From NCBI RefSeq assembly GCF_024623785.1, contig NZ_JANKBZ010000039.1:1-64000 (forward strand): a stretch of 64,000 nt of DNA, read 5' to 3'. The translations under genes and the position numbers were made by a program. Positions 1 through 64,000 of the stretch are shown here, piece after piece (within the stretch, counting starts at the first letter, position 1; the number at the start of each line of letters is the position of its first letter). This stretch comes from Archangium lipolyticum (GTDB lineage Bacteria; Myxococcota; Myxococcia; Myxococcales; Myxococcaceae). The notes beneath the pieces were generated by a model. The model saw only the letters and a list, made by a program, of their open reading frames with translations, searched no databases and was not told the origin of the DNA.

Positions 1-160
1 TGCCCCTTACTGCCCCTACCCGCCCTGCCCCTTACTGCCCGCCCTGCCCCTACCCGCCCAACCCCGTACTTCTGCTGCCCCTTACTGCCCCTACCCGCCC
101 TGCCCCTTACTGCCCCTACCCGCCCTGCCCCTTACTGCCCCTACCCGCCCTGCCCCGTAC
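1..160. repeat. 25-bp tandem repeat
   Basis: Pyrimidine-rich tandem repeat. Units begin TGCCCCTTAC and end CCCGCCC. Four exact 25-bp copies start at 1, 76, 101 and 126; the copies between 26 and 75 are degenerate, and the unit at 151 starts with a G variant. There are no unique spacers, so it is not a CRISPR. The array is cut by the window edge. Confidence 0.85.
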
Positions 161-585
161 TGCGCGTCGACCCCTGTCGACCACGGGGAAGAGCCTTAGC
201 ATTCGCCGTGCCGGACCCCCGCGATGCCTGAAACTCCTCTGATTTCAACGAGATAGGCGACGAGGCCGGGTGAGACTCCGGTACGATTGCGCGCGCATCC
301 TGTAAAAACACCACCCCCTCCCGTTCCAGCCCTTCCGGACCTCGTCTCGCGCGCGCCTCCACGCCCACCCGTCAATCTCATCCACAGGGAAACCGAGACT
401 CCCGTCCTACGACTCGCCCTCGCCGTGCTCGAAGGCGAGCCCCGCCAGTGGCAACGGGGGCGCTCCATTTGGCCGCATAAAACCCGAAAAAAAAGGCCAG
501 CGCTCAATAGGGGCGTCAAGTCGCTGCTCGAAAGACAGAGGCCTGACACTCCCAATTTCTCTCACACCCCGACTGGAGAATGAGC
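161..585. other. Intergenic region upstream of RlpA-like gene
   Basis: No convincing gene is seen here. It must hold the promoter of the downstream secreted protein. An A-run lies near 488, and a GGAG Shine-Dalgarno lies at 575-578. No RNA gene was recognised. Confidence 0.5.
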
Positions 586-987
586 ATGAACAAGAATCTC
601 GTTCGTCGAGCCGCCATTGCCTTTGCCGCCATGGGCCTCCTGGGCCTGACGGGCATCCTGACGGCGCCGTCCGCCAATGCCTCTCAGGTGAACGCCCTGG
701 CCACCTGCAACGCGACCTGGTACGGCGCGGAGGGCGAAATCCCCGAGGGGTGGCCGACCGCCAGCGGTGAGCCCTTCAGCCGGTGGGCGCTCAAGGCCGC
801 ACACAACTCGCTGCCGTTTGGCACCCGCGTCAAGGTGACCTACCAGGGCCGCTCCGTCATCGTGACCATCAATGACCGCGGAGGCTTTGGCGGCTCGACC
901 TGCCTGGACCTCACCTACGGCGCGTTCATCCAGATCGCCAATCCCGACCTCGGCGTCATCCCCGTGCAGTACGAGATCCTCTGGTGA
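586..987 (+). CDS. RlpA-like double-psi beta-barrel secreted protein
   Basis: Small exported protein of about 133 residues. A signal peptide (Arg-Arg, then a hydrophobic Ala/Leu-rich core ending near an Ala-Ser-Gln site) is followed by a compact domain with WYG near residue 42, a central FGTRVKV strand and the NDRGGF loop, as in RlpA/expansin-like double-psi beta-barrels. Two Cys residues could form a disulfide. Canonical RlpA enzymes cut denuded peptidoglycan glycans; this one lacks the C-terminal SPOR domain and a lipobox, so it is probably soluble, and its activity is unproven. I chose the ATG at 586 because GGAG at 575-578 is 7 nt away; an in-frame ATG at 580 lies only one base after it. 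The 3' end overlaps the convergent LysR gene by 32 bp. Confidence 0.75.
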   Translation: MNKNLVRRAAIAFAAMGLLGLTGILTAPSANASQVNALATCNATWYGAEGEIPEGWPTASGEPFSRWALKAAHNSLPFGTRVKVTYQGRSVIVTINDRGGFGGSTCLDLTYGAFIQIANPDLGVIPVQYEILW

Positions 988-1876
988 GCTCGGCCCTCCG
1001 GGCGAACTCGGCCTTGAGTCTCGGCACGGCGAAGTCCACGAAGGCACGGACCTTGGGAACCGACAACCGTCCCTCGGGAGTAATCAGATGGACGGGCAGT
1101 GGCGGCGGCTCGGCGTCTGGCAGCAGCACCACCAGACGGCCACTGCGCACCTCATCCGCCACCTGATACGAGAACACCCTCGTCACGCCGTGACCTTCGA
1201 CCGCGGAGGCAACGGCCGCCTCGACGCTGTTCACGCTCAACCTCGGCTCGATATGGACGTTGCGTTGGGGAAAGCTCCACGCGTCCTGACCCAGGTGACT
1301 CACGGCGATGCAGGCGTGCGCCAGGAGCTCTCCTGGCTCGTGAATGGGTGGCCGTCCGGCAAGATAGGACGGTGACGCGCAGACGACCCTTCGCACCTCG
1401 CCGATGCGGATGGCCACCAGACTCGAATCCGGCAGATGGGAGATCCGAAGCGCCACGTCGATGCCCTCGTCCAGCAGGTTCACCGGGCGATCGAGCAGCA
1501 GCAGCCTGGCCTTGACGGTGGGGTACAGGTCGAGAAAGGCATCGAGGATGGGCCGCAAGACACGCGCCCCGCTGACGAGCGGGGCGGTGAGCGCGAGCAG
1601 GCCCCGGGGCGCCGCGCGCTCCCCGGCGGCGAGCAGGTCCGCCTCCTCCAGCTCGGTGAGCACCCGCCGGCAGGCCGCCGCGTAGCGCTCGCCGGCCTCG
1701 CTCAGCCTCATGGAGCGGGTCGTGCGGTGCAGGAGCTGCGTCCCGACATGGGCCTCGAGAAAGGCGATGGCCCGGGAGACGGCGGCCGGTGAGCGTCCGA
1801 GCCGCCGCCCCGCGCCCGCCAGGCTGCCCTCGTCCAACGCCGTCACGAACACGCGCATGGCCTCGATGCGATCCAT
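956..1876 (-). CDS. LysR-family transcriptional regulator
   Basis: A 306-residue LTTR, the usual family length. The N-terminal winged HTH begins MDRIEAMRVFV, with GAGRRLGRSPAAVSRAI as the recognition region and the LLHRTTR turn. The C-terminal half is the type-2 periplasmic-binding-protein fold that senses a small effector, with a GIDVALRI strand motif. It is transcribed divergently from the alpha/beta hydrolase across about 100 bp, the classic LTTR-target arrangement, so it probably controls the hydrolase and itself. A palindrome at 1880-1898 sits just upstream of its start. Longer in-frame starts exist, but they would run through the divergent promoter. The effector is unknown. Confidence 0.9.
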   Translation of the reverse strand: MDRIEAMRVFVTALDEGSLAGAGRRLGRSPAAVSRAIAFLEAHVGTQLLHRTTRSMRLSEAGERYAAACRRVLTELEEADLLAAGERAAPRGLLALTAPLVSGARVLRPILDAFLDLYPTVKARLLLLDRPVNLLDEGIDVALRISHLPDSSLVAIRIGEVRRVVCASPSYLAGRPPIHEPGELLAHACIAVSHLGQDAWSFPQRNVHIEPRLSVNSVEAAVASAVEGHGVTRVFSYQVADEVRSGRLVVLLPDAEPPPLPVHLITPEGRLSVPKVRAFVDFAVPRLKAEFARRAELTRGSRTARG

Positions 1877-1879
1877 GAT

Positions 1880-1898
1880 TCTTCCACTTAGCGGAAGA
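1880..1898. promoter_or_regulatory. Candidate LysR box
   Basis: Perfect inverted repeat TCTTCC-N7-GGAAGA, containing a TCC-N7-GGA core that fits the T-N11-A rule for LTTR boxes. It lies between the divergent regulator and hydrolase, 4 bp upstream of the regulator start codon, which fits autoregulation. Assignment to this regulator is inference. Confidence 0.5.
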
Positions 1899-1977
1899 GT
1901 GGCTTCCGCGCCGTAGGTATTCAGCCGCCACGCGCACGGCCGCATATCTCCTCGTGTCACCGCACAGGAGACTTCCC

Positions 1978-2874
1978 ATGACCGCAGCTGCCACTCGTTC
2001 CACGTTCGCCGTCACCCATCATCGGACCACCCAGGTCGAGGGCATCGACATCTTCTACCGCGAAGCGGGTCCGGCCGATGCGCCGGTGGTCGTGCTGCTG
2101 CACGGCTTCCCGACGTCCTCTCACATGTTTCGCCATCTCATCCCGGCGCTGGCGGATCGCTACCACGTCATCGCGCCCGACTATCCGGGCTTCGGCCAGA
2201 GCGCCATGCCCGCCCGCGAGGACTTCCCCTACAGCTTCGCGAAGTTCGCGGACGTGGTGGATGGCCTGCTGGACCGGCTCGGAGCCACGTCCTACGCGCT
2301 CTACGTCATGGACTACGGCGCACCGGTCGGCTTCCGGCTGGCCCTGAAGCATCCCGAGCGGGTGAAGGCGCTCATCGTGCAGAACGGCAACGCCTATGAA
2401 GAGGGCCTGCGGGCGTTCTGGGATCCGCTCCGGGATTACTGGGCGGACGGCTCGGCCGCGAAGCGCGAGGCACTGCGCCCGACGGTGTCGCTGGAGTTCA
2501 CCCGGTTCCAGTACGTCGATGGCGTCAAGGACGTCTCCCGCATCGACCCGTCCAACTGGGTGCACGACCAGGCGCTGCTCGACCGGCCCGGCAACGCGGA
2601 GATCCAGCTCGACCTGTTCTACGACTACCGCACCAACGTCGCGCTCTATCCGAGGTTCCAGTCCTTCTTCCGCGAGCACCAGCCACCGACCCTGATCGTC
2701 TGGGGCGCGAACGATCAGATCTTCCCCGCCGAGGGCGCCAGGGCGTTCAAGCGGGAGCTGCCGAACGCCGAGCTGCACCTCCTCGAGAGCGGGCACTTCG
2801 CGCTCGAGGACAAGGCCGACGAGATCATCCCGCTGATGCGCGACTTCCTCGCGCGAGCGCTTCCCACCCGGTAA
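1978..2874 (+). CDS. Alpha/beta hydrolase, haloalkane dehalogenase/epoxide hydrolase type
   Basis: A 298-residue alpha/beta-fold hydrolase. The HGFP oxyanion motif is at about residues 42-45. The nucleophile elbow is V-M-D-Y-G with Asp112 rather than Ser, as in haloalkane dehalogenases and epoxide hydrolases. The acid is Asp246 (in GANDQIF) and the base His273 (in SGHFALE). The residue after the nucleophile is Tyr, not the Trp of classical dehalogenases, so the substrate cannot be named. The start at 1978 follows CACAGGAGA at good spacing; an upstream in-frame GTG lacks such a site. Divergent from the LysR gene, which is its likely regulator. Cytoplasmic, no signal peptide. Confidence 0.85.
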
Positions 2875-2911
2875 CGACCACATCGACGAGGTGGAAGGAC
2901 CGGGGCGTTGG

Positions 2912-2947
2912 CGGCCCGTCGGGCGAAGCCTACCGGGCGGCGGGCCG
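2912..2947. terminator. GC hairpin between convergent genes
   Basis: Arms CGGCCCG and CGGGCCG (7 bp, extendable by three pairs including a G-U) between the ends of the hydrolase and the SRPBCC gene. No U-tract is present. It could terminate both transcripts. Confidence 0.35.
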
Positions 2948-2965
2948 TGGCCCGGGGAGGGAGGC

Positions 2966-3559
2966 TCAGGGCACCGGGGTGGCCGCGGCCTCCTGGGCCA
3001 GGGCCTGTGCGGTCTGCCCCCGCTTCAGCGCCTCGGCTCGCGCGGCGGTGTCCAGGTCGGCAAGGCCCTTCTCGAAGTCCTTGCCCACCAGCGCGTCCAT
3101 GTCCATGAAGGCCGAGAACGCCTTGCCCATGAAGTTGTTCTTCCCTTCCATGATCCAGCTCACCTGGGTCCCCGCCTCGGACTTCGTGAGCGTGAAGGTC
3201 GTCGTGTTCGTGGCCTCGAAGGGCCTGAGGAACTCGAGCTTGAGGTAGACGCGCTCGCCGGGCGTGCTCTCCAGGATCGTCATGCGCCCCGCTCCGGCCT
3301 TGTCGTTTCCGTTCCAGGAGTAGCTGGCACCCGGGCCCGCCGTGGGACCCTCGAAGCTCCTCTTCATGTTCGGGTCGAGCTTGTCGTAGGGCGACCACTG
3401 ACCCCACTGGTGGAAGTCGTTGATCATCGCGAAGACGACCTCCGGGGGCGCGCTGATCCGGGCGCTCCGCTCGATGCGGAAGCTGTCCGGGCGCGTGCTG
3501 ATGAAGGCGATCGCTCCGACGACGAGCACGAGGACGGCGATTCCGATCTTGATGGCCAT
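2966..3559 (-). CDS. SRPBCC (START/polyketide cyclase-like) membrane-anchored protein
   Basis: A 197-residue protein. Residues 1-20 form an N-terminal hydrophobic anchor (IGIAVLVLVVGAIAF). A SRPBCC domain follows, with the hallmark start SARISAPPEVVFAMINDF, the WSPYDK segment and a long C-terminal helix. This fold binds hydrophobic ligands in a deep cavity; related bacterial proteins bind lipids or act as cyclases. The C-terminal tail is Ala-rich and low in complexity. It stands alone and converges on the hydrolase. The ligand and any catalytic role are unknown. Confidence 0.8.
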   Translation of the reverse strand: MAIKIGIAVLVLVVGAIAFISTRPDSFRIERSARISAPPEVVFAMINDFHQWGQWSPYDKLDPNMKRSFEGPTAGPGASYSWNGNDKAGAGRMTILESTPGERVYLKLEFLRPFEATNTTTFTLTKSEAGTQVSWIMEGKNNFMGKAFSAFMDMDALVGKDFEKGLADLDTAARAEALKRGQTAQALAQEAAATPVP

Positions 3560-3938
3560 GAGAATGACTCCTGAAACGTTCGAGTACCGTGGATGGCCGG
3601 GTCGTTTACCCGGGCTTCATGGACACGTCGAACGAGCCCCCGGGAGATCGACACGCCCGCCGCTTTTTTTCTCAGTGCGGCCAAGTGCCTGGAATGACTG
3701 GGGGAGGGGGAGACTCGACATTCACTCCTTGCGGAGAGCGGCAATCAAGCCAGGTGGAGCAGGTCCTTTCAGGGGGGCTCCTGCGGAAAGGGCGGAGAGC
3801 ACCTTCTTCCGGCCGCGCGGCGCGCCAACTGGTCCGACCATCGGACCAGTTGCGCCCAAGTGCGACCGGAACCTCCCCCTGAAAGAACCTGGTTCGGATG
3901 GCTTGGAGCGCGGCCCCCGGACCAGGAAACCACGGACG
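3560..3938. other. Intergenic region with nested inverted repeats
   Basis: No gene is supported. The region contains a pyrimidine-rich segment near 3663-3672 and, from 3760 to 3891, a nested inverted-repeat structure described separately. Confidence 0.6.
3760..3891. repeat. Nested inverted repeat
   Basis: Outer arms at 3760-3777 (CAGGTCCTTTCAGGGGGG) and about 3874-3891 match in 16 of 18 positions as reverse complements. Near the centre, at 3826-3852, sits a perfect palindrome with 12-bp arms, CAACTGGTCCGA-CCA-TCGGACCAGTTG. It could be a small mobile element, a binding site or a structured terminator. A related imperfect palindrome recurs at 58079-58099. Confidence 0.6.
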
Positions 3939-6215
3939 TCAGAAGGCGGTGCCGTTGCTGCGCTTGCCCGCCGAGGCCGTGAGCGAGGAGAGGGTGTTGT
4001 GCAGCACGAACCCGGCCCCCACGGTGGCATCCGGGCTCCGGTTCATCGACACGCCATCCGCCGAGGCCAGCGAGCTGGAATAGGTGTAGCTGTCGATGCT
4101 GGCGTTGGCCGTGTTCTTCAGGGTGACCGTGTCGGTGGTGTTGGCCAGGTTGAGCGTCCCGGTGGAGGCGCCCACGGCGTTGGACAGGCCCACGGGGATG
4201 CCGGAGGCCCCGCCGAACACCACCAGCGCCTTGCCGGGAGCCAGCACCGTGCCGGCAGCGAAGGTGTGACGCACGGCCGTGGCGTCCGAGAGCGTCCATC
4301 CGCCGATGTCGATGGAGGTGCCGCCCACGTTGACCACCTCGACGAACTCGCCGGAAGTCGTGGAGCCGGGCTCGTTGGCGAGAATCTCATTGAGGATGAC
4401 GCGCGCGGGAGCCGCCGCGCAGGTGAAGCCATCTCCGCTGTAGCCCGGCTTGCAGGCGCACGTGCGGGAGCCCGGAATATTGGTGCAGATGGCGTTCTCG
4501 CTGCACCCGCCATTGTTGTACCCACACTCGTCGAGGTCGGCGATGACGTACTCGCTGCTACCGGAGGTGGAGAACGTCTCGTTGGGAAGAGGCGTCTGCA
4601 GGTAGCCGGACCCCGAGGCGGGATTGAGCTGCATGGAGGAATAGGTGCCCGGGAGCATACGCACCGTGAACCGTCCGTCCGAGCCGGAGGTGGGCGACAG
4701 GTAGTTGCTGCCCTCCATGCTGTACCCGTAGCCCGACAACTGAGCGCCCGCGACGGGCTGGCCACTGGTGTTGAGGACACGGCCATTGAGCAGGATGTCG
4801 GAGAGCGTCAGGTTCAACGTGGTGCTGGCGCTGAACGTGTAGGACTGCACCACCCGCTGCGAGCCATAGAAGCCGGGCGAGTTGAACTGGACGCTGATGT
4901 TGTAGGTGCCAGGGCTCAGGTTCAGCGAGTACAGGCCGGAGGCATCCGAGGTGGTGTACTGCGAGGAGCTGCCCGAGGTGGGGTTGGCGGACACCGTCGC
5001 CCCGGACACCCCGCTGCCATCGGCGAACTTCACCTGCCCGCTGAGCTTGAACGCGTTGGTGAGGACGAAGTCCTTGCTGGTGGAGACGGAGAACGTCTCG
5101 TTGGGCAAGGACGTGATGGCATAGGGGCTGCTCGCGGGGGGCGTGAGCTGCATGGAGGAGTAGGTGCCCGGGAGCATGCGCACCGTGAACCGCCCATCCG
5201 AGCCGGAGGTGGGCGACAGGTAGTTGCTGCCTTCCATGCTGTACCCGTAGCCCGACAGCTGAACGCCCGCGACGGGCTGGCCACTGGCATCGAGGACACG
5301 GCCATTGAGCAGGATGTCGGAGAGCGTCAGGTTCAGCGTGGTGCTGTTGCTGACGGTATGAGACTGCACCACCCGCTGCGAGCCATAGAAGCCGGGCGAG
5401 GTGAACTGGACGCTGATGTTGTAGGTGCCAGGAGCCACGTTCAGCGAGTACGCGCCCAGGGCATCCGAGGTGGCGTACAGCGAGGGGCCGCCCGAGGTGG
5501 AGCTGGCGGATACCGTCGCCCCGGACACTCCGCTGCCATCGGCGAACTTCACCTGCCCGCTGAGGATGACCGCGTTGGTGAGGACGAAGTCCTTGCTGGT
5601 GGAGACGGAGAACGTCTCGTTGGGCAAGGACGTGATGGCATAGGGACTTCCGGTGGGAGGCGTGAGCTGCATGGAGGAGTAGGTGCCCGGAATCATGCGC
5701 ACCGTGAACCGCCCATCCGAGCCGGAGGTGGGCGACAGGTAGTTGCTGCCCTCCATGCTGTACCCGTAGCCCGACAGCTGGACGCCCGCGACGGGCTGGC
5801 CACTGGCATTGAGAACGCGGCCGGTGAGCAGGATGTCCGAGAGCGTCAGGTTCAGCGTGGCGCTGCTGCCGACGGTGTGCGACTGCACCACCCGCTGCGA
5901 GCCATAGAAGCCGGGCGAGGTGAACTGGACGCTGATGTTGTAGGTGCCGGGGATCAGGTTCAACACGTACAGGCCCGAGGCATCCGAGGTGGCGTACAGC
6001 GAGGAGCCGCCCGAGGTGGGGCTGGCGGACACCGTCGCCCCGGACAACACGCTGCCATCGGCGAACTTCACCTGCCCGCTGAGGGCAACCTGCGCCCAGG
6101 CGGAGCCGGGCAGGCACAGCAGGACCAGGGCCACGAGGGCCATTCGGTAGAGCGGGACGGCGGACTGGGGCTTCAAGGTACGACTCCGGCAAAAGGGGTT
6201 CATGGTGAGAGCCAT
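3939..6215 (-). CDS. Secreted protein with triplicated carboxypeptidase-regulatory-like repeats, EGF-like and lamin-tail domains
   Basis: A 758-residue exported protein. A signal peptide ends near residue 41 (GSAWAQ). Three near-identical 173-residue repeats begin LSGQVKFADGS; each holds two carboxypeptidase regulatory-like/CnaB-type beta-sandwiches, marked by the PGTYNISVQF and PGTYSSMQL strands. Next comes one calcium-binding EGF-like module (DLDECGYNNGGC through CACKPGYSGDGF), rare in bacteria but known in myxobacteria. The C-terminal lamin-tail domain begins near VILNEILANEP with FVEVVNVGG and GGWTLSD. All three domain types are adhesive or structural, so a surface or matrix role is likely. 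No enzyme motif was seen. The ATG at 6215 was chosen for GGGAA upstream; an ATG at 6203 is also possible. Confidence 0.85.
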   Translation of the reverse strand: MALTMNPFCRSRTLKPQSAVPLYRMALVALVLLCLPGSAWAQVALSGQVKFADGSVLSGATVSASPTSGGSSLYATSDASGLYVLNLIPGTYNISVQFTSPGFYGSQRVVQSHTVGSSATLNLTLSDILLTGRVLNASGQPVAGVQLSGYGYSMEGSNYLSPTSGSDGRFTVRMIPGTYSSMQLTPPTGSPYAITSLPNETFSVSTSKDFVLTNAVILSGQVKFADGSGVSGATVSASSTSGGPSLYATSDALGAYSLNVAPGTYNISVQFTSPGFYGSQRVVQSHTVSNSTTLNLTLSDILLNGRVLDASGQPVAGVQLSGYGYSMEGSNYLSPTSGSDGRFTVRMLPGTYSSMQLTPPASSPYAITSLPNETFSVSTSKDFVLTNAFKLSGQVKFADGSGVSGATVSANPTSGSSSQYTTSDASGLYSLNLSPGTYNISVQFNSPGFYGSQRVVQSYTFSASTTLNLTLSDILLNGRVLNTSGQPVAGAQLSGYGYSMEGSNYLSPTSGSDGRFTVRMLPGTYSSMQLNPASGSGYLQTPLPNETFSTSGSSEYVIADLDECGYNNGGCSENAICTNIPGSRTCACKPGYSGDGFTCAAAPARVILNEILANEPGSTTSGEFVEVVNVGGTSIDIGGWTLSDATAVRHTFAAGTVLAPGKALVVFGGASGIPVGLSNAVGASTGTLNLANTTDTVTLKNTANASIDSYTYSSSLASADGVSMNRSPDATVGAGFVLHNTLSSLTASAGKRSNGTAF
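4545..6083 (-). repeat. Three 519-bp in-frame direct repeats
   Basis: Unit 1 spans 6083-5565, unit 2 5564-5046 and unit 3 5045 to about 4545, all in the coding strand of the secreted protein. The nucleotide sequence is highly conserved between units (for example CGTCTCGTTGGGCAAGGACG recurs at 519-bp spacing). Only the third unit's end diverges. This indicates recent duplication or gene conversion and could drive copy-number change. Confidence 0.9.
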
Positions 6216-6315
6216 GACATTCCCGCGAAACCGTTTTCCCAGTTTATAAGGAGACGCCAAATACTGTCGGTAAGGCGCCAGCCGTTCGTCCTGCCCCCTG
6301 CCGTCCCGGTGAGCG

Positions 6316-6633
6316 CTACGGCTCGGCCTCCGCCTCCCCCTCCACCGCCTCCGGCTCCGGCTCTCCGGCGGCGGGGCCAGGTTCCTCGTCAGGCGCCTCC
6401 GGCGCGTCCCGCGCATCCGCGACCTCCTGCGCGTCCTCCTCGACGGGCTCCTCCCCGTCGAAGGAGAGCACCACGCCCATGAGGATGAAGAAGAACCCGG
6501 ACACGTACGCCGCCACGCGCGAGGCCATCCCCACCTTGGGAATCTTGAGTTCCTTCACCTCGAGCCCACCCCCCACGATGCCCGTCAGCACCAGGAGCGC
6601 GCCGAACACGCACATCATCACTTCAACCTTCAT
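6316..6633 (-). CDS. Small two-helix membrane protein with acidic tail
   Basis: A 105-residue protein. The first 60 residues hold two predicted transmembrane helices (residues about 5-22 and 39-60) joined by a short Lys-containing loop. The tail from about residue 62 is almost entirely Glu, Asp, Pro and Ala and is probably disordered. No family was recognised. It lies between the secreted repeat protein and the divergent M23 gene with no clear operon partner. The composition may partly reflect GC-rich low complexity, but the membrane segments and clean start support a real gene. Confidence 0.6.
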   Translation of the reverse strand: MKVEVMMCVFGALLVLTGIVGGGLEVKELKIPKVGMASRVAAYVSGFFFILMGVVLSFDGEEPVEEDAQEVADARDAPEAPDEEPGPAAGEPEPEAVEGEAEAEP

Positions 6634-6786
6634 GGATGTCCCCGGGGCGAGTCACGCCTTCGTCCACCAGGACGACACGCGCAGACGTTCGTGACACGAC
6701 AGCGGGAATCACAAACGCGGACAGCGTTCTCTTTCCGTGGAGCCCGATGCTTCTTACGAGCATCCGCACGATGAAAAGAGATACTC

Positions 6787-8670
6787 ATGGCTGCCCCAAA
6801 TATCGCCATCCAGATCGAACCCTCTGAATCGGGAAAGGCCGTCTACCTGCCCCTCGCCGCGACGACAGCGACCGGCAAGACGATGGTGAAGCTCGTGCTG
6901 CGGCTCCGGCTGGAGAACAAGGGCAGCGGCACGGTGAAGGTGAAGGCCATCCGCTTCTCCTTCCCCGGCTCATCGCAACCCGCCATGGACATGCAGGGCG
7001 TGAACATGGATGGCGGCCTCGACCTCGACGCGGGCGAGACCGCCACCTGGTCCAACGGGATGGTGGACCTGGATCCAGACCCGGACGTGAAGAACATCAT
7101 CAACAATTCCGTGTACCTGACCGGCGCCGCCCCCTCGCAGGTGAAGGTCGAGGTGACCTGCAAGGATTTCTCGGAGCCCGCGACGGTCACCCTGTCACTG
7201 GCGGCACATCAGAGCCCTGTCGCCGGGGAGGCCTACCGCTTCCCCTACGCGGCTGGCGAGCTGCGCGACGACGAGTACTACCAGACCTCCGCCGTCCACT
7301 GGGCCAACGGCGGCGCGGGGGGGACGCAGATCTTCGCGCATGACATCGGCGTCGTGGGCTGGGACAGCAAGGCCAAGAAGTGGTCCGGCCTCCTGCCTGG
7401 CGGTGACAGGCTGAAGAACGAGGACTACCGCATCTGGAACAAGCCCATCCGGGCCATGGCGGACGGTACCGTCGAGGCCTGGTCCGATGGCATGGAGGAC
7501 AACACCCTCTCCGCCGACGAGGATGGCAACCTCCAGTTCCCCGTCCCGACGCCCTCGCCGGTGGGTGGCAACACCCTCACCGTCAGGCACGGCACCGAGC
7601 TGGTGACGTACTGCCACCTGCGCAAGGGCTCCATGCCCGAGGAGCTGAAGAAGAAGGGCACGCCCGTGTCGGAAGGCCAATTGCTGGGGCGCGCCGGCAA
7701 TACGGGCAACAGCACGAATCCGCACACGCACATCCAGAGCGTCCGCGCCTCCGACTCGGCGCTGCGGCCCTTGCCGTTCCGCGACGCCTCGGTGATCGAA
7801 TTCGGCAAGCTCTCGCCGCCGAGCGCCGACGGCCCGTGGTTCCGGCTCCAGGGTCACGGCATCCCCAAGGACGCCGTCGCCATCTGGCCCGCTTCCACGT
7901 CACCGGGCTTCCCCGTGCCAATGGTCGGCATCTCCATGGAGGGCGACTGGGCCAACTCCTACTTCATCCGTCCCGACCTCCCCAGCTTCCAGAAGACGGC
8001 GCAGGACCTGTTCGACCAGAAGGGCCGGCGGCTCATCCGCGCGACGACCTTCCTGGAGAAGGGCGTGCGCCGCTGGGTCGGCATCTCGCGCGCTGGCGAC
8101 TGGGCCAACCAGTGGTGGGTCAGCCCGAGCCTGGCCCACTTCCAGAAGACGGCGCAGGACCTGTTCGACCAGAAGGGGCTGCGGCTGATCTACGTCAGCA
8201 GCTTCGTCGAGGGCGGCAAGCGCTCGTGGATCGGCATCTCGCGCGGCGGTGACTGGGCCAATCGCCTCATCATCCAGGACGACCTGGCCAGCTTCTCCAA
8301 GGAGGCCCAACACCTGTTCGACGACCAGGGCCTGCGCCTCATCCACGTCATGACCTGGCTGGAGGGCGGCAAGCGCCGGTGGCTCGGGATTTCACGCGCC
8401 GGCTCCTGGGCGAACAAATGGTGGATCAGCCCGGACCTGGGACACTTCTCCACCCGCGCGCAGCAGCTCTTCGACAACGAGGGCAAGCGCCTCGTCCACG
8501 TGACGACGTACCAGGAGGGCTCCAAGCGCAGGTGGGTGGGAATCTCGCGCTCCGGCACCTGGGCCAACCGCTGGTTCCACCGCTCCGATCTGGACTCCTT
8601 CGGCCTCGAGGCCCAGCGCCTCTTCGACGACAAGCACCTGCGCCTGGTGCACGTGGAGCCACTCGAATAG
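6787..8670 (+). CDS. M23/LytM-type peptidase with five WAN-type tandem repeats
   Basis: A 627-residue protein. Residues 1-130 are a beta-rich domain. Residues about 150-350 resemble the M23 lysostaphin/LytM metallopeptidase fold: FAHDIGV supplies a degenerate first metal motif, YCHL and the VSEGQLLGRAGNTGNS stretch precede the terminal PHTHIQ (HxH). The C-terminus has five ~50-residue repeats, each starting [VIL]GIS.xG.WAN and ending in LFD..G.RL, like the bacterial tandem-repeat domain seen in polyglycine hydrolases. A cell-wall or protein hydrolase with a binding propeller-like array is the likely role. No signal peptide is visible, so export, if any, uses another route. Because the first motif is degenerate, activity is uncertain. 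Confidence 0.75.
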   Translation: MAAPNIAIQIEPSESGKAVYLPLAATTATGKTMVKLVLRLRLENKGSGTVKVKAIRFSFPGSSQPAMDMQGVNMDGGLDLDAGETATWSNGMVDLDPDPDVKNIINNSVYLTGAAPSQVKVEVTCKDFSEPATVTLSLAAHQSPVAGEAYRFPYAAGELRDDEYYQTSAVHWANGGAGGTQIFAHDIGVVGWDSKAKKWSGLLPGGDRLKNEDYRIWNKPIRAMADGTVEAWSDGMEDNTLSADEDGNLQFPVPTPSPVGGNTLTVRHGTELVTYCHLRKGSMPEELKKKGTPVSEGQLLGRAGNTGNSTNPHTHIQSVRASDSALRPLPFRDASVIEFGKLSPPSADGPWFRLQGHGIPKDAVAIWPASTSPGFPVPMVGISMEGDWANSYFIRPDLPSFQKTAQDLFDQKGRRLIRATTFLEKGVRRWVGISRAGDWANQWWVSPSLAHFQKTAQDLFDQKGLRLIYVSSFVEGGKRSWIGISRGGDWANRLIIQDDLASFSKEAQHLFDDQGLRLIHVMTWLEGGKRRWLGISRAGSWANKWWISPDLGHFSTRAQQLFDNEGKRLVHVTTYQEGSKRRWVGISRSGTWANRWFHRSDLDSFGLEAQRLFDDKHLRLVHVEPLE

Positions 8671-8730
8671 GAGGACCCTCCGGGTTGACGCGCTCCGTCA
8701 TTCAGGGCTCCTCGCGGGCCCACGAGCGGC

Positions 8731-9393
8731 TCAGGGAGAGCGAGCCCCCGAGCGGAACCGTCCCTCCCGGACGGCCCTGGCGAGGGTGCTCGCGGCCACC
8801 TCGCAGTCGTCCGCGGAGCAGATGGCGGACACCACCGAGACGCCGTCCGCTCCCGCGGCGATGACGTCCGCGGCGTTGGCGGAGGTGATGCCACCGATGG
8901 CGACGACCGGGACGGGCAGCTGGCGCCGCAAGCGGGCGAACGCCTCCAGTCCGAGCGCCGGGGTGGCGTCCGCCTTGGAGGTGGTGGGGAAGAGCGGTCC
9001 CACGCCCGCGTAGTCCACCACCGAGGGGTCCAACGTGGACAGGTCTCCCGGCCCGGTAATGGAGAGCCCCACCAGGGCGTCGGGCCCGAGCAGGCGCCTG
9101 GCCACCTCGGGCGGCAGGTCGCCTTGTCCCACGTGGACGCCGTCGGCGCCCAGCGCCAGCGCCAGGTCCACCCGGTCATTGACGATGAGCGGCACCCCGA
9201 GCGGCCGGAGCCGCTGCAGCAGCACCCGGCCCAGCTCCAGCGTCTCGCGCGCCGGAGCGTCCTTCTCGCGCAGCTGCACCACGGTGGCTCCGCCCCGTAC
9301 GGCGGAGAGCACCACGTCCACCAGCTCGCGCCCGCGCGACAGGGAGCGATCCGTGACGAGGTAGACGGACAGGTCGGGCACTCGGCGGGGCAT
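8731..9393 (-). CDS. thiE: Thiamine-phosphate synthase
   Basis: ThiE joins HMP-PP and HET-P to give thiamine monophosphate. This 220-residue TIM barrel has the family landmarks: YLVTDR at the N-terminus, VQLREK (pyrophosphate region), LIVNDR, GVHVGQ.DLP, the GxGP-type segment VGPLFPTTSK, and AIGGI near the C-terminus. Length is typical. The start 12 bp downstream of thiM indicates one operon in the order thiM-thiE, combining thiazole salvage with coupling. Cytoplasmic. No TPP riboswitch was found upstream. Confidence 0.95.
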   Translation of the reverse strand: MPRRVPDLSVYLVTDRSLSRGRELVDVVLSAVRGGATVVQLREKDAPARETLELGRVLLQRLRPLGVPLIVNDRVDLALALGADGVHVGQGDLPPEVARRLLGPDALVGLSITGPGDLSTLDPSVVDYAGVGPLFPTTSKADATPALGLEAFARLRRQLPVPVVAIGGITSANAADVIAAGADGVSVVSAICSADDCEVAASTLARAVREGRFRSGARSP

Positions 9394-9404
9394 GGCGGGC
9401 CTCC

Positions 9405-10223
9405 TCAGCGCACGCGGGCACGGGCCCGCACGGTGACCTCGTCCAACATGTAGAGCGCGTCCAACAGGTGCAGCTGCAAGGAGCCCGGTCCCTTGGAGTG
9501 CTCGGCGGCGAGCTCGCCCGCGATCCCCAGCACGGTGAGGGCCTGCGCGGCGGCCAGCACCGCGTCGGGCTCCACCGCCAGGAAGGCGCCCACGAGCGCG
9601 GACGCCGTGCACCCCATGCCCGTCACCCGGGGCATGAGCGGGTGGCCGTTCTCCACCGCCACCACGCGGGAGCCATCGGTGATGAAGTCCGTCCGGCCGG
9701 TGACGGCCACCACGGTGCCCAGACTGGAGGCCAGCCGCCGAGCCGCCTCGAGCGAGTCCTCGGAGGACTGGGTGCTGTCCACCCCGCGCGTGGCCTCCGC
9801 CTCGCCGGCCACCGCGAGCACCTCCGAGGCGTTGCCGCGGATGACGGCCGGAGCCTGGCGCGCCAGCTCGGCCGCGGTGGTGGTGCGGTAGCGCGTGGCC
9901 CCGGCGCCCACGGGATCCAACACCCAGGGCACCTGCGAGCGGCGCGCGGATTGGATGGCCAGATGCATGCCCTCCACCCAGTGCGAAGAGAGCGTGCCGA
10001 TGTTCACCACCAGCGCCTGCGAGATGGCCGCGAAGTCCGCCACCTCCTCGCGCGCGTGCACCATGGCGGGCGACGCTCCCACGGCGAGCAGGGCATTGGC
10101 CGTGTTGTTCATCACGACGTAGTTGGTGATGTTGTGCACGAGCGGCGACCGCTCCCGCACCCGCCTCAACGACTCCCAGACGCCTGCGCTCAGGTCCAAC
10201 GCGAGTTCCTCCTGGCGCGTCAT
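9405..10223 (-). CDS. thiM: Hydroxyethylthiazole kinase
   Basis: ThiM phosphorylates 4-methyl-5-(2-hydroxyethyl)thiazole in thiamine salvage. The 272-residue ribokinase-like protein shows PLVHNITNYVV and NTANALLAVGASP at the substrate site, the LDPVGAGATRYR motif, IRGNASEV, and the GMGCTASAL anion-hole/catalytic Cys region. The ATG at 10223 places MTRQEELALD at the N-terminus; a longer form would extend into the divergent promoter. First gene of the thiM-thiE operon, divergent from the SH3 gene. Confidence 0.95.
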   Translation of the reverse strand: MTRQEELALDLSAGVWESLRRVRERSPLVHNITNYVVMNNTANALLAVGASPAMVHAREEVADFAAISQALVVNIGTLSSHWVEGMHLAIQSARRSQVPWVLDPVGAGATRYRTTTAAELARQAPAVIRGNASEVLAVAGEAEATRGVDSTQSSEDSLEAARRLASSLGTVVAVTGRTDFITDGSRVVAVENGHPLMPRVTGMGCTASALVGAFLAVEPDAVLAAAQALTVLGIAGELAAEHSKGPGSLQLHLLDALYMLDEVTVRARARVR

Positions 10224-10337
10224 CTCGCACCATCGCGCCAGGTGCAAGAGCGGGAACTTGCGTCGGGTACACCGCGAGTCGTGGATGGGATAAAGCTCCC
10301 GCACCCTCGTTCCGGGTCCCTACCCCAGGAGTCTGTC

Positions 10338-11309
10338 GTGCCGTATCCGCGCCTCGTCTTCGCCACCCTCGTCCTGCTGTTGTGCCAGAGCGCGCCCGTG
10401 TTCGCGGCCGCGCCGCCGAAGGCGGAGCAGCACCGCATCACCCTGGCCTCGGGGGTGAAGATTCGCGCCACGCCCGCCGCTGGCGGGCAGGAGGTGACCC
10501 GGCTCCCCATCGGCACGGAGCTGCGCGAGCTCGAGCGCTCCGAGCGGCAGGAAACGGTGGGGGACAAGACGGACCACTGGTACCGCGTCGCCACGGCCGA
10601 GGGGAAGGAGGGCTGGGTGTTCGGAGCCTTCGTCCGGCCCTTCGACCCGGAGCAGCGGGTGGGTATCTATCTGCAGATCGCCAGTCAGCGCATGGAGGAC
10701 CAGAATGCGTCCTTTCTGGACCGGGCGGATGTGGCCAACTTCCTGAAGCGTGTGACGGAGAAGGAGACCGACAAGGCGAAGCTGGCGATGTTGGAGCTGG
10801 CGCGCTGGCGTGCGGTGAGCTGGGCGCTGGAAGCCATCACCCCGGACCTGCCACAGACGGTGTACGAGCCCTGGGCGAAGCGGCAGGGCGAGGCGCTGGT
10901 GAACAGCGAGCTGTCGGGAGGGTGGATCCTGAAGAGCGGCTTCCTGTGGAAGCTCGAGGAGAAGTACCGGGGCCTGCCCGAGGCCGAGGCGTTCGCCTGG
11001 GATGCGGTGAAGGCGCCCATCGAGGGCGAGTGCGAGGGATATGCGCCGTGCAGCCTGAACCTGGCCCAGACGATGGAGGGCGAGTACCTGCGGCGCTACC
11101 CCGCCGGGCCGCATGCGGAGGAAGCCCTGAAGGGGCTCTCGGAGGTGCTGACCCTGGACGAAAGCATCACCGAGCTGGACAAGGACGGACGCGCCGAGCT
11201 GCACAAGGAGCTGAAGGCGCTGGAGAAGGCGCTCGCCAAGGTGAAGCCCGAGCAGAAGAAGACGGTCGTGGAGAAGATCAAGGCCATGCGGAAGGCCACG
11301 GGCGGCTGA
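10338..11309 (+). CDS. Secreted protein with N-terminal SH3b-like domain
   Basis: A 323-residue protein starting at GTG 10338, preceded by CCAGGAG 6 nt away. A signal peptide (YPRLVFATLVLLLCQSAPVF, cleavage near AAA) leads into a bacterial SH3 domain: ASGVKIRATPAAGG, LPIGTELREL, and WYRVAT...GWVFGAFV. SH3b modules bind cell-wall peptides or protein partners. The rest (residues about 105-320) is helical, with four Cys residues near the centre and a Lys/Glu-rich C-terminal coiled helix; I do not recognise it. Likely periplasmic. Convergent with the Imm52 gene, with a perfect hairpin between. Confidence 0.75.
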   Translation: MPYPRLVFATLVLLLCQSAPVFAAAPPKAEQHRITLASGVKIRATPAAGGQEVTRLPIGTELRELERSERQETVGDKTDHWYRVATAEGKEGWVFGAFVRPFDPEQRVGIYLQIASQRMEDQNASFLDRADVANFLKRVTEKETDKAKLAMLELARWRAVSWALEAITPDLPQTVYEPWAKRQGEALVNSELSGGWILKSGFLWKLEEKYRGLPEAEAFAWDAVKAPIEGECEGYAPCSLNLAQTMEGEYLRRYPAGPHAEEALKGLSEVLTLDESITELDKDGRAELHKELKALEKALAKVKPEQKKTVVEKIKAMRKATGG

Positions 11310-11322
11310 CGCGTCATCCGCC
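11301..11322. terminator. Convergent hairpin
   Basis: Near-perfect 22-bp palindrome GGCGGcTGACG/CGTCAtCCGCC spanning the stop codon of the SH3 gene and the end of the convergent Imm52 gene. It probably acts as a bidirectional terminator, although it lacks a U-tract. Confidence 0.5.
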
Positions 11323-12045
11323 AGCGCCAGCCGCTCCCACCACGGGCCGGAGCAACCCCCGTTCCTCCAGCAGATTCTGGACGAGCCGAGCCAGGGCCAC
11401 GTGCTCGGGGTTGCTCTGGGTGAGTCGCTCAGGGGAGAGGATGACGAGCGTGCCCTTGTCTCCTACCGGCTCCACCCGCACGGGCGCGGGCAGGGCAGGC
11501 ACCTCACCCCGTTCCCGCGAGAAGTACGTCATCCAGCCCACGAAGCAGCCGAGCCGACTGCCGCCGGAGAGTTCGTCCCATAGTCCGTCCGACGTCGCGA
11601 TGGCCCACTCCGGCTCCCAGGCCACCGCCATGGCCCGCATCACGCCAGCGAGCACGGGAGCGCCGAGCATGCGCGCACTCCCCGCTGGCTCCGATGGGAA
11701 GAAAAGCCGAACACGATTCGGGGCGACCTCCGCGGCACTGCCACACCTGAGCAGAACCATGCCCCCCTGGTCCTGCTCCACATGTCCCGTCCACGCGCCA
11801 AACGAAAAACCGTCCGGGCCGCTCTGATACTTCTTCTTCCCGAAGAAGCGCAGGAAGGTCTCATGCGTGGGCTCGAATCCCAGTTGAAGCGCCTTCCGGG
11901 TGGAGTCGTTCTGCTCGTACCAGCGCGCGTAGCTCGGGTGGCACCCGGCCAGCAGCCTGAAGAATGTCTCCGCCCGCGTGGCGCAAGGGTCAGCCGACTC
12001 AGGCCGGCAACCCCAATAGGCTCCGGCTCGATAGTGTTCACTCAT
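11314..12045 (-). CDS. Imm52-family immunity protein
   Basis: A 243-residue protein with the features of immunity protein 52: N-terminal YRAGAYWG, a helical ETFFRLLAG segment, the central FGAWTGH and the WMTYFSRERG segment. It lies 12 bp downstream of a lipoprotein ending in a Tox-REase-5 nuclease domain, the toxin family with which Imm52 is usually paired. It probably binds and blocks that nuclease in the cytoplasm, protecting producer and kin. Same strand and close spacing imply co-transcription from the toxin promoter. Confidence 0.8.
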   Translation of the reverse strand: MSEHYRAGAYWGCRPESADPCATRAETFFRLLAGCHPSYARWYEQNDSTRKALQLGFEPTHETFLRFFGKKKYQSGPDGFSFGAWTGHVEQDQGGMVLLRCGSAAEVAPNRVRLFFPSEPAGSARMLGAPVLAGVMRAMAVAWEPEWAIATSDGLWDELSGGSRLGCFVGWMTYFSRERGEVPALPAPVRVEPVGDKGTLVILSPERLTQSNPEHVALARLVQNLLEERGLLRPVVGAAGAGG

Positions 12046-12057
12046 ACGTGTCGGGCC

Positions 12058-13875
12058 TCACGGCAGCGGCAGCGGCTGGGTATGGACGACTTCAATCGCT
12101 TCAAAGCCCGCGTCGTCGAAATGCTTCCGAAGAACCGCGACCATGCGCTCCTCCGCGACGTGCCACCGCAGGCGCATTCCTCTCGCCACCCGAAACTGCC
12201 GCTCCGCCTGGTCGAGCATGCCTTTGAGTCCCTGATAGTTCCATTGGGGATCGAGATTCTTGTCGAACCACTTTTGGTACTCGAGGGCCTTGGCCTCGAG
12301 CAGAGTGCCCGTTTTCGGGTCGAATCCGTCGTACTCCGCGCAGTCCGTTCCGCGGCAGATCTTGTAGCACCACCGCCTGGGTGCGCCCGTCACCTGGGCC
12401 TGGTAGGCCCGGGCCTGCTCGGACATGCTGGAGGTGTCCTCCACCCACTGTCCGGGCCCACCCACCGGAGGCCACCCACTACCGCCTCCCGCGCCCTGGG
12501 CACTCGTGTTGGCCATGTGCAGGACGTAGGTGGCACCCAGCGCGTTGCCCGCCACGGCGCCGGCACCACCCACGGGCACGGCCACCAGTCGCACCGCCAG
12601 GAGGCCATCACCGGTGAGCGACAGCAGGGGGACGGAGAGGCTCCCCAGCTTGCCACCCCAAGCCGCCGCCTTGGCCGCTCCCGCACCGGCGGTGCCCACC
12701 GTCAGCACCGCGCCCGTGACGAGCCGTGAGACGGTGCGCACTCTTTCCGCGTAGGGCTTGTGGCGAAACGCCTCCCAGAGCCACGGGGCATTCTCGTACA
12801 TCGCGCGCACGGCCGTTGGGAGCTGTGCCAGGCCCTCCAGCGTCTCCCCCGTGCGGAAGACGAGCCGATAGAGGCCCTCCACCATATCCACCACCGCCAG
12901 CACGGCGCCCTCCGCAACCGCCAGCGGCACGTTCTGGTCTGGCGTGTAGAGGCCCGCTGGGCGGGCTCCTTCCGGCACCTCGAGCGTTTCATCCACGGGG
13001 AAGAGGCGCCCGCCGTCGATCGCGTAGAACGGGCCCACCTCGAAGTGGCCAGCTCGCAGCGTGCCATCTTCCGCCAGCACCACCTCCCCCGCCTTCTGTA
13101 CCGCAACGCCCGTGGTGGGCTTCACCAGGTAGCCATCCGGGCGGAGTACGAGGAGCTTCACGAACCGCCGCATGCGCGCGTGCAGTTCGTCGCGTGACAC
13201 CGGGACGCCTCCCACGGCCACCTCCAGAAGCAGGTGCGCCACCATCCGCCGAGGGCCGAAGTTGCCCAGTACCACTGGCGTGGATAGAAGGTGGGGCAGC
13301 AGTTCCATGGCCTGCTGCGGTGACAGCGTGCGCCCATCTCCGGGCAAAGCAGTGGTGGGCACCCCAGCCTGCACGAGGAAGCCCTGGAAGTAGTCGAGGG
13401 TGATGGGCACCTCAACTGGCCGGCCATCCCCAACCCCATCTGGCCACCCTACTCCGTCGCCTTCCAGGTCCTCGCCCTTGCCCATCGTGCCAGCGCGGCG
13501 GGCCTGGAGCCCAGGAGGTGCGGCAACTCCGTTGCCAGGGGCCGTGCTCATCTCCCCTACTCCTGAACCGCTGAGTTGCCGCGTACTGGCGTCGCCGCTG
13601 GCTCTCGCCTCCGAGGGGGCGTCGGCCGTCGCCGCTGCCGGGACCGTCTCCGCCCTCCTCCTCGCGTCCGGGCCTTCCGGGGGATTCCGTGAGCTGTAGC
13701 GGTAGCTGCTCCCCATCATCCGGCCGCCCATGGGGTAACCCGTTGCACACGCGGCCTGGAGCACGACAACCAGCAGCACCAGCACCCACCGTGGCGGGCC
13801 CAGCGAGCTCCGCCGAGCCTCGAATTGCGTACCGCCGCCCTCCCCGGCCCCAGGACTTCGGTACTCCTTCGCCAT
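12058..13875 (-). CDS. Lipoprotein-type polymorphic toxin with Tox-REase-5 C-terminal domain
   Basis: About 605 residues. A hydrophobic segment WVLVLLVVVLQAAC ends in a lipobox-like Cys, preceded by an unusually long n-region, so the true start may lie further in. A Pro/Ala/Gly-rich linker follows, then a large middle domain (from PITLDYFQGF) containing hydrophobic Gly/Ala-rich helices around residue 415-470. The last 100 residues form a restriction-endonuclease-fold toxin: CYKICRGTDC, YDGFDPKTGT and a catalytic-type LLEAKA (ExK). Myxobacterial SitA-type lipoprotein toxins move between kin by outer-membrane exchange; this has the same build, but the link is inferred. The immunity gene follows directly. 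Confidence 0.8.
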   Translation of the reverse strand: MAKEYRSPGAGEGGGTQFEARRSSLGPPRWVLVLLVVVLQAACATGYPMGGRMMGSSYRYSSRNPPEGPDARRRAETVPAAATADAPSEARASGDASTRQLSGSGVGEMSTAPGNGVAAPPGLQARRAGTMGKGEDLEGDGVGWPDGVGDGRPVEVPITLDYFQGFLVQAGVPTTALPGDGRTLSPQQAMELLPHLLSTPVVLGNFGPRRMVAHLLLEVAVGGVPVSRDELHARMRRFVKLLVLRPDGYLVKPTTGVAVQKAGEVVLAEDGTLRAGHFEVGPFYAIDGGRLFPVDETLEVPEGARPAGLYTPDQNVPLAVAEGAVLAVVDMVEGLYRLVFRTGETLEGLAQLPTAVRAMYENAPWLWEAFRHKPYAERVRTVSRLVTGAVLTVGTAGAGAAKAAAWGGKLGSLSVPLLSLTGDGLLAVRLVAVPVGGAGAVAGNALGATYVLHMANTSAQGAGGGSGWPPVGGPGQWVEDTSSMSEQARAYQAQVTGAPRRWCYKICRGTDCAEYDGFDPKTGTLLEAKALEYQKWFDKNLDPQWNYQGLKGMLDQAERQFRVARGMRLRWHVAEERMVAVLRKHFDDAGFEAIEVVHTQPLPLP

Positions 13876-14013
13876 GACGCTGGCCTTTCCCCCAGGTGGA
13901 ACAATCCCGAAAACCTGTTTCCTGGCCATCGCGGGCAACGATCCCGCGGCGCCGGGCTCGAGCGGTAGAGGGAGAGGGGACTTCCATGTCCCCTCCCCTC
14001 CTCGTGACTCCGC
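13876..14013. other. Toxin gene promoter region
   Basis: Short gap between the upstream amidohydrolase stop and the toxin start. It contains a GGGGGAAAGG purine stretch on the coding strand about 10 nt before the toxin ATG. Confidence 0.4.
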
Positions 14014-17337
<3,324 letters not shown>

Positions 17338-17757
17338 CGCGAATCCTCTTCGGGGGTGCGTGAAAAAGCGGAGCGCAGACTACCCCGGCGTCTCACGCCC
17401 TCGCGCATCCCCGTGACCACCTCGGCGAGGATGCCTGCACCCTCTCACCCGCCCTCCGCTCACACCCTCATTCCGGGCTTTTCTCACCGAGGGTCGCCGT
17501 GGTCTGTTCAAGCGCGCCCCGCTGCCTCTCGTTAGAAGTAGGGCCCACCGCCGCTCGAGTCGTGCCCCTCCCGCGCATCCTGCGGCTCCGGGGCCCGCTC
17601 GTCCGGCTGCCATACACAGGACGTCTTTTTGGGTCATGATGCGGCGCGGTACACAACCGACGATTCCTCCTGAACCTGGAACAACATCCTTCCTGCTTTT
17701 TCGGGATTGTAATATTCTGTTAGTGCTACGCAGCGAGGGCGTGAAGTCCGTAGGGGG
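17338..17757. other. Divergent promoter region
   Basis: A 420-bp gap between the amidohydrolase and the TPR kinase. An AT-rich patch, TTGTAATATTCTGTTAG near 17707-17723, contains a TAATAT -10-like hexamer and is the best promoter candidate for the kinase. No gene or RNA was recognised. Confidence 0.45.
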
Positions 17758-20706
17758 ATGTCAGTGGGGAGCCTGAAGCAGTCGCAACCGGAGCAGCAGG
17801 CGGCCCTACCCGAGAGGGAAGGTGCCCCGCATCCGGACGACTGCCCGGGTTGCCCCGAGTGCGTGGGCGACGCGCTGGAGCAGGAGCTGTTGCGCGCCCA
17901 CTCGAAGATGTGCGAGGGCGAGCTCGAGCCCACCCGCGTCGTCGGCCCGCCCCCACCGCTGCCCACCTCCACGCCCGAGGCGCTGCCCCGGGGCACCTCC
18001 GTGGGACGCTACCTGGTGTTGGAGCGGCTGGGCTCCGGCGGCATGGGCGAGGTGTACGCGGCGTTCGATCCCCAGCTCAACCGCAAGGTGGCCATCAAGC
18101 TGCTGCTGCCGGGAGGCGAGGGGCTGGACCGGAACGAGGCGCGCCTGCGGCTGATGCGCGAGGCCCAGTCCATGGCCCGCCTGTCGCACCCCAACGTGCT
18201 GCCCGTGTACGACATCGGCGAGTACGGGGACCAGGTGTTCATCGCCCTGGAGCTGGTGGAGGGCTGGACGCTGCGGCGCTGGCTCAAGGAGAAGCCGCGC
18301 TCCAGCCGCGAGGTGGTGGAGGTGCTCACACGGGCCGGGCGGGGGCTGGCCGCCGCCCACGCGGCGGGGCTCGTCCACCGCGACTTCAAGCCGGACAACG
18401 TGCTGGTGGGCCGGGACGATCGCGTGCTCGTCTTCGACTTCGGCCTCGCGTGCGAGCAGGGCACGGCCAACCCCCAGGCGCCCGCGCCGGTGGACCTGGC
18501 CGAAATCCTCCGCGCCGAGCCGGTCTCGCACGACTCGGGCTCCATCTCCGGCCTGCACACCCGCGAGCCGCTGGAGACGCCGGTGACGCGCGCCGGCCTC
18601 ATCATGGGCACTCCGGGCTACATGGCCCCCGAGCAGTACCGCCACGAGCCCGTCACCGCCCAGGCCGACCAGTTCAGCTTCTGCGCCACCCTCTATTATG
18701 CCCTCTACCGCGAGCACGCCTTCGAGGGCAGTGGCGCCGCGGCGCTGGCCCGCGCCACGCTCGAGGGCCGCCTGCGTCCGCCGCCCCGGGACTCGCGCGT
18801 GCCGGGCTGGCTGCGGCGCATCGTCCTCAAGGGACTCAACCTCCACCCGAGCGAGCGCTACCCTTCCATGGCGGCGCTCCTGGATGCGCTCCAGGATGAT
18901 CCGCGCACCCGGCTGCGGCGCGAGGTGTTCATCGCCGTGGCCGCGGCCTTCCTCGTGGCGGTGGTGGCCGGCGCCGTGGGCCAGTGGCACCAGCGCCAGG
19001 GCCTGTGTCAGGAATCCGCCGCGAGGATGGACGGGGTGTGGGACGCCCCGCGCCAGCAGGCCGTGGAGAAGGCCTTCCTCGCCACCGGCCAGCCCTATGC
19101 CGCCACCACCTGGCAAGGGGTGAAGCGCGAGCTGGATGCCTACGCCGCGAGCTGGGTGGAGCATCAGCGGGAGGCGTGCGTGGCGACGCGGGTGCGCGGC
19201 CAGGCCTCCGAGGAGGTGCTCACCGCGCGCACCACCTGCCTGGAGCGCCGGCGCGGCGAGCTGAAGGCCCTCACGGACGTGCTCGCCGAGGCCAACGCCA
19301 CCGTGGTGGAGCGCGCCGTGGAGGCCACGCGCGGCCTGGCGGAGCTCGGCCCGTGTGTCGAGGTGGAACCGGCGCCCGTGCACCTGAAGCCGGACCCCCA
19401 ACTGGAGGCCCGGGTGGAGGGGCTGCGCGCCTCGCTCGCCAGGGCCCGGGCGCTGCGCATCTCCGGCCAGTACCCGGCGGGGCTCTCCGTGGCCGCTCCC
19501 GTGGTCGCCGAGGCACGCGGCCTGGGCCATCACCCGCTGCTGGCCGAGGCCCTGCTGGAGCTGGGGCAGCAGCAGGCCGGCTTCGGCAGCGCCGAGGCCG
19601 AGGACACCCTGAAGGAGGCGGTGTGGAGGGCCGACGCGGTGCGGCTGGACGAGGTGCGCACCGAGGCGCTGGTGGCCCTCACGCAGCTCGTCGCCTACGA
19701 CGCGGCGCGCGTGCGGGACGGCCATGACTGGTTCCACCAGGCGCGCGCGCTGCTGATGCGCACCCACCGGCAGGGCCGCCTCCTGGCGGAGCTGGAGAGC
19801 GCCCACGGGCTGGTGTACGCCGCCCAGGGAGACGTGGGCGCCGCCGAGGCCTCGCACCGCAACGCGCTCACCGTGCTGGAGCAGGTGTCCTCCGCGCGCG
19901 GTCCCGAGAAGGCGGTGGTGCTGCGCCGGCTGGGCAACGCGCTCGCGGCCCAGGGCCGTCACGAGGAGGCGCTGGCCGTGTACCAGCGCGCCCACGCGGA
20001 CTTCCTCGAGGCCCTGGGGGACGAGCACCCGCGCGTGGGCAGCTCGCTGGTGAACATCGGCACCACGCTCAGCGCGCTGGGCCGCCCCAGCGAAGCGCTG
20101 GAGCCGCTGCGGCAGGGCGTGGCCATCGTGGCGCGCACGCTCCCGGTGAAGCACCCCTTCCGCTCCCAGGCGCTCAACGCGCTGGGCTTCGCGCTGTGGA
20201 AGGACGGGGACACGAAGCAGGCGCTGGACGTGCTGCGCCGGGCGGTGGCGACGGCGGAGCACACCCGCGGGCTGGAGCATCCGGAAGTGGCGCAGCCGTG
20301 CAACACGCTGGGCCTGGTGCTGCTGGACACCGGGAAACCCTCGGAGGCGCTGGAGGCCTTCGCGAGGGCGCTGCGCATCCGCGAGCACGCGCTGGGGAAG
20401 AATCACCCGGAGCTGGCCGGGTCGCTCACCGGCCAGGGCGAGGCGCTGATGAAGCTGGGCCGCCCCGCCGAGGCGCTCGCCCCGCTGGAGCGGGCCCTGG
20501 CGCTGCGCGAGACGCACGCCGTGCCCCCGGTGGAGCTGGCCGAGACGCGCTTCGCCCTCGCCCGCGCGTTGTGGGCGTCCCACAAGGACACGGCCCGGGC
20601 GAAGCAGCTGGCGCGGGTGGCCCACGGCGCGCTGGAGCAGCCGGGCACCGAGCACCTGCGCGCGGACATCCAGGCGTGGCTCGACACCCACGCGCCGCGC
20701 GGGTAG
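17758..20706 (+). CDS. Ser/Thr protein kinase with C-terminal TPR repeats
   Basis: A 982-residue transmembrane kinase. A Cys cluster (CPGCPEC, residues 29-35) precedes the kinase domain from about residue 84: glycine loop LGSGGMGEVY, VAIK Lys at 114, HRDFKPDN at 207-214, DFG at 227-229 and the GTPGYMAPEQ activation segment, so it looks active. One membrane helix (VFIAVAAAFLVAVVAGAV) lies near residue 390. The rest contains at least eight TPR motifs of the kinesin-light-chain type (for example VGSSLVNIGTTLSALGRPSEALE). TPRs mediate protein docking; the signal is unknown. ATG 17758 directly abuts a GGGGG run; in-frame GTG 17764 has better spacing and may be the true start. Confidence 0.9.
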   Translation: MSVGSLKQSQPEQQAALPEREGAPHPDDCPGCPECVGDALEQELLRAHSKMCEGELEPTRVVGPPPPLPTSTPEALPRGTSVGRYLVLERLGSGGMGEVYAAFDPQLNRKVAIKLLLPGGEGLDRNEARLRLMREAQSMARLSHPNVLPVYDIGEYGDQVFIALELVEGWTLRRWLKEKPRSSREVVEVLTRAGRGLAAAHAAGLVHRDFKPDNVLVGRDDRVLVFDFGLACEQGTANPQAPAPVDLAEILRAEPVSHDSGSISGLHTREPLETPVTRAGLIMGTPGYMAPEQYRHEPVTAQADQFSFCATLYYALYREHAFEGSGAAALARATLEGRLRPPPRDSRVPGWLRRIVLKGLNLHPSERYPSMAALLDALQDDPRTRLRREVFIAVAAAFLVAVVAGAVGQWHQRQGLCQESAARMDGVWDAPRQQAVEKAFLATGQPYAATTWQGVKRELDAYAASWVEHQREACVATRVRGQASEEVLTARTTCLERRRGELKALTDVLAEANATVVERAVEATRGLAELGPCVEVEPAPVHLKPDPQLEARVEGLRASLARARALRISGQYPAGLSVAAPVVAEARGLGHHPLLAEALLELGQQQAGFGSAEAEDTLKEAVWRADAVRLDEVRTEALVALTQLVAYDAARVRDGHDWFHQARALLMRTHRQGRLLAELESAHGLVYAAQGDVGAAEASHRNALTVLEQVSSARGPEKAVVLRRLGNALAAQGRHEEALAVYQRAHADFLEALGDEHPRVGSSLVNIGTTLSALGRPSEALEPLRQGVAIVARTLPVKHPFRSQALNALGFALWKDGDTKQALDVLRRAVATAEHTRGLEHPEVAQPCNTLGLVLLDTGKPSEALEAFARALRIREHALGKNHPELAGSLTGQGEALMKLGRPAEALAPLERALALRETHAVPPVELAETRFALARALWASHKDTARAKQLARVAHGALEQPGTEHLRADIQAWLDTHAPRG

Positions 20707-20724
20707 CGGAGCGCCTCACTCCGC
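20706..20724. terminator. Convergent hairpin
   Basis: GCGGAG-N7-CTCCGC between the TPR kinase and the convergent histidine kinase. It likely terminates both, though no U-tract follows. Confidence 0.45.
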
Positions 20725-22065
20725 CTCTTCGTACACCGGGAGTTCCAGCCGCAGCCGCGCGCCGCCCTCCTCCCGGTTCTCGGCCACCAGCGAGCCCCCG
20801 AACTGCTCCACCAGCTCGCGCGAGAGGGCCAGTCCCAGCCCCGTTCCCTTCTCAGGACCCTTGGTGGTGAAGAAGCTCTCGAACAGCCGGGGGAGCACCT
20901 CGCGGGGGAAACCCGGGCCGTTGTCCTCCACCCGCAGCAGCACCTTGGAGCCCTCGCGCCCGCCGGTGACGCGCACCTCGGAGCCGGCCCGGCCCTCCAG
21001 CGCATCGCCCGCGTTCACCAGCAGGTTGAGCAGCACCTGCGCCAGCCGCCGGTGCACGGCGAGCACCGGGGGCAAGTCCCTGGGCACCTCCACCTCCACC
21101 CGCGCCACGTGCTCGAGCCTCAGCCGGGCGATCCGCACCGCGTCCCCCACCACGTCCGCCAGCGAGCACGCCGTGGGCCCCTCCACGTCCATGCGCGAGA
21201 AGCCCCTCAGGTCCGCGATGATCTGCCGCACACGCTCCAATCCCTCGCGCGTCTCGCCGAAGACCTCGACGAGCTCCTCGCGGGACGGGTGGGGATGCGC
21301 CAGCACCTCGCGCTCGAGGAACTCGAGGTTGGCGCGGATGTAGGCCACCGGGTTGTTGATTTCGTGGATGACGCCCGCGGCGAGCCGCCCGATGGTGGCC
21401 AGCTTCTCGGACTGGGCGCGGCGGCGCTCACTCATGGCGAGCGACTCGAGGGCCTCGCGGCGCCCGCGCTCCAGCCGGGCCTCGCTCTCCGCGCGCAACA
21501 CCTGACGGAACTGGCTGGAGCCGTATGCCCCGATGAGGGTGGTCGTCGCCGTGATGCCGGCCCACAGCAGCGCCTTGGTCCACGGGTGCCCATCGGCCAA
21601 CTGCAGGCCCGCGGCCCCGAGGCCACACAGCAGGCCGCTGATGGTGATGGCGCTCGCGTCCCGCGGATAACCGAGCGCCAGGATGAGCGGCAGGAAGGGG
21701 AAGAAGGCGATGTAGGGACTGGAGGTGGCGCCCGTGACGCGCACCAGCCCGAAGAAGCTGAGGCTGGCGAGCACGCTCTGGAGGGCGATGTGCCAGCGCA
21801 CCCCGGACACGGAGCGCTCGTCCAGCAGCAGCGCGGAGGCCAGCAGACCCAGGGCCCACACGACGCGGATGGCCAGGACCCGCACGTCGTGCCCCACCGA
21901 GAGCATGTCCAACAGGTATTGGGAGAGGACGGCCCCGGAGAACAGGAACAGCATCTTGCGAGGCGGTGCCCCCGAGACGGGCGCCGGGAGACTCGCGGCG
22001 ACACGCGGACCGGTGTGCGCCACCGGAGAAGCCGGCTCGGCGCGAGGAACGGGGGAAATGCGCAT
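20716..22065 (-). CDS. Membrane sensor histidine kinase
   Basis: A 449-residue orphan histidine kinase. Residues about 35-190 hold six hydrophobic segments, a multi-pass sensor. A short coiled linker leads to the HisKA domain with VIHEINNPVAYIRANLEF (His phosphoacceptor), then the HATPase domain with N-box LLNLLVNAGDAL, G1 VEDNGPGF, F-box ESFFTTK and G2 GTGLGLALS. No receiver is fused and no response regulator is adjacent, so the partner is elsewhere; the HPt protein at 22906 is a nearby candidate only. An alternative GTG start lies at 22074. Confidence 0.9.
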   Translation of the reverse strand: MRISPVPRAEPASPVAHTGPRVAASLPAPVSGAPPRKMLFLFSGAVLSQYLLDMLSVGHDVRVLAIRVVWALGLLASALLLDERSVSGVRWHIALQSVLASLSFFGLVRVTGATSSPYIAFFPFLPLILALGYPRDASAITISGLLCGLGAAGLQLADGHPWTKALLWAGITATTTLIGAYGSSQFRQVLRAESEARLERGRREALESLAMSERRRAQSEKLATIGRLAAGVIHEINNPVAYIRANLEFLEREVLAHPHPSREELVEVFGETREGLERVRQIIADLRGFSRMDVEGPTACSLADVVGDAVRIARLRLEHVARVEVEVPRDLPPVLAVHRRLAQVLLNLLVNAGDALEGRAGSEVRVTGGREGSKVLLRVEDNGPGFPREVLPRLFESFFTTKGPEKGTGLGLALSRELVEQFGGSLVAENREEGGARLRLELPVYEEAE

Positions 22066-22184
22066 GGATTGCACCCGGGGGCGGGAACGAGCCTGATCCT
22101 ATCAGCGATGGGTGCCCCTCCGTCCGGGACCCCGGACCTCTGTTGCTTTCGCGTAGGATGCGCGCCCGTGAGGGAGTGTAGGCA

Positions 22185-22901
22185 ATGACGGAGCGCAAGG
22201 GGCGCGAGGCGTGGCCGCCGGAGCTCACCGAGCAGTTGCGCAAGGTGGACCGGCTGAGGCGGAGCGGCAGGTACGTGGAGGCGCTCTCCCGGATGAGCCG
22301 GCTCGTGGAGGAGCACCCGCGCCAGATGCGCGTCCTGTTGGAGATGGGACTGACACTCAGCGTGTGGGGTGGTGCTCCCGCCGAGGCCCTGCCCTGGTTC
22401 GAGCGTGCCCTGGAGATGGCGCCGGGCCACGTGTCGGCGCAGCTGCACCGGGCGCTCGCCCTGGCCCGGCTGGGCCGCCATGCGGAGGCCGTGGCCGACT
22501 TCGACGCGCTCGAGGCCCTGGGCTACCGCAAGGCGCTCGTGCTGCACATGAAGCGCGCCGAGTCCCTGGAGGTGCTCGGCCGGCTGGAGGAGGCCGAGCG
22601 CGATTGGACACAGGCGCTCGCCGAGGACCCTGGCAACCCGTGGTTGCTCCAGCAACGAGCCTCGGCGCGGGCCCGGCTCGGACGGTTGCCGGAGGCCATC
22701 GCGGATCTCACCGAGGCGCTGGCCGTGGGTGAGGGAGACGTGGACGCGGAACTGCTGCGCGATCGGGGCGTGCTGCGCGCGCGGCTGGGAGACACGGCCG
22801 GAGCCCGCGCGGACTTCGAGGCGGGACTCGCCGCCCTGCGCGAGGGCGACCCACCGGGGCTCGCGGAGGAGATGCGCCGGGGACTCCGGGAGGGCTCGTG
22901 A
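22185..22901 (+). CDS. TPR-repeat protein
   Basis: A 238-residue soluble protein made of about five to six tetratricopeptide repeats (helix pairs such as AEALPWFERALEMAPGHVSA and EEAERDWTQALAEDPGNPW). Such proteins scaffold complexes and have no enzymatic activity. No signal peptide. It is divergent from the histidine kinase and convergent with the HPt gene, so it appears to be its own unit. Confidence 0.85.
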   Translation: MTERKGREAWPPELTEQLRKVDRLRRSGRYVEALSRMSRLVEEHPRQMRVLLEMGLTLSVWGGAPAEALPWFERALEMAPGHVSAQLHRALALARLGRHAEAVADFDALEALGYRKALVLHMKRAESLEVLGRLEEAERDWTQALAEDPGNPWLLQQRASARARLGRLPEAIADLTEALAVGEGDVDAELLRDRGVLRARLGDTAGARADFEAGLAALREGDPPGLAEEMRRGLREGS

Positions 22902-22905
22902 CGTT

Positions 22906-23283
22906 TCAGTCCTGGAGGCCCAGCTCGGCCACGAGCAGGGGACGTGCCCGCGTGAACTCCCGCTCCACCTCGTCCAACATCTCCCCCGCTCCCGCCAGGC
23001 CCTGCTCGCGCACGAGGTTCTCCAACGCCTTGCAGAGCTGACGCACCCGCATCATCCCGAACATGCCGCTGCTCGATGCCATGCCATGGGACTCATTGGC
23101 GAGCCTCGCGGCATCACCCGCGGCCAGCAGCTTGCGCATCTGGTCCATCCGCTCCGGAGAGCGCGACAGGAAGCCACGAGCGAGATCCACCACCACGTGC
23201 GGATCCTTCTCGTCCTCCAGCACACGCAGCTTGTCCAGCTGCTTCGCGTCGAATACGGGGGCCGACTGCTCCATGGACGTCAT
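22906..23283 (-). CDS. Histidine phosphotransfer (HPt) domain protein
   Basis: A 125-residue four-helix protein. The phosphoacceptor helix reads ANESHGMASSSGMFG with His66, matching the HPt consensus (A..LKG.a...G in looser form), and the C-terminal helix pair is typical. Stand-alone HPt proteins shuttle phosphoryl groups between hybrid kinases and response regulators. No hybrid kinase is next to it; the histidine kinase at 20716-22065 is the nearest. A second ATG at 23274 is possible. Confidence 0.8.
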   Translation of the reverse strand: MTSMEQSAPVFDAKQLDKLRVLEDEKDPHVVVDLARGFLSRSPERMDQMRKLLAAGDAARLANESHGMASSSGMFGMMRVRQLCKALENLVREQGLAGAGEMLDEVEREFTRARPLLVAELGLQD

Positions 23284-23352
23284 TCTGCACGACTCGACGC
23301 CAGATGTTCAGTGGGCCCCCTCGGGACTCCCGGTGGCCGCCGGGAGTGGGAT

Positions 23353-24795
23353 ATGAGGGCTCCCGCCCCGATGTCTCCCTCCGACGCCTCTCGCATGCCG
23401 GGCCCCATGACCTGGGCCGCGCTCGTCTTCCTCGGCCTCACCACCGCCACCTGGTGGCCCCACACGGACCTCGGGGACTCGCAGCTCTACCAGGTCGTCG
23501 CCCGCCACATGGTCGAGGACGGGAGCTGGACCCAGCTGCGCTACCTCCCCACCGTCCACCCGCGCTTCTTCGAGCACCTGCCCTTCGGCTTCTGGCCCTT
23601 CGCCCTCGTCATCCGCATCCTCGGCGAGCCCGCCCTGCGCCCCCTGTGCGCCGCCTTCTCCCTGGGCACCCTCCTCCTCACCGGCTCCGTCGCCCGCCGC
23701 TCCGCCGGGACCTGGGCAGGCGTCACCGCCATGCTGGTGCTCGCCTTCCCCGATGGCTTCTTCATCCGCGGCGGCCACCCCTTCCTCGAGCCCCTCCTCC
23801 TCCTGCTCGCCACCGGCTCCGCCGTGCCCCCGCTGCTCGGTGTGCCTCGCGCCCGTGACTGGCTCGTCTGCGGAGTGCTCGCGGCGGGCGCCTGCGCCGT
23901 GAAGGGGCCCTTCGGTCTACTGCCCTTCGCCGGTGCCACCGTCGCCCGCGCCCTCGTCGAGCGCTCCTGGAAGGTGCTCGTCATCGGCACCCTCGTGGGC
24001 CTCGCCTCCACCGCGCCCACCGTGCTCTTCCTCGTCACCCACCCGGACTGGTGGGAAGGCTACGTGCGCCACCAGGTCCTCGCCTCCGCCACGGGCGAGC
24101 GCCTGGATGGACAGAACGCCTGGTACATCCCCTTCAGGACCCTCGGCAGCCGCTTCTGGCCCGGACTGCCCCTGCTCGCGGCGGGCGGGGTGCTCGCCCT
24201 CGGCCGGCCCGCCCGTGCCTTGCGCGCCCTGCTCCCCGAGGGTACCCCAGAGCCAGCCCGCGTCCTCCGCTCCGCCCGCGTGCTGCTGCTCGCGAGCCTG
24301 TTCGTCCTCACCGCGCTCTGCCTCCCGGGCCGCAAGGTGTGGAACCACTCGCTCGTCGCCTTCCCGCTGCTGGCCATGCTCGCCGGCGTGGGGCTCGGCC
24401 CGTGGCTGGAGGCCCGGCTCGCGCTTCCCGAGCGGGCGCGGCGGGCCCGGCTCGGACTGGCCGTGCTCGCGCTCCTCGTGTTGGGAGCTTCGGCGGCTGG
24501 AGCGGGCCGGCTGCTCTTCCCCAAACGGTGCCCTGCCTCGGGAGTGCTCGCCCCGGCGCTCGCGGACGTGCCTGCCGGTGCGCCCGTGCTGGTGGTGTCG
24601 ACGCAATACGAGTGGACCACCCTGGCCGCGTTCGCCGTGGAGCGGCGCTGGCTGCCGAGGCGTCTCCCCGAGCTGGGCTCCGAGAACCCCGACGGGGCCC
24701 AGGTGGCCTTCGTCGCGGATGGGGCCACCGTGAGTGCCTCGGGCTGGCGTGAGGTGGGCCGCGACGGCCGTTGGCGACTGCTGCGCAGTCCGTGA
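23353..24795 (+). CDS. ArnT/PMT-type membrane glycosyltransferase
   Basis: A 480-residue polytopic membrane protein with about ten to eleven hydrophobic helices. The first periplasmic loop has the family acidic motif TDLGDSQLYQVVARH, followed by HPRFFEHLPFGFWPF, as in ArnT/dolichyl-phosphate-mannose mannosyltransferase (GT-C) enzymes that use polyprenyl-phosphate sugars. VKGPFG and the LPGRKVWNH segment in later loops are typical. The C-terminal 100 residues are a small soluble domain. It likely glycosylates lipid A, lipids or proteins at the periplasmic face; acceptor and donor are unknown. The ATG at 23353 follows GGGAG. Confidence 0.82.
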   Translation: MRAPAPMSPSDASRMPGPMTWAALVFLGLTTATWWPHTDLGDSQLYQVVARHMVEDGSWTQLRYLPTVHPRFFEHLPFGFWPFALVIRILGEPALRPLCAAFSLGTLLLTGSVARRSAGTWAGVTAMLVLAFPDGFFIRGGHPFLEPLLLLLATGSAVPPLLGVPRARDWLVCGVLAAGACAVKGPFGLLPFAGATVARALVERSWKVLVIGTLVGLASTAPTVLFLVTHPDWWEGYVRHQVLASATGERLDGQNAWYIPFRTLGSRFWPGLPLLAAGGVLALGRPARALRALLPEGTPEPARVLRSARVLLLASLFVLTALCLPGRKVWNHSLVAFPLLAMLAGVGLGPWLEARLALPERARRARLGLAVLALLVLGASAAGAGRLLFPKRCPASGVLAPALADVPAGAPVLVVSTQYEWTTLAAFAVERRWLPRRLPELGSENPDGAQVAFVADGATVSASGWREVGRDGRWRLLRSP

Positions 24796-24816
24796 GCCCC
24801 CCTGGTGCCTGGGGGC
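24796..24816 (+). terminator. Hairpin after glycosyltransferase gene
   Basis: GCCCCC and GGGGGC arms with a 9-nt loop directly after the stop codon. It probably separates this gene from the thioesterase pair. Confidence 0.4.
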
Positions 24817-24842
24817 GGTGAAGCTGCTATCCACCGTCTGGC

Positions 24843-25295
24843 ATGGCGAGCGACGACGCGTTCCCTCCAGACAAGCAGCAGATGATCGACAGCATCAACC
24901 GCTTCATGGCGGACTCCGTGCCGCACAACCGCGAGCTGGGGCTGAGCGTGGTGGAGCTCGGGGCGGAGGATGCCACCATGCGGCTGCCCTACTCGGAGAA
25001 GCTGGTGGGCAACCCCGAGACGGGGGTGCTGCACGGCGGGGCGGTGACAACGCTCATCGACGCCACGTGCGGCATCGCCGTCTTCATGAAGATGGCGCGC
25101 ATGGCGCGCATCGCCACGTTGGACCTGCGCATCGACTACCTGCACCCGGCCACTCCGGGGAAGGAGCTGCTGGCGCGCGCCGAGTGCTACAAGCTCACGC
25201 GCGCGGTGGCCTTCGTGCGAGCGCTCGCGCACCACGGAGACCCCGGCAACCCGGTGGCCTCGGCGCAGGGCACCTTCATCATCGTGGAGGACTGA
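24843..25295 (+). CDS. PaaI-family hotdog thioesterase (first of pair)
   Basis: A 150-residue hotdog-fold protein. The central helix motif GVLHGGAVTTLIDATCGIAV carries the HGG oxyanion signature and the acidic residue of the PaaI/YbgC-like acyl-CoA thioesterases; the strand TLDLRIDYLHP is also typical. These hydrolyse aryl- or acyl-CoA esters. It precedes a second PaaI-like gene by 3 bp, so the two are translated together and may form a heteromer. Confidence 0.88.
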   Translation: MASDDAFPPDKQQMIDSINRFMADSVPHNRELGLSVVELGAEDATMRLPYSEKLVGNPETGVLHGGAVTTLIDATCGIAVFMKMARMARIATLDLRIDYLHPATPGKELLARAECYKLTRAVAFVRALAHHGDPGNPVASAQGTFIIVED

Positions 25296-25298
25296 GGC

Positions 25299-25745
25299 AT
25301 GGAGAGCACGTCCACCCGCATCGCCGAGATCCTCCGCCAGGTGCGCCAGACGGGCGACTACCGTCTGCTCACCGAGGCCATTCCCTACACGCGCTTCCTG
25401 GGCATCGGCGTGGAGAACACCACGGGCGAGGTGCTCTGCCGCATGCGCTACGCGCCCATGCTGATTGGAAACAGCTCGCTGCCCGCGCTGCACGGAGGGA
25501 CGCTCGGCGCGCTGATGGAGTCCGCCGCCATCTTCGAGCTGCTCTTGCGCACCCAGGAGGAGCGCGTGCCGAAGATCATCAGCATCACGGTGGACTTCCT
25601 GCGCTCGGGCCGGCCGCAGGACACGCTGGCCAAGGCCACCATCACCCGGCTCGGCCGGCGCGTGGCCAACCTCCAGGTGCAGGCCTGGCAGGAGGACCGC
25701 TCCCGCCCCATCGCCAGCGCCAACGCCCTCTTCCTCCTGTCGTGA
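25299..25745 (+). CDS. PaaI-family hotdog thioesterase (second of pair)
   Basis: A 148-residue hotdog protein whose central motif is LPALHGGTLGALMESAAIFEL, with Glu in place of the first copy's Asp, and strand ISITVDFLRSG. It starts 3 bp after the first thioesterase gene. The two differ a lot in sequence, so they are an old duplication or separate recruits. A heteromeric acyl-CoA thioesterase is plausible, but the substrate is unknown. Confidence 0.87.
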   Translation: MESTSTRIAEILRQVRQTGDYRLLTEAIPYTRFLGIGVENTTGEVLCRMRYAPMLIGNSSLPALHGGTLGALMESAAIFELLLRTQEERVPKIISITVDFLRSGRPQDTLAKATITRLGRRVANLQVQAWQEDRSRPIASANALFLLS

Positions 25746-25894
25746 GGCACGCGGCATGCCCTCTGCATGACGCTCTCCCGCGACGCCAACAGGGTGCGCC
25801 CGGCGGAGGGCGCCCTCATCGTGCGTGGCCGCCGTCCGGCCGTCGCCGAGGCGGCATATTCATCGAGGAGAAGGAAGGAGCGCGGTGTAGGGGC

Positions 25895-27325
25895 ATGGCT
25901 CTCGATTGGAACAAGCTGCTGTGTGCAACACGCATCCGGGAAATCCTCCGGGGTCGCGCATCCGCGTCCACGCCAGGAGACATCCGTTCAGAGTTTGAAC
26001 GCGACCATGACCGGACCGTCTTCTCGACTCCCGTGCGGCGCCTCCAGGACAAGACGCAGGTCTTCCCCTTGGAGCCGAATGACGCGGTCCGGACGCGACT
26101 GACCCATTCGTTGGAGGTCTCGACGCTCGCGCGGGGTCTGACCCGAGGTGCGACCGGATGGCTCGTCACCCAGGGAGAGATTGCTCCAGCGCGAGCATCC
26201 GATATCGAGTCCATCGCCGCCACCTGCGGGCTGATCCACGACCTGGGCAATCCACCTTTCGGGCACGCGGGCGAGGCGGCGATCAGCAGTTGGTTCGAGA
26301 AGAAACGAGCGCGCGACACGGGCTTTTTCGGAGAGCTCGAGCGGAGCCGACAACTTCAGGACGACTTCCTCCACTTCGAGGGCAATGCACAGACGCTGCG
26401 CATCGTCTCCAGGCTTCAGATCCTGGCGGATCAATACGGATTGAACCTGACCGTCGGAACACTTTCCGCCGCCATGAAGTACACGGCGTCGTCCGATGCC
26501 CTCGCCGGGCCGACAGGACCTCACGAGAAAGAGAAACCCGGCTACTTCGCGTCCGAGCGGGAGATCGTCGAGGCAATCCGGGAGCACTCTGGGACCGGAG
26601 ACGTCCGCAACCCCATCGCCTACCTGGTCGAAGCCTGCGACGACATGGTGTACGCGACGGTAGACATCGAGGATGGGGTCAAAAAGGGAGTCATCAGCTG
26701 GCCGGGTGTCGAGGATGCCTTCGAGCACCTGACTTCCAAACCATCCGCTCAGGCTCTGGAGTCCATCCAGGACCACATCCGGCGCGCCAGTGATTACATC
26801 GACCAGGCCGCGACCGAATTGAGTCCGAAGGCGCGTGGCGAAGCCATTGCCCAGCACTTCAGGACACTCGTCATCGGGACGACCAAACAGGCCGTCCTCG
26901 AGACCTTCGCGTCAAAGTACCAGGACATCATCAACGGCACCTACCATGGCGAGCTCATCAAAGACAGCTCCGCGGCTGGGCTCATCAAGGCTTGCAAGTC
27001 CGTCGGCCGTGCGCACATCTACCGTTCGGAAGAGACACTCAGATTGGAGACCATGGGCCGCCGCATCATCCATGATTTGATGGACTTCTTCTGGGAAGGC
27101 GCTTCCGCCTATGACCCATCCATGGATCGCGCGGAATTCGATAGGACGTTCCAGGGGAAGATCTACAACCTGCTCTCGAGCAATTACCGCGCCGTCTTCG
27201 AGACCTCCATCAAGTCCCCGACGCTCCCCATTCGGTACCACCAATTCCAGTTGGTGACGGACTACGTTTGCGGCATGACGGACTCGTTCGCCTGCAAGCT
27301 CCACTCCCAGCTCACCCATGGATAG
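25895..27325 (+). CDS. dgt: dGTP triphosphohydrolase-like HD protein
   Basis: A 476-residue HD-domain dNTPase. The N-terminal FERDHDRTVFSTPVRRLQDKTQVF-type segment (residues 34-57), here split by the 20-residue limit, is diagnostic of Dgt. Metal ligands are His71 (THSLEVS), His115-Asp116 (GLIHDLGNPPFGH) and the Asp in EACDDMVYATVDIED near 249-250. It cuts dGTP or other dNTPs to the deoxynucleoside and triphosphate. Base use is less GC-extreme than its neighbours, which hints at transfer. Its stop overlaps the start of the nucleotidyltransferase by 8 bp, so the two are tightly coupled. Dgt enzymes act in dNTP control and in phage defence; which applies here is open. Confidence 0.85.
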   Translation: MALDWNKLLCATRIREILRGRASASTPGDIRSEFERDHDRTVFSTPVRRLQDKTQVFPLEPNDAVRTRLTHSLEVSTLARGLTRGATGWLVTQGEIAPARASDIESIAATCGLIHDLGNPPFGHAGEAAISSWFEKKRARDTGFFGELERSRQLQDDFLHFEGNAQTLRIVSRLQILADQYGLNLTVGTLSAAMKYTASSDALAGPTGPHEKEKPGYFASEREIVEAIREHSGTGDVRNPIAYLVEACDDMVYATVDIEDGVKKGVISWPGVEDAFEHLTSKPSAQALESIQDHIRRASDYIDQAATELSPKARGEAIAQHFRTLVIGTTKQAVLETFASKYQDIINGTYHGELIKDSSAAGLIKACKSVGRAHIYRSEETLRLETMGRRIIHDLMDFFWEGASAYDPSMDRAEFDRTFQGKIYNLLSSNYRAVFETSIKSPTLPIRYHQFQLVTDYVCGMTDSFACKLHSQLTHG

Positions 27326-28154
27326 CGGCGAGACCGGACAGCTCGAGGAGCTGCTGCGCGGGCGATTGAACGCCTTCATCCACCGCACGTCTCCATGGCA
27401 TCACGCGATTCATTCCATCCTTCGAAGAGCCAGGGAGCATGACTGGAGGGTCTTCGTCTTCGGTGGAACGCTGCGAGATCTGCTCACCCACCCCGAGACC
27501 GCCACCCCCCGGGATCTGGACCTGGTGGTCTCGGGCACGACGAGCGACAGGCTGCGCTCCGTCTTCTCCAGCGAGGTCATGAGGGTCACCCGGTTCGGTG
27601 GACTCCACCTGAACCTCCACGAGCAACCCGTCGACATCTGGACCCTCGATTCGACCTGGGCCTTCCGCGAGCGGCTGGTTGCTGGCTGCGACTTCGCGGA
27701 CCTCCCCAAGACCACCTTCTTGAACGTCGAGGCCGTCGTCGCCGAGCTCACCGAGCAACCCGGCCGGCCACGCACGGTGTATTCCCAGGGATTCTTCCGA
27801 GGCATCCAGGAACGGCAGGTGGAGATCAACCTGGAGCACAATCCCTTTCCCAGCCTCTGCGTGGTCAGGGCCCTCATCACGGCGCAGCGACTCCAATTCT
27901 CTCTCGGCCCCAGGCTGGTACGGTTCATCCTCCACCATGGGATGAGAACTCCCCTCGAGGAACTCGAGGCCGTACAGCTCCCACACTACGGCCACATCAG
28001 GCTTGATCGTCACGAGCTGCATTCGCTTCTCGGCTCGATGCGAGAACAGGCCAGTACCCTCAAGGTCCGTCCCGTCTCGCTGCCTCGAAAGCAGCAGCTT
28101 GAGCGACCTTCAAGATGGAACCTGGGTGCCGTCCCAGACAAGGTGCACCGCTAA
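27318..28154 (+). CDS. CCA-adding/poly(A) polymerase head-type nucleotidyltransferase
   Basis: A 278-residue protein. The head domain has GGTLRD (residues 49-54) and RDLDLVVSG (65-73), the GG and DxD signatures of class II tRNA/poly(A) nucleotidyltransferases. Later VVRALITAQRLQFSLG resembles the neck region that sets nucleotide choice. The C-terminal body and tail of true CCA enzymes are missing or very divergent, so it is shorter than the 400-plus residues of housekeeping CCA enzymes and is probably not one. Overlap with the dGTPase implies a joint function. Activity, substrate and RNA or protein target are unknown. Confidence 0.75.
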   Translation: MDSGETGQLEELLRGRLNAFIHRTSPWHHAIHSILRRAREHDWRVFVFGGTLRDLLTHPETATPRDLDLVVSGTTSDRLRSVFSSEVMRVTRFGGLHLNLHEQPVDIWTLDSTWAFRERLVAGCDFADLPKTTFLNVEAVVAELTEQPGRPRTVYSQGFFRGIQERQVEINLEHNPFPSLCVVRALITAQRLQFSLGPRLVRFILHHGMRTPLEELEAVQLPHYGHIRLDRHELHSLLGSMREQASTLKVRPVSLPRKQQLERPSRWNLGAVPDKVHR

Positions 28155-28187
28155 GGCATCACGCGGCTTCCCGTCGTCCACGAAGGC

Positions 28188-28724
28188 CTACAGCTGCTGG
28201 CCCTCGCTGCTCACGCGCTGGTGCCGCAGCTCCCGCTCCTCTTCCGCGAGCGCCCGGAGCGTCTTCTCCGCGAGCCTCAGGCCCCACTGCTCGCCCAGCT
28301 GCATCGCCTCCTGCATCACCAGCGGCTGCGCCGCGAGGAAGCGCTTGCCGGCCGGTGACTCGTGGAAGGCGATGGCCGCGTCCAGGTCCTCCTCGGAGAA
28401 GTGGTTCATGTACACCGGCACCAGCAGCTCCACGATGGGCTCCTGCGCGGCCACCTCGCGGAACTTCTCCAGGAAGCCCGATGGGATGTTGGACATCTCC
28501 CCGAAGTGCTGCGTCATCGAGTCGAGCATCCGCCTGCCCGTGTCCTCCGCCCCCGTGAGCACCATCAGCTTGCGGACCTTCTCCTCCTTGCGGTGCGAGG
28601 ACTGCCACTCGGCCTCGGGTGGGGAGGACTCCACCGGAGCGCTCGCGCTCGAGTGCGCGCAGCCCACGGCGAGAAACGCGAGAACACACCACCGCCAGGA
28701 CGCCAGGAGCCGGAAAGAGCGCAT
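28188..28724 (-). CDS. DUF2059-type lipoprotein
   Basis: A 178-residue protein with a lipoprotein signal: hydrophobic core WCVLAFLAVGC and Cys as the lipidated residue. The mature part is helical with the DUF2059 features KVRKLMVLTGAEDTGRRML and HFSEEDLDAAIAFHESPAGK. DUF2059 proteins are found in the envelope; their role is not known. The start at 28724 gives the compact signal peptide; an upstream ATG at 28778 would add 18 residues in front of it. Confidence 0.8.
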   Translation of the reverse strand: MRSFRLLASWRWCVLAFLAVGCAHSSASAPVESSPPEAEWQSSHRKEEKVRKLMVLTGAEDTGRRMLDSMTQHFGEMSNIPSGFLEKFREVAAQEPIVELLVPVYMNHFSEEDLDAAIAFHESPAGKRFLAAQPLVMQEAMQLGEQWGLRLAEKTLRALAEEERELRHQRVSSEGQQL

Positions 28725-28838
28725 GGAGCAGCCCTCCGCATCGAGATGGACTCCAGGATAGTCCCCGCGCCCACGCACCGGTAAAGGGGGGTGCTCCCCG
28801 CCAGGCCCGGGCCAGCTCGCGCCCGTCGACTGCCCGAC

Positions 28839-30263
28839 TCAGTGCGCTCGCACCGACACGCGCCACTCCCGGAGGGTGCCGTCCTGCTTCCAGACCATCA
28901 GGTAGGTGCTTCCAGGCTTCAAGGGCGACAACCGCACCCTGTTATCGCTCATCGGCTGTACCTCCACGAGCTCCGGATCGCCCACCGCGACGCGCTTCAC
29001 TCCGGGCACCTCGAGCTCGTGCCGCTCGCCCATCACCACCGTGAGGGGCAGGGCATCCGGACGGAGCTCCGCTGTCTCCGTGCTCCGTGGCTCCCGCTTG
29101 CCCCACGTCAGGACGTCGGCTCCCGCGAACACCAGGAGCACCGCGGCCACCAGCACCACCGGCCGCCAGCGAGAACCCGGAGGCCGGGCCAGCGCCGCGA
29201 GCAGCTCGTCCATCGAGGGGAAGCGAGCCTCCGGCTCCAGTGCCAGTCCCCGGTCGAGCGCCGCCCTCACGTGTCCCGGGAGACCGGGACGCCGGGGCAC
29301 GGGCACGCGCCGCCAGCGCGCCTCGTCCCGGGCACGGGCCTCGAAGGGACGCACGCCGTACAGCGCCTCGTGGAGCGCCACACAGAAGCTGAACTGGTCG
29401 CCCCGCGCATCCACCTCGCGGCCGGCGAGCTGCTCGGGGGACATGTACGCGGGTGTGCCTGGCACAACCCCCGCCCTCGTGAGCGCCGACTCCTCCGAGT
29501 CTCCCGGCTCCGCTCCCGAGGCCCCGCCGTCCTCGCCAGCTCCGTGGCGCACCAGCCCGAAGTCGGTGACGCGCGGCCGTCCGTCCGCGCCCACCAGCAC
29601 GTTGGCCGGCTTGAAGTCGCGGTGCACCAGCCCCGCCCGGTGCGCCGCCGCCAGCCCCTCGCCCGCCTGGAGGAAGAGGGCCAGCACCTCGCGCCAGGGC
29701 CGCTCGCGCTCCCGCAGCCAGCCCGCCAGCGTGGGACCTTCCACCCGCTCCATCGCCAGGAAGACACGCCCCTCCTCCAGGCCCAGCTCGAAGAGGGGCA
29801 GCACGTTCGGATGCGAGAGCCGCGCCATGGCCTGGGCCTCTCGCACCAGCCGCGCCCGCCCCTCGTCCTCGCCCGTACCCGCCCCGGGACGCAGCAGCTT
29901 CAGCGCCACCGTGCGCCCCAGGGAGGGATCCCTCGCCGCGTACACCACGCCCATGCCCCCCGCGCCGAGCTGCGCCTCGATGACGTAGCGGCCGAGCCTG
30001 TCACCCGGGCTCAACGTGGGCGACCCGGGGTGCGCGGGCAGCGTGGGAGCGCCCGTGTCCAGGCGGGTGGGTGCGTTCGTGGCCTCCGGCGAGGAGGACT
30101 CGGCCGCCACCGCGGCCACCAGGGCGCGGCACGCGGCACAGTCGTCGAGATGGGGCTCCAGCTCCGGCACGTCTTCGAGGGACAGCGCGCCGGAGGCGAA
30201 ACCCGCGAGCACGTTCTCGTCCGGGCACCCGTCCGGCGCGCGGAGCTGCGATTGCGGAGACAT
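28839..30263 (-). CDS. Ser/Thr kinase with N-terminal zinc-finger and C-terminal pilus/secretin N-domain
   Basis: A 474-residue protein. At the N-terminus HLDDCAACR with a preceding Cys resembles the anti-sigma zinc-finger (HxxxCxxC). The kinase domain follows: LGAGGMGVVY, VALK, LVHRDFKPANVLV, DFG (in VTDFGL) and GTPAYMSPEQ, all present. One membrane helix (WRPVVLVAAVLLVFAGADVL) leads to a C-terminal domain of about 85 residues: LPLTVVMGERHELEVPGVKRV and VAVGDPELVEV, as in the N-terminal region of T2SS/T3SS secretin-type pilus proteins. The same domain is encoded alone by the next upstream gene, and a sigma factor lies beyond. The module looks like envelope-sensing control of that sigma factor. 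Confidence 0.82.
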   Translation of the reverse strand: MSPQSQLRAPDGCPDENVLAGFASGALSLEDVPELEPHLDDCAACRALVAAVAAESSSPEATNAPTRLDTGAPTLPAHPGSPTLSPGDRLGRYVIEAQLGAGGMGVVYAARDPSLGRTVALKLLRPGAGTGEDEGRARLVREAQAMARLSHPNVLPLFELGLEEGRVFLAMERVEGPTLAGWLRERERPWREVLALFLQAGEGLAAAHRAGLVHRDFKPANVLVGADGRPRVTDFGLVRHGAGEDGGASGAEPGDSEESALTRAGVVPGTPAYMSPEQLAGREVDARGDQFSFCVALHEALYGVRPFEARARDEARWRRVPVPRRPGLPGHVRAALDRGLALEPEARFPSMDELLAALARPPGSRWRPVVLVAAVLLVFAGADVLTWGKREPRSTETAELRPDALPLTVVMGERHELEVPGVKRVAVGDPELVEVQPMSDNRVRLSPLKPGSTYLMVWKQDGTLREWRVSVRAH

Positions 30264-30316
30264 CGAGGCCAATCCTCGCACGCTCGCACCGGGACGGGAA
30301 ACCACCGGGCCCGGGC

Positions 30317-30649
30317 TCAGCCCTGGGTGACGATCCGGTACGCCTTGCGCGCACCGTCCTTCGTCCACACGAGCAGGGTCGTCTCCCCCTTCTTGCTCCC
30401 GGTGAGGCGGATGATCATGTCATCGGAACCCTCGAAGGTGACCTCGGCCACCTCGGGGTCGCCGATGGCCACGCGGACGAGGTTCTTCACCTCCAGGGTC
30501 CGCCCCTCGCCCTTCCTCAGGACGAAGGTGTCCTCGACCTTGGCCGGGGCCTCGGTCTCGTTGGGCGCCGGAGGCTTCGCGCCCGCCCCCGAGCCGAACA
30601 TCGTCACCGCCAGGACCACGGCCACTCCGACCAGCTTCTTCATGTACAT
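30317..30649 (-). CDS. Secreted pilus-secretin N-domain protein
   Basis: A 110-residue exported protein. A signal peptide (KKLVGVAVVLAVTMFG) precedes a single domain with FVLRKGEGRTLEVKNLVRVAI, GDPEVAEV and LVWTKDG. This is the same domain as the C-terminus of the kinase downstream, with GDPE[VL]. and VW.DG in register. In the kinase the domain is anchored outside the membrane, so the free copy may be a partner or competitor of it. GGGAGA upstream supports the ATG at 30649. 53 bp separate it from the kinase start. Confidence 0.78.
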   Translation of the reverse strand: MYMKKLVGVAVVLAVTMFGSGAGAKPPAPNETEAPAKVEDTFVLRKGEGRTLEVKNLVRVAIGDPEVAEVTFEGSDDMIIRLTGSKKGETTLLVWTKDGARKAYRIVTQG

Positions 30650-30733
30650 GGGTGTCTCCCTTTTTCGACTTCTGCCCGGGTGACACCGGTGGCCGCGCGG
30701 TGTTGCACGACGGCGCGAAAAAAAGTGTCCGCG

Positions 30734-31630
30734 TCACTTCGCGCTGGCGAGGAGCGCGGAGAGGCTCTCATCGAGCTGGGCGGGCACATCGCGCAGGAGG
30801 CTGTTCAGCTCGCCCGAGGAGAGCCGGAGACGCTCGGCGAGGCGGGCGCGGGTGCCGGCGAGCACCTCCTCACGGGCGCGGGCCAGCCAGCGCGAGACGG
30901 TGGACTTGTGGGTGCGGTACAGCGTGCCGATGCGCTCCAGCGCGAGCCCCTCCACCAGGTGGAGCCGGAGTACGGTGCGCTCGCGCGAGGGCAGTGCGGC
31001 GAGGGCCTCGGCGAGCGCGGCCTGGAAGTCGGCCCGGTGGCGCTGGCGGAGGTGCTCCAATTCGGGGTCGCCCTCGGGGAGGGTGGCATCGGCGAGCGCC
31101 TCCTCCTCGGCGCGGGCCTGACGCCGGGCCGAGCGCCGCAGGTTGAGCGCCATGCGGACGGCCGCGGCGCGCAGCCACGCGGCGAGCGGACCCTGGCCCT
31201 GGTAGTCGGCCATGCGGGGCGGGCGGCCTCCCTCCGAGGTGAGGAGCTTCTCGCGCAGCGACTGGCACACCTCGGAGGCGGCATCCGCGCTCGCATCCAC
31301 GCGGGCCACGGCGGCGGCCACCTTCGGGAGGAAGTGCGTCTCCAGGAGGCCCTGCGCGACGGTGTCCCCCTGTACGCAGGCACACGCGAGGAAGAGGTCC
31401 GACACGTGGACGGCGCGCAGGGTGCGCTCGGGATCGGCGCTCGGCGGGAGACGCTCGGCCAGGTGGCGGAGGAAGACGGCCTCGTCGAGCCGCACCTGGG
31501 GCCATGCCCCACGGGCGGAGGCGAGCAGCTCCGTGAGCACCGGCTCCAGCGAGGGCAGCTCGGCGTACGTCCTTGCCTCGGATCTCAGGTGGGGAGCGAG
31601 GAAGCGGGCGAGCGGTGGGTGAGGCGGCAT
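30734..31630 (-). CDS. Sigma-70-like sigma factor, kinase-linked
   Basis: A 298-residue protein. Residues about 85-150 hold a region 2-like core helix, and residues about 215-270 a region 4 HTH: ALPSRERTVLRLHLVEG and IGTLYRTHKSTVSRWLARARE. The N-terminal 80 residues are extra. It resembles the unusual sigma factors of myxobacteria and Planctomycetes that are encoded next to Ser/Thr kinases. It lies upstream of the pilus-domain protein and zinc-finger kinase on the same strand, so all three may be one operon. Promoter sequence recognised is unknown. Confidence 0.8.
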   Translation of the reverse strand: MPPHPPLARFLAPHLRSEARTYAELPSLEPVLTELLASARGAWPQVRLDEAVFLRHLAERLPPSADPERTLRAVHVSDLFLACACVQGDTVAQGLLETHFLPKVAAAVARVDASADAASEVCQSLREKLLTSEGGRPPRMADYQGQGPLAAWLRAAAVRMALNLRRSARRQARAEEEALADATLPEGDPELEHLRQRHRADFQAALAEALAALPSRERTVLRLHLVEGLALERIGTLYRTHKSTVSRWLARAREEVLAGTRARLAERLRLSSGELNSLLRDVPAQLDESLSALLASAK

Positions 31631-31849
31631 GGGTTGGGACCCGGGAGGGATTACAGCATGGAAGTGGGCGCTCGACCTTTCTTACAGGGTCCGGGAAGAC
31701 GTGATGAGCGGGGAGCCAGCGAAATCCCTCTCGAAGCGCCGGGTTGGGGAACGTATTGCCCACTGCGCTCCCCGGCACAGCCCATGCTTGTACCCCGGGG
31801 GGCAGGATGGCGGGGACGGAGCTCGTGCACGGGTAGTGGGGGTGTGGTG

Positions 31850-32521
31850 ATGGGGGTGAGGGAGTTGAAGGAGGAGGCGCTGGACCTCTACACGCGGCGG
31901 AAGTTCGCCGAGTGCGCGCGCACGTACGCGAAGCTGCTCGAGTTGGAACCGAGGGATCCGCACCTGTACGTGCGCCACGCGGAGGCCTGGCGGCGCGCGG
32001 GGGACAAGCGGAGGGCGATCTCCTCATACCGGACGGCGGCGGAGCTGCTGTTGCAGTTCGGGTGCGAGGCCCGGGCCAGGGCGGCGTTGAAGGTGGCGCT
32101 GGAGCTGGACCCTCGGGACACGGAGGTGGCGCGAGCGCTGGCACAACTGTCGCCCGCCTACGCGCCCCGCCGCGAAGAGACACAGACCCACCCGCGAGGC
32201 CCGGGTCAGGAGCCGCGGAGCAGACCCCCCTCGCGGATTCCCGAGCACCAGCGGGAGCAGGTGGAGCTGCACACGCGGCAGGCGAACGTTCCGGGGAGGC
32301 TGGCACTGCCACCGGGGCCGGCCGAGTCACCTGCGCCGCTGCCATGTCCGGCGGAGGTACGCAGACTGTCGGGGAACACGTTAGCGGTGAGGACAGCGCC
32401 GGGGACGCGCTGGCTGGTGGTGTCCTCGCGCACGCCGCTGACGGCCTACGAGGTAGACGAGCTGGAGCGGGTGAGAGCGAGGGAGTTCACGTTGGAAATC
32501 ACGGAATCGCCCGAGGCCTGA
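31850..32521 (+). CDS. TPR protein with Pro/Arg-rich linker
   Basis: A 223-residue protein. Residues 1-105 carry about three TPR helix pairs (EEALDLYTRRKFAECARTYA, YVRHAEAWRRAGDKRRA, RAALKVALELDPRDTEVA). A Pro/Arg/Gln-rich linker of about 60 residues follows, then a small C-terminal region (WLVVSSRTPLTAYEVDELER) I do not recognise. No signal peptide. Divergent from the sigma factor. The gene ends next to a REP-like doublet. Confidence 0.72.
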   Translation: MGVRELKEEALDLYTRRKFAECARTYAKLLELEPRDPHLYVRHAEAWRRAGDKRRAISSYRTAAELLLQFGCEARARAALKVALELDPRDTEVARALAQLSPAYAPRREETQTHPRGPGQEPRSRPPSRIPEHQREQVELHTRQANVPGRLALPPGPAESPAPLPCPAEVRRLSGNTLAVRTAPGTRWLVVSSRTPLTAYEVDELERVRAREFTLEITESPEA

Positions 32522-32530
32522 GCCCCCATC

Positions 32531-32551
32531 CCCTCTCCCTTCGGGAGAGGG
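32531..32551. repeat. REP-like hairpin 1
   Basis: CCCTCTCCC-ttc-GGGAGAGGG followed by GACGGGGTGAGGGTATC, 10 bp after the TPR gene stop. First half of a doublet with hairpin 2. Confidence 0.85.
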
Positions 32552-32596
32552 ACGGGGTGAGGGTATCTCGCATCCCAGGTTGAGCCCGTGAATGCC

Positions 32597-32617
32597 CCCT
32601 CTCCCTCTGGGAGAGGG
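32597..32617. repeat. REP-like hairpin 2
   Basis: CCCTCTCCC-tct-GGGAGAGGG followed by CTGGGGTGAGGGTCATC. Centre-to-centre distance to hairpin 1 is 66 bp, with a spacer related to that of the doublet at 34682-34769. Confidence 0.85.
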
Positions 32618-32782
32618 CTGGGGTGAGGGTCATCCCCCGTGCGAGAAACGACCCGCGTCCCGAAATGAGGCCCCGGGCCACCATCACGCTGGCGGCCCCC
32701 GTCCACGGCGAGTCCCGAATCACGAATCAGAGCCACGAATCCGGGGGGATCCTCTCGAGAGAGGAGAAGACCCTCACCCCGG

Positions 32783-32803
32783 CCCTCTCCCAGAGGGAGA
32801 GGG
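32783..32803. repeat. REP-like hairpin 3, inverted
   Basis: CCCTCTCCC-aga-GGGAGAGGG in the opposite orientation (CCCTCACCCCGG precedes). It faces hairpin 2, 20 bp from the Cys-rich gene's stop codon. The 32522-32825 gap holds only these three repeats. Confidence 0.8.
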
Positions 32804-32825
32804 AGAGCCTGCTACCGTCCAAGAC

Positions 32826-33122
32826 TCAGAGAGCGGAGGAGCACTGCTGCGCCTGCTCGGTGGAGGAGTCCTTCTCGGTGGAGAAGAGCTGCCGGGCGCT
32901 GGAGGCGTTCTGCTCGGAGGACTCAGGGGCCTGAGCCATGGCCTCGCAGTGGTCGCTCTTGCGCTTGGGGTGACAGTGGCGGATGCCGTAGACGTGGTGG
33001 CAGCCACAGGCATCCACGCGTTTCTTGGCACAGATGGCCGGGTTGAACACCGGAGCCGTCTTCACCTCGACAGGCCCCGCGTTGACGGTCACAGCCACCA
33101 GCAGCGCTCCGAAAATCCCCAT
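32826..33122 (-). CDS. Small secreted Cys/His-rich protein
   Basis: A 98-residue exported protein. A short signal peptide (FGALLVAVTVNAGPV) precedes a mature peptide with a dense Cys/His cluster: PAICAKKRVDACGCHHVYG and RHCHPKRKSDHC. Six Cys and four His within about 30 residues suggest metal or heme binding or a disulfide-knotted peptide. The C-terminal tail is Ser/Glu/Gln-rich. No family recognised. The ATG at 33122 follows GGGGG at good distance; GTG at 33125 directly precedes it. Confidence 0.65.
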   Translation of the reverse strand: MGIFGALLVAVTVNAGPVEVKTAPVFNPAICAKKRVDACGCHHVYGIRHCHPKRKSDHCEAMAQAPESSEQNASSARQLFSTEKDSSTEQAQQCSSAL

Positions 33123-33319
33123 CACCCAGCCCCCTTGAAGCTCCGCGAGTAGAAATGGGAATTCTTCAGTGAAGGGGCAACTGCGGGATCACTCCAGTCG
33201 ACATCCGCACCACATCAGCCGTTGACCGATCGCACGAAGGGACGCCCGCTCTGTTCGTCAGCATCCAGAGGACGCATCCGTCGCTGCCAGCGGTTGAACC
33301 GACCGAGGGGACAAACGCC

Positions 33320-34672
33320 ATGAGCTGGACGCAAAGGTTGGAGAAGATCGCGGAGGGGCACTACGTCCTGCCGAAGACCAAGACGATGAGGGTGGATGCG
33401 CACCTGTTCCTGTCGGACAAGCTGTTGTGGGGCGAGGGCCCCGAGCTGCCGGGGCTGGAGGAGGGCGTGTTCGACCAGGTGGTGAACGCGGCCTCGTTTC
33501 CGGGGGTGACGCGGGTGGCGGTGACGCCGGACTGCCACGTGGGCTACGGGGTGCCGATTGGCACGGTGGTGGAGACGGAGGGAATCCTGCTCCCCACGGC
33601 GGCGGGCTACGACATCGGCTGCGGCATGGTGCAGCTCAAGACGACGCTGACGGCCGAGGACGTGGCGGACAAGGTGAAGCGCCGGCGGTGGATAGAAGAG
33701 GTGACGAGCCGGATCGCGGTGGGGGTGGGGGCGTCACGGGTGCAGAAGCAGCGGCGGATCGACTCGCGCACGTTCGCGGAGGTGGTGCGCCACGGGGCGA
33801 AGGCGCTGGGCCGCAACGCGTCGGTGACGGAGCGCAACTTCATCCCGGTGGAGGACGACCGGGTGGACATCCCCGAGCGGGCGTACGAGAAGAGGGATCA
33901 GCTGGGGAGCCTCGGAGGCGGCAACCACTTCACCGAGATGCAGGTGGATGAGGAAGGGCGCGTGTGGGTGATGTTGCACACGGGGAGCCGGGGCTTCGGG
34001 TGGAACATCGCGAAGCACTACTTCGTGGAGGGGGCGGCGGAGCTGGGGCTGAGCAAGCGCAGCGAGGACTTCATCTGGCTGGACGCGGCGAGCCGGTTGG
34101 GCAAGGAGTACTGGAACCTGCACAACATGGCGGCCAACTTCGCGGTGGCCAACCGGCTCATCATCGGCGAGGCGGTGTGCGCGGCGCTCGAGGAAGTGTT
34201 CGGCGGGACGGCGGACATCTACTACGAGATTTCGCACAACCTCATCCAGAAGGAGTCGGGGAAGTTCGTGGCGCGCAAGGGGGCGACGCGGGCGTTCCCG
34301 GGTGGGCATCCAGGACTCAAGGGCACGCCGTGGGAGAAGTCGGGACACCCCATCCTGATTCCGGGCTCGATGGAGACGGGGAGCGCGATCCTCTTCGCGG
34401 AGAAGGGGGCGGAGCAGTCCATCTACTCGGTGAACCACGGGGCGGGGCGGAGGCTGTCGCGAGGCGAAGCGCGACGGGTGCTGAACCAATCCGAGACGGA
34501 CAAGCGGATGGCGAAGGCGGACATCCTGCTCAACACGAGGACGACGCCGCTGGACGAATCGGGGCCCTGCTACAAGAACCTGGACGACGTGCTGGACACG
34601 GTGGAGATGGCGGGGCTGGCGAAGGTAGTGCACCGGCTCAAGCCGATCGCCTGCATCAAGGGAGCGGACTGA
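33320..34672 (+). CDS. rtcB: RNA-splicing ligase RtcB
   Basis: RtcB joins RNA 2',3'-cyclic phosphate or 3'-phosphate ends to 5'-OH ends using GTP and manganese. The 450-residue protein has all landmarks: PDCHVGYGVP (Asp71, His73), GYDIGCGM (Cys101), LGGGNHF (His203), HTGSRG (His220), SHN (His306) and the GMP-accepting His373 in VNHGAGRR. In E. coli it is paired with RtcA and the regulator RtcR; neither is nearby. No archease gene is seen either. It sits between REP elements and is probably transcribed alone. GAGGGGAC is 7 nt before the ATG. Confidence 0.96.
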   Translation: MSWTQRLEKIAEGHYVLPKTKTMRVDAHLFLSDKLLWGEGPELPGLEEGVFDQVVNAASFPGVTRVAVTPDCHVGYGVPIGTVVETEGILLPTAAGYDIGCGMVQLKTTLTAEDVADKVKRRRWIEEVTSRIAVGVGASRVQKQRRIDSRTFAEVVRHGAKALGRNASVTERNFIPVEDDRVDIPERAYEKRDQLGSLGGGNHFTEMQVDEEGRVWVMLHTGSRGFGWNIAKHYFVEGAAELGLSKRSEDFIWLDAASRLGKEYWNLHNMAANFAVANRLIIGEAVCAALEEVFGGTADIYYEISHNLIQKESGKFVARKGATRAFPGGHPGLKGTPWEKSGHPILIPGSMETGSAILFAEKGAEQSIYSVNHGAGRRLSRGEARRVLNQSETDKRMAKADILLNTRTTPLDESGPCYKNLDDVLDTVEMAGLAKVVHRLKPIACIKGAD

Positions 34673-34681
34673 GCCCTCTAC

Positions 34682-34702
34682 CCCTCTCCCACCGGGAGAG
34701 GG
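34682..34702. repeat. REP-like hairpin 4
   Basis: CCCTCTCCC-acc-GGGAGAGGG then GACGGGGTGAGGGTATC, 10 bp after rtcB. First half of a second doublet. Confidence 0.85.
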
Positions 34703-34748
34703 ACGGGGTGAGGGTATCGGGGTTCCCGGGTTTGACTCCGTGTATGCC

Positions 34749-34769
34749 CCCTCTCCCCCTGGGAGAGGG
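34749..34769. repeat. REP-like hairpin 5
   Basis: CCCTCTCCC-cct-GGGAGAGGG then CTGGGGTGAGGGTCTTC. It is 67 bp (centre to centre) from hairpin 4 with a spacer matching the one at 32531-32617. Confidence 0.85.
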
Positions 34770-34831
34770 CTGGGGTGAGGGTCTTCCCCACTCGTCACCC
34801 CCGAGGGCACGCGCTAGAGTAGGTGCCCGAA

Positions 34832-35767
34832 ATGACCGCGCCGTCGCCCGCAGCCCCGTCCCCAGCGCCATCACGCGAGGCCGACCTCGCACGAGCCGAG
34901 GCCGAGCAGGCCAGCCAGGAAGCCCGGCTGGCGGATCAGCTCAACCGAGCGGCGGCGGAGGCGGAGACGCTGTCCCGCCAGCTCGCCGAGCTGCGGCAGC
35001 AGGTGTCGCAAGTGCCCGCGGAGCGGCAGGGAGACGAGCACGTACGGGGAGCGAGCGCGCGGCTGGAGTCGGCCTCGGTGCACACGGGCTCCACGGAGGA
35101 CGCGCGAGAGCGGGCCCTGTCCGCGCGCAGCGAGGCGCTGGAGTCCCGGAGGCAGGCGACGCAGGAGGTACAGGCGGCGCTGAAGACGCTGCAACTCCTC
35201 AACACGCGGGCGCAGCAGGAGCTGGCGGAGGCGGAGGCGGGGCTGAAGCGCTCGGCGGAGGAAGCAGCGCGGGCGCAGCGCGAGCGCGAGGCGGCGGCCC
35301 GGGCGCAGCAACGCGAGCGCGAGCAGCGCGAGCGCGAGGCCACTCAGCAGGCCCGGCAGGCGACGGTCCCTGCGCGCCCGGCGGCGGCGGCCTCGGGGAA
35401 CATCACGATTCCGGAGCCCCGGCCGCTGGGAGCCCGCTCGTCGCGGGTGCGGATGCAGACGATGATCGATCTGCGCAGCGACTCGAACTTCTTCACGGGC
35501 TTCTCGACGAACATCAGCGAGGGCGGCATCTTCGTGGCGACGGTGCAGACGGTGCCGCGAGGGACGACGGTGGACGTGGACCTCACGCTGCCGGGTGGGA
35601 GGCCCATCAAGGTGACGGGCGTGGTGCGCTGGACGCGCGAGGTGAACGACAAGACGCCCGAGCTGATGCCGGGACTGGGCGTGCAGTTCTCGAATCTGCC
35701 GCCCGAGGTAGCCGGGAGCATCTCGGACTTCGTGGCCACGCGCGAGCCGCTGTTCTTCCCGGACTGA
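34832..35767 (+). CDS. PilZ-domain protein with N-terminal coiled coil (TIGR02266 type)
   Basis: A 311-residue protein. Residues about 15-185 are a long Ala/Glu/Arg/Gln coiled coil. The C-terminal PilZ domain has the R(x)nR segment (RSSRVRMQ) and TNISEGGIFVAT, matching RxxxR and [DN]xSxxG, which bind cyclic di-GMP. The rest (VDVDLTLPGG, VTGVVRWTRE, GLGVQFSNLPPE) matches the TIGR02266 family common in Myxococcus. It likely responds to c-di-GMP and works through its coiled coil. Note that the low-complexity coiled coil makes homology there unreliable. An in-frame GTG at 34823 is a less likely start. Confidence 0.85.
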   Translation: MTAPSPAAPSPAPSREADLARAEAEQASQEARLADQLNRAAAEAETLSRQLAELRQQVSQVPAERQGDEHVRGASARLESASVHTGSTEDARERALSARSEALESRRQATQEVQAALKTLQLLNTRAQQELAEAEAGLKRSAEEAARAQREREAAARAQQREREQREREATQQARQATVPARPAAAASGNITIPEPRPLGARSSRVRMQTMIDLRSDSNFFTGFSTNISEGGIFVATVQTVPRGTTVDVDLTLPGGRPIKVTGVVRWTREVNDKTPELMPGLGVQFSNLPPEVAGSISDFVATREPLFFPD

Positions 35768-35776
35768 GCCGCTGAC

Positions 35777-36358
35777 TCAGGCGAACAGCTCCGCGACGGG
35801 GAGCGCCAGGCGGGGCAGCGTGGAGGAGGAGAGCGTCTCGCCCACTCCGAGTGTCCGCATGGTGCGGTAGCGGCCCGCGTCCGCATCCGGCTCGGAGTAC
35901 ACCTCGACGGTCTGGCCAGCCACATCCACGACCCAGTACTCGGGTACCCGGGCCCGCGCGTAGATACGGCCCTTGAGCAACCGGTCCCTGCGCAACGACT
36001 CGTCCGCGACCTCGACGACGAGCAACGCGGAGCGGGGGTGCACCGGAGCCGTCTCCTCCTCCTGCCGGGTGACGATGGCGAGGTCCGGCTCCGGCTCACT
36101 GTCGTCTCCCAGCGAGAGCGACAGTTGGACACGAACCCGGCAGTCGGACCGACGCGCATCCGAGAAGCTCTCGCTCAGCCGGGAAACCACCAGCGCATGG
36201 GCTCGGCCTTGTGGCGCCATCTCGACGATCACCCCCTCCAGCAACTCCACGCGCTCATCCTCGCCGAGCACTCCGACATCGATGAGCCGGTGGTACTCGT
36301 CCAGGCGGAAGAGACGTGGGGCCACGAGCCCGCTGCCGAGGATGTCTGGAGAGTGCAT
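35777..36358 (-). CDS. Uma2-family (DUF820) endonuclease-like protein
   Basis: A 193-residue protein of the restriction-endonuclease fold. Characteristic segments: LEGVIVEMAPQGRAH, EPDLAIV (catalytic Asp region), LLVVEVADESLRRDR, KGRIYARARVPEYWVVD. Uma2 proteins spread in Cyanobacteria and myxobacteria; their cellular role is not settled and no partner is fused. AAGGAGG lies 7 nt before the ATG at 36358. Convergent with the PilZ gene. Confidence 0.85.
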   Translation of the reverse strand: MHSPDILGSGLVAPRLFRLDEYHRLIDVGVLGEDERVELLEGVIVEMAPQGRAHALVVSRLSESFSDARRSDCRVRVQLSLSLGDDSEPEPDLAIVTRQEEETAPVHPRSALLVVEVADESLRRDRLLKGRIYARARVPEYWVVDVAGQTVEVYSEPDADAGRYRTMRTLGVGETLSSSTLPRLALPVAELFA

Positions 36359-36506
36359 GGCCGAGCCTCCTTGCTCCCTCAAGCTAGTGCCGCCCGTCCC
36401 TGGGCGTCCACCGCGCCCAGGCACACAGCGAATCCTTGATTTACCCGTTTGAAGCGAATAGGTCCCGAGCCGGGCGAGAGAACCTCTCGGAGCACAGGAG
36501 ACCCGA

Positions 36507-38066
36507 ATGCGGATGATGCGTCTCATGGCGGTGGTGGCCGTACTGGGAATGAGCGCGGTGGGCACACCGGCCTCGGCGGGGCTGCCGTACCCGACGCGGA
36601 GCGCGTACCGCATCAAGGGCCTGCAGCCGGACTTCTGGCCGAGCTACGACGAGGTGGCGGGCAACAACACGGGCGGGGTGGCCATGAACCTGACGTGGTT
36701 CACCTGGGAGCCGCAGGTGAAGGCGCCCCCGTGTGCCTCGGGGCAGGTGGAGTACGGCGGGCGCTGCTTCGTGGTGGACGCGGCCGTGGACGCGGCCATC
36801 CGCGAGTGGACGGCGCGCGGCGTGGTGGTGACGGCGGTGGTGTACGGCGTGCCCGCCTGGGCTCGCGCCGGCCGGGTGTGCACGCCCGCCGCGGCGGGCT
36901 TCGACATCTTCTGCGCCCCCAACAACGCGGCGGACTACGGCCGCTTCGCCGGCATGCTGTCCTGGCTCTACAACGGGGAGAACGGGCACGGCCGCATCGC
37001 CGACTTCGTCATCCACAACGAGGTGAACTCGAATGTCTGGTTCGACGTGGGCTGCGGCCAGGGCGCGGGCGCCTGCGACACCCAGCGCTGGCTCGACACG
37101 TACGCGGCCAACTACACCGCGGCCTATGACCAGGTCGTCTCCTGGCAGCCGGCCGCCAAGGTGCTCATCTCCCTGGAGCACCACTTCGGCACGGAGTTCG
37201 ACCAGCCGGGCGCCCACGAGCCGCTGCTGTCGGGCATGACGTTCCTGAATGGCTTCGCCGCCCGCGTGGGCTCCCGCGCGTGGCGGGTGGCCTGGCACCC
37301 CTACCCGCCCGACCTCACCCGCCCGCAGTTCTCCGCGGATGACTACCCGCGCGTGACGTACGGCAACATCGGCGTCCTCGCCGGATGGCTGCGCAAGACG
37401 TTCCCCCGGGTGCCCTCGGCCTGGGAAATCCAGCTCACGGAGAGTGGCGTCAATTCCATCTCGCCCAACTCCAACGAGGCGGCCCAGCAGGCCGGTGTCT
37501 GTGATTCGTTCCGCAACGTGCTCGGGACTCCCGGCATCGAGAGCTACATCTATCACCGCATGACGGACCACCCGACCGAGGTCGCCCAGGGTCTCGGCCT
37601 CGGGCTGCGCCGCCCGGACGGGAGCGCCAAGCCGGCCTGGAGCACCTGGGCGCTCGCCAACCGCAACGACCTCAACCCGCCACGGCTCTCGTGCGGCTTC
37701 GAGGACCTGCCCTACACACGCCTGCGCCGGGGCTACCACGCCTCGCGAGGCCACTGGGCCTCCTCGCGCCTGCTGCCGCCCGGCTTCACGCTCGAGCGCT
37801 CCTGGCGCCTGCTGCGCGAGCCCCAGGCCGGCACCCGCATGCTCTACGAGTGCCGCGTGGGCAACCACAACCTGCTGACGCCGGACGTGAACTGCGAGGG
37901 GCTGCAGCCGCTCGGCCCCGTGGGGTACGTCTACACCTCGCAGGTGGCGGGCACCGTGCCGCTCTACCGCTGCCGGATCGGCGCCGGACAGGACCACTTC
38001 GTCTCGCCGGCGTCCAACTGCGAGGGGCAGATCTTCGAATCGCTGCTCGGCTACGTGGTGCAGTGA
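36507..38066 (+). CDS. Secreted DUF5722-type glycosidase-like protein
   Basis: A 519-residue exported protein. A signal peptide ([20 protein letters not shown]) precedes a TIM-barrel domain of the DUF5722 type: NLTWFTWEP near the start, [24 protein letters not shown] with a Glu in the place of the acid/base of glycosidase clans, and QLTESGVNS with a possible nucleophile. The C-terminal 110 residues carry two copies of a short domain (LYECRVG.HNL..P..NCEG and LYRCRIG.GQDHF), the DUF5648-like repeat of surface proteins. A polysaccharide target is likely; none is known. Confidence 0.75.
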
Positions 38067-38098
38067 GTCAACCCGGGAGGCGGATACCCTCACCCCGA

Positions 38099-38119
38099 CC
38101 CTCTCCCAAAGGGAGAGGG
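38099..38119. repeat. REP-like hairpin 6, inverted
   Basis: CCCTCTCCC-aaa-GGGAGAGGG preceded by TACCCTCACCCCGA. It lies between the convergent glycosidase-like gene and the three-gene M28 operon and could terminate both. Confidence 0.85.
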
Positions 38120-38129
38120 GTGTGTTGGG

Positions 38130-38648
38130 TCACAGCGCCACGCCCACCTCGAGCAGCGTGAGCCCGTAGAGCAGGCCCAGTCCGGGACTGTCCGTCCCCA
38201 CGCCTACCCCGAACTCCAGCAGGGACACCTGCGCGCTCCCCAACATGAAGCGCGCGGGCGCCACCGTCACCCCGAGCCCCAGCGCCGGTCCCGCGATGGC
38301 CACGGGGTGCTCGGGCGTGAGGAAGTCCAGCTTGTCCCCGAAGACTCCCGTCAGGTTCACCAGCACCGCGGGCGACCACCACCCCTGGCGCTGCACGCCC
38401 GCCCCCAACCGCACCGCGAACGCCGAGCCCAGTCCCGTGAGCGCATTCGCGTCGGCCTGGAGCAACCACCGCCCGTCCACCGTGTCGCGCAGGCCGAGGC
38501 CTCCTCCCAGTCCTCCCTGGGTGCGCGCCGGGGAGAGGTACACCGTCCCCCCCGAGCGGACGTACAGCGAGAGCTGGTGCCGGGGCGCATCGGCCACGGC
38601 TGGCGCGGAGGCCAGCGCGGAGAGCACGAGAAGTGTGGAAATGCTCAT
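38130..38648 (-). CDS. Outer-membrane-like secreted protein, last gene of M28 operon
   Basis: A 172-residue exported protein with a signal peptide (MSISTLLVLSALASAPAVA) and alternating Gly/Leu/Val-rich strands ending in an aliphatic C-terminus, suggestive of a small beta-barrel. It overlaps the upstream M28 peptidase gene by 4 bp (ATGA), so translation is coupled. The protein before the peptidase has the same length and character. Function is unknown. Confidence 0.65.
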   Translation of the reverse strand: MSISTLLVLSALASAPAVADAPRHQLSLYVRSGGTVYLSPARTQGGLGGGLGLRDTVDGRWLLQADANALTGLGSAFAVRLGAGVQRQGWWSPAVLVNLTGVFGDKLDFLTPEHPVAIAGPALGLGVTVAPARFMLGSAQVSLLEFGVGVGTDSPGLGLLYGLTLLEVGVAL

Positions 38649-39655
38649 GGCAGCGGTCCTCCCGCCCAGAAGGAGAGCCCGGCGGCGGACAGCTGGGTGA
38701 CGTCAGCGAGGAAGTCCGGATCGAGCGTGGAGGGCACGTCGGTTTTCTGGTGGTAGTGGGGGTTGCGGAAGTTGGCGGTGTCGGTGAGGAAGAGGGCGCT
38801 CTGTCCGGCCACCCAGAAGGGGGCGTGGTCGCTGCGCATGAGGTTGCCCGCGGCGGCGCCAGAGCCATCGTTCGGCGTCACCGCGCCTCGCAGGAAACCC
38901 AGGTCCAGCTGGGAGTTCAACGCGTACAGCTCCTCCAGCCGGGGACGGGAGTCCTCGTTGGCGATGGCGGCGATGAAGTCGCCCGTGGTGGGCATCGGGA
39001 AGCCCGGCAGGCCCTGCTGGGCACCGGGGCTCGGGTCCTTGTAGCCAACGCAGTCGAAGATGATGGAGGCGACGATCCGCTCGTCCGGGTGCGCCTGGAT
39101 GTAGCGCGTGCTGCTCACCAGCCCGAGCTCCTCCAGGTCGAAGCCCAGGAAGCGCACGGTGCGGGCGAAGCGCTTGCCCGAGGCCAGCCGCGCCATCTCC
39201 AACATGACGGCCACGCCCGAGCTGTTGTCGTCCGCCCCCGCGAAGTAGGCGTCGTAGTGGGCCCCCACCACCACCACCTCGTCGGGGTGCTCGGTGCCAC
39301 GCACCTCGGCGATGACGGTCGAGGTGGGCAAGCGCGCATCCTCCGTGTCGTGCGTGGTGACGGTGTAGCCGAGCGACTCGAAGCGCTCACGTACCAGCTG
39401 GCGCGCCTTCTCCCGGGTGAGGTTGCACACGGGCCGGTCCGCCGGGTCGGTCCGCGAGGGCGAGAAGAGGCCGCAGTCCAGCGGGGTGTCCGCGCGGTGG
39501 GCGGCGACGAGCGCGTCCACGTTCGACATCAGCCGGCCCTTGTCCACGCCCGAGGCGAAGTCGCCAGCGCGGGAGACAGCGGCCGCGTCGAGGGAGGGCC
39601 GCGAGGAACAGGAGCTCACGGCGAGGAAGAGGAGTGCGGCGAAGAGCGGTCTCAC
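38645..39655 (-). CDS. M28-family zinc aminopeptidase lipoprotein
   Basis: A 336-residue lipoprotein starting at GTG 39655, with the signal LFAALLFLAVSSC and Cys as lipid site. The M28 fold carries VVVGAHYDAYFAGADDNSSG (His, Asp), DLEELGLV (catalytic and ligand Glu), FDCVGY (Asp) and NPHYHQKTD (His), giving two zinc sites. It hydrolyses N-terminal residues of peptides at the outer face or in the periplasm. The middle of a three-gene operon with 4-bp overlaps on both sides (GTGA, ATGA), placing it between two barrel-like proteins of equal length. Confidence 0.88.
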   Translation of the reverse strand: MRPLFAALLFLAVSSCSSRPSLDAAAVSRAGDFASGVDKGRLMSNVDALVAAHRADTPLDCGLFSPSRTDPADRPVCNLTREKARQLVRERFESLGYTVTTHDTEDARLPTSTVIAEVRGTEHPDEVVVVGAHYDAYFAGADDNSSGVAVMLEMARLASGKRFARTVRFLGFDLEELGLVSSTRYIQAHPDERIVASIIFDCVGYKDPSPGAQQGLPGFPMPTTGDFIAAIANEDSRPRLEELYALNSQLDLGFLRGAVTPNDGSGAAAGNLMRSDHAPFWVAGQSALFLTDTANFRNPHYHQKTDVPSTLDPDFLADVTQLSAAGLSFWAGGPLP

Positions 39656-40188
39656 AGTGTCATCCCCAGGTGGACGAGGCCGAGTTGCAGGCGAAGGGTG
39701 GAGCCGGGCTGGCTGAGGGGGGTGCCCCACTGGAGCTCGAGGGCACTCGCGGTGAAGCGCTGGAAGACGAAGCGCAGGGGCGCGGCATGGAGCGCGACAT
39801 AGGCGGGGCCGATCTGCCCGGACTGATGGCGCGTGAGGTCATCGGCATAGCCGTTCCGGGGCGTGACCATGACGGGCAGGCCACTGAGGCCCAGCTCCGG
39901 ACCCACCGCGGGCCGCCACGTGCCCAGCCGTGGACCGAGGAGGACCCGGGCGAAGACCTCGGCCGGGACGCTCCCCAGACCGGCGGGAAACCAGCGGACA
40001 CCGCCGCCGAGCCGCCAGGAACCGAGCTCCTTCGAGTAGGCGGCCTCGAAACCGAACCGGGGAGATCTGACGTTATAGGTGCCACCGTTGGAGAGGATGA
40101 CGGCGGTGGAGCCGAGGGACACCTCGTGTCCGGCGGCGGCCGCGGCGCCCGGGAGGAGCGCGGCGGCGAGGAGGAACCAGGATCGCAT
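39652..40188 (-). CDS. Outer-membrane-like secreted protein, first gene of M28 operon
   Basis: A 178-residue exported protein with a signal peptide (WFLLAAALLPGAAAA) and predicted amphipathic strands (YNVRSPRFGFEAAYSKEL, VTPRNGYADDL, LRLQLGLVHLGM), typical of a small beta-barrel or lipid-binding envelope protein. Its stop codon overlaps the GTG start of the M28 peptidase. It starts the operon. A longer start upstream is possible. No family named. Confidence 0.65.
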   Translation of the reverse strand: MRSWFLLAAALLPGAAAAAGHEVSLGSTAVILSNGGTYNVRSPRFGFEAAYSKELGSWRLGGGVRWFPAGLGSVPAEVFARVLLGPRLGTWRPAVGPELGLSGLPVMVTPRNGYADDLTRHQSGQIGPAYVALHAAPLRFVFQRFTASALELQWGTPLSQPGSTLRLQLGLVHLGMTL

Positions 40189-40255
40189 GGGAGGGGACTC
40201 TACCCGGACCCGGGCAGCAGAGCAGGCGGGAGTCGCACCGATGCGGCCCCTGCCT

Positions 40256-40276
40256 CCCTCTCCCCCTGGGAGAGGG
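40256..40276. repeat. REP-like hairpin 7
   Basis: CCCTCTCCC-cct-GGGAGAGGG followed by CCGGGGTGAGGGTCTTCC, the same type as hairpin 5. It sits between divergently oriented genes, unlike most copies. The rest of 40189-40423 shows no gene. Confidence 0.85.
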
Positions 40277-40423
40277 CCGGGGTGAGGGTCTTCCCCGAGC
40301 GCCAGGCAACCGAGCACAACCCAGCCCCGGCATCTGGCTCGCCGGATGACCACATCCCACCTTTGCGAGGAAACGAAGCCACGGGCCCGGCGAGGCCGGC
40401 CGAAGGCGGAAGGGAGCCGCGGG

Positions 40424-41362
40424 ATGCGCGTCCACCATTTGAACTGCGTGACGATGTGCCCACCGGGTGGGCGGCTGATGGATGGCAGGCGTCGGCCGGG
40501 CGGAGTGCCGGCGGCGCTGGTGTGCCACACCCTGCTGTTGGAGACGGACCAGGGGCTGGTGCTGGTGGACACGGGCTTCGGGTTGGAGGACGTGCGCAAC
40601 CCGAGGCAGCGGCTGAGCCCCATCTTCCTGGACTTCCTCTGCCGGCCGCAGCTCAACGAGGCGATGACGGCGGTGCGGCAGATCGAACGCCTGGGCTTCA
40701 AGGCGGAGGACGTGCGGCACATCGTGCTGACGCACCTGGACTTCGACCATGCGGGAGGGCTGGACGACTTCCCGGCGGCGCGGGTGCACGTGATGGCGGC
40801 GGAGGCGGACGCGGCGGTGTCGCAGCTGACGTGGCTGGACCGGAGGCGCTTCCGTCCGAGGCAGTGGAGCACGCAGCCACACTGGGTGACGTACCCGATG
40901 CCGCGCGGGGGAGACCGGTGGTTCGGCTTCGAGTGCGTGAGGGACCTGGAGGGCCTGCCGCCGGACATCCTGCTGGTGCCGCTGGTGGGGCACACGCTGG
41001 GGCACGCGGGGGTGGCCGTCCAGCAGTCGGACGGGTGGCTGCTGCACGCGGGCGACGCGTACTTCTACCACGAGGAGATGAACCCGACGCGGCCGCGGTG
41101 CACACCGGGCCTGTGGGCCTACCAGGAGCTGATGCAGAAGGACGGGCGGATGCGGCGGCTGAACCAGGAGCGGCTGCGCGAGCTGGTGCGCCGGCACGAC
41201 CGGGATGTGCGGGTGTTCTGCGCGCACGACGCGGTGGAGTTCGAGCGGCTGGAGGAGGACGCCCGCGCCCACGAGCCGCACGCGCTGCGCGGACTGGCCT
41301 CGGTGGAGGAGACACGGGAACCACCCCTGCCCCCGATGCCCCCCATCATCCCGACGGTGTGA
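40424..41362 (+). CDS. MBL-fold metallohydrolase
   Basis: A 312-residue beta-lactamase-like hydrolase. Metal ligands: THLDFDHAGG (His, Asp-His), VGHTLGHAG (His), HAGDAYF (Asp) and FCAHDAVEF (His). In the first motif the second position is Asp (HLDFDH) rather than His (HxHxDH), as seen in many N-acyl-homoserine-lactonase-like and quorum-quenching MBL proteins. The C-terminus is Pro-rich. The substrate is unknown. The start at 40424 has AAGGGAG 8 nt upstream; upstream starts pass through the REP. Confidence 0.85.
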   Translation: MRVHHLNCVTMCPPGGRLMDGRRRPGGVPAALVCHTLLLETDQGLVLVDTGFGLEDVRNPRQRLSPIFLDFLCRPQLNEAMTAVRQIERLGFKAEDVRHIVLTHLDFDHAGGLDDFPAARVHVMAAEADAAVSQLTWLDRRRFRPRQWSTQPHWVTYPMPRGGDRWFGFECVRDLEGLPPDILLVPLVGHTLGHAGVAVQQSDGWLLHAGDAYFYHEEMNPTRPRCTPGLWAYQELMQKDGRMRRLNQERLRELVRRHDRDVRVFCAHDAVEFERLEEDARAHEPHALRGLASVEETREPPLPPMPPIIPTV

Positions 41363-41374
41363 GCACGAGAAGGG

Positions 41375-42127
41375 TTACAGCTGGATGTTCTCGTGCTTCA
41401 CCAGCGCGGTGAGCGCCTCCTCCATCACCGCGCGCGCCGCCGCCGTGTACTTGTACAGCAGCGCGTGCACCTGCCGGTCCGCCTCGTTCCGGTTCTCGCA
41501 GTGCTTCGAGTACTCCTCGAAGGCCTGCAGGCTGCTCACCAGCTGCGACAGGTGGTTGGGGCACTCGCACTGCACCGCGCTGGAGACCTCCAGCAGCTTG
41601 CCCAGCTTCTCCGGTGAGTAGAGCGGCGGCCTCGGCGTCGCCGGCACCGTCACCGTCGCCAACGTCCCCGACCCCGGTGCCCCCAACTGCAGCCCCGCCG
41701 CCGAAGCTCCCGCGCCCACCACCGGTGCCCCCTGGGCCACCGGCGCCTTCACCGCCGCCGGCTGCAACATCGCGTCCAGCACCGCCAGGTGCACGTGCGC
41801 CCTCAGCAGCGACAGCGAGATGGGCCCCTGCAGCAGCCTCACCTTCCCCGCCGGGTACTGCTGCAACACCCCCCGCCTCGCGAACCGGTACGTCACGATG
41901 GCGTGCCTCGCCCCGGAGCCCTCCAGCAGCGTCGGCACCACCCCCGTCTCCACCCCGTTCAGCTCCAGGAAGTCCAGCGCCAGCACGTCCGGACGCCTCG
42001 CCGGTACCTCCTCCCGGAAGGCTCCCAGCGACGTCCCCGACCACACCACCTCCACGTCTCGGAGCGCCTGCGGATTCTCCCGCAGCTGCGCGGGATAGGA
42101 CTCCCCCAGAAGGGCCAGCTTCACCAT
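41375..42127 (-). CDS. Pseudo-receiver protein with helical C-terminal domain
   Basis: A 250-residue protein. Residues 1-110 resemble a CheY-like receiver: N-terminal strand VKLALLGES, the Asp of RPDVLALDFLEL, an AIVTYRF strand and LLQGPISLSLL in place of the Lys-Pro loop. The N-terminal acidic pair and the conserved Lys are missing, so phosphorylation is doubtful. An Ala/Pro/Val linker follows, then a conserved helical domain with PLYSPEKLGKL and CECPNHLSQLVSSLQAFEEY; Cys-x-Cys may bind metal. It lies 59 bp downstream of the histidine kinase on the same strand. Confidence 0.6.
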   Translation of the reverse strand: MVKLALLGESYPAQLRENPQALRDVEVVWSGTSLGAFREEVPARRPDVLALDFLELNGVETGVVPTLLEGSGARHAIVTYRFARRGVLQQYPAGKVRLLQGPISLSLLRAHVHLAVLDAMLQPAAVKAPVAQGAPVVGAGASAAGLQLGAPGSGTLATVTVPATPRPPLYSPEKLGKLLEVSSAVQCECPNHLSQLVSSLQAFEEYSKHCENRNEADRQVHALLYKYTAAARAVMEEALTALVKHENIQL

Positions 42128-42186
42128 GTGACTCACCTCGCGGAACTTCCCCAGGGTGTCCTGGCCCGATACCCCGTTCAATCGGA

Positions 42187-44463
42187 CTAGTGCACCAGCC
42201 CCGGAGGCTGTGAGAAGGCATCCACTTCCCGACTGGCTGGCGAAATCGGAAGTTCAACGGTGAACGACGTCCCCTCCCCCACCTCGCTGTCCACCCGCAC
42301 GGTGCCCCCGTGCGCCTCCACCAACTGCCGCACGATGTAGAGCCCCAGCCCGAAGCCCTCCTTCTTCTCCCCCTCCGTCGGCGCCTTCTTGAAGCGCTCG
42401 AAGATGTGGCGCTGCTGCTCCCGCGGAATCCCCGGCCCGTGGTCGCGCACCCTCAACCGCCCGTGCCCATCCGTGCGCTCCACCCGCACCTCGATGGGCC
42501 TCCCCTTGCCGTACTTGAAGGCGTTGGACAGCAGGTTCGTCAGCACCCGCTCCAGCCGCAGCCGGTCCCATCTCCCCACCACTCCCAACTGCACGTCCAG
42601 CACCAGCCGGCTCCCCACCTCCGCCGCCTGCTCCGCGTGCCGCGCCACCGCCTCGTGCGCCAGCTCCGCCAGATCCACCTCCCCCAGCTCCAGCTCCATC
42701 CTCCCCGAGCCCAGCCGCGACAGGTCCAGCAGGTTGTGCAGCAGCCTCCCCAACCGCTGCGTGTAGCGCATCGCTGCGGTGAGCCCCTCGCGCAGCTTGT
42801 CCACGTCCGCCGGCGGCGCGCGCCGCAGCTTGCCCAGCATCAACTGCAACGCCTGTAGCGGCGTGCCCAGGTCGTGCGACGCCACCCCGATGAGCTCCAG
42901 CGCCGCCTGCGCCTCGCGCAGCAGCCGCGCGTTGTCCAGCGACAACGCCGCGCGCCCGGCCAGCTCCTCGACGAACACCTGGTCCGTCTCCGTGAAGCGC
43001 CGCTCGGGCTTCTGCGTCATCAGCACCAGCACGCCCAGCGTCCTCCCCCCGGCTCGCAGCGGCACGGTCAGCGAGGAGCTCGTCGCCAGCTTCCGGACCA
43101 GCTGCTGCTGCCCGGCCTCCACCGCCACCTGCTCCAGCCGCTCCGGCGCCACCTCGGTCACCAGCTCCGAGCGTCCCGACCGGAGCACCTCCCAGAGCCG
43201 GTGCAGCAGGCCCCTCGCCGGCGTGCGGCGTTGGCTCATCTCCCACAACAGGCGCTCCATCTCCGGCGAGACGTGGCGCACCGTGCGGGGCGTCAGCTCG
43301 CCCGTGGGCGTGAGCAGGAAGAGCAGGCAGCCATCCGCCAGATCCGGCACCAGGTGCCGCACCAGCTCCGCCACCACCAGGTCCGGATCTCCCGCGGAGA
43401 GGAAGAGCCGCTCGGCCTCCACGAAGAGACGCTGGGCACGCTCCATCCGCCGGCGCTCGGTGATGTCGCGCGTGAGCACCACGAACCCATCGAGCCGGCC
43501 CCGCTCGTCGCGCAGCGGGGTGAGCAGGCTCTCACCCCAGAAGCGCGAGCCGTCCTTGCGCAGCCTCCACCCCTGCGACTCCAGCCGCCCCTCGCGCGTC
43601 GCCCGCTCCAGATCCTTCCGCGGCTGCCCCTCCGCCACCTCCTCCGGCGGGTACAACAGCGCGCCCGGCTGATGGATGATCTCCTCGGCACGCCAGCCCT
43701 GGATGCGCTCGGCGCCCGGGTTCCAGCTCGCCACCCGTCCCTGGGGGTCCAACAGGTACAGGGCATAATCCTTCACCCCCTCCACCAACAGCCGGAAGCG
43801 CTCCTCGGAGGCACGCGCCTCGTGGTGCAGGGGCCACAGCGCGCGGGTGAGCACCCAGGCCAGCCCCATCGCCACCAGCAGCCCCAGCGTGGCCGCGACG
43901 AGGATGAGCCAGAGCGCCCGGCGGTCCGCCCGCCTCTCCTGTTGGACTCCCGCCTCCAGCCGCTCCCGGGTGAGCTGCGCGAGCGCCTTCAACGCCTCGT
44001 CGGTCCGCGCCCGCGCCGCCACCACCTTCTGGCCCAGTTGCCTCAGCTCCGTGAAGGAGGCATCCCGCAGCAGCGCCTCCCTCTTCCGCGCACTGAGGGC
44101 CTGGTGCGCCTGCTCGCTGGCGGCCACCTCCTCCAGTGCCCGCACCTCATCCTCCCCCTGGGCGTGCGAGCGCAGCTCCTCCAGCGTCTCCTGGAACTGC
44201 GCCCGGGCCCGCTGCTCGTCCCCCCGGAAGGCGTCGTTGCGCGTCAGCTCGAAACCGCGCTGGGCGGCGAGCTTCTCGCTGAAGGCCCGGCGCAGGCTCT
44301 CCACCTTCGCCAGGTGCAGGGTCGGGCCCGTGGTGAGCTGCTCGTTGCCGGTGAGCACCGAGCGCAGGGCGAGCGCGGAGATGGTGGCGATGGCCAGAGC
44401 GATCGCCAGCGAGGCAGCGAATCCCACCGCGATACGTGTCGCGAAAGTCCAGGGACGCCGCAT
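42187..44463 (-). CDS. Hybrid-type membrane sensor histidine kinase with PAS and GAF domains
   Basis: A 758-residue kinase. Two membrane helices (residues about 10-32 and 190-210) flank an extracytoplasmic helical sensor. Then PAS with PAC (RFRLLVEGVKDYALYLLD, GFVVLTRDITERRR), GAF (EAERLFLSAGDPDLVV, FTETDQVFVEEL), HisKA (IGVASHDLGTPLQALQ) and HATPase (N-box LLSNAFKYG, G1 DHGPGIP, G2 GFGLGLYIV). No receiver is fused. The pseudo-receiver gene downstream is the only close partner. GGGAG precedes the ATG at 44463. Confidence 0.9.
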   Translation of the reverse strand: MRRPWTFATRIAVGFAASLAIALAIATISALALRSVLTGNEQLTTGPTLHLAKVESLRRAFSEKLAAQRGFELTRNDAFRGDEQRARAQFQETLEELRSHAQGEDEVRALEEVAASEQAHQALSARKREALLRDASFTELRQLGQKVVAARARTDEALKALAQLTRERLEAGVQQERRADRRALWLILVAATLGLLVAMGLAWVLTRALWPLHHEARASEERFRLLVEGVKDYALYLLDPQGRVASWNPGAERIQGWRAEEIIHQPGALLYPPEEVAEGQPRKDLERATREGRLESQGWRLRKDGSRFWGESLLTPLRDERGRLDGFVVLTRDITERRRMERAQRLFVEAERLFLSAGDPDLVVAELVRHLVPDLADGCLLFLLTPTGELTPRTVRHVSPEMERLLWEMSQRRTPARGLLHRLWEVLRSGRSELVTEVAPERLEQVAVEAGQQQLVRKLATSSSLTVPLRAGGRTLGVLVLMTQKPERRFTETDQVFVEELAGRAALSLDNARLLREAQAALELIGVASHDLGTPLQALQLMLGKLRRAPPADVDKLREGLTAAMRYTQRLGRLLHNLLDLSRLGSGRMELELGEVDLAELAHEAVARHAEQAAEVGSRLVLDVQLGVVGRWDRLRLERVLTNLLSNAFKYGKGRPIEVRVERTDGHGRLRVRDHGPGIPREQQRHIFERFKKAPTEGEKKEGFGLGLYIVRQLVEAHGGTVRVDSEVGEGTSFTVELPISPASREVDAFSQPPGLVH

Positions 44464-44709
44464 CAGCTCCCACACCCCCCTCACGCGAGCGGCAGCCCGC
44501 CCACGCAAGGTGGCGCCCTGGAGCGGATGTAGGAATCGGTGCTCCCGGGCAAGGGGGTGTCGGAAACCGTTCACCCTCCTGTACCCGGGGACGAGCCCCA
44601 TCCGTTCACCGGGGAGCGCTCGGCCCCCGGGGACCCCTTCCCTCGCGGGGGGTGGCGCCACAGGTTGTGCCCTCGTCGGCCACTCGAAGCGTGGGCGAAG
44701 GGCAGGGGC

Positions 44710-46917
44710 ATGGGCGTGCGGTGGAGCGGGCTCCTCGGGTGGGTGGGCCTGGTCTCGGTGCTGCTGGTGGCATGCGGGGGGACGGTGGATGAGGATCCGC
44801 CCCCGGGCACGCTCGCGCGCAACGGGTGCCAGCCGAGAAGCTGCGAGGAGCAGGGGCTGGAGTGCGGCACGGCCATCGATGGCTGCGGCGGCGTCCTCTA
44901 CTGTGGCACCTGCCCCGAGGGCATGGCCTGTGGCGACAGTGGCCTGCCCAACCGGTGCGTTCCCATGCCCTGCACGCCGGCCTCGTGTGAGTCGCTGGGC
45001 AGGAACTGTGGCGCCGTGCCAGATGGGTGCGGAGGGATGCTGGAGTGCGGCCTCTGCACGCCTCCGGAGACGTGTGGAGGAGGCGGTACCGCCAACGTCT
45101 GCGGCCGGGCGCCCTGCACGCCCATCACCTGCGAGGCACTGGGCAAGAACTGCGGCACCCTGGCCGATGGCTGTGGGGGAACGCTCGAGTGCGGCACCTG
45201 CCCCGAGGGACAGACGTGCGGCGGCGGCGGCGCGCCCAACACCTGCGGCCGGGCGCGCTGCACGCCCACCACGTGCGAGGCGCTCGGGAAGAACTGCGGC
45301 ACGCTGTCGGACGGGTGCGGGGGGACGCTCGAGTGCGGCACCTGCCCTGGGGGCACGACGTGCGGCGCCGCCGTGCCCAACGTCTGTGGCAGCCCGCCCT
45401 GCGCGCCGGCCACGTGCTCGGGGCTGGGGAAGAACTGCGGCACCCTCCCGGACGGGTGCGGTGGGACGCTCGAGTGTGGCACCTGTCCCGGGAGCGAGTC
45501 CTGCGGCGGAGGCGGAGCGCCCAACGTGTGCGGCCCGGCCACATGCATTCCCACCACGTGCACGGCGCAGGGGAAGAACTGCGGCATCATCTCCAACGGG
45601 TGCGGGGGGGTGCTCGACTGCGGACAGTGCTTCGGGAACGAGACGTGCGGCGGAGGCGGCGTGGCCAACGTCTGCGGCTCGCCGTGCCTGGCGGCCACGT
45701 GCGCCGAGCTGGGCAAGGACTGTGGCATCGTGCCGGACGGGTGCGGAGGAATCCTCGACTGCGGCACCTGCGGGCCGGGGGAGACCTGTGGGGGCGGGGG
45801 CGTGCCCAATGTCTGCGCCGAGACGGTGTGCCGGCCGTACACCTGCTGCTTCCTGGGGAAGAACTGCGGCACGGTGAAGGACGGGTGCGGCGGGACGCTC
45901 GACTGCGGCACCTGCCCCGAGGGCGAGACGTGCGGCGGAGCGGGTGTGCCCAACGTGTGCTACCGCTCGACACCGGTGTGCGTGGACAGGGATCTGGGCA
46001 GCGAGCTGCCGGTGCGGGTGAAGGGAAGCACGGCGTACGCCAATGATGACCACCAGTCCGCGTGCGGGGGCCGGGGCGCGCCGGACCGGGGCTTCCTCTG
46101 GACGGCGCCGAGGAGCGGCACCTTCACCTTCGACACGGCGCGCTCGGCGCTGGACACGCTGCTGAGCGTGAGACGGGACGGCTGTGGGGGCGCGGAGCTC
46201 GCGTGCGCCACGGACGGCATCAGCTACGGCGGAGGCGCGCGGGTGTCGGCGACGCTGCTGGCGGGCCAGCGGGTGCTGGTGGTGGTGGACTCGCCGCTGG
46301 GAGGCAACTTCAGCGCGGGGGACTTCGAGCTGCACATCGACGAGCTGCTGGCCACGGAGGCCGGGCGCTGCTTCGACGGCACGGACAATGATGGAGACCG
46401 GTGGGTGGACTGCGCGGACACGGACTGCCAGGACGCACCGGGCTGTGGCGGGAGCGGGTGCGCGGACACGGACCTGGGCAGCGCGTTGCCGGTGACGTAC
46501 CTGGGGGACACGGCGCAGGCGGGGGACGGCTTCCAGGGCACGTGCGGGGCGGTGCTGCAGCAGGACCGGGCGCACCTGTGGACAGCGCCGAGGAGTGGCA
46601 CCTTCGTCTTCGACACGGTGGGCAGCGGCCACGGCAACGCGCTGTACGTGCTGACGGGGTGCCGGGGCCGGGAGCTGGCCTGCTCGGCGAGCCGCACCGC
46701 GGGGAAGACGGGGGCGCCGGTGGTGAAGCTGCCCTTGCTGCAAGGACAGACGGTGCTGGTGGTGGTGGACGGCCTGACTGGCAATGACAGGGCCTCGCCC
46801 ATCCGCTACTCGCTGCACATCACCGAGTACGTGCCCCGCGAGTCCGGCCGCTGCTCCAATGGCGCGGACGACGACGCGGATGGATGGGCGGACTCGGCCG
46901 ACTCCGACTGTCAGTGA
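44710..46917 (+). CDS. Lipoprotein with eight Cys-rich repeats and two PPC-like domains
   Basis: A 735-residue lipoprotein (LVSVLLVAC lipobox). Residues about 40-415 hold eight repeats of about 46 residues with the pattern C.P.TC..LGKNCG...DGCGG.L.CG.C...E.CGGGG..N.C; all Cys are conserved, giving up to eight disulfide-rich modules. The C-terminal half has two similar PPC-like domains (LGSELPVRVKG and LGSALPVTYLG, each with TAPRSGTF.FDT and VLVVVD), each followed by a calcium-loop module CFDGTDNDGDRWVDC or CSNGADDDADGW. Such proteins line the myxobacterial surface. Function not known; adhesion or metal binding is plausible. Confidence 0.82.
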   Translation: MGVRWSGLLGWVGLVSVLLVACGGTVDEDPPPGTLARNGCQPRSCEEQGLECGTAIDGCGGVLYCGTCPEGMACGDSGLPNRCVPMPCTPASCESLGRNCGAVPDGCGGMLECGLCTPPETCGGGGTANVCGRAPCTPITCEALGKNCGTLADGCGGTLECGTCPEGQTCGGGGAPNTCGRARCTPTTCEALGKNCGTLSDGCGGTLECGTCPGGTTCGAAVPNVCGSPPCAPATCSGLGKNCGTLPDGCGGTLECGTCPGSESCGGGGAPNVCGPATCIPTTCTAQGKNCGIISNGCGGVLDCGQCFGNETCGGGGVANVCGSPCLAATCAELGKDCGIVPDGCGGILDCGTCGPGETCGGGGVPNVCAETVCRPYTCCFLGKNCGTVKDGCGGTLDCGTCPEGETCGGAGVPNVCYRSTPVCVDRDLGSELPVRVKGSTAYANDDHQSACGGRGAPDRGFLWTAPRSGTFTFDTARSALDTLLSVRRDGCGGAELACATDGISYGGGARVSATLLAGQRVLVVVDSPLGGNFSAGDFELHIDELLATEAGRCFDGTDNDGDRWVDCADTDCQDAPGCGGSGCADTDLGSALPVTYLGDTAQAGDGFQGTCGAVLQQDRAHLWTAPRSGTFVFDTVGSGHGNALYVLTGCRGRELACSASRTAGKTGAPVVKLPLLQGQTVLVVVDGLTGNDRASPIRYSLHITEYVPRESGRCSNGADDDADGWADSADSDCQ

Positions 46918-46978
46918 GCCCGCCAGGACGTCCAGGCACTGCCGCCGGGGCCGGACTTCCAGCGGGAAGCGGCCCCGG

Positions 46979-46998
46979 CCCTCTCCCCAGGGGGAGAG
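46979..46998. repeat. REP-like hairpin variant 8
   Basis: CCTCTCCCC-a-GGGGGAGAGG between two convergent genes. It is a shorter relative of the other hairpins and probably works as a terminator. Confidence 0.6.
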
Positions 46999-47007
46999 GC
47001 GTCCGGC

Positions 47008-47583
47008 TCAGGTCTCGTAGGCGGTCTGCTCGAAGACGATGACCTTGCGCGACTGCGGGAACAGGACGACGTACAGGTTGAACCAGCCCGTCGAGCCCGC
47101 GGCCACCAGGTAGCTGGTGTAGTAGCGCTTCACCTGCACCGTCTCCGCCCCGTTGCTGTACGCGGCGAGGAGGGAGGGGGGCACCGGCTGGAACTCCGAG
47201 TACACGTCCGTCTTGAACTGCGCGAAGCTCAGCACCACGCCCGGCTCACCGTAGAGGCCATAGTCCTGGAGGCCCAGGACGGCCTCGGCGGCCTTGTCCA
47301 CCGAGGGAGAGCCCGAGTACGGCCACGCGAAGTCGAACCCGCGCAGGTAGCCCTCGGTCCAGTGGTGCACGGCGTTGCCCGAGGCCAGCGCGGACAGCGG
47401 CCCCGCGTCCACCGAAGCCTCCTCCAGCTCGAGCTGATAGTTCGCCGGGGGCGCGGGCAGCACGACACCCTGGGTGCTCTGGCCCGGCTCGGCCTCCTGC
47501 GCGGTCTCCACCGCTCCACCACAGGCGCCCAGCAGGGCCGCCGGAACCACGCACAGCAACGTCTTCATCAGCTTGCGACGCAT
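47008..47583 (-). CDS. Hypothetical lipoprotein
   Basis: A 191-residue lipoprotein with signal TLLCVVPAALLGAC and Cys as lipid site. The mature part has Trp/Tyr-rich patches (NAVHHWTEGYLRGFDFAW) and ends in a beta-like region (WFNLYVVLFPQSRKVIVFEQ). I do not recognise a family. GAGG lies 6 nt before the ATG at 47583; another ATG is 3 bp further upstream. No clear operon partner. Confidence 0.68.
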   Translation of the reverse strand: MRRKLMKTLLCVVPAALLGACGGAVETAQEAEPGQSTQGVVLPAPPANYQLELEEASVDAGPLSALASGNAVHHWTEGYLRGFDFAWPYSGSPSVDKAAEAVLGLQDYGLYGEPGVVLSFAQFKTDVYSEFQPVPPSLLAAYSNGAETVQVKRYYTSYLVAAGSTGWFNLYVVLFPQSRKVIVFEQTAYET

Positions 47584-47703
47584 CATCGTCCTCGGGGGTT
47601 GGTGGACGGGCCCCCCAAGCTCCGCCCTGGGTCCGAGTCGCCGTCTGCCACGCCCTCCCGGGCGACTCAAGCAACAACGGAGAAACCCCGGGCGGCGGGC
47701 GGC

Positions 47704-48864
47704 TCAACCCGGCTCGCGGTCCAGCTTGTCCAGGAGGGAGCGCGCCTGGGCATCCTCCTGCTGATGGGCCTGGACCTCGGCGACCTCGCGCCAGCGGATC
47801 CACCCCTGGCTCGCGGCGTGGCGGGCGGCCGTCACGGTGTCGTCCACCATGAGCATCTGGCTGCCGGCGGCGCGGATGTCCTCGGCGATGAGGGCCAGCT
47901 CGCGCTCGCGGCCGGAGTGGTGCCACACGTTGCGGATGTAGACGCAGCGGATGCGGCCGGGGAACTCGCGGACGATGGTGCGGTAGTGCTCGGCGTCCTC
48001 CTGCCCGCTGTCGCCGATGAGGATGAAGGGCAGCGACTCCAGCGTGCCCAGCACCCCGCGAATCTTCTCCAGCTTGTGCCCGTGCCCGCCCCCGGGCGCG
48101 AAGCCGTGGCGGCTCAGCCCCCAGTCGCGCAGCAGCAGCGGCCCGGCCGGAATCCGGTGCAGCCCGAGGAACTCGTCCAGGTGCTCGTACAGGTTCCACG
48201 GACTGGAGGAGACATAGAAGATGGGGTTGTTGGCCGAGCCACTCCTGCCCTGGTGGAGCGCCTCGTAGAAGGCATCCACGCCCTCGAAGGGCAGGCGCGT
48301 GCGGTGCTCGGTGAGGAAGAGCGTCCAGGTGCGCTTGAGGAAGTTGGTGACGTTGGTGACGATGACGGTGTCGTCGATGTCGCTGATGATGCCGTACTCG
48401 GCCTCGGGGCCGGCCACGAGGACGGGGGTGCGCACGCGCTCCACGCCCTGGGAGGCGGGAGAGAGCAGCTCCAGCTCCACGTCGTGCCAGCCGGACTTCA
48501 GCCCCTCGGGAGGGGACACCCAGAGCTCCAGGAAGCCCTCCTCGTCGGTGGTGCCCTCCCAGCGGTGCTCGCCCCAGCGCGCCACCAGGCGGGCATGGGG
48601 AATCTCCACCGTCATGTAGCGCTTCCACGAGGCGATGGCGCTGCCCAGCAGGGTGTGCCGCTTCCAGGGCGGGCGCACGTGGCGGTTCTCCAGCACGCGG
48701 GCCTTGATGACGGCCTGCCCGTTCGTCCCATAGCCGCGGTAGGGGAGGATGCGAGGCCGGCCGGCCAGCCCCAGCTTGCGCCGGATGCGCCAGCCCCACG
48801 CTTCGGCGTGGTGCTCGACGAAGAAGGCGAGCCGGACGAGGGCATTGGGCCGCTTGCGGGACAT
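47704..48864 (-). CDS. App1-like phosphatidate phosphatase (DUF2183)
   Basis: A 386-residue protein with the App1/DUF2183 layout: an N-terminal beta-rich domain, then a HAD-like phosphatase core with SDIDDTVIVTN (DxDxT nucleophile), FYVSSSPWNLYEHL, and IGDSGQEDAEHY. App1 dephosphorylates phosphatidate in yeast. Also in bacteria the family is linked to lipid phosphate turnover. No signal peptide; likely cytoplasmic or peripheral. Monocistronic. Confidence 0.85.
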   Translation of the reverse strand: MSRKRPNALVRLAFFVEHHAEAWGWRIRRKLGLAGRPRILPYRGYGTNGQAVIKARVLENRHVRPPWKRHTLLGSAIASWKRYMTVEIPHARLVARWGEHRWEGTTDEEGFLELWVSPPEGLKSGWHDVELELLSPASQGVERVRTPVLVAGPEAEYGIISDIDDTVIVTNVTNFLKRTWTLFLTEHRTRLPFEGVDAFYEALHQGRSGSANNPIFYVSSSPWNLYEHLDEFLGLHRIPAGPLLLRDWGLSRHGFAPGGGHGHKLEKIRGVLGTLESLPFILIGDSGQEDAEHYRTIVREFPGRIRCVYIRNVWHHSGRERELALIAEDIRAAGSQMLMVDDTVTAARHAASQGWIRWREVAEVQAHQQEDAQARSLLDKLDREPG

Positions 48865-48949
48865 GGGCGCACAGCTTCCTTCCTTCGGTCCTCCCAGACA
48901 ATGACTCTATCGGAGGCGCATCGCCCATCCCCCCAGTTCGTGACAGTGC

Positions 48950-49459
48950 CTAATCCCCCTTGCCGTTCCGCACGTCAGTCACCTGGGGATGGCCGCCAGC
49001 CCCACCACTCCTCGTCTTCGCCTGCAGGTCCATCAACTGCCGAAGCACCCCACCCGTGACGGGATGCCCGAGCAGATCGACCAGGGCCTGCTCCAACGAT
49101 GGCTTGTCATGGCAGTACTCATGGACATCGGCGTAGGCGATGGAGACGGGATAACCGCGGGGGGAGAGCTTGTACTCGCACAACTCCACGGCACCCGATT
49201 GCGTCCCATCTGCGATCCTGGCCTCGAGCGCCTCGTAGGATTCATAGGTGGGCAAGACACCCGTCACCACGTCGGCGATGGTCTTATTCCCGCGACGTTC
49301 TCTCGACTTCTCCCTGTACGACAAGCTGATGGCCCCTCCACTCGCAGCACTCACCTGCTTCGCGCAATCATCGAACACCGCGAAGATCTCCTTCCTCGCG
49401 CGGTCCGCCGATTCGTAGGCCTCAAGACCTTTGTGGAATGCGTCTTGGAAGCTCGTCAT
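48950..49459 (-). CDS. Hypothetical protein coupled to EEP gene
   Basis: A 169-residue protein with mixed helix-sheet features (SFQDAFHKGLEAYESADRARKE, SLSYREK, GAVELCEYKLSPRGYPVSI) and a Gly/Gln/Lys-rich tail. No family recognised. AGGAG in the end of the preceding gene is 7 nt from ATG 49459, and the EEP stop codon overlaps the alternative ATG 49465, so the two are co-translated. Codon use is less GC-extreme than in neighbouring genes, which hints at transfer. Confidence 0.6.
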   Translation of the reverse strand: MTSFQDAFHKGLEAYESADRARKEIFAVFDDCAKQVSAASGGAISLSYREKSRERRGNKTIADVVTGVLPTYESYEALEARIADGTQSGAVELCEYKLSPRGYPVSIAYADVHEYCHDKPSLEQALVDLLGHPVTGGVLRQLMDLQAKTRSGGAGGHPQVTDVRNGKGD

Positions 49460-49461
49460 GC

Positions 49462-50369
49462 TCATGCTCCTGGATTTTCTGAGGGGCGCATGTGGGTCAG
49501 CACGCCCAGGATGGGGAAGTGATCGAAGGAAGAGGCGAATCTGCCCGGGGATCTCAACAAAGGAGGCTTCTGCCAGATTCGTGTGCCCCCTTCCTTGAGG
49601 ACCCAACCCGGGCCGGACAGGAGAGAAGCCGATACCAGGAATTGGTCATACGTATGCCAGTGCGTGGCGACCGTACCCTCGAAGTAGTGGGTGCCCGCTC
49701 CGAGGCGACCATCCTTCTCTTCTTCGAGCACCTGCCGCTCCCCCATGAGTCGCCAGAAGGGGTTGTACAAGAGCTGGGGCACCTTCCGGACCAGGTTCCG
49801 ATCCCTCGACCCCAGCAGGGCGGTACTCATGGACTCGTTGAACGGCTCGTCGTTGAAATCACCGAGAACCATCACTTGGGTCGGACGCTGACCTGAGTTG
49901 GATAGCTCGTCGATACGCGTCTGGAGGGCCATCCCGAGCCCCGCGAGGGCCAATGCACGGCGAAGAGATGGAAGGGCGCTGACGAGGGGACGATGGAAAA
50001 GAGCAGGTGCATGCCCACATGAAGCCTTTTCCCACCCCAACGGTCGTATAGCTCCCATGGCCCACCGATGCGCTGGAGCCTGTCCCCATTGTAGAGCACC
50101 GCCAGGTTCCGGTGACCTCCTCCTTCTGGACCAGCGTCGACCAAGAAACGCCTTGAAAACTCAGGCTCACAGGCCCGCCTGAGTCGCTCTGCCTCCTCCG
50201 CCGTCACTTCGCCAAGCGCCAGCAGGTCGACAGCGTCGATCTGGATCAATTGCCGGACGACCTCGCGAGTACAGTCCCACTGTTCAGGCGGGTGTACCAC
50301 CTGCTGGCGCTTTCGAGGCGGCCGGAGCCCTGTGTTCCACCAAGCAAAAAAGAGGAGGTCTTCCTGCAC
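49462..50369 (-). pseudogene. Frameshifted endonuclease/exonuclease/phosphatase-family gene
   Basis: Two reading frames together encode one EEP-like protein of about 300 residues. The 5' part, from GTG 50369, gives FAWWNTGLRPP, LLALGEVTAEEAE, NLAVLYNG and FAVHWPSR. The 3' part in another frame gives GMALQTRIDEL, VMVLGDFNDEP (catalytic GDFND), HWHTYDQFLVS and SFDHFPILGVL. The switch lies near 49925-49960 and fits a loss of one base. Both halves keep catalytic motifs, so the break is recent or a sequencing error. Related family members cut DNA or phosphodiesters. Confidence 0.7.
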
Positions 50370-50483
50370 ATCATGGGCCTTCAGAAGATATTACCTGAAA
50401 AGTAACTTGGAGGCCCAGAATACGACCGCTCCCGAGCGGTAGGCGACCGGGCGGCTCCTCTCTCCAGCTCCCGTCCGGGCGGC

Positions 50484-51128
50484 TCACTCCACCCCCTGTG
50501 CAGTCAGCTCGCGGGCGAACAGCACGCGGGGGTGGGCGAGCAGCGCGAAGGCCTCGCGTACCGTCCAGTAGAAGCGGCCGGAGGCGCGCAGGTTGCGGTC
50601 GGTGAGGAAGGCGGGGCTGGTGGAGACCTCGAAGCCGTGGAGCCGGAAGTACTGGCGGGCGCGAAGCAGGTGGTAGGGGTCGGACACCACCACCACGCGG
50701 CGGGCGCCGAGCGAGCGCAGCAGCGCCGAGGAGAAGCGCGCGTTCTGCTCGGTGGAGTGGCTCTGCTCCTCGAGGAGACAGGCGTCCGCGGGCACGCCGA
50801 GCCGCACGGCGACGTCGCGCATGACGCGGGCCTCGGAGGGGGAATTGACGCCCACGCCGCCGGAGAAGAGGAGCCGGGGAGCGAGACCCTGGTGGTAGAG
50901 GTCCACGGCCTTCTCGACGCGGGCGCGCAGTGCGGGAGAGGGGACGCCGCCCGGCAGCACGCGGGCGCCGAGCACCACCACGACATCGGCCCGGGTGGCG
51001 CGCTCACGCTGGCCGAAGCGGTCCACGACGAAGGCCAGGCCGAAGACGCCGCAGGTGAGGACGCCCAGGCCCACGAGCACCAGGCGCCGGAGGGAGCCCG
51101 GCCCCTTCTGGAGAGCGAGAGGAGGCAT
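50484..51128 (-). CDS. YdcF/SanA-like (DUF218) membrane-anchored protein
   Basis: A 214-residue protein with one N-terminal helix (LVLVGLGVLTCGVFGLAFVV) and a DUF218 domain: ADVVVVLGARVLPGG, LLFSGGVGVNSPSEARVM, STEQNARFSSALL and VVVSDPYHLLRAR. YdcF/SanA/ElyC relatives act in envelope maintenance, and some bind S-adenosylmethionine. Its start overlaps the stop of the glycolipid-binding gene (TGATG), so the two are coupled. Confidence 0.85.
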   Translation of the reverse strand: MPPLALQKGPGSLRRLVLVGLGVLTCGVFGLAFVVDRFGQRERATRADVVVVLGARVLPGGVPSPALRARVEKAVDLYHQGLAPRLLFSGGVGVNSPSEARVMRDVAVRLGVPADACLLEEQSHSTEQNARFSSALLRSLGARRVVVVSDPYHLLRARQYFRLHGFEVSTSPAFLTDRNLRASGRFYWTVREAFALLAHPRVLFARELTAQGVE

Positions 51129-51688
51129 CAGCGCGGGGGCAGGCGGCGGAAGAGGCCGGGGTAGTCGAGGACGAGGCTGGCCGGGTCGACGGGGAGCTCG
51201 GCGCGGAAGCCGGTCTCGAGGCTCTCGAAGAGGTAGAGGGCGGGGCCGAGAGAAGTGTAGCGCTGGCGGCAGCGGCGGGTGGAGAGCGAGGGGACGTCGA
51301 GGTAGACGACGGCGATGTCATCGGACGCATCGGGGGCGAGCCCGAGGCGCCGGATCGGGAGGGTGTTGGTGAAGGGGGTGACGGAGATGTCCACGTCGAT
51401 GCAGCCATCGAGCTCGGGCTGGGACCGGCCCTTGTCGTCGGACCACTGGCCGGCCCCATCGGAGCGGAGGGAGAGCCGGGCATCACTGCCGAGGAGGGCC
51501 AGCTCCACCTCGCGAACGCGGCAGGCGGAGTCGGTGCGCAGGAAGTAGCGAAGGGAGAAGCGGCGGCCCTGGTCCGAGACGCCCTCGACGGTGCTGTGCG
51601 CGGTGAGAGCACCGGAGACCTCGCGGAGGACCAGATGCTCGTGACCCGGGCCGGACCAGGGGGCCCAGGCGACGTGTAGCTCGTTCAT
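51128..51688 (-). CDS. Putative glycolipid-binding protein (DUF1089)
   Basis: A 186-residue protein of the putative glycolipid-binding family: VAWAPWSGPGHEHLVL at the N-terminus, YFLRTDSACRVREVEL, DVDISVTPFTNTLPIRRLGL and VYLDVPSLSTRRCRQRY. The ATG at 51688 follows no strong purine site but fixes the family start. Its first 35 bp are repeated at 58092-58140, where the copy is truncated. Upstream of the coupled YdcF gene. Confidence 0.82.
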   Translation of the reverse strand: MNELHVAWAPWSGPGHEHLVLREVSGALTAHSTVEGVSDQGRRFSLRYFLRTDSACRVREVELALLGSDARLSLRSDGAGQWSDDKGRSQPELDGCIDVDISVTPFTNTLPIRRLGLAPDASDDIAVVYLDVPSLSTRRCRQRYTSLGPALYLFESLETGFRAELPVDPASLVLDYPGLFRRLPPR

Positions 51689-51700
51689 GCTCGGACGCAG
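51652..51700. repeat. Duplicated segment, copy 1
   Basis: A 49-bp segment spanning the start codon of the glycolipid-binding gene. It matches 58092-58140 in 46 of 49 positions. Copy 2 lacks the downstream gene. Confidence 0.85.
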
Positions 51701-51767
51701 CATACGGGAGCCCCGGCCGTGGGCCAGGAGAACCTTCATGCCCGCGAGCACCGGACCTGTCCACGTT

Positions 51768-52060
51768 CCATTAGAATCGACCGCTCTCTCTTATCGGCAT
51801 CATTCTGGCCGTGACGCACTGCTGCTGCGACTACCCCCTGGCTCCGATCTCGAGAAACGACGTAACGAATGGAATAACGCACGAGAGAAATACCGTAGGG
51901 ATTGGATCGAAGAATATGGAGGCTGGCCTACTGATACGAACGGGAACAGCTGGCCAGGACATCACGTTTTCGACCTGAGACGTGGCGGGCCGTCGACAAT
52001 ACCAGGCGGTATCATTCCCGTGCCGCTGGATACTCATTCTCTCCCACGAAGGGGGCGAAG
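51768..52060 (+). pseudogene. Truncated toxin C-terminal fragment (SitA5-like)
   Basis: Fragment in AT-richer DNA encoding EKRRNEWNNAREKYRRDWIE, GGWPTDTNGN, WPGHHVFDLRRGGP and GIIPVPLDTHSL. The W..PGHH.xDL..GG pattern followed by a late His resembles the C-terminal end of myxobacterial TIGR02269/SitA5-type lipoprotein toxins. There is no plausible start, signal peptide or own stop, and IS-like sequence follows, so it is a remnant. Homology is from the motif only. The rest of 51689-52139 holds no gene. Confidence 0.5.
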
Positions 52061-52092
52061 TGAACCCCGGCCAGCGTCGCTGACGCTCCGAC

Positions 52093-52132
52093 TGTTCCAC
52101 ATGGCCGGAACGGGTGTTCCACTTCGCCGGAA
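52093..52132. mobile_element. Possible IS21-type terminal repeats
   Basis: Two near-identical 18-mers, TGTTCCAC-AT-GGCCGGAA and TGTTCCAC-TT-CGCCGGAA, spaced 22 bp, resembling multiple terminal repeats of IS21-family elements. No istA or istB is present, so it would be a solitary end. The call is from motif memory and needs a database check. Confidence 0.4.
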
Positions 52133-52139
52133 TACGCAA

Positions 52140-52526
52140 CTACCGCACGTTCTGCTGCGCGTAGGCGTAAATCGCCTCGCCCAGAAACTCAACCATGCGC
52201 GGGTGGTACCCGTTGTGAAACGCCTTCATGTCGGCGTTGTCTGCGTAGAACAGGGCGGTGCCCACATAGGCGTCACGCGACGGCGTGTAAAAGCGCGATG
52301 CGATGGCAAAGTGTTTTGCCATCAGGGCCTGGATTGCGGGAGACGCGGGGGCGTTCGCATCGATCAGCGGGGCCAGTTCTTTGTAGAACGCATCGAAGTC
52401 GGCATGCGCCTGGGGCTTGTCGACATGCGCCCAGTTGTTCGTGCTGGCCAGGGACTGTTCCTGCTCCGCGCGCTGTGCGGCGCGGCATTGGTCGAGGTAT
52501 TCGGGTGTGGCCTGTTGAAGACCCAT
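52140..52526 (-). CDS. Orphan TipAS-type antibiotic-recognition protein
   Basis: A 128-residue helical protein. It matches the C-terminal drug-binding (TipAS) domain of TipA-like MerR regulators: NNWAHVDKPQAHADFDAFYK, SPAIQALMAKHFAIASRFYT and YVGTALFYADNADMKAFHN. The MerR helix-turn-helix is absent, so it can only sequester ligands or is a remnant. Base composition differs from the myxobacterial neighbours, and its stop lies in the possible IS end, so it looks horizontally acquired and possibly 3'-altered. The leader near 52535-52555 is AT-rich. Confidence 0.68.
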   Translation of the reverse strand: MGLQQATPEYLDQCRAAQRAEQEQSLASTNNWAHVDKPQAHADFDAFYKELAPLIDANAPASPAIQALMAKHFAIASRFYTPSRDAYVGTALFYADNADMKAFHNGYHPRMVEFLGEAIYAYAQQNVR

Positions 52527-52673
52527 GGTGTCGTGTGTTCGTTTCTAAAAAATGATGAGCGCGCCGCAGCGTGCGTCGCCACTGGCAGGGCAGTCCAACC
52601 GAGGGGAACGCGGACTATAGCGGCGCATCTGCGCAAGCCGCAACCGCCCTCGAGTGCGGAGCTCCCTCCACCT

Positions 52674-52694
52674 CCCTCTCCCGTTGGGAGAGGG
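52674..52694. repeat. REP-like hairpin 9
   Basis: CCCTCTCCC-gtt-GGGAGAGGG, 11 bp beyond the end of the DUF6463-DUF2867 gene. The flanks (TCTGGGCG) differ from the others. Confidence 0.75.
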
Positions 52695-52705
52695 TCTGGG
52701 CGCTC

Positions 52706-53572
52706 TCAGGCCAGGCCCAGGGCGGGCCCTTGCCGCGCCGCGCTCCGGGCCATTCCCCCCACGACGAGGTGATGGAAGGGCCGGATGACGTTGAAGTACA
52801 CCGGTCCGGTCCAGTGCCGGTAGTGCACCAGCGTCACGACGTGGAAGCGCTTCCGGGCTCCGCCGGTCGGCTCCATGACGACGGCGAGGGTCGCCTCCAG
52901 GTGCGAGTCCGTCGCCGCCGCCACCCAGACGTGCTCCTCCTCCGCGTGGCGCACCGTGAAGAACGCGGCGGCGCTGCCCGGGGTCATGGGGATGTCTTCC
53001 GGGCGCGGGTGCTGGGGCCTGGGAATGCCGAGCTGCCTCAGCCCGAGCATCCGGACGAAGACGCGCCGCACCCCATACAGGGCCGTCACCCACGCGGGCT
53101 GGTACGACAGCAGCCCCGCGAGGAAGGCGCGCAGCGAGGCCTCTGATTCCACCGTCTTCACGTCCACGTGGTCCGCCCGTTTCGCGAAGGGGCGCAGCAC
53201 CTCTGGCAGTGCCTTGGGCGTTCGGGCCTGGAAGAGGACGCGAAGGCCCAGCGGGAAGAACACCCAGGCTCCGGTCTCGAACATGGGGACCACGCAGAAG
53301 AGAGCCACGCCGAGCAGCCCCCAGCCGAAGCTCGCCGGGAGGGGGCGGTTCAGCTCGCGCTCCACCCAGCGGCACAGCGCTCCGATGAGGAGCATGAGCC
53401 CGCCCGCGGCCAGGAACCAGAAGGCCGCCGCGCGGGCACTGGTGTCCTCGCCCACGCTGTTGAACACGCCCGCATGCACCATTTCCAGCAGCGGCTTCCG
53501 GTAGACCACCAGCCCCACGACCTGGTGCACCGCTCCGGTGAGTATCAGCAACGACCCGTTCGTCACTCGCAT
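52706..53572 (-). CDS. DUF6463-DUF2867 fusion membrane protein
   Basis: A 288-residue protein. Residues 1-125 hold three or four helices of the DUF6463 type (GAVHQVVGLVVYRKPLLEMV, AAAFWFLAAGGLMLLIGAL). The C-terminal 150 residues match the DUF2867 domain (VKTVESEASLRAFLAGLL, AAFFTVRHAEEEHVWVAAAT, VTLVHYRHWTGPVYFNVI), usually encoded apart or fused to SDR-like proteins. The fusion is unusual. It faces a TetR gene across a clear double operator, so it is its likely target. Confidence 0.72.
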   Translation of the reverse strand: MRVTNGSLLILTGAVHQVVGLVVYRKPLLEMVHAGVFNSVGEDTSARAAAFWFLAAGGLMLLIGALCRWVERELNRPLPASFGWGLLGVALFCVVPMFETGAWVFFPLGLRVLFQARTPKALPEVLRPFAKRADHVDVKTVESEASLRAFLAGLLSYQPAWVTALYGVRRVFVRMLGLRQLGIPRPQHPRPEDIPMTPGSAAAFFTVRHAEEEHVWVAAATDSHLEATLAVVMEPTGGARKRFHVVTLVHYRHWTGPVYFNVIRPFHHLVVGGMARSAARQGPALGLA

Positions 53573-53598
53573 GTGCAGCACCCCGTTCTCGTCATAGG

Positions 53599-53630
53599 AT
53601 ACGGCACCGTATCCCGATACGGTGCCGTAT
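53599..53630. promoter_or_regulatory. Tandem TetR-type operators
   Basis: Two 14-bp dyads, ATACGGCACCGTAT (53599-53612) and ATACGGTGCCGTAT (53617-53630), reverse complements of each other separated by 4 bp. Each is itself palindromic (ATACGG-N2-CCGTAT). They lie between the TetR gene and the fusion gene, the usual position of a TetR double operator. Confidence 0.75.
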
Positions 53631-53695
53631 TGTCCAGGCCCCTGTGGACGCCACCCTGGACGCCGGGAAGGGGGTCCGCCAGACTGCGGCGAACG

Positions 53696-54325
53696 ATGAG
53701 ACGCACTTCCGCACGTACACCCGCGCCCACGCCCCTACGGCCACTCGAGGACATTCGCGGGCAGCGCCGGGGCCCGGGGCTCTCGGCCGAGGACTGGGCG
53801 GACGCCGCGCTCTGGAGCCTCGCGGATGGCATCGAGGCCCTTTCGGTGGAGAAGCTGGCCCGGCGGCTTGGGGTGACGAAGGGGGGCTTCTACTGGCATT
53901 TCAAGGACCGCGCGGAGTTGCTCCAGGCGGCGCTCGCACGCTGGGAGCAACTGGCGACCACCCATGTCATCGCCCGGCTGGACGCACTGCGAGACCCCCG
54001 GGAGCGGCTGTATCAACTCCTGGTGTTGACGTTCGAGGCGGACCCGCAGGGGAAGATCGAGGTCGCCATCGTCGCGGGCGCCGCCGCGGATCCACGCATC
54101 CAGCCGGTCCTCGCGCGTGTGTCACAGCGGCGCATTGGCTATCTGGTGACGCTGTACCGGGCGCTCGGCCTGCCGGCTCGCGAGGCGCGCCACTGGGCGC
54201 TGCAGGCCTATTCCACGTACGTGGGTCTCCTGCACCTGGCCATCTCCAGCCCGGACACGCTGGGTACGAGCCGCGCCCGCGCCGACTACGTCAAGCACCT
54301 CACCCGGGCGCTGATTCCGGCGTGA
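53696..54325 (+). CDS. TetR-family regulator
   Basis: A 209-residue regulator. The N-terminal HTH includes GIEALSVEKLARRLGVTKGGFYWHFKDRAELLQAAL, here recognisable as SVEKLARRLGVTKGGFYWHF; the C-terminal ligand domain is helical (ADPRIQPVLARVSQRRIGYL). It probably represses the divergent DUF6463-DUF2867 gene via the double ATACGGNNCCGTAT operator. The ligand is unknown. Convergent with a second TetR gene across a remnant. Confidence 0.88.
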   Translation: MRRTSARTPAPTPLRPLEDIRGQRRGPGLSAEDWADAALWSLADGIEALSVEKLARRLGVTKGGFYWHFKDRAELLQAALARWEQLATTHVIARLDALRDPRERLYQLLVLTFEADPQGKIEVAIVAGAAADPRIQPVLARVSQRRIGYLVTLYRALGLPAREARHWALQAYSTYVGLLHLAISSPDTLGTSRARADYVKHLTRALIPA

Positions 54326-54516
54326 GCAGTGTCCAGCTTCAGGTCCTTGTTCAGTCCCGCGCCCCGGCTCACGCGCGCGAAGCCCCAGATGAACCCCTCC
54401 ATCAGGTGTCGCAGCGTGAGCCCCGCCGCCAGCGGAACGTGCCAGTCGAAGCCTCCACAACCTGGGTGCGCGCCGAAGCCACTTCGAGTCGGTCTCGCTC
54501 CGAGCCCCGCGGGGAG
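54326..54516 (-). pseudogene. Coding remnant between TetR genes
   Basis: Minus-strand frame with protein-like sequence (GFDWHVPLAAGLTLRHLMEG, FIWGFARVSRGAGLNKDLKL) after an in-frame stop at 54517-54519, ending inside the TetR gene. It has no start codon. It looks like the 3' end of a lost gene; the family was not identified. Confidence 0.4.
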
Positions 54517-54528
54517 TCATGTGGGGGC

Positions 54529-55116
54529 TCACCCGGCACTCGATCGGAGAGCCCCCAGCATGATGTGCGAGAGCGCGCTGACCGCCTGCGCGCGTGAGAG
54601 TCGGCCCGAGGCCGCGGCCTGCGACAGGGAATCGGAGGCACCGAGGAGGCCCGTCAGCAGCGCCTGCCCCTCCCCTCGGGGGAGCTTCGTGAAGGGCGCG
54701 AACGCCTTGCGGAGCTCGGCGATATAGGAGTCACGCAGGGACTGCAGGAAGTCCTCCATCTCCTCGGTGGCGGAGAGCGCCGCGGCGATCGCGCCAAACT
54801 CCGGCCCAGCTGTGAGGAGGCAGTCCACATAGGCGGCGCTGACGATCCCGACGACGTCCTCGAGCGTCCTCCCGTTGGCCTCCAGGGCCGCGCGCATGGC
54901 CTGGGCCTGTCGCTCGTCATAGTCGCGATACAGCGCGATGAGCAGCCCGGAGCGCGAGCCGAAGTGCTCGTAGGCGATCGGCTTGGTCACGCCTGCACGC
55001 TCGGCCAGATAGGAGAGCGTCAGCGCCTCGGTGCCCTCGGACCGGACGATCTCGAGCGCCGTCTCCAGGAGCTGCCTCCTGCGCGCCTCCTTCGCCATTC
55101 GTTTCGCCACCGCCAA
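54529..55116 (-). CDS. TetR-family regulator
   Basis: A 195-residue regulator with HTH LSYLAERAGVTKPIAYEHF and a helical ligand-binding C-terminus ending SALSHIMLGALRS. TTG 55116 has GGGAGG 8 nt upstream; ATG 55098 is an alternative. It faces a saccharopine-dehydrogenase-like gene across two TTAC-N5-GTAA sites and is likely its repressor. Confidence 0.87.
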   Translation of the reverse strand: MAVAKRMAKEARRRQLLETALEIVRSEGTEALTLSYLAERAGVTKPIAYEHFGSRSGLLIALYRDYDERQAQAMRAALEANGRTLEDVVGIVSAAYVDCLLTAGPEFGAIAAALSATEEMEDFLQSLRDSYIAELRKAFAPFTKLPRGEGQALLTGLLGASDSLSQAAASGRLSRAQAVSALSHIMLGALRSSAG

Positions 55117-55187
55117 TGCTCGTGCCTCCCGTTCCCCGGCCGCCCAGGGCCAGGGACGTTCATACCCCGAACCTCCTGGCAGTCATA

Positions 55188-55214
55188 TTACCATGCGTAA
55201 CTTACTATTGGTAA
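55188..55214. promoter_or_regulatory. Tandem TTAC-N5-GTAA operators
   Basis: TTACCATGCGTAA (55188-55200) and TTACTATTGGTAA (55202-55214), two 13-bp dyads at a 14-bp period in an AT-rich patch between the TetR gene and its divergent neighbour. A likely TetR binding region overlapping the promoters. Confidence 0.7.
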
Positions 55215-55276
55215 TTAGAGAAGCGCCGTGGGGCATTCAGTCGATACGTCATCGAGAGCCCCCCGGGAGAACACTC

Positions 55277-56269
55277 GTGAAGGCACGCATCCTCATCGCA
55301 GGGGGTTATGGGCTGGTGGGCAGTTTCATCGCGCGGCACGTCAGGAAGCTCAGCAAGGAGGTGGAGCTCATCCTCGCGGGGCGGAATCCCGAGAAGGGGG
55401 CGGCCCTCGCACGCGAGCTGGGCGGTGCCACGACGGCTCGGCTCGACGTATCGAACGCCGCAAGGGGACTGAGTGAGGTGGGACATGTCGACCTCATCGT
55501 CGCGGCCTTGCAGGATCCCGGCGACAACCTCATCCACGCCGCACTGTCGCGTGGCGTCGCACACATCGGCATCACGAAGCTGGCGGAGGACGTCGCGCCT
55601 GCGACCTTCGCGGCGCTGCGCTCGCCTCCGACGCGGCCCATCGTCCTGCTGGGGCACTGGCAGGCAGGCGTCCTGCTGCACGCCGCGTGGAAGGCCGCCG
55701 AGCCGTTCAGCCGTGTGGACTCGATCCAGCTCGCGGGGCTCTACGATACGAAGGACCCGATTGGCCAGATGACCGCCAGCGACAGCGAGCATTTCGTCGG
55801 CCGCGCGCTGTTGCGTGAGGCCGGAGCCTGGAAGTGGCTTGACGCCACGCAGCACGTCAGGGACATCCGCCTATCGGACGGGCGTGTCCTGCAGGGGCTC
55901 CCCATGTCCGTGCTCGACGTGCCAAGCCTCGCCGCCGTGACGGGGGCCCCCAATGTCCGCTTTGACTTCGTCCAGGGGGACTCCCTGGGCACTCTGGCCG
56001 GAGGCCCGGCTTCCCATGACCTCTACATCGACATCGAAGGCCTCCTGAAGGAAGGAACGCCGGCCCGCCGGAGAACGATGGTCTCCGGTCCGGCTGGCAA
56101 CGCGCACCTGACCGCGCTGGGGGTTCTGGTCGTCATCGAGCGTGTCCTGGGCCTGGACGGACGGCCCGCCGCCCCGGGTGGCCTGCACCTGCCCGAGACG
56201 CTCGTGGCGCCCGACGAGGCCCTCGCGCGGTTCAAGGAGTTCGGCGTCCACATCGCCAGCGATGCCTGA
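55277..56269 (+). CDS. Saccharopine dehydrogenase-like NAD(P)-binding protein
   Basis: A 330-residue protein with an N-terminal Rossmann motif (ILIAGGYGLVGSFIARHV), LAGRNPEKG and GHVDLIVAALQDPG, as in the saccharopine dehydrogenase NADP-binding family. The C-terminal domain has GGPASHDLYIDIEG and MVSGPAGNAHLTALG. GTG 55277 follows GGGAGA. Substrate unknown. It probably answers to the divergent TetR regulator. Confidence 0.82.
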   Translation: MKARILIAGGYGLVGSFIARHVRKLSKEVELILAGRNPEKGAALARELGGATTARLDVSNAARGLSEVGHVDLIVAALQDPGDNLIHAALSRGVAHIGITKLAEDVAPATFAALRSPPTRPIVLLGHWQAGVLLHAAWKAAEPFSRVDSIQLAGLYDTKDPIGQMTASDSEHFVGRALLREAGAWKWLDATQHVRDIRLSDGRVLQGLPMSVLDVPSLAAVTGAPNVRFDFVQGDSLGTLAGGPASHDLYIDIEGLLKEGTPARRRTMVSGPAGNAHLTALGVLVVIERVLGLDGRPAAPGGLHLPETLVAPDEALARFKEFGVHIASDA

Positions 56270-56331
56270 GGCTGCCATGCTCCGCGTGACGAGCAACCTC
56301 CAACGCCCCCCAGGCAGGGATCGCGCCGCCA

Positions 56332-56724
56332 ATGGCTGAATACGACGATGGTCGAGGCAAGCACTTCACGAAGTGGTTCATCGGCTTGATGCTGGGAATT
56401 CCGCTGCTGTGCGGCGGGTGTGGGGTGCTGGGGTTCCTCTTCCTGCGGAGCGAGAGCCCATACGATCAGGCCGTCGAGCGCGCCACGAACCACGCCAGGG
56501 TCAACAAGGTCCTTGGCGCGCCGGTGACCGCCGCCTCCCTGTTCTCGGGGCAGATGAACACCACTGGGGATGATGGCCTGGCCACGATGGAGATTGAGCT
56601 GTCTGGGAGCAAGCAGACAGGCACGCTTCACGTCAAGGGTGTGCAGACGAGCGGCTTGTGGGGCTTCAGCACGCTGAAGCTGGTAGCGCGCGATGGGACC
56701 GTCATCAACCTCCTGGGCTACTGA
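56332..56724 (+). CDS. Coa1-like cytochrome oxidase assembly-family protein
   Basis: A 130-residue membrane protein with one N-terminal helix (WFIGLMLGIPLLCGGCGVLG) and a domain resembling the Coa1 family: ATNHARVNKVLGAPVTAASL, TMEIELSGSKQTGTLHVKG and LKLVARDGTVINL. In mitochondria Coa1 aids complex IV assembly; bacterial roles are uncertain. It starts 62 bp after the dehydrogenase-like gene. Confidence 0.7.
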   Translation: MAEYDDGRGKHFTKWFIGLMLGIPLLCGGCGVLGFLFLRSESPYDQAVERATNHARVNKVLGAPVTAASLFSGQMNTTGDDGLATMEIELSGSKQTGTLHVKGVQTSGLWGFSTLKLVARDGTVINLLGY

Positions 56725-57015
56725 GGCGCCGCCAGGTCCTTGTAGTGTTCCGCGTCGTGCCTGTCCGTGGAGCACTCACCCGTCGCAAGAGTGCGCTGAG
56801 CACTCACCGGTCCACTGCCCCCATCTTGGATGACGCGGTTTTCACTCCTGGAGGTCAGTGCATTCCCCGCCAACGTGATGGTCGTACGAGCCGAAAACCT
56901 CGTCTTTGTTCTGCAGAATGCAACAAGGGGCCTCACCCAGAATCAGTTCAGAGCACTCAGCGCGGCAGCCAAAAAAACCAGCGCCTGGAGTTGAATGAGC
57001 GCGAATGGGAGATAC
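56725..57015. other. Intergenic region
   Basis: No supported gene, repeat or RNA is seen in this 291-bp gap between the Coa1-like gene and the convergent HNH gene. Confidence 0.5.
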
Positions 57016-57960
57016 TCATCCCACCTGACGGAAACGCGCGTACCGCTCCTCCAAGAACCGCTGTCCTGGCTGCTCCTCTCGATTCCGGGGCAAATGGAGG
57101 CTCTGGCCATGGAAGGCCTTCACCGCGTGCTCCAGCGTCGGACCATCACGAGTCTCGAGCAGCGTCTTGGACAGTTCGATGACCCCATCGGGGCGGATAC
57201 CCATCAAGTCTGTGTCGAACACGCCGTGATGCAGCCGGCACAGCGCCAGTCCGTTCGGCACCACGGGCTCTCCCTTCTCCTCCCGGTCCGGCACGATGTG
57301 CGCCGCGTCCAACAGTTCCGCCCGAGGTAGCCGGCACACCGCGCATCTCGTCTCGTAGGCCCTCAGCACCTCCAGCCTGAACCGGGCCTGGTGCAATCTC
57401 CGCTTCGCCTGGACCGTGACGTACTCGCGGCGGCCGTCGCTGCCCTTCGCATCCGCCACCATCGGCACGCCGAGTTGCCGCACCGCCAGCACCGCATCGT
57501 CGGCCGAGAGCGTGCACTCCATCCGCTCCCGGTCGATTCCCCGGATGTAGATGGGCCAAATGGGTTGGTAGACGCCCACCTCGACCGCGCAGAAGTAGAT
57601 CAACGGCACCGACCACTTCCACGCCCACTCGAGCAACTGATTGTCCCGATTGTCCGGGTCGTCCCCCTGCAGCTTATAGATGAAGACCCCATCATCCTTC
57701 TGGGAGTCCTCGTAGCGCGCGATGCGGCCCCCACGCGGAATGATGGTCTTGATGGAGAGGGGTCCACCTCCTCGCATCTCCTTCGGCCGGAAGATGCCTC
57801 TCGCCTTGGTGGCGAAGTGGAAGTGCTGGCCCTTGAAGTCGAAACCTCGCTGGACGATGTCCCACTCCAACGTGGGCCCGTAACGCGCCACCAGCCGCTC
57901 CAACATCTGGAAGGCGGCAGCGCGGACTTCCCAGTCTGGATCAACCGTAGGTAGGGCCAT
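57016..57960 (-). CDS. HNH endonuclease
   Basis: A 314-residue nuclease. The N-terminal 180 residues match the sensor half of a restriction-like family: GIFRPKEMRGGGPLSIKT, YKLQGDDPDNRDNQLLEWAW and PLIYFCAVEVGVYQPIWPIY. The C-terminus is an HNH nuclease with zinc Cys pair CAVC, LDAAHIVPD and NGLALCRLHHGVFD. Proteins of this layout may restrict modified or foreign DNA. It lies in an accessory stretch with no methylase. The ATG at 57960 begins MALPTVDPDW. Confidence 0.84.
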   Translation of the reverse strand: MALPTVDPDWEVRAAAFQMLERLVARYGPTLEWDIVQRGFDFKGQHFHFATKARGIFRPKEMRGGGPLSIKTIIPRGGRIARYEDSQKDDGVFIYKLQGDDPDNRDNQLLEWAWKWSVPLIYFCAVEVGVYQPIWPIYIRGIDRERMECTLSADDAVLAVRQLGVPMVADAKGSDGRREYVTVQAKRRLHQARFRLEVLRAYETRCAVCRLPRAELLDAAHIVPDREEKGEPVVPNGLALCRLHHGVFDTDLMGIRPDGVIELSKTLLETRDGPTLEHAVKAFHGQSLHLPRNREEQPGQRFLEERYARFRQVG

Positions 57961-58078
57961 CAGGGCCCGACCAGGTTAGCGGGCCCACTCCCATCCCACA
58001 ACCCTCTGGGTCCCGACCGTCGCGGGAGACCTGCCCAGGCGCTGAATAGGAGGGGCCTCCGGGCGCGAATTCGAGCAA

Positions 58079-58099
58079 CTGGTCCAATGGTCGGACCAG
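58079..58099. repeat. Variant of the 3826 palindrome
   Basis: CTGGTCC-N7-GGACCAG, preceded by CAA and sharing CAACTGGTCC and TCGGACCAG with the perfect palindrome at 3826-3852. It abuts the duplicated gene start. Confidence 0.65.
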
Positions 58100-58140
58100 G
58101 GGACCCAGGCGATGTGTTGCTCGTTCATGCTCGGACGCAG
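58092..58140. repeat. Duplicated segment, copy 2
   Basis: Matches 51652-51700 in 46 of 49 positions. It includes the start codon of a glycolipid-binding (DUF1089) gene and about 35 bp of coding sequence, after which the open frame loses similarity. A truncated second copy. Confidence 0.8.
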
Positions 58141-58245
58141 GCTGGAGGGCAGTGCGTACTGCTGGCGCTGCTGCCCATACCGGAGAGCAGTCCCGAGAAC
58201 GAATTCGATCCGGTATCATGGCCTGGCAAGAAAGGACTCTTTCCC

Positions 58246-58818
58246 ATGATGCTGCTGCCGCGACTGACCCTCGGCCTGCTCCATCTGATGCTCGCGCTGG
58301 GCGTTGGACAGATTGCTCCCAACTCGGGGCGCATGCAGTCCGACTTTCCGCTGGGCACCCCGCGACTCCTGGTGGGGCAGGTTTTGGCTCACCCAGACAC
58401 CCTCAAGATGCAGATTTTCGCGGCACTCGCCAAGGGTGATGTCGAAGCAGCAGTCGCCGCCTACATGGCCAACAAGGGATTGACCGATGCACCACGTTGG
58501 TTGCAGGCGTTCCAGGCCGCCTTCAACGTGGCCAACCGGCAGATGGGGCGTTGCTCCCAGGTGGCCAGGGACATCCACGCGGCACTTACGCGCTTCGGTG
58601 GTTCACCAGAGTATGTGCGTGTCAGCAGTACGGAAGGAGAATACCTGTCATGGAGTAGCAAACAGATCATGTCAGACAACAACGTTCATTTCGCCGTTCG
58701 CTGTGGTGGACGGATTTATGATGCATTCACGGGCGTCAGTGGAATGCTCGAACAAGAATACATGGCCTCAATCCATGCTCTTGGAAGAGTGAGCCTGGTC
58801 GTCACGGGGGAGCCATGA
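58246..58818 (+). CDS. Secreted papain-fold toxin candidate
   Basis: A 190-residue protein. A hydrophobic N-terminus (LTLGLLHLMLALGVGQIA) looks like a signal peptide. The catalytic domain has Cys103 (MGRCSQVARDIHAALTRFG), His148 (NNVHFAVRCGG) and Asp159 (RIYDAFTG), the C-H-D order of papain-fold polymorphic toxins. It overlaps a small gene by 4 bp, the usual form of an immunity partner. No N-terminal delivery domain is present, so it may be a truncated module. Start supported by AAGGA upstream. Confidence 0.68.
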   Translation: MMLLPRLTLGLLHLMLALGVGQIAPNSGRMQSDFPLGTPRLLVGQVLAHPDTLKMQIFAALAKGDVEAAVAAYMANKGLTDAPRWLQAFQAAFNVANRQMGRCSQVARDIHAALTRFGGSPEYVRVSSTEGEYLSWSSKQIMSDNNVHFAVRCGGRIYDAFTGVSGMLEQEYMASIHALGRVSLVVTGEP

Positions 58819-59192
58819 CGGCCATCCTGCCGCCAGAAGAATGGAGAGGTCACAGCATCTATACCTTGGAAATGCTCATGTTCCTCCGCGAGCAGGTTCA
58901 CCAAGGGGTGATGCTCGAAATATTCATCGGGCAAGTGGATGTCATGGCTCTGCACTCCATGATCCTGGGCATCCGGTTCGGCCAGTTTTGCAACCGTATC
59001 GACGACAAGGACTACAAGGAGTTCGTCGAATGGTTGCGCGACGTGAAGAAAGAGTTCCCCAGTGGAGGTGGCTGGGCAGGGAAGTGTCTGGATGAGTGTC
59101 ATGGTGATCACCGGGCGGCGATTGAGAGGTTCCTGGGCTTCGTCGCCGAGTTTGTCGAGCTCAAGAAGAGAGAACGGCAGCCCGGGACATGA
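58815..59192 (+). CDS. Putative immunity protein
   Basis: A 125-residue protein coupled (ATGA) to the papain-fold toxin candidate. Sequence includes SIYTLEMLMFLREQVHQG, GQVDVMALHSMILGIRFGQF and KDYKEFVEWLRDVKKEF. No immunity family recognised, so the role rests on position and size. Confidence 0.62.
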   Translation: MTAILPPEEWRGHSIYTLEMLMFLREQVHQGVMLEIFIGQVDVMALHSMILGIRFGQFCNRIDDKDYKEFVEWLRDVKKEFPSGGGWAGKCLDECHGDHRAAIERFLGFVAEFVELKKRERQPGT

Positions 59193-59354
59193 AGCCCGGC
59201 TGAGAGGATGTTGAACTAATGCAGGCAGGTTTCGTCTACCGCGGCACCGTCAGTGCATCCGATGATGCGCAACGGTCGACCTCCTGGTGTGTGTGATCCC
59301 AGCATGCAGATGGTCGGTGTCCCCCTTCACCAGCCCAGTTCAACACCCTTTGAA

Positions 59355-59392
59355 CAAGAGCGGAGTTCCTTCGCGCACGGGCTCCGCTCTTG
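59355..59392. terminator. Strong convergent hairpin
   Basis: Perfect 11-bp arms CAAGAGCGGAG and CTCCGCTCTTG with a 16-nt loop between the immunity gene and the convergent kinase. Probable bidirectional terminator. The rest of 59193-59414 holds nothing recognised. Confidence 0.6.
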
Positions 59393-59414
59393 CCGCACCA
59401 ACTACGCCTCGGAT

Positions 59415-61238
59415 TCAGTAGGGAAAGCGAGCCCCGGGCCGCTGGACGTACGTGTCCACCATGGGAACATTGAGGACGGCGGCGTCGGGGCTGTGGTCTA
59501 CCTTGGTTGGGTCGACCTCGACGCCCCTGATGGGGAATGCCGCGTACGTCTGTACTCCGAACTGCTTCCTGGAGCCCTGGTCCACGGCCGCCGCGCAAAT
59601 GGGAGAGGGCACGCGGCCGCGTGTCGGGTAGAGCTGATCGAGGTAGATCCGGTCGAATTGAACGTAGACCCGATCCGGAAACACCTTCGCCTCCCCCTTC
59701 ACCCAGTAGGTCCTGTCGTCAGGCAAGATCATCCACCCCTCCACCGGCCCGGTCCGGATGTTGATCGCGGCCGACTCCGTGACACCCGCCAAGGTGGTTG
59801 TCACCAGTTCGACGTCCGTGAGGGGTCCCTTGAGGTTCATCTTGTCGGCCGTCGCAAGAGCCTCGGGAGGGCAGCGCGCGAGGAGTTCCCCATGGTCGGG
59901 CCTAACGGGCACTCCCGCACAGGCCAGGAGATTTGCCGAGGCCGCACAGGCTCCAAGCAGCGCACAGATGCCCCCGAAAGGTCTTGGCGGTGCTGAGAAC
60001 AAGGAGGAGTCATCGTCAGTCCAGGAAGTGAGCACGGGAGTGTGTCCTTTCTCGGTAGGCGCTGGCATGACCAGCGAGGTGGAAGCCGCGCCGCGACACG
60101 CCTCTTCCATGGCAGACGCGCACACCGCGCGGATGAGCCAACACCCTATCCCGAGCAGAACCAATCCGAGAGCGAGCACTGCCAGCGACCTTTCCCAGGT
60201 TGCGTGATGCGGCGCCTCCTGCTGCCGCTCATCCGTGCGCCCGGCCTCCTCGGGAGCTTCCTGGACCTCGCCAGTTCCAGATAGGAGCAGTTCCTCCTCG
60301 CGCCCGGCGGGAAAGGCATACGGCACTGTCCAGGCTTCCGTAGCCACATCCCTTCGCAGCACTCGCATCAACTCCTCGTGGACAGCCCTGGCACTCAGAG
60401 GTCGCTGCTCTGGATCCTTCGCCAGCAGCCTCATCACCAGCGCGTTCAGGGCTGGTGGCACTCGCGGGTCCAACAGCATGGGTTCCTTGGGCGGAAGGAA
60501 CTCGATGGCGAGCAGCAACTGTGCCGGAGGCAGACGGGGATTGAAGGGATGACAGTCGGTAAGGGCCTCGTAGAGCAGGGCCCCGAAGGCATAGAGGTCA
60601 GCCGAGGGCTTCGCGGGAAGGCGAGCACCGTCCTCCCACTCGCCACTTCGCAGGAAGGCAGCCACCTCCGGGGGCATGTTGTGGAACGTCACCGGCGGCA
60701 GAGCTTGCGTCAGCGTGTAGGCCCCCGGCAGGAACACCGCGCCGAAGTCGATGAGGAAGGGCTTTTCATCGCCATCCCTCACCAGGATGTTGTCGGCCTT
60801 GATGTCTCGGTGGCACACGCCTCGCTCGTGCAGTTCCGCCAGCACCAGGGCCACCTCTCCCAGCACACCCACCAGCCGGCACAACGGAGCGTGCGTCCTC
60901 CAGCGCCATTCGTTGAAGGTGGAGCCGGGAACGTAGTCGGTGACGAAGAAGAAATGGCCCCGCTCCAGGTCCGGCCAGCGGCCCATCTCGTGGACGACCA
61001 GCAGGTTGGGGTGCCGGAAGTGCCCCAGCGAGATCGCCTCACGAAAAGCCCGCTCGTCCTCACGGGCCTCGTCATCATCGCTCGGCGGATGTGCCGCCAT
61101 CTTGAGTGTGTAGGGCTGGCCTTCGTGCTCCACCAGGAAGGCGATCGCGAAACCACCCCGGCCCAGGCGACGAACCACCCGGTAGTGCCGAATGGTATCT
61201 CCCGGCTGAAGCAGGTCCGGATGGAAGGGCTTTGTCAT
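59415..61238 (-). CDS. Ser/Thr protein kinase with extracytoplasmic C-terminal domain
   Basis: A 607-residue kinase. The kinase domain has LGRGGFAIAF, the VAIK-type Lys in YTLKMA, CHRDIKADN and LIDFGA (DFG), followed by an activation loop with the MPPEV segment. A membrane helix (LAVLALGLVLLGIGCWLI) divides it from a C-terminal half with a second hydrophobic, Cys-rich stretch (ICALLGACAASANLLACAG) and a folded region ending in VDTYVQRPGARFPY. In related species this second part is a separate gene, so a fusion is possible. ATG overlaps the DUF2381 stop. Confidence 0.85.
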   Translation of the reverse strand: MTKPFHPDLLQPGDTIRHYRVVRRLGRGGFAIAFLVEHEGQPYTLKMAAHPPSDDDEAREDERAFREAISLGHFRHPNLLVVHEMGRWPDLERGHFFFVTDYVPGSTFNEWRWRTHAPLCRLVGVLGEVALVLAELHERGVCHRDIKADNILVRDGDEKPFLIDFGAVFLPGAYTLTQALPPVTFHNMPPEVAAFLRSGEWEDGARLPAKPSADLYAFGALLYEALTDCHPFNPRLPPAQLLLAIEFLPPKEPMLLDPRVPPALNALVMRLLAKDPEQRPLSARAVHEELMRVLRRDVATEAWTVPYAFPAGREEELLLSGTGEVQEAPEEAGRTDERQQEAPHHATWERSLAVLALGLVLLGIGCWLIRAVCASAMEEACRGAASTSLVMPAPTEKGHTPVLTSWTDDDSSLFSAPPRPFGGICALLGACAASANLLACAGVPVRPDHGELLARCPPEALATADKMNLKGPLTDVELVTTTLAGVTESAAINIRTGPVEGWMILPDDRTYWVKGEAKVFPDRVYVQFDRIYLDQLYPTRGRVPSPICAAAVDQGSRKQFGVQTYAAFPIRGVEVDPTKVDHSPDAAVLNVPMVDTYVQRPGARFPY

Positions 61239-62113
61239 GGCGGCAATCTCACATCCTCCAGACGCAGTGTCCGAGGGCCCGCCTCCTCCAGCGTCAATGC
61301 CAGACACTGGACCCCCTCCGGAATCCACACGGCGAAAGTGTGGACCTGCCGTTGCTGCCCACCCACGGCCTTCGTCATGAGAGTGGGAGGCGTGAGTTCC
61401 ACACCCGATCGAGCGTCCTTGCACCGTGTCTCCAGTCGATAACGCAGGAGCTGCCAGGGCTTGGAGGTACGTCGAATGGACTTGATGGCCACGGTCACGA
61501 ACAGACGCCGATCCATCCGGAGAAGGGATTCAACCCGGGCCTGGACATCATCCACTCGCGTGAAGATCTGCGCTTCATCGTAGATGACGAGCGCCAGCCT
61601 CGGTTGAGCGCCCGGCTCGTGACTCGCGAGGAGCATCCTCGCCACCGCGTCCACGTCATTTCCCTCCACTGTCTCCGACCCTTGAGCCTGCCCCGGCGCG
61701 AGCACCACACGCGCTGTCAGGTCCACCTCGTTCCGCCGGGTGACGAGCGCCAGCGTCAGTGTGCGCGTCTCGCCCGCCTCCGTCCTTCCCGTCACCGGCA
61801 GCAGGACGCGCTCCCCGTCCGCCAGGTCGCGCAAGGGAACGACCACCAGCGAACGCGCCCCCACCCGAAGCACCCCGACCCGCTCCTCCACCCCGGGCGG
61901 CAGGAGCACGTGCGGTTCGAGCAGGCCCTCGAAGTCCACCAGCGTGGACAGACCCGCGGCCACGCACAGCACGGGTGATGCCCCTCCCGGCTGTCCCGCG
62001 AGGAGCACGGTCCCCTGCCTCTTCTCCCGCCCGGAGGCCCATGCCTCCCTCGCGGTCACCGTCGTGGACACGAGCAGGACCCAGAGCAGGACAGTCCAGG
62101 AACGAGGACGCAC
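61235..62113 (-). CDS. DUF2381-family secreted protein
   Basis: A 292-residue exported protein from GTG 62113, with a signal peptide (WTVLLWVLLVSTTVTA) and the myxobacterial DUF2381 pattern (TLVDFEGLLEPHVLLPPG, ALTLEEAGPRTLRLEDVRLP). These paralogous proteins are often next to Ser/Thr kinases. It overlaps the kinase start by 4 bp and may be its sensor partner in the envelope; that role is inferred. Confidence 0.82.
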   Translation of the reverse strand: MRPRSWTVLLWVLLVSTTVTAREAWASGREKRQGTVLLAGQPGGASPVLCVAAGLSTLVDFEGLLEPHVLLPPGVEERVGVLRVGARSLVVVPLRDLADGERVLLPVTGRTEAGETRTLTLALVTRRNEVDLTARVVLAPGQAQGSETVEGNDVDAVARMLLASHEPGAQPRLALVIYDEAQIFTRVDDVQARVESLLRMDRRLFVTVAIKSIRRTSKPWQLLRYRLETRCKDARSGVELTPPTLMTKAVGGQQRQVHTFAVWIPEGVQCLALTLEEAGPRTLRLEDVRLPP

Positions 62114-62246
62114 GGAGCCTCCGTGAAAGGGGCCGCAGGGTAGAGGAGCCCGCCTGCCCGGGCAAGGACTGTTCGACTTCGTGGGTCACCCCCTCACAGG
62201 TGACTCGAAAAATCACGTCCGGGTCCCTAGAGTCGCTCCCGCACCC

Positions 62247-62747
62247 ATGTACTTCGACCGATTCCTCGAAATGGTGGCCCGCAGTCACTTCCCCAATCCC
62301 CCTGCCTCGCCTCGACAAATCGAAGTGTTCGAGACCCGCATGGGCTGGAAGCTCGATGACGAGCTGCGCGCCTTCTATCTGCGCTTCAATGGCGCCGCCC
62401 TCTTCAAGCGGCCCGACTCGCCCTACCGTCTCCTCTCCCTCTCGGAGATCGTCCGGGCCCGCGTCGCCCTCTTCGGCCACAGCGGGGACACCGATGCCCA
62501 CGGCCCGGCTTCCTGGTTCGTCCTCTGCTCCGTCCAGGATGGAGACTATGTCGCCATCGACGTGGGCCGCTCCTCCAACGGCCGCCATCCCATCTTCGAC
62601 TGTGTCCACGAGCTACTGCCCGGCTCTCCCGCGAACGCGCGCATCGCCTGGTCCTTCTCCGACTTCCTCGAACGCGCCCTGGAGAGCGATGGCCGCCTCT
62701 ACTGGCTGAGCCGCGGCTGGACACTCGGAAAGCCAGACACGCCGTAG
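62247..62747 (+). CDS. SMI1/KNR4 (SUKH) family protein
   Basis: A 166-residue protein of the SUKH superfamily: PRQIEVFETRMGWKLDDELR, FYLRFNGAALF and YLLSLSEI-type strands, then WFVLCSVQDGDYVAIDVG. Many SUKH proteins are immunity proteins to nuclease toxins, and others are stand-alone. No toxin gene adjoins it. The Shine-Dalgarno is weak. Confidence 0.78.
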   Translation: MYFDRFLEMVARSHFPNPPASPRQIEVFETRMGWKLDDELRAFYLRFNGAALFKRPDSPYRLLSLSEIVRARVALFGHSGDTDAHGPASWFVLCSVQDGDYVAIDVGRSSNGRHPIFDCVHELLPGSPANARIAWSFSDFLERALESDGRLYWLSRGWTLGKPDTP

Positions 62748-62814
62748 GCCCGGGAACCAGCCGAGCACTCAGGGGTGGTCAGACATGACGGCCGAGGTCA
62801 TATTCTGCTCACCT

Positions 62815-64000
62815 ATGGCTGAAGTCGACCTGTCCCATCCCCAGAAGCTCTCCCTCAAGGTGTTCCGCGAGGCCGTCGAGACGCGCCTGGAGTCCTGCTC
62901 CACCGACGAGCTGCGCGCCATCCTCCGCACCCTGTCCCACCGCGTCCGGCCCTCCGAGCGTCTGGCCTTCCTCGAAGCGCTCGCGCATCCCCTCCGTGCC
63001 GACAGCGCTCACGAGCCCCTCCACATGGACGCGCTCCTGGAGGACATCACCGAGCTGACCCAGGAGCTCGCCGAGCGCATGGAGAAGGCGGACTCCTGGG
63101 ACGAGGACTACGACGAAGAGGACTCGCTCGGGCCCTACGCGGAATTCGTGGCGCCCCTCACCGCCCTCTTCGAGCGGGCGCACGAGGCCTCCGAGCGGGG
63201 CCAGTCCCAGCTCGCCCGCGAGGCCTACCGGGCGCTGTTCTCCCTCATCCAGCGCGAGGACGAATACGGCCGGGGCCCGCGCGCCGAGCACCTCTCCCAG
63301 GTGGACCTCCCCGAGGCCCGCGCCCGCTACCTCCGTGCCGTCTACCTCACCACCCCGCCCGAGCAGCGCGCTCCCGTGCTCCTGGAGGAGCTGCGCCGCG
63401 TCCGCTCCCTCCTTCTCCAGGAGCCCCGGCCCCGGATGCGCGAGTGGCTCGACATCTCCTCCGAGCCCCTCCCCGACTCCGACGCCTTCCTGCGCGAGTG
63501 GGTCTCCCTCCTCCGCCAGCACGAAGACCCGGACGCCGATGCCTGGTTGCGCGAGGCCATCGGTCTCTCCCAGGGCACGCGCGGCCTGCGCGAGCTCGCC
63601 TTCTCCGAGCCCACCCGCCACCCTCGCGCCTTCGTGGATCTGCTCGCCGCGCTGGAGCGCGAGGGCAAGCCGCGCGAGGTGCTCTCCACCGCCCGCGAGG
63701 CCCTCGACGTCCTGCCCGCGGGCCTCCCCCTGCGCGCCGCCGTCGCCAGCCATCTCGCCTCCTCGGCCGCGCGGCTGAAGCAGCCCGACACCGTGCGCTC
63801 CGCTCGCTGGGAGGCCTTCGTCGCCCAGCCCACCCTCCCGCGCCTGTTGGACTTGAGGGACGCTCACGCCCCCGAGCCCGCGCGCGCCAGCGTCATGCTC
63901 CAGGCCGCACGGCATCTCGAGGGCGTCCTCCACCAGCCCCGCCAGCTCTCGGGCTCCCTGGTGGCGCCGTCCGTTGACGTGGAGGATGACCTCGAGACCC
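62815..64000 (+). CDS. Large helical protein, partial (runs off window)
   Basis: An open frame from ATG 62815 with no stop to the window end, at least 395 residues. Features: SLKVFREAVETRLESCSTDE, an acidic stretch EKADSWDEDYDEEDSLGP, and helical repeats rich in Ala, Leu, Arg and Glu (AREAYRALFSLIQRE, LLDLRDAHAPEPARASVMLQ). No signal peptide. No family recognised; the end lies beyond the window. Confidence 0.65.
   Translation, partial: MAEVDLSHPQKLSLKVFREAVETRLESCSTDELRAILRTLSHRVRPSERLAFLEALAHPLRADSAHEPLHMDALLEDITELTQELAERMEKADSWDEDYDEEDSLGPYAEFVAPLTALFERAHEASERGQSQLAREAYRALFSLIQREDEYGRGPRAEHLSQVDLPEARARYLRAVYLTTPPEQRAPVLLEELRRVRSLLLQEPRPRMREWLDISSEPLPDSDAFLREWVSLLRQHEDPDADAWLREAIGLSQGTRGLRELAFSEPTRHPRAFVDLLAALEREGKPREVLSTAREALDVLPAGLPLRAAVASHLASSAARLKQPDTVRSARWEAFVAQPTLPRLLDLRDAHAPEPARASVMLQAARHLEGVLHQPRQLSGSLVAPSVDVEDDLET

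Follow-up and report, generated by a model that had tools for sequence, protein, structure and literature searches.

The window, as we call the whole 64,000-nucleotide stretch of DNA that was analysed, carries two overlapping genes on its + strand: a cloA-type dGTPase gene encoding an HD-domain dNTP triphosphohydrolase (25895-27325, ATG start, 476 aa), and a cloB-type gene for a nucleotidyltransferase (NTase) of the Pol-beta superfamily (27318-28154, +, ATG start, 278 aa). Both frames are intact and all catalytic residues are present. The open reading frame coordinates place an 8-bp overlap at 27318-27325 (+), as a preliminary description of this DNA had noted; an overlap of the same length is also seen in L009, L011 and L017, and it suggests translational coupling. 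That description spoke of the dGTPase as "fused in operon" with its neighbour; the operon with overlapping genes stands, but the genes encode two separate proteins and not a fusion. It was also right that the pair is less GC-rich than its surroundings, the GC fraction being 0.61 for the dGTPase gene and 0.63 for the NTase gene, while the window as a whole and each of the flanks stand at 0.689, and only 3.2% of equal-length stretches of the 64,000-nt window have a lower GC than the pair. At third codon positions the pair has a GC of 0.78, compared to about 0.95 in the thioesterase genes upstream.

These thioesterase genes (24843-25295 and 25299-25745) form the upstream flank and are retained by every one of the six genomes of the genus; the downstream flank is a DUF2059 gene (28188-28778, -). 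Between them lies an accessory insertion of about 2.43 kb (25755-28184) holding just the two genes, which is missing from the same site in G046, where the flanks abut. The operon sits in the same place in G045 (Archangium violaceum by L009/L010). In G044 the site holds about 0.1 kb; in G047 (L069:2282-4657) it is occupied by a gene with an RNA_ligase domain (PF09414) together with an unknown 411-aa gene, and in G043 (L072:1362-3737) by a 791-aa gene with a marginal Cas3b profile match (E 4e-4). The operon, then, behaves as an accessory module, and its site is variable: two congeners have nothing or almost nothing there, and two more have different cargo, whose genes may serve accessory or defence functions not yet described.

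Neither immediate neighbour of the pair in the window is a known defence gene. Elsewhere in the window, in a low-GC region, a Ser/Thr kinase-like protein is encoded at 59415-61424 (-) that matches the mad6 and PD-T4-6 kinases of PADLOC; since kinases are common in myxobacteria, a defence role for it is doubtful. An HNH endonuclease gene (57016-57960, -; PF13391 and PADLOC HNH restriction models) lies near it in a low-GC stretch. Separately, dispersed repeats of about 35-45 bp occur in both orientations at 32597-32636, 32768-32805, 34749-34788, 38086-38119 and 40251-40295, and they also match the nearly empty site of G044 (L071:3798-3887).

The two genes find their counterpart in Clover, an anti-phage dNTPase-NTase operon that pairs the dGTPase CloA with the nucleotidyltransferase CloB (Yamaguchi et al. 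2025, PMC12265719). The window dGTPase passes the TIGR01353 dGTP_triPase model (E 1.9e-95) and matches the PADLOC dGTPase model with E 1.2e-72, and its best PDB matches are 9p8s to 9p8v (E about 1e-86 to 1e-83, the lowest being 6e-86), with E. coli Dgt at 1e-50. Entries 9P8S-V are the structures of CloA in apo and ligand states (PMC12265719); the codes are printed in that paper as 8P9S-V, probably a slip, as 9P8S-V is the form found both in the PDB file and in the sibling entry 9P8W. Identity to Salmonella CloA is 37.6%. In a tree of 37 dGTPases, in which the Clover rows were set against 23 other dGTPases, the Clover CloA rows came together in 81% of the bootstrap trees, a modest support (82/57).

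To compare ligand sites, the contact residues named in PMC12265719 were mapped onto the homologues through an alignment, the Salmonella CloA sequence being taken from the printed 9p8t alignment, whose letters match the paper at all contacts checked except Q377, which reads as E. The six catalytic residues of CloA, comprising the HD motif and the HE dyad, are all kept: H71, H115, D116, H124, E127 and D249 of the window protein align with CloA H69, H117, D118, H126, E129 and D242. The contacts to the thymidine dinucleotide p3diT (5'-triphosphothymidyl-3'5'-thymidine) were taken as R29, R34, R38, R314, Q311, D37, N181, F41, N75 and T25 in CloA numbering. Eight of these ten are identical in the window dGTPase, and T25 and N75 are replaced by P and T, respectively; in dGTPases outside Clover the count falls to five (the second dGTPase of the same genome), four (Listeria) and three (E. 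coli Dgt). All three arginines whose mutation abolishes inhibition of CloA (PMC12265719) are among those retained (R31/R36/R40 for R29/R34/R38). Every Clover row has the whole triad, and not one of the three controls does. The dTTP site (R49, D63, Q175, K263, S428, N430, T462 and F465 in the window) does not discriminate, seven of nine contacts being identical both in the window protein and in the Listeria control; the dTTP-stacking Y452 of CloA is F here, and A444 is a main-chain contact.

For the NTase, family profiles give sub-threshold Pfam and NCBIfam matches only (NTP_transf_5, PolyA_pol, pcnB), with scores of 15.9 bits against a cut-off of 23 for PolyA_pol, 18.3 against 305.65 for pcnB and 11.4 against 290 for CCA, and a PDB sequence search found no solved structure matching it by sequence. 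A profile built solely from ten myxobacterial NTases, with E-values calculated for a search space of 10,000 sequences, nevertheless matches CloB of E. coli H5 (E 7e-39), a second E. coli CloB (2e-39) and CloB of a Phaeobacter plasmid (1e-42). The invariant columns are FGG, RD, D66-x-D68, D106 and W108 (F48-G49-G50 and R53-D54 in the window), and the CloB motif [D/E]h[D/E]...h[D/E]h is present as DLDLV at 66-70 and VDIW at 105-108, the latter containing D106. Residues D66 and D68 correspond to D71 and D73 of H5 CloB, whose mutation releases toxicity (PMC12265719), although overall identity to H5 CloB is about 21%. The term "minimal" given earlier to this NTase is fair as far as its profile matches go, but the protein is a relative of CloB rather than a cut-down CCA enzyme. 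The suggested addition of nucleotides to RNA 3' ends was likewise not borne out, as CloB, the closest tested relative, makes p3diT (PMC12265719).

The NTase is single-copy in its own genome, and homologues occur in 10 of the 145 genomes of the order, in every case with a CloA-type dGTPase adjacent; the same ten come back when 195 genomes of the phylum are searched with a profile. The dGTPase matches in the order separate cleanly into two sets. Ten reach E<=1e-97 and are all paired with the NTase; the others, including the unpaired second dGTPase of the source genome, lie at E>=1e-62. Weak NTase matches in G030, G093 and G103 (E about 1e-4) come from proteins of 413-469 aa that the NTase profile misses, and they were discarded as CCA/poly(A)-type enzymes of the ordinary kind. 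When the window NTase alone was scanned against genome contigs, the A. violaceum copy was the only one found, since a search by short patterns taken from a single diverged protein overlooks the more distant CloBs; a scan of viral contigs with Salmonella CloA found none. Far from being absent elsewhere, an outcome that the preliminary description had allowed for, the pair recurs in ten myxobacterial genomes and, outside the myxobacteria, on a Phaeobacter plasmid and in E. coli.

We therefore consider it very likely that the gene pair is a Clover anti-phage operon, on the grounds of the homology of both genes, the conserved residues, the exclusive linkage and the site-specific presence and absence. 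The enzyme activities, the identity of the signal and the phage protection of the window copy are presumed by analogy with the Salmonella and E. coli systems. In such a scheme the dGTPase CloA would lie dormant until phage replication drove up dTTP, and the enzyme thus activated would destroy dGTP and so starve phage DNA synthesis. CloB, meanwhile, would constantly make p3diT from dTTP, and p3diT, binding a pocket of arginines that lies at the dimer interface of CloA, would raise the dTTP threshold for activation and so spare uninfected cells from poisoning. The proposal of a defence module made from the letters of the DNA is thus supported, by homology to a tested anti-phage system and by a patchy, site-specific distribution; the module is not, as had been supposed, undescribed. 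It is a real immune operon, but Clover and its presence in Myxococcia have already been reported, the latter among more than 650 systems (PMC12265719). What the locus offers is a variable site defined in the genus, at which Clover alternates with other cargo and empty sites, and a diverged clade (about 37% CloA and 21% CloB identity) that could serve to test how strict the recognition of p3diT and dTTP is.

Along these lines, let us consider the possibility that CloB of the myxobacterial clade produces some dinucleotide different from p3diT, or that CloA of the clade answers another dNTP. Several ligand contacts are changed throughout the clade (N75 to T, T25 to P, E or A, N175 to A, Q127 to A and Y452 to F), and of these N75 reads the base of the second thymidine and Q127 contacts the substrate guanine in the active state. 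However, the clade retains R314, the three arginines of the triad and the base contacts D37 and Q311 (E in L017 only), the distant CloB of Xanthomonas also makes p3diT (PMC12265719), and Phaeobacter CloA, with its 51% identity to Salmonella CloA, has the Y452F change as well. We regard an altered signal as unlikely.

That two accessory genes came together by chance here, or form a pair in decay, is very improbable. Signs of decay do exist among relatives: in the CloA gene of A. violaceum Cb vi76 (L009:4575-4605; G045:C129), codon 5 is a TGA in frame and the start after it comes beyond the p3diT arginines, the adjoining CloB being intact, so that we see here either a pseudogene or truncated allele or else a draft error. 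In G047, two scraps of the dGTPase gene flank the thioesterase pair (L069:991-1103 and 2243-2280), about 95% identical to the window's gene and corresponding to 27078-27190 and 27172-27209 there, which suggests that this genome once had the operon and has lost it. Against decay or chance stand the intact frames and full catalytic complement of the window copy, as well as the recurrence of the pair described above. As for a housekeeping dGTPase beside a tRNA-repair or poly(A) nucleotidyltransferase, the weak PolyA_pol and pcnB matches of the NTase speak for it, but the far stronger match to H5 CloB, the absence of the pair from most relatives, and the separate full-length CCA enzyme (NF009814, 292.9 bits against a cut-off of 290), PcnB (TIGR01942, 343 against 305.65) and stand-alone dGTPase (at C4) of the source genome make it scarcely credible; because of these separate CCA and PcnB genes the NTase was rejected as the cell's CCA enzyme, and the earlier thought that it might be the only one in the genome does not hold.

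Placed among known systems, the Clover operon of the window shares with the CCA-adding enzyme and PcnB a Pol-beta-type NTase head with GG...DxD, but its NTase is without the CCA body and matches the CCA and PcnB profiles far more weakly than it does CloB. A CloB-like NTase gene on Kovacikia minuta plasmid pA (L023:2815-5606) overlaps a gene for a 668-aa protein, with no dGTPase; judged by eye from its GGGVRG and GTSAGS, that protein resembles a patatin-type phospholipase, and the arrangement looks like a CloB-type enzyme with another effector. The stand-alone anti-phage dGTPases (Shewanella putrefaciens SpdGTPase, PADLOC dGTPase) have the HD-domain dGTPase fold in common with the window protein; they are hexamers active without an activator (PMC12265719) and have no NTase partner, unlike the myxobacterial loci. 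On the conjugative plasmid pP14_b of Phaeobacter piscinae (L022), dgt and a small NTase gene are adjacent as in the window, separated there by an 8-bp gap; this CloA bridges the two sets, with 51% identity to Salmonella CloA and 41% to that of the window, whereas its CloB is just 22% identical. Directly upstream of that pair (L022:3947-7446) are genes annotated as phage Gp37/Gp68 family and as three-Cys-motif partner TcmP. A Clover-like pair is also present in E. coli Z226-7 (L058:3908-6137), where it sits between flhB and cheZ and splits a flagellar/chemotaxis cluster.

The closest comparison is with the systems of Salmonella enterica SA20044414 and E. coli H5, from which the anti-phage data come (PMC12265719). 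The H5 operon was located in E. coli genomes with a back-translated CloA DNA query, and its locus reads as a CloA of 471 aa and a CloB of 276 aa, lengths nearly equal to the 476 and 278 aa of the window, with genes overlapping by 47 bp. There, as in the window, cloA precedes cloB on the same strand and the gene ends overlap; the HD and HE residues, the DxD...D of the NTase, the arginine pocket for p3diT and most dTTP contacts are alike too. What differs is the identity of about 37% and 21%, the replacement of T25, N75, Q127, N175 and Y452, and the genomic site, which in these systems is a tRNA-Sec/integrase island and in the window the interval between the thioesterase genes and the DUF2059 gene.
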